Assembly: GCA_905233215.1 (NCBI GenBank)
Contig: CAJODC010000009.1
Span: 1-37,752 of the forward strand
DNA from: an uncultured Synergistales bacterium
Lineage (GTDB): Bacteria; Synergistota; Synergistia; Synergistales; Aminobacteriaceae
Length of the DNA: 37,752 nt
Direction of reading: 5' to 3'
Position numbers and translations under genes: made by a program
Notes under the pieces: generated by a model
What the model was told of the DNA's origin: nothing
Databases searched by the model: none
Seen by the model: only the letters and a program-made list of their open reading frames with translations
Part shown: piece after piece, positions 1-37,752 of the stretch
Layout of the letters: each line of letters opens with the position of its first letter
Numbering within the stretch: the first letter of the stretch is position 1

Positions 1-311
1 CCTGTTCTGCCCTTCAGAAAATTCCTGTAGGCTTTGTCTGCGTTCATTATGGCTTTCTTTACGGCTTTGGACGATACTTCCCATATCCATAATTTATCGT
101 CATTGGTCTTCCTGTAATCGTTGTTCAGCCATTTCGAGAAATCGTAGCCTGACATATATTCGTGAGTACCTTCGCGGTAATTATCGAGATTTGTTGCTAT
201 GAAAAGATTATAGACATAACGACACACTCCCATAGTGCGCTCAATGATTTTGATTTGCTCACTGGTCGGCTTCAATTCCACTTTGTATGCCTTATGTCTA
301 AAAATATTCAT
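1..311 (-). CDS. tnpB: TnpB / IS605 OrfB-family RNA-guided endonuclease, N-terminal part (cut by window edge)
   Basis: The minus strand is open from an ATG at 309-311 to the left edge, giving 103 codons. The N-terminus (start NIFRHKAYKVELKPTSEQ, then GVCRYVYNLF) is the characteristic opening of IS200/IS605 and IS607 TnpB proteins: a basic start, a 'L.PT.EQ' helix, then 'CR.VYN' of the helix-turn-helix region. An in-frame stop lies four codons upstream (321-323), so the ATG start is well fixed. No strong ribosome site is visible. The family consists of transposon-encoded, omega-RNA-guided DNA nucleases. The catalytic RuvC part, the zinc finger and the right-end RNA lie left of the window, so intactness cannot be judged. 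No tnpA transposase is visible on this side. Confidence 0.85.
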   Translation of the reverse strand, partial: MNIFRHKAYKVELKPTSEQIKIIERTMGVCRYVYNLFIATNLDNYREGTHEYMSGYDFSKWLNNDYRKTNDDKLWIWEVSSKAVKKAIMNADKAYRNFLKGRT

Positions 312-448
312 ATCGTAATACTACACCACATTACACTCTTTTGACATCTAGCTCTATCTCCTTGCTGAAAAAATCATGAGGCAAATCACTTTGAATTGGG
401 ACTTGCGAGTAATTATACAATAAGTTTCGCATCTGTCCAGATTTTTGC

Positions 449-482
449 ATTGTAAACCATTCCTGATTTTAATTGTAAACCA
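449..482. repeat. Two 11-bp direct repeats (ATTGTAAACCA) upstream of cheV
   Basis: ATTGTAAACCA occurs at 449-459 and again, identical, at 472-482, a 23-bp period (about two helical turns). It lies directly upstream of the candidate cheV promoter. It could be a regulator binding site or a remnant of the insertion-sequence end; the sequence alone does not decide. Confidence 0.5.
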
Positions 483-507
483 AAGTCAACAAATTCCCGA
501 TTAAAAT

Positions 508-516
508 TGTGATAAT
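508..516 (+). promoter_or_regulatory. Candidate extended -10 promoter of the cheV-rpoD cluster
   Basis: TGT-GATAAT at 508-516 matches the extended -10 form TGnTATAAT with one mismatch. No good -35 exists at 16-18 bp spacing. It would place transcription start near 523 and give a roughly 50-nt leader with GCGGAGG ahead of the cheV ATG. Confidence 0.4.
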
Positions 517-573
517 ATATAGCAACATGTCAGCTTTGTATTTATTACTCAGAGCGGAGGCCTTAAACAAAAA

Positions 574-1509
574 ATGCAGGAAGTCAAAAAAGTTACCACT
601 GAAGCCGGTACAAACGAATGGCAGTTAGTTGTATTCGTTCTCGGCGATCAGTCTTTTGCAATCAACGTTGACAAAACGAGAGAAATATTGCGCTGGCCGG
701 GCGTTCGTTCGATTCCAGACGCTCCAGTCGCTCTAATCGGTATAACTTCAGTGCGCGGTGAAGTTCTGCCGATGGTTGACCTGAGAATCTTTCTGGGCAT
801 TCCTCCTGTTACGCCTATGGAGCAGAGCAAGGTTATTATAGCTGAGTTCAACGAGGTGAAATTGGGCTTCGTTGTTGATGCTGTCGAAAGAATTTACAGG
901 ATAAAATCCGAAGACCTTGACGCGAGCATGACGGGAAAATATTTGGGAGACTGGATTCTCTACGTCATCAAGAGGGATTCAAGAAACGTTCTTCTGCTTG
1001 ACTATGAAGCGATCGTGCAGACCATAAGCCCTCAGCTTGTCATTCAGCATTCAGGCGACCCGGGCAAAGCTGTAGCGATGATGGAAGGCGTTGGGCACCC
1101 GGGCGATTATCACATCATCGTGGCTGAGGACTCGCCGTTAATCCGCAAACAGGTTGAAGACGCTCTCATGGCCAGCGGTTTCACTGACCTTCACATATGC
1201 CCTGACGGAAAAGTTGCCTATGACGCTATTGTTGGCGCGAATGAACACTGCGATTTGTTGATTACCGATGTCGAAATGCCCAGACTCGACGGCCTCACTC
1301 TGACAAGGAGAATCAAAGAGAATCCCGAAACGAAGAACATTCCGATAATAGTATTCTCATCAATTATGGCCAACGACATCAAGAACAAGGCTGCAAGCGT
1401 TGGAGCGAATTATCAGGTAACGAAACCCGAAATTACCATGCTCGTTGAGTGTGTCGTAAAAGTAATCCGAGAGAAACAGGAACGTGAAACAACGGAGGCC
1501 GCAAGCTGA
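574..1509 (+). CDS. cheV: Chemotaxis coupling protein CheV (CheW domain + receiver)
   Basis: 311 aa, the usual CheV length. Residues ~15-155 are a CheW-type SH3-like domain (FVLGDQSFAINVDKTREIL, then TSVRGEVLPMVDLR) that would couple chemoreceptors to CheA in the cytoplasm. Residues ~178-300 are a receiver domain with the acidic pocket (VAEDS), phospho-acceptor Asp232 (ITDVEMPRLDG) and Lys284 (VTKPE), so it should be phosphorylated by CheA and act as an adaptor or phosphate sink. ATG start at 574 has GCGGAGG 13 nt upstream. The stop overlaps the probable start of the next gene, so translation may be coupled. No chemoreceptor, CheA or CheY gene is in the window, although a CheX-like gene lies at 23752. 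Confidence 0.92.
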   Translation: MQEVKKVTTEAGTNEWQLVVFVLGDQSFAINVDKTREILRWPGVRSIPDAPVALIGITSVRGEVLPMVDLRIFLGIPPVTPMEQSKVIIAEFNEVKLGFVVDAVERIYRIKSEDLDASMTGKYLGDWILYVIKRDSRNVLLLDYEAIVQTISPQLVIQHSGDPGKAVAMMEGVGHPGDYHIIVAEDSPLIRKQVEDALMASGFTDLHICPDGKVAYDAIVGANEHCDLLITDVEMPRLDGLTLTRRIKENPETKNIPIIVFSSIMANDIKNKAASVGANYQVTKPEITMLVECVVKVIREKQERETTEAAS

Positions 1510-2189
1510 TATTACCTTTTTGGAACAGTGAGCTTCAAGTAGAAGTATCTTCATGGTTTCCTTTCGGGAAGGATTATCAGCCTGTTTCGGTCAACAGGTT
1601 TCATGATTCTGACCTCAGAAATATAGCAAGGTCATGTATGGACTTGGACAGCGAATTTTTCTTCATGGCCTCGCCTTTGACCGGCTGTGTCGGGAATCTT
1701 CCGAGAGAAAACTTCTTCAGGTCTCAGCCCGATAACTTCTTCAGTTTGGGATTCCTGATGATACTCGGCTACTCGGAGAAAATAGAGCGTGCAGTAATTC
1801 TCTCACTCGGATTGAGCGGAGAAAAGAGCGGACTCAGCGCAGGAATTACGGCCTGTTCAATCTGGAAGCACGGAATATTTGAAGGCACCGTGAGAGTTAT
1901 CGCTATTGCCGGCGACGATCCGTTTTATGATTGTTCGGGTTATCTTCGTATTTTGTCTCGTGTTCTCAGCGATGTTAGCAAATTCATCGGGACTCCCGGC
2001 CAGTCATATTTCGCTGAAAAGTTCGGCTATAACCGTTTCTTCATGATTTGGGAGAATGATAACCCTTATGACGTTTCAGCGATAAGGCTGCTGTCAGAGT
2101 TTGAACTTGACGGAACGAGGGAAATTGTTGGAGATGCTCCTAGCGAGGATTTTCCGCTTTTTATGGGTACAACAGTGAGCATTAGTTAA
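1506..2189 (+). CDS. Conserved-looking protein of unknown function between cheV and rpoD; probable CTG start
   Basis: I do not recognise the family. The first ATG is at 1638 (183 aa), but the frame is open back to 1488 and the extra residues (LPFWNSELQVEVSSWFPFG) look like real protein. A strong GGAGG at 1494-1498 sits 7 nt before CTG at 1506, which overlaps the cheV stop (CTGA). I therefore favour a 227-aa product starting at a non-canonical CTG; ATG 1638 remains possible and has no clear ribosome site. The protein has no membrane segment or signal peptide and mixes hydrophobic strands with Gly-rich turns. Its tight packing between cheV and rpoD (15 nt to the next start) suggests co-transcription. 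Confidence 0.65.
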   Translation: MILPFWNSELQVEVSSWFPFGKDYQPVSVNRFHDSDLRNIARSCMDLDSEFFFMASPLTGCVGNLPRENFFRSQPDNFFSLGFLMILGYSEKIERAVILSLGLSGEKSGLSAGITACSIWKHGIFEGTVRVIAIAGDDPFYDCSGYLRILSRVLSDVSKFIGTPGQSYFAEKFGYNRFFMIWENDNPYDVSAIRLLSEFELDGTREIVGDAPSEDFPLFMGTTVSIS

Positions 2190-2204
2190 GGAGCGTGTTA
2201 TAGA

Positions 2205-3353
2205 TTGACTAAAAAGAAAGAGAAAGAAACCCCTGCTGAGAATAGTGTTGCCAAGACAGCTCCGGTTGAGACGGTCAAAGACTCGGGCGGAGTCAGCAAT
2301 CTTCTTGATGAAGGCACCGGGAGGGGTTATGTTACGAATGACGATATAGAGAGACACATACCCGTTGAGACGTGGGACGCTGATACACTGGACAGGATAT
2401 TGACCAACCTTCAGGAGATGGGAATAGATGTTGTCGACAAGGCCGAAATCGGCAAGATGCCGCAGCAGGCTGACACACGGGAGGAATTTATACCGACAGT
2501 TGACAGCGAGATGGGCAAACTTGACGACATTCCCCTGACTGATCCTGTGAGAATGTATCTCCGTGAGATCGGCAAAGTTTCACTGCTGACGGCAGCCGAA
2601 GAAGTCGAACTGGCAAAACGAATGGAAGCCGGAGACATTGAAGCGAAAAAACGCTTGATTGACGCAAATTTGAGGCTTGTTGTAAGCATAGCGAAAAAAT
2701 ACATCGGAAGAGGAATGTTATTCCTTGACTTGATACAGGAGGGCAATTTAGGACTTATCCGGGCCGTTGAGAAATTCGACTATCGCAGGGGCTTCAAGTT
2801 CAGCACATACGCTACATGGTGGATACGTCAGGCAATAACGAGGGCGATCGCTGATCAGGCACGAACGATTCGAGTCCCAGTCCACATGGTCGAGACAATC
2901 AACAAGATGGTCAGAATGTCGCGCCTTCTAGTTCAGGAACTCGGGCGGGAACCCACTGACGATGAGATTGCCGCTAAAATGGGAATTGAGCCTTCAAGAG
3001 TCGAGGAAATCCGCAGAATCTCACAGCTTCCAGTGTCTCTTGAGACTCCTATCGGCGAGGAAGAAGACTCACAGCTCGGCGACTTCATCGAAGATCACGA
3101 ACTCCCGAGTCCTGATGAGGCTGCAGCAGGTCATCTTCTTCATGAACAGATTGAGGAGATGCTTGGAACACTCTCGGAACGTGAAAGAGAGGTTCTTCAC
3201 TTCAGGTTTGGACTTGAGGACGGACACTCATACACTCTTGAGGAGGTCGGCAAAAAATTCAACGTAACAAGAGAGCGCATAAGACAAATCGAGGCAAAGG
3301 CACTCCGAAAACTTAGACAGCCTAGCAAGAAACTGAAAGACTTTTTGGACTGA
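2205..3353 (+). CDS. rpoD: Primary RNA polymerase sigma factor (sigma-70/RpoD)
   Basis: 382 aa. After a short charged N-terminus with a reduced region 1.1 (~60-85), region 1.2 starts at ~112 ([16 protein letters not shown]), region 2 spans ~150-235 ([36 protein letters not shown]), region 3 ~236-310, and region 4 ~320-375 ([32 protein letters not shown]). The region 3.0 element [12 protein letters not shown] keeps the His and Glu associated with extended -10 recognition, which matches the TGnTATAAT promoters in this window. It lacks the large non-conserved insert of proteobacterial RpoD. TTG start, with AAGGAG at 2188-2193. It follows the upstream gene by 15 nt and precedes the channel gene by 5 nt. 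Confidence 0.97.
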
Positions 3354-3358
3354 CGGCC

Positions 3359-4444
3359 ATGAGCGCAAAAAGTTTTGTCAAAACCGTAAAGAATGCCCGG
3401 CGAGGCGTATCATTGGCAAAAAATTTACATTACCGTCTTGCCGGAGTTCTGGCTTTACTGCTTGGACTTCTTTGCGGAAGTGCGTTTTTTGTGTGGTGGC
3501 TGGAAAAAGATTTCAGAGGGTCATATTTTGACTCATTGTGGACGATAATGTTCACTCTTATAGGGCAGGGGGAATTTGCCTCTTACCCTCACACTTTTGT
3601 CGGAAAGCTGATAGTTTTTGTTATATCAATATTCGGCGTTGCGATTTTGGGAGTCGTATTCGCTGAGGTGTTACAGAGAATAATCAACAGCAAGATCAAA
3701 CAGATATTAGGGGAGATGATGGGAATAAACACGTGCAAATTTGAGGGTCATGTAGTTTTGTGCGGCTGGAACGAAAGAGGCCATCACATAGTCAAGGAGC
3801 TTACAGCGTCAGGGACTCAGGTTGCTTTAATCACAAAGGAGAGGCCCGAAGGACTTGACCCCGATGTATTTTTCGTACAGGGCAACCCGTCAGAGCGTGA
3901 GACTCTTTTACGCGGCGGAATAAAGAAGGCTCACAGCGCGGTTATACTCGGAGACCCTAATTTCGGCGAAGATGACTCTCACTCGATACTAACGGCTCTG
4001 GCAGTCGAGGATACCGCACCGGACGTTTACACCGTCATGGAACTCAGCAACCCCGACAATGAACGTTACGCAAGATACGCACATGTTGACGACATACTAT
4101 ATTCCGACAGCCTCGTTGCCAACATAACGGCCATGTGTACTCAGAACGAGGGAATTTCGGCTTTCATCAGGGATATTTTGTCGACTGCTGACGATGGACA
4201 CAGCTTCGCGGCTTTTGACGTTCCCGAAGATTACAGAGGCAGGACGATTCGTGAGATGTTCGCTTTCCTCAAGAGCGAGGGCGGACTTCCTGTAGGCGTT
4301 CTGACTCCACCGAAAGGCTCAGGGCATATCCCGTCATCTGAATGGCTCTCTCAGGTCAACCCGCCGGAGAATATGACGATAACGCTGCCGATGAAGGTTG
4401 TGTGCATCGTCAGAGACAGTTACAGCAACACGAAGAGCGAATAA
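3359..4444 (+). CDS. Two-TM ion channel with cytoplasmic RCK (TrkA-N) domain, aberrant selectivity filter
   Basis: 361 aa. A basic N-terminus is followed by TM1 (~26-47), a pore loop (~56-76) and TM2 (~82-106), then a Rossmann RCK domain starting at ~129 (GHVVLCGWNERG, NAD/ligand-binding glycines), a linker, and a C-terminal domain (~270-361). This is the layout of MthK/Kch-type K+ channels. The filter, however, reads TLIGQGE (66-72) where K+ channels have TVGYGD: Tyr is Gln and Asp is Glu, so K+ selectivity may be reduced or altered. ATG at 3359 lies 5 nt after the rpoD stop and lacks a strong ribosome site, implying coupling. It is in the same transcription direction as cheV and rpoD. Confidence 0.85.
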   Translation: MSAKSFVKTVKNARRGVSLAKNLHYRLAGVLALLLGLLCGSAFFVWWLEKDFRGSYFDSLWTIMFTLIGQGEFASYPHTFVGKLIVFVISIFGVAILGVVFAEVLQRIINSKIKQILGEMMGINTCKFEGHVVLCGWNERGHHIVKELTASGTQVALITKERPEGLDPDVFFVQGNPSERETLLRGGIKKAHSAVILGDPNFGEDDSHSILTALAVEDTAPDVYTVMELSNPDNERYARYAHVDDILYSDSLVANITAMCTQNEGISAFIRDILSTADDGHSFAAFDVPEDYRGRTIREMFAFLKSEGGLPVGVLTPPKGSGHIPSSEWLSQVNPPENMTITLPMKVVCIVRDSYSNTKSE

Positions 4445-4502
4445 AGTGCTGTATAATACATTTGTTCACAACTATTAACAACAGGGAAGGTGTTTTATTA
4501 TC

Positions 4503-6581
4503 ATGGGGGTACGTAAACCCGAAGATACTCGAAGCCTCGCACTTTGCGCACACGGCGGAGCAGGCAAAACCTCACTGGCTGAAGCAATGTTATTCGACAA
4601 CGGCAACATAACCCGAATGGGAAATGTTCAGAACGGCAACACAGTCAGCGATTTCCAGTCAGAAGAACAGAAACGCAACATCTCAATCTCAACATCACTC
4701 CTCACTCTCGAACGAAAAGGAAAGACATTCTATGTTCTTGACGCACCCGGTTACGCTGACTTCACCGGCGAGATGAGCGCAGCAATCCGGGTCGCCGACA
4801 CAGCGGTTATTCTGGTCAGCTCAGTCGGAGGAATCGAAGTTCAGACATCAAAAGCGTGGGAATACGCCGAACACCACAACGCCCCAGTATCTTTCGTTGT
4901 CTCAAAAATGGACAGGGAAAACGCAGACTTCAGCAAAGTACTCGCTGACATTAAGTCGCAGTTCTCACAGAATGCACTGCCCGTTTTCCTGCCGATAGGA
5001 GCTGGCGAAAAGTTCACGGGAATTGTTGACGTTCTCAAGGGCAAAGCATACACATACAAGCCCGACGGCACCGGGAAATTCACAGAGGCTGAAATCCCTG
5101 CTGACCTTGCCGACGAAGCAGTATCAGCACGTGAGGCACTCGTTGAGGCAGCCGTTGAGATGGACGATGAACTAATGGAAAAATATCTTGAGGGCGAGAC
5201 AGTTTCAGAGGCTGACTTTGAACGGACACTGAAGAAAGCGATTGCCTCAAAGAGAATCATGCCAGTGTTCGCACTTTCAGCAACGGCGAACATCGGAGTC
5301 CCTCAGTTCATGGACTTCGTAGCGGATTACTTCCCTTCGCCGGTTGACATTGGAGCTGTTGACGCTGGAGACGTTAAAGCCGAACCCAAGACGGACGCTC
5401 CGTTCTCGGCACTGTGCTTCAAGGTCATGGCCGATGCTTTCGTTGGCAAACTGTCATTCATTCGTGTTTATTCCGGGTCTCTCTCATCAGAAGGCAGTAA
5501 CATCTACAATGTTGACAGGGGCGAAGACGAGCGAATATCGTCATTCAAGCAGATGACGGGCAAAGACGGCAAGGACGTTAAAGAAGTCATCGCTGGCGAC
5601 ATCGTAGCGATTCCGAAGTTGCAGAGCGCGAGAGTCGGACATACTTTGGCGACAAAAGGAGGCTTTAACGGCAAGTTCCCGGCTATTGAGTTCCCGAAGC
5701 CTGTCTACAGCGTGGCAGTAGTCGCAAAGACACGAGCCGATGAAGACAAACTCGGCAACGCAATTTCACGCATACTTGAAGAGGACTGCTCGCTGACGTT
5801 TGAGAAGAACGCCGAGACACGAGACAATGTTCTTTCGGGAATGGGAGACATGCACATTAACATTATTCTCTCAAAGATGAAGGAACGTTACGGGGTTGAC
5901 CTTGACACGAAGACACCGCAAGTGCCGTACCGTGAGACAATCCGCAAGATGTCCGAAGCTCAGGGCAAACACAAGAAGCAATCCGGCGGTCATGGCCAGT
6001 ACGGCGATGTTTACATCAGATACAGACCGCTTGAGAGGGGAGCAGGCTTTGAGTTCATCGACAGCGTTGTTGGCGGAGCAGTTCCGCGCAACTTTATTCC
6101 GGCAGTCGAAAAGGGCCTCAGAGAGTACATGACTTCCGGGCCTCTTGCGGGCTTCCCTGTTGTTGACTTCAGCGCAGAGCTGTACTACGGCTCATATCAC
6201 GATGTCGACAGCTCCGAAATGTCATTCAAACTCGCTACACGTCTCTCATTCCGTAAGGGCATCATGGACGCTAACCCTGTACTGCTTGAGCCTGTGATGA
6301 ACGTTGAAGTTACAGTACCCGATCAGTTCATGGGCGATGTTATGGGAGACTTCAACTCAAGGCGAGGGCGTGTCATGGGCATGGAAGGACACGGAAAGTT
6401 ACAGGTCGTCAAAGCTCAAGTGCCTCTCGCTGAAATGTTCAGGTACGCTACCGACTTGAGGTCAATGACTTCTGGCGAAGGCTCATTCTCAATGGAATAC
6501 TCTCATTACGAGGAAGTTCCCGGAGACATCGCAAAGAAAGTCATCGCCGCTCACAAAAAAGAAGAAGAAGACGACGAATAA
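4503..6581 (+). CDS. EF-G-like translational GTPase (EF-G2/FusA2 type)
   Basis: 692 aa, full EF-G length with the GTPase domain, domain II (~300-380), and domains III-V (GHGQYGDVYIRYRPLERG; SGEGSFSMEYSHYEEVP at the end). The P-loop is AHGGAGKTSL (16-25), G3 is DAPGY (80-84) instead of the canonical DTPGH, and G4 is SKMD (134-137) instead of NKMD. The catalytic His of translational GTPases is therefore Tyr, as is typical of the accessory EF-G-like clade rather than of canonical FusA. A canonical fusA is expected elsewhere. ATG start has an AGGGAAGGTG ribosome site. A TATAAT at 4452-4457 may give it its own promoter, and a terminator follows. Confidence 0.88.
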   Translation: MGVRKPEDTRSLALCAHGGAGKTSLAEAMLFDNGNITRMGNVQNGNTVSDFQSEEQKRNISISTSLLTLERKGKTFYVLDAPGYADFTGEMSAAIRVADTAVILVSSVGGIEVQTSKAWEYAEHHNAPVSFVVSKMDRENADFSKVLADIKSQFSQNALPVFLPIGAGEKFTGIVDVLKGKAYTYKPDGTGKFTEAEIPADLADEAVSAREALVEAAVEMDDELMEKYLEGETVSEADFERTLKKAIASKRIMPVFALSATANIGVPQFMDFVADYFPSPVDIGAVDAGDVKAEPKTDAPFSALCFKVMADAFVGKLSFIRVYSGSLSSEGSNIYNVDRGEDERISSFKQMTGKDGKDVKEVIAGDIVAIPKLQSARVGHTLATKGGFNGKFPAIEFPKPVYSVAVVAKTRADEDKLGNAISRILEEDCSLTFEKNAETRDNVLSGMGDMHINIILSKMKERYGVDLDTKTPQVPYRETIRKMSEAQGKHKKQSGGHGQYGDVYIRYRPLERGAGFEFIDSVVGGAVPRNFIPAVEKGLREYMTSGPLAGFPVVDFSAELYYGSYHDVDSSEMSFKLATRLSFRKGIMDANPVLLEPVMNVEVTVPDQFMGDVMGDFNSRRGRVMGMEGHGKLQVVKAQVPLAEMFRYATDLRSMTSGEGSFSMEYSHYEEVPGDIAKKVIAAHKKEEEDDE

Positions 6582-6593
6582 CGAAAATAATAA

Positions 6594-6625
6594 CCCTCCT
6601 GACAAAATCGGGAGGGCTTTTCATT
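6594..6625 (+). terminator. Intrinsic terminator after the EF-G-like gene
   Basis: Nine-pair stem CCCTCCTGA (6594-6602) with TCGGGAGGG (6608-6616), one T-G wobble, loop CAAAA, then a short T-rich tail. Confidence 0.8.
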
Positions 6626-6645
6626 CATAAGGCAGGTAAAAATTT

Positions 6646-7533
6646 TTGAAGTGCGGAACAGTTACCATAATAGGCCGTCCAAACGCTGGAAAGTCAACAC
6701 TGATAAATTCTCTCTTGAAGTCCCACGCTCTTATAACTTCGCCGAAACCGCAGACTACACGCAATGCTGTCCGCTGTATCTACAATGACGATGACGCTCA
6801 GATTATTTTCACTGACACTCCGGGACTCTACAAGCCCGACTCACGAGACAGGCTAGGAATTTTTCTGAACGATTCAATTCTCGATGCCCTCGAAGATTCT
6901 GACTGTATAATCTGGCTGACTGAAAGTTTCACACGTAAACTTCAGCCCGATGATTATGAGATTGCCCGTGTTCTTCCCAAAAAAATCCCGGTCATTCTCA
7001 CCGTCAACAAGTCAGACAAGGCCGACCCTTTTGCTGTTTTCACGCTGTATGATGAAATTTTCCAGTTCTCGGACAAAACAGCGGTGTCAGCGAAGACAAA
7101 ACGAGGATTAGACGCTCTGATTTCAGCCGTTAAGACTCACATTCCCGAAGGCGAAGCGGTTTATGACGCTGATATTCTGATGGACACGACAGAAAAATTC
7201 ATGGCCTCCGAGATTATCCGTGAGAAAATTTTGTTGCTACTGCGTGACGAAGTGCCTCATTGTGTCGCTGTCATGATTGACGAATAAAAAAGCCCGGAAG
7301 AATACCCTGACCGAAAGAAACTCTATATCCGAGCGTCTTTAATCACCGAGACGGAAGGACAGAAGAAAATCATAATCGGCGCAAAAGGAGCGATGATTAA
7401 GCAGATCGGCGAAGCGTCAAGGAAAGCTGTTGAAGATGTTACAGGGCTTCCTGTCTTCATGGATTTATGGGTTAAGGTTGTGCCGAACTGGAGAAGAAAT
7501 CCGGCAGCGTTGAGACGTTTGGGTTATTCGTAA
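6646..7533 (+). pseudogene. era: GTPase Era, interrupted by one in-frame TAA before the KH domain
   Basis: Era is an essential GTPase in many bacteria; it binds the 3' end of 16S rRNA through its KH domain during 30S maturation. From TTG 6646 the GTPase domain is complete: GRPNAGKST (10-18), PQTTR, DTPGL (57-61), NKSD (121-124) and VSAKTKRGLD. Translation then meets TAA at 7285-7287. The same frame continues for 81 codons (7288-7530) with the expected KH region (KLYIRASLITE, KKIIIGAKGAMIKQIG with the GxxG loop, MDLWVKVVPNWRRN) to a normal end LGYS. Total 295 codons, typical for Era. One base change (GAA to TAA) explains it; no frameshift is involved. No start codon sits close after the stop for separate translation of the KH part. 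Sequencing error, pseudogene or readthrough are all possible. Confidence 0.9.
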
Positions 7534-7536
7534 AGC

Positions 7537-7569
7537 AAAACCCTCTCCGTTTTCATCGGAAAGGGTTTT
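7537..7569. terminator. Bidirectional terminator between era and the response-regulator gene
   Basis: AAAACCCT (7537-7544) pairs with AGGGTTTT (7562-7569); an inner CCG/CGG stem closes the loop. T-runs are present on both strands, fitting the convergent gene pair. Confidence 0.8.
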
Positions 7570-7594
7570 CACTGAGAAAGGAGTATCGTTGTGT

Positions 7595-8458
7595 TTAACG
7601 CTTCATCTTGAAGTATTCGTCTATGCTGTCCAATATGTCCTTCGGCAGCATCGTCTTCAGAAGATATTTCTCCGGCTTGAATCTCAACACTTCCATGATG
7701 CTCCGTTTATCGCCCTTCGCTGTCAGGAACATTACAGGAATGTTCGCAGTGTTCGGGTCGGAACGAATCATCTCAAGAACTTTCGGTCCGTTCACGATAG
7801 GCATCTCGAAATCAAGAAGTATCAAGTCAACTTTGTTCTTTGCGAGAATCGTTATTGCGTTCATTCCTGAGTTGGCTACGAGAATCTTGTAGTGTGTCGA
7901 AAGCAGGCTCTTCATCGAACGCAGTGCCGTAGCATCATCGTCAACTATCAGAATGCTCTTGAACTCCTTGAGCTTGTCGACCGCTTCGCCTTCTTTCTGT
8001 AGACGCTTGATGAGTTCGCTCAAGTCAACCGGCCTAGTGTAAACCTGCGCTACATAGTCCGACTTCTTGCCGATTATCGTGTCAAGTTCCTCCTGAGTTC
8101 CGATGACGAAGAAGCGAATCCCTCTGTCCTCAACAAGATCACGAATGTATCCCAGTACGTCAATCATCAGGTTGTCCTCGCCCTGAAGGTACAGTATGAA
8201 TATTCTCGGAATATCGTCCTTCTTTTCCTCCTGAGCTGCGTTATCTCCGCTTCCTTCGCCCGACTCCTGACTCAAAAGAGCGGCAACCTCAGGGTCTATC
8301 GTTTCTTCTTCATTGCCGTTGTCTTCCTTCAGAAAGTTCGAGATCGCCGTTACATCAGGCTTAACCGTGAGAACCTCAAAATCCTGAGCCTTTAGGTGGT
8401 TGATTATACCTTCGGAGATGAAACTGACTTTTTCAGTTATGAATAGTACCTTGCTCAT
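7595..8458 (-). CDS. Response regulator with a degenerate N-terminal and a canonical C-terminal receiver domain
   Basis: 287 aa, cytoplasmic, no DNA-binding output domain. Residues ~168-285 form a complete receiver: DDD at the acidic pocket (ILIVDDDATA), phospho-acceptor Asp216 (LLDFEMP), Thr in FLTAK and Lys268 (YLLKT). Residues 1-160 look like a second receiver fold (VLFITEK at the start, RPVDLSELIKRL at the end) that lacks the acceptor Asp (ILYLQGED instead) and carries a ~45-residue acidic, low-complexity insert (~45-85, rich in E, D, G, S). It probably acts as a phosphotransfer intermediate or protein-protein adaptor for the neighbouring kinases (inference). AAGGAAGG precedes the ATG. 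A clear extended -10 lies at 8512-8520. Confidence 0.85.
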   Translation of the reverse strand: MSKVLFITEKVSFISEGIINHLKAQDFEVLTVKPDVTAISNFLKEDNGNEEETIDPEVAALLSQESGEGSGDNAAQEEKKDDIPRIFILYLQGEDNLMIDVLGYIRDLVEDRGIRFFVIGTQEELDTIIGKKSDYVAQVYTRPVDLSELIKRLQKEGEAVDKLKEFKSILIVDDDATALRSMKSLLSTHYKILVANSGMNAITILAKNKVDLILLDFEMPIVNGPKVLEMIRSDPNTANIPVMFLTAKGDKRSIMEVLRFKPEKYLLKTMLPKDILDSIDEYFKMKR

Positions 8459-8511
8459 TTTTCCGTATTCCTTCCTTCACGTAGATTTTACATTCAACCC
8501 TTTAACTATAC

Positions 8512-8520
8512 ATTATAGCA
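8512..8520 (-). promoter_or_regulatory. Extended -10 promoter for the two-receiver regulator
   Basis: On the minus strand, TGC-TATAAT occupies 8520 down to 8512, a perfect extended -10. It overlaps the 3' end of the upstream kinase gene. Transcription would start near 8505, leaving a ~46-nt leader with an AAGGAAGG ribosome site. No good -35 is visible. Confidence 0.6.
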
Positions 8521-10945
8521 ATTCTTCCAGTGTACCCCAGTCAGCATTTGTTACGCATTCTTTGACTTTCTCGAATTTCTCACGCTCGCTTTCGGGTATC
8601 CTGTAATTCTTCGTCTCCTCGATCATTCTGTCTATGTTGTCCAAGTCAAAATCAGCCGCAAAGCCCTTAATCAGCGAATACATTTCGTGCAAATCCTCAA
8701 CCGAAATTTCCGGCAGCGACATATCAGGCTCATCATTAGCTCCAAAAACTTTCGCTAGTTCAGGCTTGTAGCTCCTGTAGAGAGACAGAAGAGCGGGAGT
8801 TTTCGACTCAATTTCCTCGATGTCGTTCTTGTCTCCGCAAGCCTCAAGATATTTCGCGTCATCAGAAAGTTTCAACGCTCCAACGAGTCTCGCAGCACTC
8901 TTCAAGGCGTGTACCTTTATCGTGTAATTCTTGATGTCCTTTTCACGTTCAAAGCCTTCAATTTCATCGGCTTTCTTGTCGAGTGAGTTGTAGAAAATCT
9001 CAAGTGCCTGAACGAATGTTTCTTCTGTTCCGCAGTTCGTTACGGCAGCATCGTAATCAATTCCCGGAATCTTCTTGTACTTCGATGACTCGTCCTCAGT
9101 TTCGACAGCAGGAACATCATCGGAATCTTTCACGGCTTCGTCATTCGTCATGTCATCGCCTCGAACGATCAAGTCCGGCGGAAGGTACTCAAGCAAAACC
9201 TGTTCGAGTCTCACTGTGTCTACCGGCTTGCTGATGTAATCGCTGAAGCCCTCGTCAATGTAGAGCTGTCTCGCTCCTAGTACTGCGTTTGCCGTCAGTG
9301 CGACAACAGGTGTGTTGAAGTTGAGACCGTCAGTCATCTTCTTCATGTTATGGAACGCCTCTATACCGTCCATTCCGGGCATTCTGTGATCAAGGAAGAT
9401 AATATGATAGTGATTCATTCTGACCATCTGGAGCATTTCGAGCCCGCTTGAGGCTGTGTCGATTTTGATTTTCGTTTTCTTGAGGAGGTTGGCGAAGACA
9501 AGAAGATTAACATCAGCGTCATCAACAACAAGAACTCTAGCGTTAGGAGCTTGGAACGACTGCGTAAATGTTTTTCCCTGATGAGCCGTTGCCGTCATGA
9601 ATGCACGTTCGTAATCCCCAAGAGGTTCCCACTTAATGACAGCCTGTCTAACGTCAAACGAGAATGTCGAGCCTTCATGGAAAACGCTCCTGATTTTCAG
9701 TTCCGAGTCCATCAGGCGCAGCAGCTTCTGAACTATCGGAAGCCCTAAGCCTGAACCGTCTGCGCTGAATTTCCTTGATGCTTCGATGTGTTCAAACGGA
9801 ATGAATATGTCTTCAATGTCTTCGGGCTTGATGCCGATTCCTGTATCAGTTACTGAACATTTCAGCAGTATGTGGTGTTGGTCTACAATCTCATAACCGA
9901 TCGTTACTGTTACTCCGCCTCTTTCGGTGTACTTGATGGCGTTGTTGAGAATGTTCATCATGACTTGTCGAATGTGATATTCATCGCCGTCAAGTATTCT
10001 CGGAATTTCTTTGTCAACGTTCACCGTGAATGTGAGAGATTTTTTCTTTGCCTGTTCAGCGGCCATGCTCACAAGATCGTTGACCAGCGAGCTTAAATCA
10101 TAACGTACCGGCACTATTTCCATTTTGTTGTCCTGCAATTTCGAGAAGTCGAGAACGTCATTGATTATCCCCATCAAAGCACGCCCGCTCCGTTGAATCA
10201 CTAGAGCGTATTCACGGATTTCGGGCCGTTCTTCCTCACGTAAAATCATCTCGTTCATTCCCAAAATCGAGTTCATCGGTGTACGAATTTCGTGGCTCAT
10301 GTTGTTGAGGAATGAGCTTTTCGCTTCGTTCGCTGAATTTGCTTCGGCTATCGCTCCGTCAAGGCGTGTCTGCTGATTGCGATATGAATAAGTGTACAGC
10401 ATGAACAGAACTCCCAGTAACACCGACACGATTATTATCGGCAGAAGAGAATTGCCCGGAACTGCGAGAGCCTTATTGATCGAGTCAGGGTAACAGAAAG
10501 AGAAAACAGCATTGCTAAAGTACGTCAAAATTTCAAGACACACAATCGGAACAGCCTCGCCCATCGGCATGAAACATGGAGTAGCCGCTACGGCAAACAC
10601 AAAGAAAACTGGAACTCCTCCGAAAATTCCGCCGTCAATAAAAAACAGAGCAGTTAGTCCAAAAATGAATCCTCCAACCGTCAGAGGGTAAGAAATTTTT
10701 GAGAGCTTTGAAGTTTCGCCCCTTTGAAGACATCGGAACGAGTAAAGAAAAATCAACAGCGACAACAGCGACAGCACAAAATACGCCGAAGCCGAAGCGT
10801 AATGACCCCCTGCAATGCGAATTATTCCAGTCAGACTCATGGCCAGAGTCGAGACTATGCCCAAAGCGCAGTAACTCAACGCCGTAATGTTATTGCCCGA
10901 ACTGTCAGGCTCAGTGATAAATTTTCTGATTGTATGAGTGTTCAT
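8513..10945 (-). CDS. Membrane hybrid histidine kinase: 6 TM - HisKA - HATPase - receiver - HPt
   Basis: 810 aa. About six hydrophobic segments occupy residues ~22-185 (no large periplasmic domain). HisKA follows, with phospho-acceptor His218 in NMSHEIRTPMNSILGM; the HATPase has NILNNAIKYTERGG, DTGIGI and GSGLGLPIVQKL. A receiver follows (VLVVDDADVN, FLDHRMPGMDG, ISKPVD). A C-terminal HPt domain carries HALKSAARLVGA with its phospho-His. This is the ArcB/BarA-style layout, able to run a full His-Asp-His relay. It is the only HPt in the window, so it may also serve the two neighbouring hybrid kinases (inference). The ATG has no ribosome site; a TGATATTAT element ends 7 nt before it, predicting a leaderless mRNA. 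Confidence 0.92.
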   Translation of the reverse strand: MNTHTIRKFITEPDSSGNNITALSYCALGIVSTLAMSLTGIIRIAGGHYASASAYFVLSLLSLLIFLYSFRCLQRGETSKLSKISYPLTVGGFIFGLTALFFIDGGIFGGVPVFFVFAVAATPCFMPMGEAVPIVCLEILTYFSNAVFSFCYPDSINKALAVPGNSLLPIIIVSVLLGVLFMLYTYSYRNQQTRLDGAIAEANSANEAKSSFLNNMSHEIRTPMNSILGMNEMILREEERPEIREYALVIQRSGRALMGIINDVLDFSKLQDNKMEIVPVRYDLSSLVNDLVSMAAEQAKKKSLTFTVNVDKEIPRILDGDEYHIRQVMMNILNNAIKYTERGGVTVTIGYEIVDQHHILLKCSVTDTGIGIKPEDIEDIFIPFEHIEASRKFSADGSGLGLPIVQKLLRLMDSELKIRSVFHEGSTFSFDVRQAVIKWEPLGDYERAFMTATAHQGKTFTQSFQAPNARVLVVDDADVNLLVFANLLKKTKIKIDTASSGLEMLQMVRMNHYHIIFLDHRMPGMDGIEAFHNMKKMTDGLNFNTPVVALTANAVLGARQLYIDEGFSDYISKPVDTVRLEQVLLEYLPPDLIVRGDDMTNDEAVKDSDDVPAVETEDESSKYKKIPGIDYDAAVTNCGTEETFVQALEIFYNSLDKKADEIEGFEREKDIKNYTIKVHALKSAARLVGALKLSDDAKYLEACGDKNDIEEIESKTPALLSLYRSYKPELAKVFGANDEPDMSLPEISVEDLHEMYSLIKGFAADFDLDNIDRMIEETKNYRIPESEREKFEKVKECVTNADWGTLEELL

Positions 10946-11027
10946 GAAGTGAATAATATCACAATTACAGCACAGGTGCTATATAATAACTCTAATCGTT
11001 TTCAATCTTGCCGAAGGAGCTGTAAAT
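10946..11027. promoter_or_regulatory. Divergent promoter region between two hybrid-kinase genes
   Basis: Minus strand: TGA-TATTAT (10961 down to 10953), with exactly 7 nt between it and the ATG at 10945. Plus strand: TATAAT at 10982-10987 with a weak ATCACA -35 (10958-10963, 18-bp spacer), start near 10994, then AAGGAG (11014-11019) before the TTG at 11028. The minus -10 and plus -35 overlap, so firing in the two directions may compete. Confidence 0.55.
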
Positions 11028-12950
11028 TTGGATAGTAATTACATAATAGAATCAGAAATCGCCATTATACTTTTGAGCATTACGCTTTGTGTTTACCTGT
11101 ACATTATATATTCAGGAACATCAGAGGATAAACGCGGGCTGCTTCGTTACTGTTACATGACGACCGCTGGCAGCATCATTGGTATTTTCGCTACAATCAT
11201 TCTTGCTGATGGCTCTTCTTTTTCACCGCTGTCAAAATATATTTGCACCATTTTGTTACAGGCATCTAACTGCGGAATATATTTCATGTTCATGAGGTAC
11301 ATGTCATGTTTTGGGGCTGACACGCCCGTGAGGAGGCGAATGCTTTACGCTCAGAATATTTTTCTCGGAGCTTATTTCTACTTTCAGCTTGTCGGCTTAT
11401 TCACCGGCGCAAATTTCGCGCTTCTTCCTGACGGTACGATAACTAAAGGAGCGATTAACGGGCTTCTGTCTTACGGCTTCATTGCTTTATGGACGGTGTG
11501 GACTTGGGTTGAAGTCTACATGTACAGAAGAGTTTTCACGAAAGGTCAACTGTGGGCGTTAATCGGCAACTTGATATTCTGCTGGCTTTTGATTGGTCTT
11601 CAGCCGATGTACTTCCCTGACGTGCCGATTCATTTCATCATCGTGGCCGTGAATGTCTATTATTATTTCTTCCTTCTTGAGACACCAGCATACAGAGACC
11701 TTGAAAGGACTCTTGACCGTCTGAGAAAAGCGAAAGCCCTCGCCGATGAAGCAAAAGAAGAAGCAATCGCCGCCGATGCCGCGAAAGGTGAGTTCCTCGC
11801 TAACATGTCCCACGAAATCAGAACGCCCCTGACCACGATAATGGGAATGGACGAAGTGATATTGAGGAAATACGAGTCAGGCCCTATCTACGAATACGCA
11901 CAAGACATTCAGAGCGCAGGCAATTCGCTTCTACACATCATCAATGACATTCTCGACTTCAGCAAAATCGAGTCGGGTCAGCTTGAATTAGCGTTGAGAA
12001 ATTACGACTTAGGCCAAGTACTTCGCAACGTTGACAACATGGTCAAGATAAGAGCCGAACAGAAAGGGCTTCAATACACGGCTCAAGTTGATGAGTCTCT
12101 TCCTGATGAACTTTTCGGCGACAGGATTCGAGTCCAGCAGGTCATGGTAAACATTCTCAACAACGCAGTGAAGTACACGAAGAAAGGCAGCGTAAAATTC
12201 ACGTTGACGGGCGTAAGAGGCGATGATCCTTCGTTGATTGTCCTTCATGTTACTGTTGCTGACACAGGAATCGGCATTCACTCTGAGGACATTCCCAAGC
12301 TCTTCAAGTCCTTCAGCAGGATTAACGCCAAAGAGACCCACAACATCGAAGGCACAGGACTCGGACTTGCCATAACCGGAAGGCTGATTGAGTTAATGGG
12401 CGGTAATGTCGAGGTAACATCAACATACGGAATCGGCTCAACGTTCCATGTCGCTATACCTCAGAAAATCGCAGGCACTAAAACTCTCAGGGATTACGAG
12501 ATCGAGTCAAGCCACAAGAAAAAAGAAGTCCGAAAAGTTCTCAAAGCTCCGACAGCAAGAGTCCTCATAGTTGACGACAACGACATGAACAGAATCGTTC
12601 TTCGTTCGCTCATGAAAGAGAATCAGGTTAAAGTTGACGATGCCGACTCTGGCGAAGAATGCCTCAACAAGTGCGCTGAAAATTCCTATGACGTTATCCT
12701 GATGGATTACATGATGCCGAAGATGGACGGCAAAGAAACTCTACACCACCTGAAGGACATGAAGGACGCTCCGGGAGCGAAAGCGAAAGTGATTGTGTGT
12801 ACCGCCAACGCTCTTGTCGGAGTAAGAGCTGAATTGCTGTCGGCAGGCTTCGATGACTTTTTGAGCAAGCCGGTGAACGGAAAAGAATTGGAGGATATGC
12901 TTGCTAAATACATTCCGCCGGAGAAAATCACTCAGGCACTTGAGGGGTGA
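11028..12950 (+). CDS. Membrane hybrid histidine kinase: ~7 TM sensor - HisKA - HATPase - receiver
   Basis: 640 aa. The N-terminal ~215 residues form about seven hydrophobic segments, then an ETPAYR junction and a short coiled coil (~225-255). HisKA contains His262 (NMSHEIRTPLTTIMGMD). The HATPase has NILNNAVKYTKKG, DTGIGI and GTGLGLAI. The C-terminal receiver has VDDND, Asp560 (LMDYMMPKMDG) and Lys614 (LSKPV). There is no HPt. The TTG start has AAGGAG 8 nt upstream. It is followed 6 nt later by a related kinase with the same architecture and the same junction motif, suggesting tandem duplication and co-expression. The signal sensed is unknown; the sensor is entirely membrane-embedded. Confidence 0.9.
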   Translation: MDSNYIIESEIAIILLSITLCVYLYIIYSGTSEDKRGLLRYCYMTTAGSIIGIFATIILADGSSFSPLSKYICTILLQASNCGIYFMFMRYMSCFGADTPVRRRMLYAQNIFLGAYFYFQLVGLFTGANFALLPDGTITKGAINGLLSYGFIALWTVWTWVEVYMYRRVFTKGQLWALIGNLIFCWLLIGLQPMYFPDVPIHFIIVAVNVYYYFFLLETPAYRDLERTLDRLRKAKALADEAKEEAIAADAAKGEFLANMSHEIRTPLTTIMGMDEVILRKYESGPIYEYAQDIQSAGNSLLHIINDILDFSKIESGQLELALRNYDLGQVLRNVDNMVKIRAEQKGLQYTAQVDESLPDELFGDRIRVQQVMVNILNNAVKYTKKGSVKFTLTGVRGDDPSLIVLHVTVADTGIGIHSEDIPKLFKSFSRINAKETHNIEGTGLGLAITGRLIELMGGNVEVTSTYGIGSTFHVAIPQKIAGTKTLRDYEIESSHKKKEVRKVLKAPTARVLIVDDNDMNRIVLRSLMKENQVKVDDADSGEECLNKCAENSYDVILMDYMMPKMDGKETLHHLKDMKDAPGAKAKVIVCTANALVGVRAELLSAGFDDFLSKPVNGKELEDMLAKYIPPEKITQALEG

Positions 12951-12956
12951 TTTTGT

Positions 12957-14900
12957 ATGCTGACTTACGGTTTTAACGTTTGGATTGAAGTGTCAATGCT
13001 TCCATTTTTGGGAGTCTTGGCCGCTTTTCTGTTCTTGAGGTACGGGACTAACGCTCTCATCAACAGGCGTTTCCGTATCTTGGCACTGTCTACGTTCTTT
13101 GCTGCCCTGCTTGAGGTTTCGTCGACTCTTTTGGTTGACGGCTGGGGACACATGCACGCTGTCAACCTCGCTGTCAGGACTCTGTATTACGCCTCGATAA
13201 ACTTCAACGCTTACTGCCTGATGCGATACGTTGAGGCATATGTTCATGTCGACAATCCGAAATTCGCGGCGTTCAACAGAATGTTACTTCTGTCGAGTTT
13301 CGTTGTGTTGATTCTGAATTTACTGCCATACACGTCAGGTTTCTTCTTCATCATCGTTACTGACGGCGGACTCTTCAGAGGTTCTTATAACACTTTATGG
13401 CGGAGTGTTTACGTTCTTTACTTCGCTTCAATGGCTCTTTGGCTTCAAATCACTCACAGGGAGTACTACACCGCTAAATCTCAATACATCGTACTCAATT
13501 CAATCGTGGCACTTCTCATCGCCGCTAATATAGTTCAGTACATGTTCATAAGGACAGTTCTTTTCACTTACGCAGTGGCAGCGGTTGTTTTGTTCATAAC
13601 GTTCTTTTACTACGAGACACCGACATACAGGAGCATGTTGACGGCTGAAAAGGAACTTGAAGCTGAACGTCAGAAAGCTGAATACTCAACACGAATCACC
13701 AACGCTGCCAACCGAGCGAAGAGCGATTTTCTCGCCAACACATCGCATGAAATCCGAACGCCAATGAACGCTATACTCGGAATGAATGAGATGATACTGA
13801 AGGACAGCCAAGACCCCGAAATTCGTCAGGCATCGCTCGACATTCGCAGGGCAGGCAATCACTTACTGTCAATCATCAACAACATTCTCGACATCTCAAA
13901 GATAGAGTCGGGAAAAATGGAACTCTACAAGACAGATTATCACCTTTGGCAGATGCTCAAGGACATTGAAGAGGGAAATTTCGAGGCCGTTCACGAAAAG
14001 GGATTGAGAATGATACTTGATGTCGACAAAAATTTACCTGAATACCTTTACGGCGATGAGGACAGAATCAGACAGATCATCATGAACTTGATCGACAACG
14101 CCGTTAAGTACACCAGCAAGGGAACAATCACGCTCACCGTCAAGGGCTCAATGCGAGACGCTTCACGGGTGAAGATGATTTTTTCGGTCAAAGATACCGG
14201 GCTCGGCATTCATCAGGAAGACATCGGCAGGCTCTTTCACTCCTTTGAGCGAGTCAATCTCAATGAGACACAGAACATTCAAGGGGCTGGACTCGGATTG
14301 ACTCTCGTGCGCTACCTTGTCGGACTCATGGGCGGAACGGTCAAGGCTGAGAGCGAATACGGAAAGGGTTCAACGTTCACGGTTGAATTGACACAGCAGT
14401 TAGCGCAGGAGGGTTTTCACGGGACTATTGCCGAATACGAGTCGATAATCGAAGAAGAAAACGAGAGAAATACTCGTGATGATAACAGGCCGTTCACTTG
14501 TCCGGAAGCGAGGCTGTTAATTGTTGACGACACTCCGGTGAATCTCGTTGTTGCTAGAGGAATGCTGAAGGATTCGAGAGCTTCTGTTGATACGGCCGAA
14601 AGCGGTGAGGAAGCATTGAAGCTCATCGAGGCTAATCACTACGATGTTATTTTTCTTGATCACAAGATGCCGGGTATGGACGGTGTTGAAACTCTGAAAC
14701 GAGCGCGAGATATTGACGGGCCTTCGAGACTCGCTCAGTACGTGGCACTCACAGCCAATTCAGGAACGGGACTCAGAGACGAATACATATCGCTCGGTTT
14801 CAATGACTATCTGCCAAAACCTATCAAGGCCGAAGCGTTGAGAAAAATTCTTGCGTCATGTATACCAGAAAATCTGAAAGTTAGGGAAGGAGATATTTGA
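12957..14900 (+). CDS. Membrane hybrid histidine kinase: ~7 TM sensor - HisKA - HATPase - receiver (paralogue of the preceding gene)
   Basis: 647 aa with the same plan as its upstream neighbour: seven or so TM segments to ~217, the ETPTYR junction, coiled coil (~225-255), HisKA with His264 (NTSHEIRTPMNAILGMNEM), HATPase (NLIDNAVKYTSKG, DTGLGI, GAGLGLTLV), and a receiver with VDDTPVN, Asp568 (FLDHKMPGMDG) and Lys621 (LPKPI). No HPt. The HisKA box is closer to that of the minus-strand kinase at 8513-10945 than to its tandem neighbour, so domains may have been shuffled. ATG at 12957 follows GAGGGG. The stop overlaps the start of the next gene (TGATG), coupling it to a c-di-GMP-type protein. Confidence 0.9.
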   Translation: MLTYGFNVWIEVSMLPFLGVLAAFLFLRYGTNALINRRFRILALSTFFAALLEVSSTLLVDGWGHMHAVNLAVRTLYYASINFNAYCLMRYVEAYVHVDNPKFAAFNRMLLLSSFVVLILNLLPYTSGFFFIIVTDGGLFRGSYNTLWRSVYVLYFASMALWLQITHREYYTAKSQYIVLNSIVALLIAANIVQYMFIRTVLFTYAVAAVVLFITFFYYETPTYRSMLTAEKELEAERQKAEYSTRITNAANRAKSDFLANTSHEIRTPMNAILGMNEMILKDSQDPEIRQASLDIRRAGNHLLSIINNILDISKIESGKMELYKTDYHLWQMLKDIEEGNFEAVHEKGLRMILDVDKNLPEYLYGDEDRIRQIIMNLIDNAVKYTSKGTITLTVKGSMRDASRVKMIFSVKDTGLGIHQEDIGRLFHSFERVNLNETQNIQGAGLGLTLVRYLVGLMGGTVKAESEYGKGSTFTVELTQQLAQEGFHGTIAEYESIIEEENERNTRDDNRPFTCPEARLLIVDDTPVNLVVARGMLKDSRASVDTAESGEEALKLIEANHYDVIFLDHKMPGMDGVETLKRARDIDGPSRLAQYVALTANSGTGLRDEYISLGFNDYLPKPIKAEALRKILASCIPENLKVREGDI

Positions 14901-16567
14901 TGTATAACAGTAATGACAGCATGACACTTGAAAAAGTTTCAGCGTTCATGCCCGGAGCGTTCATCGTCTACAAAAATAACGAGGCAGAAGAAATTATTTT
15001 CGCCAGCGATGAGATAGCCAGAATTTTTGAGTGCGACTCGGTTGAAGACTTCATGAGGTTCACCGGCGGAAGTTTTGCTACAATCGTTTACCCCGAAGAC
15101 ATTGAAGAAGTCGAAAGCATCATCAGAAAGCAGATCATTTCAACAGGAGGCTTCGACTACGTAACCTATAGAATCATCACCAAGAACGGCAACATCAAAA
15201 AAATTGAGGACTGGGGACACTTCGTTCATGATGAGGAACTAGGCGATGTCTTCTACGTTTACCTCCACGACATGGACATACGCGAGAGGCTCACCGACAT
15301 TTCAGGGCAGACGAGTTTACCCGAACCGAAAGCGGCAACGATTGACGAGCTGACCGGCCTGCAAAACATGAGGGCATTCAGGCTCAACGCTCCGAACATG
15401 ATCAGGGACTTCATCAAAAGGGGCGGAAAACCTTCATGTGTCTACTTCAACATCAGGAATTTTCACACCTACAACGAGACATACGGCTTCGCTGGCGGCG
15501 ACAGAATGTTGAAGTCAGTGGCGAGAATTTTACAGGAAACTTTCCCGAAAGGACTGCTGGCCAGATTTGATGAGGATCATTTTGCCGTGATAACCGCTCA
15601 GGAAAACCTCAAGGAAAAAATCAGACGAATGAGCGTCAGGGTCAACAACTTGAGGCGAGGCGTTATCGTCGAAATGAAAGCTGGAATTTACCAGATAAAG
15701 ACTCCCGACATGGACATCAGCGTAATCTGCGACTGTGCCAAAATCGCCTGCGATTCGATAAAGCACGAATACGGCGCGAACGTTCAGGAATATGACGGGA
15801 AGATTGACGAGAAAGTTCAGTTACAGGAACACATAGTATCATCGTTCGAGTCGGCCATGAAGAACGGACAGATTCAAATATTCTTCCAGCCGGTTGTTGA
15901 CGTTCGCACAGGGAAGACTGCTTCTGTTGAGGCTCTGACACGATGGGAAGATGACCGCTACGGAAGGTTATCGCCCGCTAATTTCCTTTACGTCCTTGAG
16001 GAACAGGGATTGATTCACAAACTTGACACCTTCGTGATAAACAAAGTCTGCGAAGAATTGAAGCGTAGAAAGGACAACGGAGAGCCTCTTGTCCCGGTGT
16101 CATTGAATCTTTCGAGGCTTGACTTTGAACTGACTGACGTTGTGAGGGTGATTGAAGACGCAGTGAGGAAGAATGGCATTCCCGATGACATGCTGAGATT
16201 TGAACTGACCGAGAGCCTCATAGCCGTTGACATGGACGCAATGAAGAGAGAGTCCGAACGGTTACGCCAGCACGGCTTCAAGGTATGGATGGACGCATTC
16301 GGTTCAGGCTACTCATCGCTGAAGGTGCTGAAAGATTTTGCGCTTGACGGACTGAAGATCGACATCGACATGATACGCTCAGTTGATGACGGGCGCACTA
16401 ACATAATCATCTCTTCAGTTATCGACATGGCCAGAAGGCTCGGTATTCCGGCACTGTCGAAAGGCGTTGAGACGAAAGAACAGCTCGAATTTCTGAAGGA
16501 AGCAGGCTGTGATTTAGCGCAGGGCTATTTGTTCGGACGGCCTGCACCGGCTCGGAACGTCAGATAA
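14900..16567 (+). CDS. PAS-GGDEF-EAL protein with both c-di-GMP domains degenerate
   Basis: 555 aa, soluble. Residues ~10-130 are PAS-like, ~147-245 a GGDEF fold (DELTGLQNMRAFR), ~315-553 an EAL domain. The GGDEF signature is DEDHF (224-228), so cyclase activity is unlikely. In the EAL domain E344 (EAL), N403, E435, K486 and Q541 (QGY) are kept, but the metal-binding DD pair reads D465-A466 (MDAFGSGYSSL) and the Glu normally in 'AEGVE' is Lys521 (SKGVET). Phosphodiesterase activity is therefore doubtful and a c-di-GMP-binding or purely regulatory role is likelier (inference). I use ATG 14900, which overlaps the previous stop (TGATG) and has GGGAAGGAG 7 nt upstream, rather than TTG 14897. Its 3' end overlaps the convergent kinase gene by 8 bp. 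Confidence 0.9.
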   Translation: MYNSNDSMTLEKVSAFMPGAFIVYKNNEAEEIIFASDEIARIFECDSVEDFMRFTGGSFATIVYPEDIEEVESIIRKQIISTGGFDYVTYRIITKNGNIKKIEDWGHFVHDEELGDVFYVYLHDMDIRERLTDISGQTSLPEPKAATIDELTGLQNMRAFRLNAPNMIRDFIKRGGKPSCVYFNIRNFHTYNETYGFAGGDRMLKSVARILQETFPKGLLARFDEDHFAVITAQENLKEKIRRMSVRVNNLRRGVIVEMKAGIYQIKTPDMDISVICDCAKIACDSIKHEYGANVQEYDGKIDEKVQLQEHIVSSFESAMKNGQIQIFFQPVVDVRTGKTASVEALTRWEDDRYGRLSPANFLYVLEEQGLIHKLDTFVINKVCEELKRRKDNGEPLVPVSLNLSRLDFELTDVVRVIEDAVRKNGIPDDMLRFELTESLIAVDMDAMKRESERLRQHGFKVWMDAFGSGYSSLKVLKDFALDGLKIDIDMIRSVDDGRTNIIISSVIDMARRLGIPALSKGVETKEQLEFLKEAGCDLAQGYLFGRPAPARNVR

Positions 16568-17858
16568 CAATCTCAGAAGCACACATCGCAGCACCTCTGG
16601 CAGCTTCTTCCCTAGCGTCTGAAATTTTCAGAGGAAGGGCGAAAATTTCTGTTGCAATCTTCTGCATCACGGCATTTTTTCGCAGTCCGTTCCCTGAACC
16701 TATCATGACGCTTGCGGATCTTCCTGTCATTTTTTTCATGGCCTCGTACATTCCGTGAAGTTCGGAAATTATTCCGCTGATTATTCCGACCGTCAAAGCT
16801 CCCGGACAGAAATTTTCTGACGTTATGCCTGTGATGCTTCCAGTTATCGCCGGGTCTGACCTCGTGCCGTCAAATCTAGTGTCGACATTCCACGCACTGC
16901 CTAAGCCGTGAGCGTCAATGAAGGCTTCGGCATGTTTGCTCATGACATCGTAGCACTCATGCCCGGCGATCTCCCTGTAAAAACTCTCTAGCATCGCATA
17001 AGCCCTCCCTCCGCAAAGTGCCGAGCCTGCGAGAAGGTAATCATCACCGTAAGGCCGGAGCTCAATGTCGCCGTCAATATCGCTGAATTTACGAGTCATG
17101 AATGAAACTTGAGAGCCTGTCCCTACGTTGAGAAGCAATGTATTCTCACTGTCGGCAACAGAACCCTTGAAGCTCGCTTGATTGTCTCCCATTGAACTTG
17201 CTACGGGAACGCCCGACTCAGTCCGGCCGATTACTTCGCACTTTGTCGAAACTTCAGGAAGATAGCCCGTGTCGACTCCTGCCGACTTCAGAGCCTCGAA
17301 ATCGAAACGCCTTTCACGAACGTTGAACGCTCCTAAACCGGCAGCCATTTCTGCGGAAAGTATCGGCGAATTTTTACCGCAGATTTTCATCGCTATGTAG
17401 TCGCTTATCGTTGAGAATTTCACGGCATCGTCAGGAATTTTCCCGGCTCTCTGTAAGTAGAAGTGAGTCCCTATTCCGTAACCTGATGAACACTTCAGGC
17501 CGTTAGCGTGCAGAATTTCGAGAGATGATTTTCCGTTGACTGGAATATTGCTGCTAGGGTCCTGCCAAGTGTAGAGGGGGCTGACTGCTTGACCGTTTTT
17601 GTTGACGTAAAGTATTCCGTGCATCTGTCCAGTGAAACCGATTGCTGAGGGCTTGCCGTGTTTTGAGATGATTGAATCGACAGAGGACTTGACGATTTCG
17701 AGAATGCGCTGAGGATTCTGGACTCTGCTTTCAGGGAAATCGCCGGGAATGAATGCTTCATGATTGACGGTGATGCTTTCGATGAGTTCGAGTGAATCGC
17801 TTAAAGCCGCTATGCTGATTGATGTTGTGCCTGTATCAATTCCGAGTGTGTAAATCAT
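16560..17858 (-). CDS. FGGY-family carbohydrate kinase, sedoheptulokinase-like
   Basis: 432 aa, shorter than the ~480-500 usual for FGGY kinases. The N-terminal phosphate-binding loop is GIDTGTTSISIAAL (5-18). TGQMHGILY is typical of the sedoheptulokinase/xylulokinase group, and a second ATP-binding region holds LLLNVGTGSQVSF. The C-terminal GSGNGLRKN and AAMCAS close the ATPase core. The likely reaction is ATP-dependent phosphorylation of a ketose (sedoheptulose-like) in the cytoplasm, but substrate specificity cannot be read from sequence. It has AAAGGAG before the ATG and is divergent from the DUF2344 gene across a shared palindromic -10. No sugar transporter or aldolase gene lies alongside. 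Confidence 0.82.
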   Translation of the reverse strand: MIYTLGIDTGTTSISIAALSDSLELIESITVNHEAFIPGDFPESRVQNPQRILEIVKSSVDSIISKHGKPSAIGFTGQMHGILYVNKNGQAVSPLYTWQDPSSNIPVNGKSSLEILHANGLKCSSGYGIGTHFYLQRAGKIPDDAVKFSTISDYIAMKICGKNSPILSAEMAAGLGAFNVRERRFDFEALKSAGVDTGYLPEVSTKCEVIGRTESGVPVASSMGDNQASFKGSVADSENTLLLNVGTGSQVSFMTRKFSDIDGDIELRPYGDDYLLAGSALCGGRAYAMLESFYREIAGHECYDVMSKHAEAFIDAHGLGSAWNVDTRFDGTRSDPAITGSITGITSENFCPGALTVGIISGIISELHGMYEAMKKMTGRSASVMIGSGNGLRKNAVMQKIATEIFALPLKISDAREEAARGAAMCASEIVI

Positions 17859-17896
17859 GGCCGGGTGTACGCTCCTTTTGTGTTTTTGATGAGAGT

Positions 17897-17904
17897 ATTA
17901 TAAT
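17897..17904. promoter_or_regulatory. Palindromic ATTATAAT: overlapping -10 boxes for divergent genes
   Basis: ATTATAAT at 17897-17904 reads TATAAT on both strands (plus 17899-17904, minus 17902-17897). It sits in the 89-bp gap between the divergent FGGY kinase and DUF2344 genes, so one RNA polymerase site could fire in either direction. -35 boxes are weak on both sides. Confidence 0.5.
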
Positions 17905-17947
17905 CGCCGAATAATATTAACGTATAGGAAGCAGAAATTTCACAATC

Positions 17948-18538
17948 ATGACAACAAGGACACGCCTAATCTACTCCAAGCGCAAGGGCGCATGTTTCGT
18001 CCCACACATAGCGTTGGCGCAAATGTTTTCACGTTCAGCATCAAGAGCAGGATTAACCCTCACAATGACTCAGGGCTTCTCGCCTCGTCCGAAAATCTCA
18101 TTCGCTCCCGAACTTCCTGCCGGAGTCGTGGCACTGAATGAGCCTGTCGATATGTATTTCGAGTCAGTCCCCGAAAATATCGCTCACTTGATGAATGACG
18201 CTCTCCCCGAAGGTTTCACGGTAACAAGAGCCGAAGTTATCCCGGAAAATTCGCCGTCGCTCGGAAAAGTCTGCAAGTCAGCGGAATACTTGATACGAAG
18301 CGTCAAGGGTTTGAATCTTCTTGATGACATCAAAAATTTTTGGGGAGTTTCGGTTTTGTCGGCAAAAATTTCTGACGGCTGGCTTCGTGTAATAGTTGCT
18401 GACCCTGCACAGAATCCAATCGGCGGATTGATTCGAGGTCTTGTCGGAAACGGAGTCGTCAATGGCTGGCATGAAGTCAACATCGTTAGAGCCTCGATAG
18501 GACTCTATGACTCAGAGACGGAAAGCGTTAAATTATGA
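17948..18538 (+). CDS. DUF2344 / TIGR03936 protein (radical SAM-linked), stand-alone
   Basis: 196 aa. The N-terminus TRTRLIYSKRKGACFVPHIA and the following FSRSASRAGLTLTMTQGF, then SPRPKISFAPELPAGV, are diagnostic for DUF2344, a domain often fused to or encoded next to a radical SAM protein and located upstream of rng. Here it stands alone, with no radical SAM partner in the window, directly upstream of rng with a 4-nt overlap (ATGA). Function is not established. The genomic pairing suggests a link to RNA processing or ribosome biogenesis (inference). The ribosome site is weak (AGGAAG, 16 nt from ATG). Confidence 0.88.
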   Translation: MTTRTRLIYSKRKGACFVPHIALAQMFSRSASRAGLTLTMTQGFSPRPKISFAPELPAGVVALNEPVDMYFESVPENIAHLMNDALPEGFTVTRAEVIPENSPSLGKVCKSAEYLIRSVKGLNLLDDIKNFWGVSVLSAKISDGWLRVIVADPAQNPIGGLIRGLVGNGVVNGWHEVNIVRASIGLYDSETESVKL

Positions 18539-20007
18539 CGGACGTTAAAATTATCGCTGACCTTCAGGAAATTGAACAGTCAAGAGTAGCGGTTATTGAG
18601 GACGGAAAGTTAGCCGAAATTTTCATCGAGTTCAATGACATTGACAACAGGAGCAGTATCAGAGAAGGCGATGTGTTCAAAGCGAAAGTCGAAACTCTCG
18701 TTCCTGCCATAAGCGCGGCGTTCGTGAGATTGTCATCGAAGAACGACAAGACACTGAAAGGCGCAGGCAACGCATTTATGTATACCCCTTCAAGCGTTAA
18801 GCCGGGACAGGAATTGATAGTACAGGTCGAGAAGACAGCACGCAAAAATAAAGCTCCAAGAGTAACTCCGCAGGTCTCGCTTCCGGGACGATGGCTGGTC
18901 TTAGTGCCAAACAGCAATGAAACCGGCGTGTCAAAAAGAATTGATGACTTGGCCGAACGCAAGCGTCTCAAGTCTCTAGCCGAAACATTCACGAAAGAGC
19001 TTGACACTCACGGAGTAATCATCAGGACAGCAGCGGAAGGAGTCAGCGAGGAACTTTTACGGAGGGATTTAGACTCGCTGCTTGAACTTTGGCGGAACAT
19101 TTCGGAAAAGGCCGACTCAAATTCATCTCCCTGTCTCTTGTATAGGGACATGGGGATTCTGGGACGTGTTCTACGTGATGAAGTCTGCGGAAAAGTCAGC
19201 CAGATCATCATCAATGAGCCTTGCGAATTTCAATCAGCAAAAAATTTCACCGATCGTTTTTACACCGATAAGCCCGATGTTGTTTTTTACGACAACACAA
19301 CGCCATTGTTCGATTACTTCGGAATTGAGGACGAAATCAGAAAGGCTCTTGAGCGAAAAGTCTGGCTGAAATCAGGAGCGTATTTAGTGATTGACCAGAC
19401 CGAAGCAATGACGGTCATTGACGTGAACACAGGGAAATTCACCAGTGCGCCCGACATGAGACATACTGTGCTGTCGACCAACAAAGAAGCCGCCGAAGAA
19501 ATAGCCCGTCAATTACGCTTGAGGGCAATCGGAGGAATCATCATCGTTGATTTTGTCGACATGGAACACGAAGACGACAAACACGAATTACTGAAACACT
19601 TTCAGAAACATTTGAATCACGACAGGTTGAAGGCAAAAATTTTCAGCCTGACTCAGCTTGGACTCGTTGAGCTGACACGGAAGAGAGAGCGTCCTGACTT
19701 GAGGAGCGTTTTGACTCGTAACTGTCCTGTCTGCGGTGATAACGGCTTTGTCGAACGTGAAGAAAATATTTCGCTCTCCGTGAAAAGATTCGTCAGAAAA
19801 ATAACGAAGGCTAACAATGCTGAAGCCTTCCTGATTCAGACTGACGAGGCTACAGCGTCATACATTCATGAATTTCTTGACGAGTGGGAAAAGGAATTTG
19901 GCAGAAAGATTTTTGTTGAAGGAGTGAAAAATTTTCAGCGGGGCAAATTCCGTCTTGAGTTTCAGGGAAATATAGAGACCGCAAAAAAACTAATGACAAT
20001 CAACTGA
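18535..20007 (+). CDS. rng: Ribonuclease G / E family endoribonuclease
   Basis: 490 aa, RNase G length, without the long C-terminal scaffold of RNase E. An S1-like RNA-binding domain occupies ~36-118. The DNase I-like catalytic domain holds Asp296 (VIDVNTGKF) and Asp339 (IIIVDFVDM), the two Mg2+-binding aspartates. The Zn-link cysteines are C397 and C400 (CPVCGDNG). It cleaves single-stranded AU-rich RNA, typically 5'-monophosphate-stimulated, in rRNA maturation and mRNA decay. The ATG overlaps the DUF2344 stop (ATGA), indicating translational coupling. Confidence 0.95.
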   Translation: MTDVKIIADLQEIEQSRVAVIEDGKLAEIFIEFNDIDNRSSIREGDVFKAKVETLVPAISAAFVRLSSKNDKTLKGAGNAFMYTPSSVKPGQELIVQVEKTARKNKAPRVTPQVSLPGRWLVLVPNSNETGVSKRIDDLAERKRLKSLAETFTKELDTHGVIIRTAAEGVSEELLRRDLDSLLELWRNISEKADSNSSPCLLYRDMGILGRVLRDEVCGKVSQIIINEPCEFQSAKNFTDRFYTDKPDVVFYDNTTPLFDYFGIEDEIRKALERKVWLKSGAYLVIDQTEAMTVIDVNTGKFTSAPDMRHTVLSTNKEAAEEIARQLRLRAIGGIIIVDFVDMEHEDDKHELLKHFQKHLNHDRLKAKIFSLTQLGLVELTRKRERPDLRSVLTRNCPVCGDNGFVEREENISLSVKRFVRKITKANNAEAFLIQTDEATASYIHEFLDEWEKEFGRKIFVEGVKNFQRGKFRLEFQGNIETAKKLMTIN

Positions 20008-20022
20008 CAATTCCGTTATAAT
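19993..20022 (+). promoter_or_regulatory. Sigma-70-type promoter of the binding-protein/permease fusion
   Basis: ATGACA (19993-19998) and TATAAT (20017-20022) with an 18-bp spacer, the best -35/-10 pair in the window, overlapping the rng 3' end. Start is expected near 20029, followed by GGGAGGT (20048-20054) before the GTG start at 20064. Confidence 0.65.
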
Positions 20023-20063
20023 ATCGACAATCCAATAAAATTTTCTCGGGAGGTAAAATTTCA

Positions 20064-22373
20064 GTGAAACGTTTTGCATTAGTATTACTCGCTGCACTTC
20101 TCGCGCTATCGTTGTGCGGTTCATGCTTTGCTGCTGACGGCTCGTCAAGCTGGAAGTTCGACCGCAAAATTGTCATCGTCTGTCCTTGGGGCGAAGGAGG
20201 CGGAGCAGACTCGACTCTCCGTGCGTTGATTCCTCTGCTGAAAGAGGCAACCGGTCAGTCAGTCGAAGTCGTCAACATCACGGGCGGAGGCGGTGTGAAC
20301 GGTGCATCATTCACGCGTGAACAGCCTGCTGACGGCTACACGTTCCTGCTTGGGACTCAGAGCCTTTTCGCAATGGACATTCAGGGCGCAATGCCGTTCA
20401 AGTTCAAGGACGAATTTGTACCAGTAGCAAGACTCGTCAACGCAATCAACGTCATCGCCGCTTCACACAGGGCAATGGAGGAACGAGGCTACAGCAATTT
20501 CACGGAGTTCAGAGACTTCGTGAAGAGTCACCCCTCAAGCGTGAGTGTCGGTATGCTCACAAGCACAGGCGTTGACGGAATATCAATGCGTCAGGCTCTC
20601 GAAGGTCTCAGCGTCCTTGAAGTCTCTTACCCTTCAGGAGCAGGAATGAATCTCGCTCTCAAAGAAGGCCAGATCGACATCATGATTACCGGTACTGATG
20701 AGATTTCCGACCTCATAGCAGCCGGAGACATTACGCCGCTTCTTGTTCTGGCAAAGAACCCGATGAGACGTTATCCCAACGTTCAGGCAGCAGGCGAAAT
20801 CGGTGTCAACGCATTCTTAGGGCCTGAGAGAGGAATCTTCGCCAAGAAAGGAACTCCTCAGGAAGCAATCGACGCTATGTCGAAAGCCATCGAGGAAGCA
20901 ACGAAGACTGAAGCGTGGAAAGAATTTCTTGAACGTGGCGGTTATGACGAGAGACCCGGATTCGCTTCGGCTGCTGACTATCAGAAGATCGAAGATGAAG
21001 AGTACAAATCCTTCACCGACATGTTGAAGCCCGCAAAAGCCTCCGACAAGAAAGCCGCTTCCGCACCGTCAACAAAATTAGCGATAATCGGCTTCGTTAT
21101 GGTGTTGATATTGATCATCTGCCTGATCAAGAAAATTGTCATTCCTCCTGTAGCGTTCATACTTCTTCCGACAATAGCGGCACTGGTGGCAGGATTTGAC
21201 CCTATGGCCGTCAACAAGTTCGCGGCTTCAGGCATCAGCAAAATGGTCTCAACCGTTTCGCTGTTCGTGTTCTCAATTTCTTTCTTCTCACTGATGAGCG
21301 AGCAGGGAGTTTTTGACCCTGTAGTAAACTTCCTCATCAAGAAGGCCGGAACTAATGTAACGCTTGTTCTTCTCGCAACGGCTGCTGTCGGTATCATCGG
21401 ACATCTTGACGGCTCAGGAGCAACAACATTCATCATCACGATAACGGCAATGCTCCCGATGTTCAAGAAGCTCAAAATGGACAATAGAGCGTTGATGCTT
21501 CTTGTCTGCGTTGCTATCGGAGTCATGAACGTCTGCCCTTGGGGAGGCCCTACGATAAGAGCCGCTACAGTTCTTGAGACAGACCCGAATAACCTGTGGC
21601 ACAGACTGCTTCCGGTACAGGGCGCAATGCTTGTCATAACGTTTGCAGTAGCGTTCATTTTGAGCGGCGTTCAGAAGAGAAGAATTGCAAAGCTCGGACT
21701 CACTGCTGACGATTCCGCCGAAGAATCAGCAAGTCAGGCTAAAGCGTCAACTCTTCCCACTTGGATTCGCTGGTTCAACTTCATTCTCGTCATCGCTGTC
21801 ATCTGCGCTTTGATGTTCGGAAGTTTCAACCCTGCTTACGTGTTCATGCTTGCTCTTGCTGTTTCGCTGCCTCTGAACATTAAGGTACTGAAGGAACAGA
21901 ACTCGAAACTCAAGAACTACGGTGTCGCAGCAATGGCGATGGTCGTAACTCTTTTCTCGGCAGGAATTTTCACGGGCGTTCTCTCAGGAACAGGAATGCT
22001 CAACGCTATGGCCAGCGCAGTCGTAACGATAATTCCGCCTGACTTAGGCCGTTACACTCACTTCATCGTTGCTTGCTTCGCAGTGCCTTTGATTATGTGC
22101 TTGGGTACAGACTCGTTCTACTTCGGGCTTCTTCCTGTCGTTGTGGGAATAGCGACACAGTTCGGCGTGAACCCTATGGACGTTGCCTGCGTAATGCTTG
22201 TGGCTGAGAACGTTGGAGTCATGATTTCACCGTTAAGCCCGGCCATGTATCTTGGTCTCGGACTTCTTGAGATTGAAGTCGGCGAACACATCAAGTACTC
22301 GCTTCCGTGGATCTGGGGTATCAGTCTCATCTCTATTGCTGCCTGCATAGTGCTTGGAGTTACTCCGCTGTAA
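20064..22373 (+). CDS. Fusion of a TctC/Bug-type solute-binding protein with a CitMHS-type permease
   Basis: 769 aa. Residues 1-24 are a signal peptide (cleavage after CFA). Residues ~30-320 match the periplasmic TctC/Bug fold of tripartite tricarboxylate transporters (IVCPWGEGGGADSTLRAL; NITGGGGVNGA; PADGYTFLLGT). After a Lys/Ala linker (~323-338), residues ~340-769 are a multi-TM permease with CitMHS hallmarks: GHLDGSGATTF (446-456) and CPWGGPTIRAATVL (491-504). CitMHS proteins import metal-citrate complexes with protons, normally without a binding protein, while TctC normally serves TctA/TctB. No tctA or tctB is nearby. A di- or tricarboxylate (possibly metal-complexed) is the likely substrate (inference). 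GTG start, GGGAGGT 9 nt upstream. The reading frame is continuous and a terminator follows. Confidence 0.88.
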   Translation: MKRFALVLLAALLALSLCGSCFAADGSSSWKFDRKIVIVCPWGEGGGADSTLRALIPLLKEATGQSVEVVNITGGGGVNGASFTREQPADGYTFLLGTQSLFAMDIQGAMPFKFKDEFVPVARLVNAINVIAASHRAMEERGYSNFTEFRDFVKSHPSSVSVGMLTSTGVDGISMRQALEGLSVLEVSYPSGAGMNLALKEGQIDIMITGTDEISDLIAAGDITPLLVLAKNPMRRYPNVQAAGEIGVNAFLGPERGIFAKKGTPQEAIDAMSKAIEEATKTEAWKEFLERGGYDERPGFASAADYQKIEDEEYKSFTDMLKPAKASDKKAASAPSTKLAIIGFVMVLILIICLIKKIVIPPVAFILLPTIAALVAGFDPMAVNKFAASGISKMVSTVSLFVFSISFFSLMSEQGVFDPVVNFLIKKAGTNVTLVLLATAAVGIIGHLDGSGATTFIITITAMLPMFKKLKMDNRALMLLVCVAIGVMNVCPWGGPTIRAATVLETDPNNLWHRLLPVQGAMLVITFAVAFILSGVQKRRIAKLGLTADDSAEESASQAKASTLPTWIRWFNFILVIAVICALMFGSFNPAYVFMLALAVSLPLNIKVLKEQNSKLKNYGVAAMAMVVTLFSAGIFTGVLSGTGMLNAMASAVVTIIPPDLGRYTHFIVACFAVPLIMCLGTDSFYFGLLPVVVGIATQFGVNPMDVACVMLVAENVGVMISPLSPAMYLGLGLLEIEVGEHIKYSLPWIWGISLISIAACIVLGVTPL

Positions 22374-22387
22374 ACACAAAAAATTTC

Positions 22388-22423
22388 TCTCCTCCTCTAA
22401 CGTTAAGGGGAGGAGATTTTTTT
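22388..22423. terminator. Bidirectional terminator between the transporter fusion and rlmB
   Basis: TCTCCTCCTC (22388-22397) pairs with GGGGAGGAGA (22407-22416), with a palindromic TAACGTTA in the loop, then seven T. An A-run on the left gives the minus-strand T-tract, serving the convergent rlmB. Confidence 0.85.
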
Positions 22424-23159
22424 AACCGTAGTATCTTGACCACTCAAATATTCCCAGCGCACATGCCACGCTTGCGTTTAATGAGCTTACGGCTTCCTGT
22501 TTCAGCGGAATACGTTTAAGCATGTCGCAGGACTCACTGACGAGACGAGAGAGTCCTTCGCCTTCAGCACCTATGACAAGCGCACAGCGTTCGGGTAATT
22601 TCTCGTCAAAAAGAGAATCGCCTGCTTTGCCTTCGAGTCCTACAGTCCAAAAATCTGCCGACTTGAATCGCTCTATTGTCTGTGTGATGTTTGCTACCGC
22701 TATCAACGGAAGACGCAATGACGCTCCCGCGCTCGTCTTGATGACGGTATCATTCGGGACAGCCGAACGCCTCTTAGCGTAAACAACGCAAGACGCTCCG
22801 CCAGCTTCAGCCGAACGAATGACCGCTCCGAGATTGTGAGGGTCTTCGATGTGGTCGAGAATGACGGCGAGGACTGGCGATTTTTTGTCGACTGACTTCA
22901 GGAAAGTGTCGAGGTCTAATACTTTTCCTTGAGTGAGACGGCATATAACGCCTTGATGTTTTTCACCGCCTGCAATTTTGTCGAGTGCTTCAGGTTTTAC
23001 GATCTGCCACGTAACATTTGAGGCTCTTGCTAGGTCAAGAAGTTCATCAAGGAACGGTGGACGAACGTTATCGGCAATGAGGAGCTTTGCGCAGCGTGAA
23101 GGGGATTTTTCGAGGAGGTCTAATACCGGCCTTCTTCCTCTGCAAATGTCATCAGTCAT
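22422..23159 (-). CDS. rlmB: TrmH/SpoU-family 23S rRNA 2'-O-methyltransferase (RlmB type)
   Basis: 245 aa from the ATG at 23159 (DDICRGRRPVLDLL), which is preceded by GAAGG. A longer start at 23228 exists but would reach the divergent gene's start codon, so I reject it. The N-terminal substrate-binding domain (~1-85) is followed by the SPOUT domain with its three motifs: NLGAVIRSAEAGG, VIGAEGEGLSR and SSLNASVACALGIFEWSR. These form the SAM-binding trefoil knot. The family 2'-O-methylates rRNA (Gm2251 in E. coli for RlmB); a tRNA target cannot be excluded. The promoter lies in a symmetric divergent region shared with the yqgF-like gene. Confidence 0.9.
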   Translation of the reverse strand: MTDDICRGRRPVLDLLEKSPSRCAKLLIADNVRPPFLDELLDLARASNVTWQIVKPEALDKIAGGEKHQGVICRLTQGKVLDLDTFLKSVDKKSPVLAVILDHIEDPHNLGAVIRSAEAGGASCVVYAKRRSAVPNDTVIKTSAGASLRLPLIAVANITQTIERFKSADFWTVGLEGKAGDSLFDEKLPERCALVIGAEGEGLSRLVSESCDMLKRIPLKQEAVSSLNASVACALGIFEWSRYYG

Positions 23160-23190
23160 AATTTCACAGCCTTCTATCAAAATTTTTACT

Positions 23191-23223
23191 GAGATTATAC
23201 GCTGCTGTTTTTGGTATAATCTC
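23191..23223. promoter_or_regulatory. Symmetric back-to-back promoter pair (9-bp inverted repeat) of rlmB and the yqgF-like gene
   Basis: GAGATTATA (23191-23199) and TATAATCTC (23215-23223) form a perfect 9-bp inverted repeat with a 15-bp spacer. Each arm contains a -10: minus-strand TATAAT at 23199-23194 and plus-strand TATAAT at 23215-23220, the latter extended (TGGTATAAT). The -35 position of each promoter falls on the other's -10, so only one polymerase could bind at a time. Confidence 0.6.
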
Positions 23224-23227
23224 ATCA

Positions 23228-23695
23228 ATGATTATTTTGGCATTAGATCCGGGAAGGAATAAAACTGGCTTTGCTTTTGTTGACTTTGACGGAAGGCTTT
23301 TAGCGTCAGGAATATTTCTGACTGATGAACGTGAAAAATTTTTTGACGAACTCGAATCATCATCGCCAAAATTTTTATCGTGGCTTAAAGAAGGAAGCAC
23401 TGAAAATTTCAACGAACCTGTCAGCCTCATCATCATCGGTAACGGAACAACAAGCGATGAATTTTCGTTGTACGTTCAAGAGAGAGCGTCATGCGAGATA
23501 ATTTCGGTTGACGAAAAGAACACGACACTTGAAGCTCGTGAACTTTACTGGAAAATTCACAGGCCGGGTTTAATCACGAGACTGTTGCCGGAAGGTCTTC
23601 GAGTCCCGAAAAGAACGCTTGATGATTTAGCTGCTTGGGCGGTAGCGTTAAGGGGACTGAAAAAATATAGAGATATACGGCGGAATAGGCTATAA
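23228..23695 (+). CDS. YqgF/RuvX-like RNase H-fold protein (putative pre-16S rRNA nuclease or resolvase)
   Basis: 155 aa. The first strand ALDPGRNKTGFAFVD carries the conserved Asp7. LIIIGNGTTS, VDEKNTTLEARELYW (compare 'DER.TT.EA' of YqgF) and DDLAAWAVAL supply the remaining RNase H-fold motifs. YqgF trims the 5' end of 16S rRNA; divergent members may act on other nucleic acids. It is somewhat longer and more divergent than E. coli YqgF, so the call is at family level. No ribosome site precedes the ATG, and the extended -10 TGGTATAAT ends 7 nt before it, so the mRNA is probably leaderless. It is divergent from an rRNA methyltransferase, consistent with a ribosome-biogenesis theme. Confidence 0.8.
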   Translation: MIILALDPGRNKTGFAFVDFDGRLLASGIFLTDEREKFFDELESSSPKFLSWLKEGSTENFNEPVSLIIIGNGTTSDEFSLYVQERASCEIISVDEKNTTLEARELYWKIHRPGLITRLLPEGLRVPKRTLDDLAAWAVALRGLKKYRDIRRNRL

Positions 23696-23751
23696 TATGG
23701 AGCAAATTCAAATAAACGTAATAAATTCACAGGGAGGGAGATTGTAATTCA

Positions 23752-24243
23752 ATGGCCGGTAACGACAAACTAATCGCTCTGGTAAATAGTTTTGCATCGG
23801 CTGTTCTTTCCGTAGGGCGAGAGGTAGGGCTTAATATCACCCTCAACAAAGCAAAAGTATCACCGGGTATAAAAGTCAGCAACATTTGCACGACAGCGTT
23901 AATCGGCGTAGTCGGCGCGGGTTCAAGAGGAACAATCAACATAATGCTTGACAGCAACGGCTTCAGCAACATCATCAAGGCCATGTCAGGCGGAATGATC
24001 ATGCCTCAGCTCGGCGAAGATGTCTCGATGAGCGTAATCGGTGAACTGTCCAACATGATAGGCGGACGCGCATTAGTTCAGAGCGCATTGGGTACAGTTG
24101 ATGTAACACCGCCTCAGTTGATCGTCGGGGAGAATATCAGGAACGTAACAAAAGAAGACAACGGCATGAGGAGTTTCACGCTTCCTTTTATGCTTGAGCC
24201 TTCGGGAGGATTGTATCTTGTGCTTTCCTTCAAGATTGATTGA
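23752..24243 (+). CDS. cheX: CheX-like chemotaxis protein (CheC/CheX phosphatase family)
   Basis: 163 aa, cytoplasmic. The signature of CheC/CheX/FliY phosphatases, E-x-x-N with a following Gly, is present in SVIGELSNMIGGRA. The N-terminal helix and the GTINIMLDSNGFSNIIKAM strand-helix region fit CheX, a CheY-P phosphatase that usually acts as a dimer. Some relatives act on other response regulators, so with several receivers in this window its target may not be CheY (inference). Ribosome site AGGGAGGGAG precedes the ATG. It lies 56 nt after the yqgF-like gene; a TATAAT at 23691-23696 could provide a separate promoter. Confidence 0.85.
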   Translation: MAGNDKLIALVNSFASAVLSVGREVGLNITLNKAKVSPGIKVSNICTTALIGVVGAGSRGTINIMLDSNGFSNIIKAMSGGMIMPQLGEDVSMSVIGELSNMIGGRALVQSALGTVDVTPPQLIVGENIRNVTKEDNGMRSFTLPFMLEPSGGLYLVLSFKID

Positions 24244-24245
24244 CC

Positions 24246-24254
24246 TGCTATAAT
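24246..24254 (+). promoter_or_regulatory. Extended -10 promoter upstream of the leader ORF and patatin gene
   Basis: TGC-TATAAT at 24246-24254 starts two bases after the cheX stop codon and is a perfect extended -10. Transcription would start near 24261, upstream of a short ORF and of a terminator-like hairpin. Confidence 0.55.
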
Positions 24255-24278
24255 CTCGCATTGCACAGAGGAATTTTA

Positions 24279-24341
24279 ATGACGGTTCTGGTCGGAATGG
24301 GCCGGAACCGTTTTTCACAGTTTAGGGAGATGAGTTATTGA
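24279..24341 (+). CDS. Possible 20-codon leader peptide upstream of the patatin autotransporter
   Basis: ATG at 24279 is preceded by GAGGA (24268-24272). The 20-codon ORF (MTVLVGMGRNRFSQFREMSY) ends in a TGA that overlaps the ATG of the patatin gene (TGATG). Most of the ORF lies in and around a stable hairpin with a T-run (24282-24315), so ribosome position on it would affect hairpin formation. This could be attenuation plus translational coupling, or chance on top of the cheX terminator. Confidence 0.35.
   Translation: MTVLVGMGRNRFSQFREMSY
24282..24315 (+). terminator. Intrinsic terminator or attenuator between cheX and the patatin gene
   Basis: ACGGTTCTGG (24282-24291) pairs with CCGGAACCGT (24302-24311), one T-G wobble, 10-nt loop, followed by TTTTT. 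It can end cheX transcripts; because the extended -10 at 24246 lies before it, it would also control the patatin gene. Confidence 0.75.
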
Positions 24342-26437
24342 TGTTAAGACGATTTATATTTATTCTTGTTACTGTCTGTGTGATTGCCGCCGCTCCCCTC
24401 GAAAGCAGCGCAGGCGTTGTACTCGTTCTTTCCGGCGGAGGGACGAAGGGATTCGCTCACTTGGGAGTAATTGAGACCCTTGAGCTGAATGGAGTTCCGA
24501 TTGTCGGCATTGTCGGAACGAGCATGGGAGCATTGATGGGAGCATTGAGAGCCAGCGGTTACAGTACGCAGGACATGCACAGGATTCTGAAAGAGCTTGA
24601 CCTTCCGAGCCTCCTCAGTGAAAACACCGGGCCTATGTTCGTTTTCACCGGCAACGACAGACGAGCGAAGACCAGTACAATTTCAGCACTGACCTACAAG
24701 AAACAGCAAGGTCAGGTAGGGCCGAAAGGAATTTTGACGGGCGATAAACTTTTCATGTACTTCTCGAAATTGATGAAGCATGTAACGGAAACTGATTTCT
24801 ATCACCTTCCTATACCTTACGCCGCTGTTGCCACTGACATTAACACGGGCGAGAAAGTTGTGTTGACCGAAGGAAACCTAGCGGCGGCCATGAGAGCGTC
24901 AATGTCGATTCCTGTGGTGTTCGAGCCGTGGAAGATTGATGATCATCTTCTTGTTGACGGCGGTATAGTGTCGAACCTTCCTGTTTACACAGCGAAGGAA
25001 CTTTTTCCCGGAATACCGATAGTTGCGGTAGACATCTCCGGCGGTATGTCAGACAAAGTTAATTCATACATGGAAGTTTTGGATCAGTCATTAACGATTT
25101 TGATGAGACACACGACTGATGAAGAGGCTCAAGCTGCTGACATATTGATCAAGCCTGATGTATCAGGAATGGGAACTCTTGATAATGTTGACCCTGAAAA
25201 AGTTATCGCTCTCGGAGTTGATGCGACACTGCCGAAGATAGACGAGATCAGAGAGCTTTCAGAGAGAGGCCCTGCGCTTTTCACGCTTAAAGAAGAAGAA
25301 CGAATTTTGAGCGATGTTGTCGGTGATGTTGAAGTACACGGACTTCCACCGAAGATGGCCGAACTTGTCCGAAAAAGAGCGTTGCGGTGGGTCGGCAAAA
25401 AAGTCGACCAAAAATCCGTCAATGAAGAAATGGATCGTCTTGCCGCTTCAACCGGCATAGAAATGGCTGATTACCAGTTAGGGCGTACAGCTTCGGGCGA
25501 TGTTCTAGTGAGAATTGACGTTCGCAAGTCGCCGGAACTGAAAGCAGGAATCTCCGGCTACACAACTAACCTTCACCCAAACAGATGGCTTTATCTCAAG
25601 GGCGAACTCAACGGTATACTGTCGGAATATGACTCGCTGATCGGAGTCGCTAAAGTCGGCAAACAATGGGGAGTAGATCTGACGTATCAGACTGCGCCGA
25701 GACCGATGGACGGCTGGCAGTTCACGCTGTCGGCACAGAATTGGCAGCCTGCTGGCGAAGATGACCACTTGAGGGACTGGGACAGGTACGCTATCGGTGC
25801 TGCGAGGTTGTTCACTTGGGGCGATGTGAATTTGGGGATCGGCTACGCGTATGAACATGTTGACGGCGATCCAGTTTCACGCAGGGACGGAACAGAGTCG
25901 GGCGGAATTACTTTCTCAGCCGAGTATGACACTCTTGACATGCCTTCAGACCCTACGAAGGGACACGCATGGAAGCTCAACGCATGGTGGCCTGACTTTG
26001 ACGAGATTATATACCGAGTGAGCTACTTCAAGCCCCTTGAAGTTTGGGACGTTTGGAGAACGTATTTCAGAATCGGATTTGCTGAAGGAGATATGAACAA
26101 GAGAGGCCATGCCGTATATCTCGGAGCCGCTGAGGAATTGTATTCTGTTGCCTCGAGTCCTATTGAGGCTGAGAGAATGCTGTGGGCTAATCTCGCTGTG
26201 AGAAGAATCTTGAACAGGACAGCCGTTGGAGTTATTGCGGGGGAAGTGTTCGGCAGTTGGGGCTACGCAATGGATAAAGGCTGGCACAAGATAGATGCTC
26301 CGTGGGAGGTCGGTGTTGCGGTGAACTTCCCGAACAATATCATTGACGTGAAACTTGCGTTGATTTACGGTTCTGAACAGATGAAAGCAGGCTTCTTCTT
26401 GGGCGTACCGATTTGGGATCATTATCCTTTGCCGTAA
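24341..26437 (+). CDS. Patatin-like phospholipase type Vd autotransporter (PlpD-like)
   Basis: 698 aa from ATG 24341 (TTG 24338 also possible). A signal peptide (~1-24) is followed by a patatin domain (~25-320) with oxyanion loop SGGGTKG, nucleophile Ser61 in GTSMG and catalytic Asp206 in VDGGIVSNLP, so the Ser-Asp dyad is intact. Residues ~325-395 look like one POTRA domain (VVGDVEVHGLPPKMAELV), and ~400-698 have the alternating aromatic pattern of an outer-membrane beta-barrel. Signal-patatin-POTRA-barrel is the PlpD plan: a lipase delivered to the cell surface. It shows that the host has an outer membrane. It hydrolyses phospholipid acyl esters; the target is unknown. Expression may be gated by the upstream hairpin. 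Confidence 0.88.
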   Translation: MLRRFIFILVTVCVIAAAPLESSAGVVLVLSGGGTKGFAHLGVIETLELNGVPIVGIVGTSMGALMGALRASGYSTQDMHRILKELDLPSLLSENTGPMFVFTGNDRRAKTSTISALTYKKQQGQVGPKGILTGDKLFMYFSKLMKHVTETDFYHLPIPYAAVATDINTGEKVVLTEGNLAAAMRASMSIPVVFEPWKIDDHLLVDGGIVSNLPVYTAKELFPGIPIVAVDISGGMSDKVNSYMEVLDQSLTILMRHTTDEEAQAADILIKPDVSGMGTLDNVDPEKVIALGVDATLPKIDEIRELSERGPALFTLKEEERILSDVVGDVEVHGLPPKMAELVRKRALRWVGKKVDQKSVNEEMDRLAASTGIEMADYQLGRTASGDVLVRIDVRKSPELKAGISGYTTNLHPNRWLYLKGELNGILSEYDSLIGVAKVGKQWGVDLTYQTAPRPMDGWQFTLSAQNWQPAGEDDHLRDWDRYAIGAARLFTWGDVNLGIGYAYEHVDGDPVSRRDGTESGGITFSAEYDTLDMPSDPTKGHAWKLNAWWPDFDEIIYRVSYFKPLEVWDVWRTYFRIGFAEGDMNKRGHAVYLGAAEELYSVASSPIEAERMLWANLAVRRILNRTAVGVIAGEVFGSWGYAMDKGWHKIDAPWEVGVAVNFPNNIIDVKLALIYGSEQMKAGFFLGVPIWDHYPLP

Positions 26438-26473
26438 AGAAGAGAGCATCAAACATATTAAGGAGGAAAAATT

Positions 26474-27910
26474 TTGGCAAGAAACATAACACCTAGACAG
26501 GAAAATTATTCACAGTGGTATCTTGACGTAATCAAAGCAGCAGAACTGGCAGATTACGCGCCCGTTCGAGGCTGCATGGTCATACGTCCTACAGGCTATT
26601 CAATCTGGGAGAGCATTCAGTCGAAATTCGATGCTGCATTCAAGAAGACAGGCCACGTAAACGCCTACTTCCCGCTATTGATTCCCGACTCTTTCTTCCG
26701 AAAAGAAGCCGAACATGTCGAGGGATTCGCTCCCGAATTAGCGATGGTGACTCACGCAGGCGGTGAAAAACTCGAAGAGCCTTACGCAGTCCGCCCGACT
26801 TCAGAAACTGTCATCGGCAGCATGTACTCAAAGTGGATTCAATCATGGCGCGATCTTCCTGTTCTCATCAATCAGTGGTGCAACGTTATGCGCTGGGAAA
26901 AACGACCGCGATTATTCCTCAGAACGTCCGAGTTTCTCTGGCAGGAAGGACACACCGCTCACGAAACCGCTCAGGAAGCACGCGAGGAAACTCTCAGAAT
27001 GCTCGAGGTCTACAGGTCAATCATCGAAAACGAAATCGCTATACCCGTTCTTGCAGGCGAAAAAACTGCTGGCGAGAGATTCCCCGGTGCCGTTGACACT
27101 TACACTTGCGAGGCGATGATGAGCGACACTAAAGCTCTTCAGGCAGGAACGAGTCATTTTCTCGGTCAAAACTTCGCTAAGGCCTTCGATATTCAGTACC
27201 AGAACAGAGAAGGCGAGTTAGATTACTGTTGGACAACAAGCTGGGGAGTCTCAACTCGTCTCATCGGTGCGTTAATCATGACTCACTCTGACGATGACGG
27301 GCTGATTGTTCCGCCAAGAATCGCTCCCGTTAAGGCTGCAATAATCCCAATCTCAAAGGACGAGTCAGTTGCCGAAAATGACATTCTCCCGAAGGCTAAA
27401 GAGCTGTCAGCAAAACTTGATGACGAACTCGGCGGAATGTTCACGAAGGTTGACACTGATTTTCACGCAAGACCGGCCGACAGATTCTTCACTCACCTTC
27501 AAAAGGGCGTGCCATTGAGGCTGGAACTCGGCGAAAAAGATTTGGCAGCAGGTACAGTCAGAATCGTTCGCAGAGACACAGGAGCGAAAATTGACGCTGC
27601 TAATGACAAAGTTGTTGAGACCGTGAAGAATCTGCTTGACGAGATTCAGTCAAACCTTTTCACGAAGGCCAAGACGTTCCGAGACAATAACACTCATGAC
27701 GCTTCAAGCTATGACGAACTGAAAGAAATCATCGAGTCAAAAGGCGGATTCGTCCGTGCTTATTTCGGAGGCACGCCGGAAGACGAAACGAGAATACGTG
27801 AAGAGACAGGAGCGACTCCACGTGTCATCGTTCCCGGCGATCATAAAGGAAAGTGCATCATCACGGGCAATGAGGGCGCGAGACTCACGGTCTTTGCGAA
27901 AGCGTATTAA
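26474..27910 (+). CDS. proS: Prolyl-tRNA synthetase, archaeal/eukaryotic-type short form
   Basis: 478 aa, lacking the INS editing insert of the long bacterial type. Class II motifs are present: VRPTSETVIGSMYSKWI, NVMRWEKRPRLFLRTSEFLW (motif 2) and WTTSWGVSTRLIGALI (motif 3), followed by an anticodon-binding domain (PVKAAIIPI onward) and the extra C-terminal domain ending in FAKAY. It charges tRNA-Pro with proline in the cytoplasm. TTG start with AGGAGG 7 nt upstream. The comB start follows by 3 nt. Its product matters for the polyproline proteins encoded at 30451-31002. Confidence 0.96.
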   Translation: MARNITPRQENYSQWYLDVIKAAELADYAPVRGCMVIRPTGYSIWESIQSKFDAAFKKTGHVNAYFPLLIPDSFFRKEAEHVEGFAPELAMVTHAGGEKLEEPYAVRPTSETVIGSMYSKWIQSWRDLPVLINQWCNVMRWEKRPRLFLRTSEFLWQEGHTAHETAQEAREETLRMLEVYRSIIENEIAIPVLAGEKTAGERFPGAVDTYTCEAMMSDTKALQAGTSHFLGQNFAKAFDIQYQNREGELDYCWTTSWGVSTRLIGALIMTHSDDDGLIVPPRIAPVKAAIIPISKDESVAENDILPKAKELSAKLDDELGGMFTKVDTDFHARPADRFFTHLQKGVPLRLELGEKDLAAGTVRIVRRDTGAKIDAANDKVVETVKNLLDEIQSNLFTKAKTFRDNNTHDASSYDELKEIIESKGGFVRAYFGGTPEDETRIREETGATPRVIVPGDHKGKCIITGNEGARLTVFAKAY

Positions 27911-27913
27911 CTC

Positions 27914-28756
27914 ATGGAAAATTTTGAGGCTGATTTAGTTTTCGCTAACTTTGAGGGAGTCTATCTTCCTTCGGCTGATGTATGGCTGGTCATTGACGTT
28001 CTCAGAGCTACTACTGTCATGACACGATGGTTTGAACTCGGAGGAACTGAGCTTTACCCCGTCAAGACTCCCGATGAAGCCCGTGCGCTTTCCGAAGAGT
28101 TACGCGCAAGAGGTTCATCGCCATTGCTTATGGGCGAGGTCAACGGGATTCCCCCTGAAGGTTTCGACTTCGGCAACTCTCCGAGAGAATTGAACTACGA
28201 AATAATCCGTGAGCATTATTGCGGTGTTATGTCGACGACTAACGGAACCGGTGCGCTTCTGTCAGCAGTCTCAACAGGCTGTCCGGTCATCGCCGTAAGT
28301 CTCCGTAATTATTCGGCTTGTCTCGATTACGCTCTGACAGTCGGCAAGAGAATCGGCGTTCTTTGTTCAGGCAGAAAGGGCCGTCCCTCTTGGGAAGATA
28401 CATTGTGTGCCGGAGCAGTCATCGAGGAGTTGTCGGAACGAGGCGAAGTCATGATGTCAGACAGCGCGAGAATAGCATTAACATTGTGGCAGAACAGCGG
28501 GAACGATACAGAGTCAGTCGTCAGAAAATCGAATCACGCTCAATACTTGACACAGATCGGTTACAGCGATGACATTTCTTTTGCCTGCGAAATTGATTCG
28601 TCAACAGTCGTTCCAGTAATTGCCGAAAATGAAGCTCATACTATCCTGCGTTCAGTGTCAGGAAGTGCCAGACCTTATCATAGAGGAATTGTTACGGCGA
28701 AAAAGGCTGACCCTTTCGAGGAGTTGTTAGCGTACACAAGAAAGAAGGTTTTATGA
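27914..28756 (+). CDS. comB: 2-phosphosulfolactate phosphatase family protein (ComB)
   Basis: 280 aa. The family hallmarks are VIDVLRATTVMTRWFELGG (25-43), GEVNGIPPEGFDFGNSP and MSTTNGTGALL, the phosphate- and Mg-binding segments of ComB. ComB dephosphorylates 2-phosphosulfolactate to sulfolactate, a coenzyme M precursor step in methanogens; in bacteria it may make sulfolactate or act on another phospho-acid. No comA or comC is in the window, so the pathway is unresolved. It overlaps larC by 4 nt (ATGA) and follows proS by 3 nt, a tight three-gene unit. Confidence 0.88.
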   Translation: MENFEADLVFANFEGVYLPSADVWLVIDVLRATTVMTRWFELGGTELYPVKTPDEARALSEELRARGSSPLLMGEVNGIPPEGFDFGNSPRELNYEIIREHYCGVMSTTNGTGALLSAVSTGCPVIAVSLRNYSACLDYALTVGKRIGVLCSGRKGRPSWEDTLCAGAVIEELSERGEVMMSDSARIALTLWQNSGNDTESVVRKSNHAQYLTQIGYSDDISFACEIDSSTVVPVIAENEAHTILRSVSGSARPYHRGIVTAKKADPFEELLAYTRKKVL

Positions 28757-29952
28757 TGCGGACATTGTATCTTGACTGCTTCGCCGGGATTGCTGGCGAT
28801 ATGTTCATCGGGGCGTTGCTAAACCTCGTGAAGAGTCCCGAAATTCTCAGAGACGGTATCAGGAAAATCACTGCTCTTTCGCCTGATGAGTACGAGATAA
28901 TCATAGAACGGTCAACAAAAAACGGAATCGCCGGGATAAATTTTGACGTTCACACACACGAGCATCATCACGAACATGATCATGAACATCATCACAGGCA
29001 CTTGGCCGACATTGAAGCGATGATTTCGGGGAGTGAATTATCACTGAGAGTGAAGCGTGAAGTGATTAGAGCGTTCTCGCTTTTGGCCGAAGCTGAAGCT
29101 CATGTTCACGGGACTACGGTTGACGAGGTTCACTTCCATGAAGTCGGAGCAGTCGACTCGATAATCGACATCGCCGGAGCGTTCATCTTGATGGAGGCAC
29201 TGGACTGGCCGAGAGTGATATGTTCGCCCGTCAATGTCGGTTCGGGTACGGTAACTTGCGCTCATGGCGTTCTGCCTGTTCCTGCTCCTGCTGCCGAGTA
29301 CCTTCTTCAGGGCGTGCCGGTGTTCTCGAAGGGTTCGCCGATGGAACGGACTACACCGACAGGGGCGTTGCTGGTGAAGATTCTTGCTGACGGATTCGGC
29401 GATGTTCCTTCGGGAAGAATCACGGCGTCAGGTTTCGGATTGGGCAATAACGGCTCTGACGACATGCCGAACGCTTTGAGGGCTTTGATGATTGAGACTG
29501 GCGGAAAGGTTGACGGGCTTGTACGGGAGAAACTGACGCTGATTGAGTGCAACATTGACGACATGAACCCTCAGGATTACGAGCCGGTGAGCGAAAAACT
29601 TTTCATGGCCGGAGCTTTAGACGTTTGGACGGAAAGTATCTTCATGAAGAAGGGAAGACCGGGAATAAAATTCTGCTGTCTGACCGTTCCTGATGACGCT
29701 GTGAAGTTGAGCGGAATAATTTTGACACACACGACAACACAGGGAGTCAGGCTGAAGGATTACGACAGGTTGAGGCTTGAGTGGCACATTGAGGAAGCTG
29801 AAACATCGTTAGGAAAAGTTCACGTGAAGGTAACGGAGCTTGACGGAGAAATTCTCAGGCGTGTTCCTGAATTTGAGGACGTTAAGAATATCGCTCTTCA
29901 TCACAACATCTCAATGTATGAGGCAAGAATTATATTAGCAAGGGAATTGTAG
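28753..29952 (+). CDS. larC: Nickel insertion protein LarC (single continuous ORF)
   Basis: 399 aa. The N-terminus YLDCFAGIAGDMFIGALLNL and the Glu/His regions VHFHEVGAVDSIIDIAG and ANVTC-like segments match LarC, which inserts nickel into the thiocarboxylated nicotinate cofactor to make the Ni-pincer cofactor of lactate racemase. An 11-His stretch at 67-83 (HTHEHHHEHDHEHHHRH) is a likely Ni store. In lactobacilli larC needs a programmed frameshift; here LarC1 and LarC2 are one frame. The larA, larB and larE genes are not in the window. The ATG overlaps the comB stop; a terminator follows. Confidence 0.92.
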   Translation: MMRTLYLDCFAGIAGDMFIGALLNLVKSPEILRDGIRKITALSPDEYEIIIERSTKNGIAGINFDVHTHEHHHEHDHEHHHRHLADIEAMISGSELSLRVKREVIRAFSLLAEAEAHVHGTTVDEVHFHEVGAVDSIIDIAGAFILMEALDWPRVICSPVNVGSGTVTCAHGVLPVPAPAAEYLLQGVPVFSKGSPMERTTPTGALLVKILADGFGDVPSGRITASGFGLGNNGSDDMPNALRALMIETGGKVDGLVREKLTLIECNIDDMNPQDYEPVSEKLFMAGALDVWTESIFMKKGRPGIKFCCLTVPDDAVKLSGIILTHTTTQGVRLKDYDRLRLEWHIEEAETSLGKVHVKVTELDGEILRRVPEFEDVKNIALHHNISMYEARIILAREL

Positions 29953-29961
29953 AGAAAAGAA

Positions 29962-29999
29962 ATCCCCCTGTCCTTTTCGGAACGGGGGGAATTTTTTTT
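29962..29999. terminator. Terminator after larC, shared with the convergent Spy-like gene
   Basis: A C5 run (29964-29968) pairs with the G-run (29984-29989), with an inner TCC/GGA stem, followed by eight T (29992-29999). An A-rich left flank allows some activity on the minus strand. Confidence 0.75.
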
Positions 30000-30418
30000 C
30001 ACTGTTCGTTTTTATCTTCTGGCTGTGGCTGAAGGCGAGGAGGCATCTTCTTCATCATCTCATCGCCTTGTTTTTGCCGTGCCTCTATCATTTCGAGCCT
30101 CTTGGCGAATCTCCAGTTGTCGATCTCATTCTTCAGCGTCTGAATCTTCGAGTGTACTTCCAGTGCCTTAGCTTTGTTGACTGGTCGTGAGGTCATTGCT
30201 TCCTCAAGGTCAACCCTCAGCTTTGCGAGTTCGACAGCCTTTTCACGAATCTCCTTCGGCATGTCGGGCGTGAAATTGCCTCTGTGCGGTCTGTGATGCT
30301 GTTCCATTCTCTGCGGTGCCTGCGGACGATGGCCTTCATTCGGCCTCTGCTGTGCCAACGCTGTTCCTGCTGCGAACATCACACATACTACTGTTACAAC
30401 TGCTAATACTTTCTTCAT
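29999..30418 (-). CDS. Small periplasmic Spy/ZraP-like protein
   Basis: 139 aa. Signal peptide 1-22 (MKKVLAVV... cleaved after ALA). The mature part opens with a Gln/His/Pro/Arg-rich segment (HRPQAPQRMEQHHRPHRG), followed by an amphipathic helical region (~55-120: EIREKAVELAKLRVDLEEAM, then a long helix) resembling the Spy/CpxP/ZraP group of periplasmic chaperones and metal-responsive proteins. The call is by general pattern; an unambiguous LTxxQ motif is not seen. AAGGAGG precedes the ATG. It lies in a run of three small secreted proteins beside an OmpR-type two-component system, the usual setting for envelope or metal-stress regulons. Confidence 0.7.
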   Translation of the reverse strand: MKKVLAVVTVVCVMFAAGTALAQQRPNEGHRPQAPQRMEQHHRPHRGNFTPDMPKEIREKAVELAKLRVDLEEAMTSRPVNKAKALEVHSKIQTLKNEIDNWRFAKRLEMIEARQKQGDEMMKKMPPRLQPQPEDKNEQ

Positions 30419-30450
30419 GATTGCATATCCTCCTTATATTGTTTACCAGT

Positions 30451-30703
30451 TTACCATCTAGGTGCTACGCCGGGTTCTTCGTGCTTTATCTCAGGCGGTC
30501 TCTTGTCGAATGAGCGGGACGGCATCCTTGCCGTCAGGGGGCATGGGCGGTCTTTGCTTCTCTCTGCGAATGTCCCTGCTCATCGGCGGTCTGTCGTCTC
30601 TGAAATCTCTTGGGGCTGGCGGACGCTTCATCTCATTCGCAAACGCTGAACCCGTCATCATCATTACACCTGTTACAACAAATGCTGTCAAAACTTTCTT
30701 CAT
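30451..30703 (-). pseudogene. Small secreted Pro/Arg-rich protein, apparently frameshifted near the C-terminus
   Basis: From ATG 30703 (ribosome site AAAGGAG) a signal peptide (MKKVLTAFVVTGVMMMTGSAFA) and a Pro/Arg/Asp-rich mature part run to a stop at 30491-30493 (70 aa). In the +1 frame the sequence continues as SRSFDKRPPEIKHEEPGVAP then RW to a stop at 30451-30453. That ending (EPGVAPRW) closely matches the EPRGVEPRW ending of the adjacent paralogue, so the original C-terminus lies in the other frame. Deleting one base, for example in the five-C run around 30536-30540, joins the frames. Mutation and homopolymer sequencing error are both possible. Confidence 0.65.
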
Positions 30704-30723
30704 CGTAATCTCTCTCCTTTCGT

Positions 30724-31002
30724 TTACCATCTCGGCTCTACTCCTCTCGGCTCATGGTGATGAGGCGGTGGAGGCGGTGGAGGCGGTGGCGGAGGCGGTC
30801 CCGGCATGAAGTGATGCGGCCTGTGGTGATGATGCGGTGGCGGTGGCGGCGGAGGCGGTTCATGCCATTCACGGCGCGGAGGCTCTCTCCATTCATGGCC
30901 GTGATGAAATCCTGCTTTCACTTCGGCTGACTCTGCTGATGTTACCATTACACTTCCTGCTAATGCTATCATTATTGCTGCTGTTATTTTCGTTTTCTTC
31001 AT
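30724..31002 (-). CDS. Small secreted His/Pro-rich protein with long polyproline runs
   Basis: 92 aa from ATG 31002, preceded by AAGGAGG; a longer ORF start at 31026 is less likely. A signal peptide (~1-27) precedes a mature region made of His clusters (FHHGHEW, HHHHRPHH, HHHEPRG) and two polyproline runs of 8 and 12 residues, encoded by a GGC/GGT/GGA repeat on the plus strand. The His clusters suggest periplasmic Ni, Zn or Cu binding. Polyproline runs normally require elongation factor P. It ends in EPRGVEPRW like its neighbour. No known family is recognised; metal binding is inference. Confidence 0.7.
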   Translation of the reverse strand: MKKTKITAAIMIALAGSVMVTSAESAEVKAGFHHGHEWREPPRREWHEPPPPPPPPHHHHRPHHFMPGPPPPPPPPPPPPHHHEPRGVEPRW

Positions 31003-31102
31003 TTTCTGTTTACCTCCTTGTTTCAACGCTGATAGAATACACCTTGATTATGAACGCAAAATGAAATCAATTTGTATTTTTTGTGAAGGAGTTTTTTCTA
31101 CC

Positions 31103-31786
31103 GTGAAGATTCTTATCGTTGAAGATGAACCGTCAATAGCTGAAGTCGTCAGTGCTTACGCTAAACGTGAAGGTTATGACACCGTAACGGCCTCTGACGG
31201 AATTGAGGCTCTCGAAATTTTTGAACGTGATGAAATTTCACTCGTCATTCTCGACTTAATGTTACCGAAACTTTCAGGCGAAGAAGTTTGCAGGCGTATC
31301 CGTGAAAGTTCTCAAGTACCAATAATCATGCTGACTGCGAAGACGAGCGAGGCCGATGTTGTTTACGGTCTTGACACAGGAGCGAATGATTATGTCGCTA
31401 AACCTTTCAGCCCTCGTGTGTTGATGGCGAGAATCAGAGCCCAGTTACGCCCGGCAGCCTCACGAGACAATATCGCTTCGGGCTTCTGTGCTGACGGACG
31501 AATCGAAATCGACCCCGAAAGAGTCGAAATCCGCAAGGACGGCAAGCCCATAACCGTAACAAAAAGCGAGTTCCTCATCTTCTCAACACTGGCATCAAAA
31601 CCGATCCGCACATGGTCGCGTGAAGAGATCATACGTTCTGCGCTCGGTGATGATTACGAAGGCTTTGACAGGACGATTGACACATACATCAAAAATCTTC
31701 GCAAAAAACTCGCTGAACCCGGCCATGAAAACGGCTGGATAAAAACTATTTACGGTTTCGGTTACAGGCTTGATGATGAAAAGTAG
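31103..31786 (+). CDS. OmpR/PhoB-family response regulator
   Basis: 227 aa. Receiver 1-118 with VEDEP (acidic pocket), acceptor Asp51 (VILDLMLPKLSG) and Lys100 (YVAKPF); winged-helix DNA-binding domain ~128-225 (TKSEFLIFSTLA, WSREEIIRSA, DRTIDTYIKNLRKKL, IKTIYGFGYRL). I choose GTG 31103 (VKILIVEDE, with AAGGAG 11 nt upstream) over ATG 31061, whose extra 14 residues do not fit the fold and which has no ribosome site. Its gene overlaps that of the sensor kinase downstream. It diverges from the secreted His/Pro-rich genes, its probable targets (inference). Confidence 0.93.
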   Translation: MKILIVEDEPSIAEVVSAYAKREGYDTVTASDGIEALEIFERDEISLVILDLMLPKLSGEEVCRRIRESSQVPIIMLTAKTSEADVVYGLDTGANDYVAKPFSPRVLMARIRAQLRPAASRDNIASGFCADGRIEIDPERVEIRKDGKPITVTKSEFLIFSTLASKPIRTWSREEIIRSALGDDYEGFDRTIDTYIKNLRKKLAEPGHENGWIKTIYGFGYRLDDEK

Positions 31787-33119
31787 ATCGCTCCGTTCTC
31801 ATTTCCTGATACTTTATGTGATACTCGCTGTGCTTTCGGGAATTGTTGTGCCTCTACTGTGCTTGAAACTCAGCGTTGACGGCTTCAGAAATTACCAGAT
31901 TCAAAGGAGGCAGGCTGACCTTGAGAATCTCGGCGAGTCTCTCGCTGCTCTCTACGATGAAGAAGGAGGCATCTGGAAACGCCGAAGAGTCATGGACATT
32001 CTGCGCCCTTCTCCTCAATGGGTGGGAATGACGATCTCTCTCATAGATTCTGAAGGTCGAGAAGTCTACACATTGAGGCCGATGAACATTCAGCACCGAC
32101 AGCGTCAACAAGAATCCGAAACCGAACACATCAAAATCAAACTTCCACGCAGCATAGGACGACTCGAAATCGAACGCCGGCTCCCTTCAGGACGCTACGA
32201 GACATCATTTGTCGATTACCTCACACGTTACACACTGACGGGAGCATTGGTGATGATACTTTTTGCGTGTACTGTCGGCTATTTTGTCGCCGGGAAATTG
32301 AGCCGTCCTGTTGTCCGTGCAATCGAAAGAACGAAGAGCATCTCACGTGGAGATTATGACGTTCACGAAGAGGCCAAGCCCGTAGGCATTCGAGAACTTG
32401 ACACCTTGACACGATGCGTTGAAGATTTAGGGAGGTCGCTTGACGGTCAGGAAAAATTGAGACGGCGTTTGATGGTCGATGTCGCTCACGAACTGAGAAC
32501 CCCTCTCACGGTAACAAGAACTCAGATTGAGGCGATTGCTGACGGAATACTTGAGCCGACTCCCGAACGCCTTGCGCTTTGCGTGAACGAGATGACGAGA
32601 CTTGCTGACTTGATCGGGAACGTTGACGCATTGTCTAGGATTGAGGGCGAAACTTTGAGGCTTAACACTGAGTCAACAAACATGAAAGATTTTCTCATGC
32701 CCGTAACAGAAAGTTTCAGTCCTGTTTTCTCAAAGTCAGGAATAATTTTGACCGCTGAACTTGATGACGTGAACTGCGAGATTGACCGTGAAAAGTTCAG
32801 GCATGTAATCGACAACCTGCTGTCAAACGCACTGCGTTACACCGACAAGGGAGGCACTGTAAGCGTGAGATTATTCTCCGAAAATGACGAGGCAGTGATC
32901 GAAGTTTCTGACACTGGAATCGGAATCTCACAGGAGGATTTGCCGAATGTTTTTGAACGTTTCTGGCGGGCTGACGAGTCAAGAACGAGAGTAACGGGCG
33001 GAAGCGGTGTAGGTCTTGCGATTGTCAAGGCGACAGTTGAGGCTCACGGCGGTAAAATTTCGGTAACAAGCAGAAAAGGTGAAGGAACTTGTTTCACTGT
33101 GAGGCTGAAACGTGTTTAA
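31773..33119 (+). CDS. Membrane sensor histidine kinase with HAMP domain
   Basis: 448 aa (TTG 31770 and ATG 31776 are alternative starts). TM1 ~11-33, a ~120-residue periplasmic sensor rich in Arg/Gln/Glu, TM2 ~153-174, HAMP ~175-228, HisKA with His239 (VDVAHELRTPLT), and HATPase (NLLSNALRYTDKGG, DTGIGI, GGSGVGLAIVKA). The layout is that of CpxA/BaeS-type envelope sensors. It overlaps the regulator gene by 14 nt, so the pair is co-translated and almost certainly cognate. The neighbouring divergent periplasmic proteins suggest it senses metals or misfolded envelope proteins (inference). Confidence 0.92.
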   Translation: MMKSRSLRSHFLILYVILAVLSGIVVPLLCLKLSVDGFRNYQIQRRQADLENLGESLAALYDEEGGIWKRRRVMDILRPSPQWVGMTISLIDSEGREVYTLRPMNIQHRQRQQESETEHIKIKLPRSIGRLEIERRLPSGRYETSFVDYLTRYTLTGALVMILFACTVGYFVAGKLSRPVVRAIERTKSISRGDYDVHEEAKPVGIRELDTLTRCVEDLGRSLDGQEKLRRRLMVDVAHELRTPLTVTRTQIEAIADGILEPTPERLALCVNEMTRLADLIGNVDALSRIEGETLRLNTESTNMKDFLMPVTESFSPVFSKSGIILTAELDDVNCEIDREKFRHVIDNLLSNALRYTDKGGTVSVRLFSENDEAVIEVSDTGIGISQEDLPNVFERFWRADESRTRVTGGSGVGLAIVKATVEAHGGKISVTSRKGEGTCFTVRLKRV

Positions 33120-33121
33120 TC

Positions 33122-33130
33122 TGGTATACT
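33122..33130 (+). promoter_or_regulatory. Extended -10 promoter of the nitronate monooxygenase-like gene
   Basis: TGG-TATACT at 33122-33130, one mismatch from TGnTATAAT, just after the kinase stop. Start expected near 33137; an AAGGAAGG site (33143-33150) follows. Confidence 0.5.
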
Positions 33131-33161
33131 TCATAAAAATCTAAGGAAGGTGTAGAGGGAA

Positions 33162-34241
33162 TTGAATGAAACCATGCCTGTATTGCGAATAGGAAAGTAT
33201 CAACCGCGTTATCCGCTTATACAGGGCGGAATGGGAGTAGACATTTCAGGGCCTAACCTAGCTGGCCATGTCGCTAAGAACGGCGGAATAGGAACGATAG
33301 CAAGCGTGGGACTTGCGCACGATTCACCGCTGTTCCAGATAGAGAAGCATAATTATTTTGACGTGAACGAGATCGTGATCAAGGAAGCGATCGCAAAAGC
33401 AAAGTCAATCTCCGGGCCTGACGGAATCATTGCCGTGAACTGTATGGTTGCGCTGACTGACTATGACAGACAGGTACGTTCTTCAGCCGAAGGAGGAGCG
33501 GACATAATAATTTCTGGAGCTGGACTGCCTTTAAGGCTTCCAGATTACACGAAAGATTTTCCTGATGTCGCTTTAGTACCGATAGTGTCATCAGCGAAAG
33601 CAGCGAGTCTGATTACTCGTCATTGGGAGAAAAAGTATCACCGAGTCCCCGATGCCTTTGTTGTTGAAGAGCCAGCGACAGCCGGAGGGCATCTCGGAGC
33701 GATGACGATTGAGCAGGTCTATGACCCGGCGTTACGGCTTGAACAAGCTGTGCCTGACGTGGTGAAGTATGTTGCTGAAGAGATGAAGAGCGACATACCT
33801 GTGATTGCTGCCGGAGGTATTTGGGACAGAAGCGACCTAGAGCGAGTTTTTGCGCTTGGTGCGAAGGGCGTTCAAATGGGAACGAGATTCGCCTGTACAG
33901 TTGAGGGCGACGCTTCAGACAGATTCAAACAGGCGTATATTGACGCAAAGGAAGAGGACGTTGTTTTGATTCACAGTCCAGCGGGTCTGCCTGGAAGGGC
34001 GATAAAGAATCCATTTGTCGCAAAATATCTTGAAGGCGAAGTCGAGAGCAAGCCATGTTTCGCCAACTGTCTGAGCCACTGCCGTTACAGGAAGACGAAA
34101 GAGACTTTCTGCATCGCCGCCGCTCTTGTTGACGCTCAAGTTGGGAACTGGGAGACAGGGTTGTTCTTCTGCGGTTCTAACGTTGTGAAGGTCAACAAAG
34201 TCGAGAGAGTCGCTGATATTGTATCGGAACTTTTCGAGTAA
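33162..34241 (+). CDS. Nitronate monooxygenase / 2-nitropropane dioxygenase-family flavoprotein
   Basis: 359 aa TIM-barrel FMN enzyme. YPLIQGGMGVDISGPNLA at the start, IVSSAKAA, VVEEPATAGGHLGA (the His is the usual catalytic-site residue), IPVIAAGGIWD and GAKGVQMGTRFACT are the standard NMO/FabK-type flavin-binding segments. A Cys-rich C-terminal extension (CFANCLSHCRY, then TFCIAA) has four cysteines that could bind a metal or cluster, not present in textbook NMOs. It may oxidise nitronates or be an enoyl reductase-like enzyme; the activity cannot be decided by eye. The TTG start uses AAGGAAGG at 33143-33150; ATG 33174 (MPVLRIGKY) is an alternative. Confidence 0.85.
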   Translation: MNETMPVLRIGKYQPRYPLIQGGMGVDISGPNLAGHVAKNGGIGTIASVGLAHDSPLFQIEKHNYFDVNEIVIKEAIAKAKSISGPDGIIAVNCMVALTDYDRQVRSSAEGGADIIISGAGLPLRLPDYTKDFPDVALVPIVSSAKAASLITRHWEKKYHRVPDAFVVEEPATAGGHLGAMTIEQVYDPALRLEQAVPDVVKYVAEEMKSDIPVIAAGGIWDRSDLERVFALGAKGVQMGTRFACTVEGDASDRFKQAYIDAKEEDVVLIHSPAGLPGRAIKNPFVAKYLEGEVESKPCFANCLSHCRYRKTKETFCIAAALVDAQVGNWETGLFFCGSNVVKVNKVERVADIVSELFE

Positions 34242-34244
34242 AGA

Positions 34245-34312
34245 TAACGATTAAGTCAAGGAACGACAGCGTAAACTTTGACTGCTGAACAAATCGTTAA
34301 GCGTGGTATAAT
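34245..34312 (+). promoter_or_regulatory. Nested inverted repeats and extended -10 promoter upstream of the zinc-ribbon gene
   Basis: TAACGATT (34245-34252) is a perfect inverted repeat of AATCGTTA (34292-34299). Nested inside, AGTCAA (34254-34259) pairs with TTGACT (34278-34283). Immediately downstream is TGG-TATAAT (34304-34312), an extended -10. No T-run follows the repeats, so an operator or upstream DNA structure is likelier than a terminator. Confidence 0.5.
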
Positions 34313-34344
34313 GGCCTAGACTTACGGGAAAGGAGATTGTCGAA

Positions 34345-34599
34345 ATGTCAGAAAAATTTTGCCCGTCATGCCACAAAGAATTAAAACTCAGAGAAGCCGG
34401 TTATCCTATGGGAAGCGCATTACTCAAGGCCGACAGAGTCCATGTTGATATTTACGAATGCCCGGAGTGTCACGGCATCAGGCTCTACGCAGCTGAGAGC
34501 GACATGGTAACGTGTCCGAAATGCGGAAGCCTTCACAGCAAGAAAGAAAAATGCGCAATCTGTGCGATGAACGAGGCCATTGACGAGGCCAGCAAGTAA
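34345..34599 (+). CDS. Small four-CxxC zinc-ribbon protein
   Basis: 84 aa with four CxxC pairs (CPSC 6-9, CPEC, CPKC, CAIC), enough for two Zn2+ sites, and no membrane segment. I recognise no specific family; small zinc ribbons of this type bind nucleic acid or protein. It has its own promoter, AAAGGAG before the ATG, and a strong terminator, so it is a monocistronic unit. Confidence 0.8.
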   Translation: MSEKFCPSCHKELKLREAGYPMGSALLKADRVHVDIYECPECHGIRLYAAESDMVTCPKCGSLHSKKEKCAICAMNEAIDEASK

Positions 34600-34613
34600 T
34601 CAGAAAAAATAAT

Positions 34614-34648
34614 CCCCTTGCCCAAAAAGAGCAGGGGGAAATTTTTTT
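34614..34648. terminator. Bidirectional terminator between the zinc-ribbon gene and the rsbW-like gene
   Basis: CCCCTTGC (34614-34621) pairs with GCAGGGGG (34631-34638), one wobble, then seven T (34642-34648). An A-run on the left serves the minus-strand operon. Confidence 0.8.
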
Positions 34649-35052
34649 CACAAACACTTCTTGCTCATCGTTAGGACATTACAGCCGTCTTTGTATTCGT
34701 AGCTTACAGTGTCCATAATTTTTTTGACGAGGAATATACCAAGTCCGCCGATTTTGCGTTCTTCAGCCGAAAGCGTTACGTCAGGGTCGGGCCTCTCTAA
34801 AGGGTTGTAAGGTATTCCCCTGTCGGCAAAAGTAATCTCTGCGCTTCCGTCTTTTTCGGTTACAGTAATTCTCGCTCTGCCTCCTTCGTGGTCGTAGGCA
34901 TAGTGGGCGATGTTCACGAAAATTTCTTCAACGGCCAAATTGATTTGATTCACCGTCTTCATTCCGCAGCCCATCGCTTCAAGTTCAGCGTCAATGAAAT
35001 CAAGTACTTCATCGAGTTTCTCTGTGCTTGCTTCCGTAGTAAGTTCTCTCAA
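34648..35052 (-). CDS. RsbW/SpoIIAB-like anti-sigma factor serine kinase (HATPase)
   Basis: 134 aa. GHKL ATPase fold: INLAVEEIFVNIAHYAY (N box), FADRGIPYNPL (G1 region) and IGGLGIFLVKKIMD (G2). Such proteins bind a sigma factor or other target and phosphorylate a STAS-domain antagonist; SpoIIE-type phosphatases reverse this. Two such phosphatases lie directly upstream, so this is a partner-switching cassette. No STAS antagonist or alternative sigma factor is in the window. TTG start 3 nt after the phosphatase stop, with GGAAGGAG about 10 nt ahead; an ATG at 35059 is out of frame. Confidence 0.9.
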   Translation of the reverse strand: MRELTTEASTEKLDEVLDFIDAELEAMGCGMKTVNQINLAVEEIFVNIAHYAYDHEGGRARITVTEKDGSAEITFADRGIPYNPLERPDPDVTLSAEERKIGGLGIFLVKKIMDTVSYEYKDGCNVLTMSKKCL

Positions 35053-35055
35053 GTT

Positions 35056-36675
35056 TCATTCTCTCCTTCCGTAATACTTCAATGACAGCATCGTTATATC
35101 ATCGAACTGTGGAGCATCGCCCGTGAAATCGTCAACAGATTTCTTCATCGTCTTCAGTATGTCCTCAACAGGCATGTCAACCGTACCGTTCAACCCTTCA
35201 ATCATTCTGTCAGTGCCGTAAAGCTCGTTATTGCTGTTCGTGGCCTCCGCGACTCCGTCTGTGTACAAATACAAATTATCGCCGGGATTCAATGTGAACT
35301 CGCTCGGCCTGAATCTCAATCCTTCCATCGTGGCTACTGCCGGACTCTGTTTCGTCTTGAACAGCGTGTAGCCTTCTCCGGGACGATAAATCGCCGGGTA
35401 TTCATGGCCAGCGTTTGAGGCGGTAACTGTTCCCGTTGATAGTTCGAGAATCCCAAGCCACACAGTAACAAACAATTCAGCCTCATTGCCCTCGCATAAC
35501 TGATTATTAACGTCATTGAGAATCTCAGAAGGAGTACCGCCCATTTGAGAGCGAGTCCGAATTACTGCATTTGCCCTTGCCATGAAAAGAGCAGCAGGTA
35601 TTCCCTTTCCTGAAACATCAGCCATGACCATTGCGAGATGATTATCATCAATCATGAAAAAGTCGTAGAAATCTCCGCCGACATCTTTGGCAGGAGTCAT
35701 TGTCGCTGAAATATCGTAGCACTTGTTGTCCGAAAAAGGAGGTACAATCTTCGGCAGCATGTCAAGCTGAATCTTTGAGGCTATATTGAGTTCAGCCTTT
35801 ATCTGTTCCTTCTCGGAAGTTATACGCTTTATGCTCTCAATATAATTCAGAACGTCTGACTCCATTGCGTCAATCGTCTTCGCAAGCCTGCCTATTTCGT
35901 TTACTGTCGTTATTCCCATGCTTAGAGGCGATTCGCTTTTCGTGTTCTCGCGGGCAAATCTTTCCGTCTCAGCCGCTATTTTCTGCACCGGACGTATTAA
36001 AACTTTGTTCAGGTACAAAGCATACACTGCAAACACAGCAAGCACTATCACAGCCGCTACTGTAGCAACATGGTCAACGTAAGACGTTCGGTAAAAGTTC
36101 AGGCGTTCCATTTGACGCTGTACGCATAGTATCCAGTCAACAGGGCTTGAGTCATTAAGTTTCACGGGAATCATTACGGTAATGTGATGTCCTGTTTCAC
36201 TGTCGCCCTTGTCCCGGAAAATTGTTACTATTTGGCTTCCGTTCTCGCAAATTTCCTTGTAGCCGCGCCGGTATTCGTCATTCGTTGTCTGCCTGACATA
36301 ACCGCTAGGGTAACGGTCATAATTTGCCGAACTGTTCATTACGCTGAGGAAAAATTTTATGTGATTGTAGTCGCTCTTGTCCGGCCGTATAACGTAAATG
36401 AATGTAGCGTCTTGAGTGTCGGCTAGCCTTGACCATTCGTCCTCAAGCATTTTGAATCTCATTCGGAACTCAGGCCCGGCAATTTCCCCCGTCAAAAGCT
36501 CATGAGGGATTAAAGTTCTTGCCGTCCTTGCCGTGTTGAACGCGCAGTCCTTGTACTGAGTGGCAACGGCTGATGTGAACTCCCTGTAGCCTGTTACGCA
36601 TACAAAGACCGTCAGACCGACAAGCACAAGAACAACGCCAGCTATAATCTGTACAGCGATATTTTTTCTCAGCAT
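35056..36675 (-). CDS. Membrane sensor SpoIIE/RsbU-type PP2C phosphatase
   Basis: 539 aa. TM1 ~8-29, an extracytoplasmic sensor domain (~30-200), TM2 ~205-226, a HAMP-like region and coiled coil (~227-300), then a PP2C/SpoIIE catalytic domain (~305-535) with DVGGDFYDFF, MADVSGKGIPAALFM, SNAGHEYPAIYR, LYTDGVAEATN and FDDITML, including the metal-binding aspartates. It should dephosphorylate a STAS anti-anti-sigma factor in response to an external signal. Its ATG overlaps the stop of the upstream phosphatase gene by 7 nt. The catalytic domain is nearly identical to that neighbour, while the sensor regions differ. Confidence 0.92.
   Translation of the reverse strand: MLRKNIAVQIIAGVVLVLVGLTVFVCVTGYREFTSAVATQYKDCAFNTARTARTLIPHELLTGEIAGPEFRMRFKMLEDEWSRLADTQDATFIYVIRPDKSDYNHIKFFLSVMNSSANYDRYPSGYVRQTTNDEYRRGYKEICENGSQIVTIFRDKGDSETGHHITVMIPVKLNDSSPVDWILCVQRQMERLNFYRTSYVDHVATVAAVIVLAVFAVYALYLNKVLIRPVQKIAAETERFARENTKSESPLSMGITTVNEIGRLAKTIDAMESDVLNYIESIKRITSEKEQIKAELNIASKIQLDMLPKIVPPFSDNKCYDISATMTPAKDVGGDFYDFFMIDDNHLAMVMADVSGKGIPAALFMARANAVIRTRSQMGGTPSEILNDVNNQLCEGNEAELFVTVWLGILELSTGTVTASNAGHEYPAIYRPGEGYTLFKTKQSPAVATMEGLRFRPSEFTLNPGDNLYLYTDGVAEATNSNNELYGTDRMIEGLNGTVDMPVEDILKTMKKSVDDFTGDAPQFDDITMLSLKYYGRRE
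35068..35775. repeat. Copy 1 of a ~0.7-kb duplicated PP2C-coding segment (other copy 36676-37386)
   Basis: The catalytic-domain DNA of the two phosphatase genes runs in parallel: shared blocks such as GTAATACTTCAATGACAGCA occur at the start of both. I estimate well over 80% identity by eye, with mostly third-position differences. Confidence 0.8.
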
Positions 36676-37752
36676 TTCCCGTAATACTTCAATGACAGCA
36701 TCGTTATATCGTCAAACTGCGGAGCCTCTCCCGTGAAATCGTCAACAGACTTCTTCATCGTCTTCAGTATCTCTTCAACGGGCATGTCAACAGTTTCGTT
36801 CAGAGCGTCAATCATTCTTTCAGTGCCGTAAAGTTCCTCGTTAATGTTCGTGGCCTCTGCTACTCCGTCAGTGTAGAGATACAAATCATCGCCGGGGTTG
36901 AGCGTAAATTCTGAGGCTCTGAATTTCAATCCTTCCATTGTTGCGACGGCTGGACTCTGCTTTGTCTTGAAGAGAGTATAGCCTTCGCCCGGACGATATA
37001 TGGCAGGAAATTCATGGCCAGCGTTTGAGGCTGTAACATGGCCGGTTGACACTTCGAGTATTCCGAGCCACACGGTAACGAACAATTCCGCCTCGTTGCC
37101 CTCGCAAAGCTGTGTGTTCACATCAGCAAGAATTTCTGACGGAGTTCCGCCCATTTGCGCTCGGTTCTTTATGAGAGTCTTTGCGATGACCATGAACAAC
37201 GCAGCAGGTACGCCTTTCCCGGAAACGTCAGCCATAACCATTGCGAGATGATCGTGATCAACGAAGAAGAAATCGTAGAAATCTCCGCCGACTTCCTTTG
37301 CAGGGTTCATTGTTGCGTAAATGTCAAATTCTTTCCTGTCAGGGAACGGCGGGAATATTCGCGGCAACATGTCGGCTTGAATCTGAGTCGCAACGTTGAG
37401 TTCAGCTCCGATTCGTTCTTTCTCGGCTGTAACGGCGGCTAAGTTCTTGACGTATTCCTTGAGGGAAGCGGCCATGTTGTTGAAGGATTCTGCAAGGTCG
37501 CCTATCTCGTCATTGCTGCGGATTTCGGCGCGGTAATCGAGGTTTCCGCCTGAGATTTTCTTCACGTCATCTTCGAGAGCGATAATAGGTGCGGTGAGTT
37601 TGTGCGAGAATTTACGGGCGGCAAAAACAGCAAGCAGCACGATAATCACGAATGCCCCCACGAATGACAGTATCGTGAAAATGACTCTCTCATTCATGCT
37701 TCTTACGGGGTCAAGGATTACGCTTTCGGGAATGCTCGCGCACAATGTCCAG
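36669..37752 (-). CDS. Second membrane sensor SpoIIE/RsbU-type PP2C phosphatase (N-terminus beyond window edge)
   Basis: The frame is open to the right edge (…WTLCASIPES), and that segment looks like the end of an extracytoplasmic sensor rather than a true start, so the TTG at 37745 is not the start codon. Visible order: sensor end, TM (~17-41 of the visible part), HAMP (SGGNLDYRAEIRSNDEIGDL), coiled coil, PP2C domain (EVGGDFYDFFFVD, MADVSGKGVPAALFM, YTDGVAEATN, FDDITML). Function as for its neighbour. The two phosphatases plus the RsbW-like kinase form one minus-strand operon. Confidence 0.92.
   Translation of the reverse strand, partial: WTLCASIPESVILDPVRSMNERVIFTILSFVGAFVIIVLLAVFAARKFSHKLTAPIIALEDDVKKISGGNLDYRAEIRSNDEIGDLAESFNNMAASLKEYVKNLAAVTAEKERIGAELNVATQIQADMLPRIFPPFPDRKEFDIYATMNPAKEVGGDFYDFFFVDHDHLAMVMADVSGKGVPAALFMVIAKTLIKNRAQMGGTPSEILADVNTQLCEGNEAELFVTVWLGILEVSTGHVTASNAGHEFPAIYRPGEGYTLFKTKQSPAVATMEGLKFRASEFTLNPGDDLYLYTDGVAEATNINEELYGTERMIDALNETVDMPVEEILKTMKKSVDDFTGEAPQFDDITMLSLKYYGKC
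36676..37386. repeat. Copy 2 of the ~0.7-kb duplicated PP2C-coding segment
   Basis: Direct-repeat partner of 35068-35775. Similarity drops sharply upstream, in the HAMP and sensor parts, so the duplicated or converted tract is confined to the catalytic domain. Confidence 0.8.

Follow-up and report, generated by a model that had tools for sequence, protein, structure and literature searches.

To our knowledge, the use of a soluble solute-binding protein (SBP) by secondary transporters was known before 2025 only in the TRAP and TTT families, and ordinary symporters of the CitMHS family operate without a binding protein. A new class of SBP-dependent secondary transporter, TAXI-GltS (BP0403/BP0402), was described in Bordetella pertussis in 2025 (PMC12344293). 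Fusions of its two components are rare and mostly found in Lachnospiraceae (14 of about 10,000 GltS entries), and its authors proposed that elevator mechanics permit the use of an SBP, an idea that further classes would test (PMC12344293). That paper mentions neither CitMHS nor TctC. Here we describe a candidate for such a further class, a gene that joins a TctC-type SBP to a CitMHS permease, located in a 37,752-nucleotide stretch of DNA (the window) from an uncultured Synergistales bacterium. A literature search with little reach into subscription journals and preprints returned no published description of a TctC-CitMHS fusion.

The fusion resembles TAXI-GltS in that the SBP of a tripartite system, separate or N-terminally fused, serves an elevator-type permease of a family that normally does without one, and in that the fusion is uncommon and largely limited to a single bacterial group. 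The partners differ, however, being a TAXI SBP and the glutamate permease GltS in one case and a TctC SBP and a CitMHS permease, probably for citrate, in the other. With the TctCBA system (TC 2.A.80) the fusion shares the SBP family (PF03401), a sister SBP with about 60% identity that the same genomes encode, and probably the ligand, but it has neither of the membrane partners, TctA and TctB, that a TTT system requires, and its permease belongs to another family. Like CitM and CitH of Bacillus subtilis, metal-citrate/H+ symporters of the CitMHS family (TC 2.A.11), the fused permease is a full-length member of TIGR00784. The known members are nevertheless free proteins that work without a binding protein, and the fused permease is about 39% identical to its closest free relatives and forms a long, isolated branch in the tree. 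TRAP transporters (DctPQM, SiaPQM; TC 2.A.56) carry out the kind of SBP-dependent secondary transport that we propose for the fusion, with the elevator fold of the ion transporter superfamily, which is predicted here, and fusions are known among them, including rare P-Q fusions (PMC8276074). Their SBPs, however, belong to an unrelated family, the small Q subunit is absent from the fusion, and the permease is CitMHS rather than DctM (the TRAP family model TIGR00786 dctM gave the fused protein 26 bits against a cut-off of 268). Given these differences in the families on both sides, the fusion is not a member of TTT, TRAP or TAXI-GltS.

The fused gene (Table 1) starts with a GTG codon and contains no internal stops. 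The initial annotation had described one continuous frame encoding a signal peptide, a TctC/Bug domain and a permease, and this description holds, since the frame is intact, both domains were matched, and the two motifs quoted for it (GHLDGSGATTF and CPWGGPTIRAATVL) are found in the translation. The promoter-like site and the terminator-like hairpin that flank the gene fit a single-gene transcript; the consensus scan returned 4 promoter-like sites against 2.6 expected in shuffles. The N-terminus is hydrophobic over residues 1-28, which AlphaFold models as a helix (2-19) followed by disorder (21-28), and alignment revealed the same signal-peptide pattern in homologues. SPase I is likely to cleave between CFA and AD.

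Table 1. Features of the fused gene and its flanks, in window coordinates.
Feature	Position	Strand	Basis
Promoter-like site ATGACA-18-TATAAT, 11/12 matches	19993..20022	+	Consensus match only
Probable ribosome-binding site GGGAGG, 9-14 nt 5' of GTG	20050..20055 (approximate to 2 nt)	+	Read directly from sequence
Fused gene, TctC-type SBP and CitMHS permease, 769 aa	20064..22373	+	Pfam/NCBIfam matches; single frame kept across genus
Signal peptide, residues 1-~24	20064..20135	+	Hydrophobic segment and homologue pattern
TctC/Bug solute-binding domain, residues 30-322	20151..21029	+	PF03401; Foldseek; nearest solved chains
Lys/Ala-rich linker, residues 323-336	21030..21071	+	pLDDT <50; composition kept in homologues
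CitMHS permease, ion transporter superfamily elevator fold (predicted), residues 337-769	21072..22370	+	TIGR00784; Foldseek
Intrinsic-terminator-like hairpin, 11-pair stem, then T7	22388..22416	+	Consensus match only; immediately 3' of stop codon

Profile searches assigned each half to a family. The N-terminal half matched PF03401 (TctC) over residues 59-316 (E 3.7e-21; 76.3 bits against a cut-off of 27), has the TctC fold, and finds its closest solved chains among TctC/Bug proteins. The C-terminal half matched PF03600 (CitMHS) over residues 355-714 (E 1.9e-19) and TIGR00784 (citMHS, citrate:proton symporter) over residues 339-766, covering profile positions 2-427 of 431 and scoring 274.3 bits in the whole protein and 276.6 bits as a half alone, both above the curated cut-off of 259.7. 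The Pfam and NCBIfam searches of the fused protein did not match TctA, and when the profile of the permease half was compared with that of TctA proteins from the same bacteria, hhalign gave a probability of 0.2%. These results rule out TctA as the identity of the C-terminal half and bear out the CitMHS assignment of the initial annotation. The usual architecture of the family, a free permease without an SBP, is replaced by a covalent junction in the window protein and in its fused homologues.

An AlphaFold2 model of the fused protein built from 34 sequences had a mean pLDDT of 84 and a pTM of 0.60, so that the relative placement of the two domains is uncertain in it; a second model, from fused sequences only, had a mean pLDDT of 54, reflecting too little sequence diversity to be informative on docking. 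When the PDB was searched with Foldseek, the first matches were the TctC proteins 2dvz, MatC with malate, BugD and TphC (best TM 0.87 on target), followed by the elevator transporters VcINDY (TM 0.73 on target), IseQM and SiaQM. The permease half, for which phmmer found no solved structure matching by sequence, is thus predicted to adopt a VcINDY/TRAP-type elevator fold. The physical arrangement of an SBP-dependent secondary transporter, an SBP linked to a permease of predicted elevator fold, is therefore present within a single chain.

The short Lys/Ala-rich linker of the initial annotation was also recovered. Residues 323-335 are disordered in the AlphaFold2 model (pLDDT <50), and the Lys/Ala make-up is kept, with slightly variable length, in every aligned fused homologue. 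The first transmembrane segment of the permease begins near residue 337, and Lys-Lys comes after it. Because the signal peptide puts the SBP outside, because Lys-Lys follows this segment, and because the N-terminus of the DctM permease is periplasmic (PMC5812351), the permease is predicted to have its N-terminus outside. Fusion of an SBP to that end would consequently be geometrically natural.

The taxonomic distribution of the fusion revealed that the fused frame is present in 32 of the 43 genomes of the genus, with open frames of 752-845 aa and one further frame truncated at the end of its contig, and that full-length copies in the set of relatives are 73-84% identical to the window protein. 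This recurrence argues that the fusion is neither a chance event nor a misassembly. The genomes concerned are assigned to uncultured Synergistaceae and Fretibacterium; goats, deer, sheep and reindeer are the source of many of them. That assembly or gene calling joined two adjacent genes has a single point in its favor, namely that the source is apparently a metagenome-assembled genome; since the same in-frame junction and a conserved linker occur in the 32 genomes, which come from different animals, projects and assemblies, we give this possibility practically no weight and take the fusion to be real. Both halves are under purifying selection, with median pairwise dN/dS of about 0.11 for the SBP half, the faster-evolving of the two, and 0.06 for the permease half, values that are rough because synonymous sites are near saturation.

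Among 188 Synergistota genomes the fusion was restricted to this one genus, and every CitMHS protein over the cut-off outside it was free and about 440-480 aa long. None of 72,556 plasmid records covered 80% of the fused query, and a species-genome scan outside Synergistota reached close relatives only. A Haladaptatus plasmid match (H1) seemed to extend into the SBP part, but the annotated gene is an ordinary free CitMHS, and long open frames around SBPs in two genomes (G049, G057) proved to be GC-rich read-through rather than fusions. In one genome (G016) the fused gene occurs twice, on contigs C101 and C17, and each copy is 83% identical to that of the window.

Phylogenetic trees placed all fused N-terminal halves in one clade (SH-aLRT 100) and all fused C-terminal halves in another (96), a pattern that fits one fusion event. 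The closest relative of the fused SBPs (support 92) is an SBP from genome G003, the gene of which stands 15 nt from a separate CitMHS gene in the order CitMHS-SBP. On a Roseomonas mucosa plasmid a TctC-type SBP gene likewise lies directly 5' of a CitMHS gene. These pairs bring together the same two families as adjoining genes, but encode them as separate polypeptides; the unfused pair of G003 supports a functional linkage of the two families. In B. subtilis, the TctC-type SBP gene yflP lies near citM. Within the genus, the N-terminal half of the window protein groups with the copies of loci L035 and L036 and the C-terminal half with those of L041, L040 and L045 (up to 91% identity), and this difference in grouping suggests recombination or gene conversion between species inside the fused gene.

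The neighbors of the fusion offered no clue to its function: they vary among 27 loci from public contigs and are often amino-acid-biosynthesis-like, and those in the window appear by eye to be RNase G/E-like, DUF2344-like and rRNA-methyltransferase-like genes. In the same 27 loci no tctB or tctA adjoined the fusion as a partner gene and no citDEF adjoined it, so that the fusion does not form part of a citrate operon. Membership in CitMHS does not by itself indicate citrate, since many relatives in other bacteria adjoin AtuA or CoA-transferase genes and not citrate genes.

Several patterns nevertheless favor citrate. The closest free SBPs, about 58-63% identical to the fused SBP, are the TctC proteins of tctC-tctB-tctA operons, and among the 24 genus loci examined about 11 have citD or citDEF beside the tctCBA operon, while several others end at contig edges. 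The identity of these citrate-lyase genes was supported by citD passing TIGR01608 and by CitF of G117 passing TIGR01584; CitE had citE as its best match but remained below the cut-off. The fused SBPs and five tctCBA SBPs were compared at the 78 positions that are invariant within each set; 73 of these have the same residue in both sets, including those of CPWG-GGG-D, LGTQS and GML-T-G-D, which we take to correspond to the ligand loops of Bug proteins. Free CitMHS genes of the same family and order are found in a citE-citF-citMHS arrangement (G117) and beside citD (G129). Furthermore, eight genomes (G006, G011, G013, G014, G016, G019, G020 and G035) combine the fusion with citDEF or citF and have no tctCBA-type SBP; six of these genomes reach a completeness of at least 95%. 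Their cit genes stand without adjoining tct genes, the contig of G006 ending within the operon. Two genomes (G007, G034), which count against the citrate reading, have citF and neither the fusion nor a tctCBA-type SBP. The genome of the window itself encodes citDEF and the beta subunit of a Na+-pumping decarboxylase. Taken together, these patterns make citrate the favored substrate, though not a certain one, given the association of CitMHS with other catabolic genes elsewhere and the position of the fusion outside a citrate operon.

We consider it likely that the product of the gene is a secondary transporter of citrate or metal-citrate that depends on a binding protein and consists of a single polypeptide. 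Its signal peptide would direct the TctC domain at the N-terminus to the outside of the cytoplasmic membrane, where this domain would capture citrate or metal-citrate between its two lobes while a flexible linker of about 14-18 residues tethered it to the outward-facing N-terminus of the permease. Swinging on this linker, the SBP domain would dock on the outward-facing permease and release the ligand into it; the permease, probably a VcINDY-like dimer, would then move the ligand to the inside through an elevator-type step powered by H+ or Na+, and the imported citrate would feed citrate lyase and the Na+-pumping decarboxylase. Docking, hand-over, dimer, coupling ion, direction, exact substrate and affinity are features that we infer for the fused transporter. 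On balance we also lean towards the broader proposal that CitMHS is a further SBP-dependent family beside TRAP, TTT and TAXI-GltS, here as a one-protein, high-affinity citrate importer without a TctB/DctQ subunit, which would be a second independent case in which an elevator-type permease that does not belong to a tripartite family has recruited an SBP. If so, the fusion would offer a compact model of the hand-over of ligand from SBP to permease, since donor and permease are one polypeptide at 1:1 stoichiometry with no small subunit. It further suggests that little-known Synergistota of the gut scavenge citrate.

Other readings of the fused protein were weighed against this one. The permease could be fed by the SBP with a different tri- or dicarboxylate or a plant organic acid, as its long isolated branch, the AtuA and CoA-transferase neighbors of its relatives, the location outside a citrate operon, and the binding of malate, adipate-like acids or terephthalate by solved TctC relatives would all allow; we nevertheless hold this to be rather improbable, because the ligand loops agree with those of the citDEF-linked TctC and because the fusion is the sole SBP of this clade in the eight genomes with citDEF or citF. 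The SBP domain could also be an accessory, the CitMHS half transporting alone while the SBP merely raises the local substrate concentration or is dispensable. The independence of ordinary CitMHS proteins from SBPs and the faster evolution of the SBP half are in line with such a role, but we judge it unlikely in view of the clear purifying selection on the SBP, the retention of its putative ligand loops and the persistence of the fused form throughout the whole clade.

The SBP domain could, alternatively, serve chiefly as a citrate sensor, gating the permease or signaling rather than delivering substrate; a precedent is the TctC protein BctC of Bordetella, which is associated with BctDE, a two-component system (PMC5812351). 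Sensing nevertheless appears very improbable here, since no kinase or regulator gene was recognized as a conserved neighbor of the fusion in the 27 loci and the covalent link to the permease is more simply explained by delivery.

Other associations of SBPs with permeases were observed. In three loci (L148, 1498-4187, minus strand; L149, 104-2784, plus strand; L150, 3-2778, plus strand) DctQ-like and DctM (TRAP) genes come immediately after a TctC-type SBP gene, which gives the genus a second case of SBP and permease families being mixed. The genome of the window (G000) has the same arrangement on contig C64 (L071, 1121-3800, minus strand). There the SBP copy contains an in-frame TAG; the copies of G021 and G004 are intact. 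Citrate-type SBP relatives 46-48% identical to the fused SBP were found in L066 (3612-4805, minus strand), before tctCBA, and in L069 (3402-4577, minus strand), before citDEF without tctBA; both frames have two consecutive signal-peptide-like starts, as if the 5' end had been duplicated. Finally, a run of genes on a Sphingomonas plasmid (L143, 1242-5296), comprising two-component genes and genes for a phosphonate-like SBP, a porin and a CitMHS protein, may represent another CitMHS system linked to an SBP.
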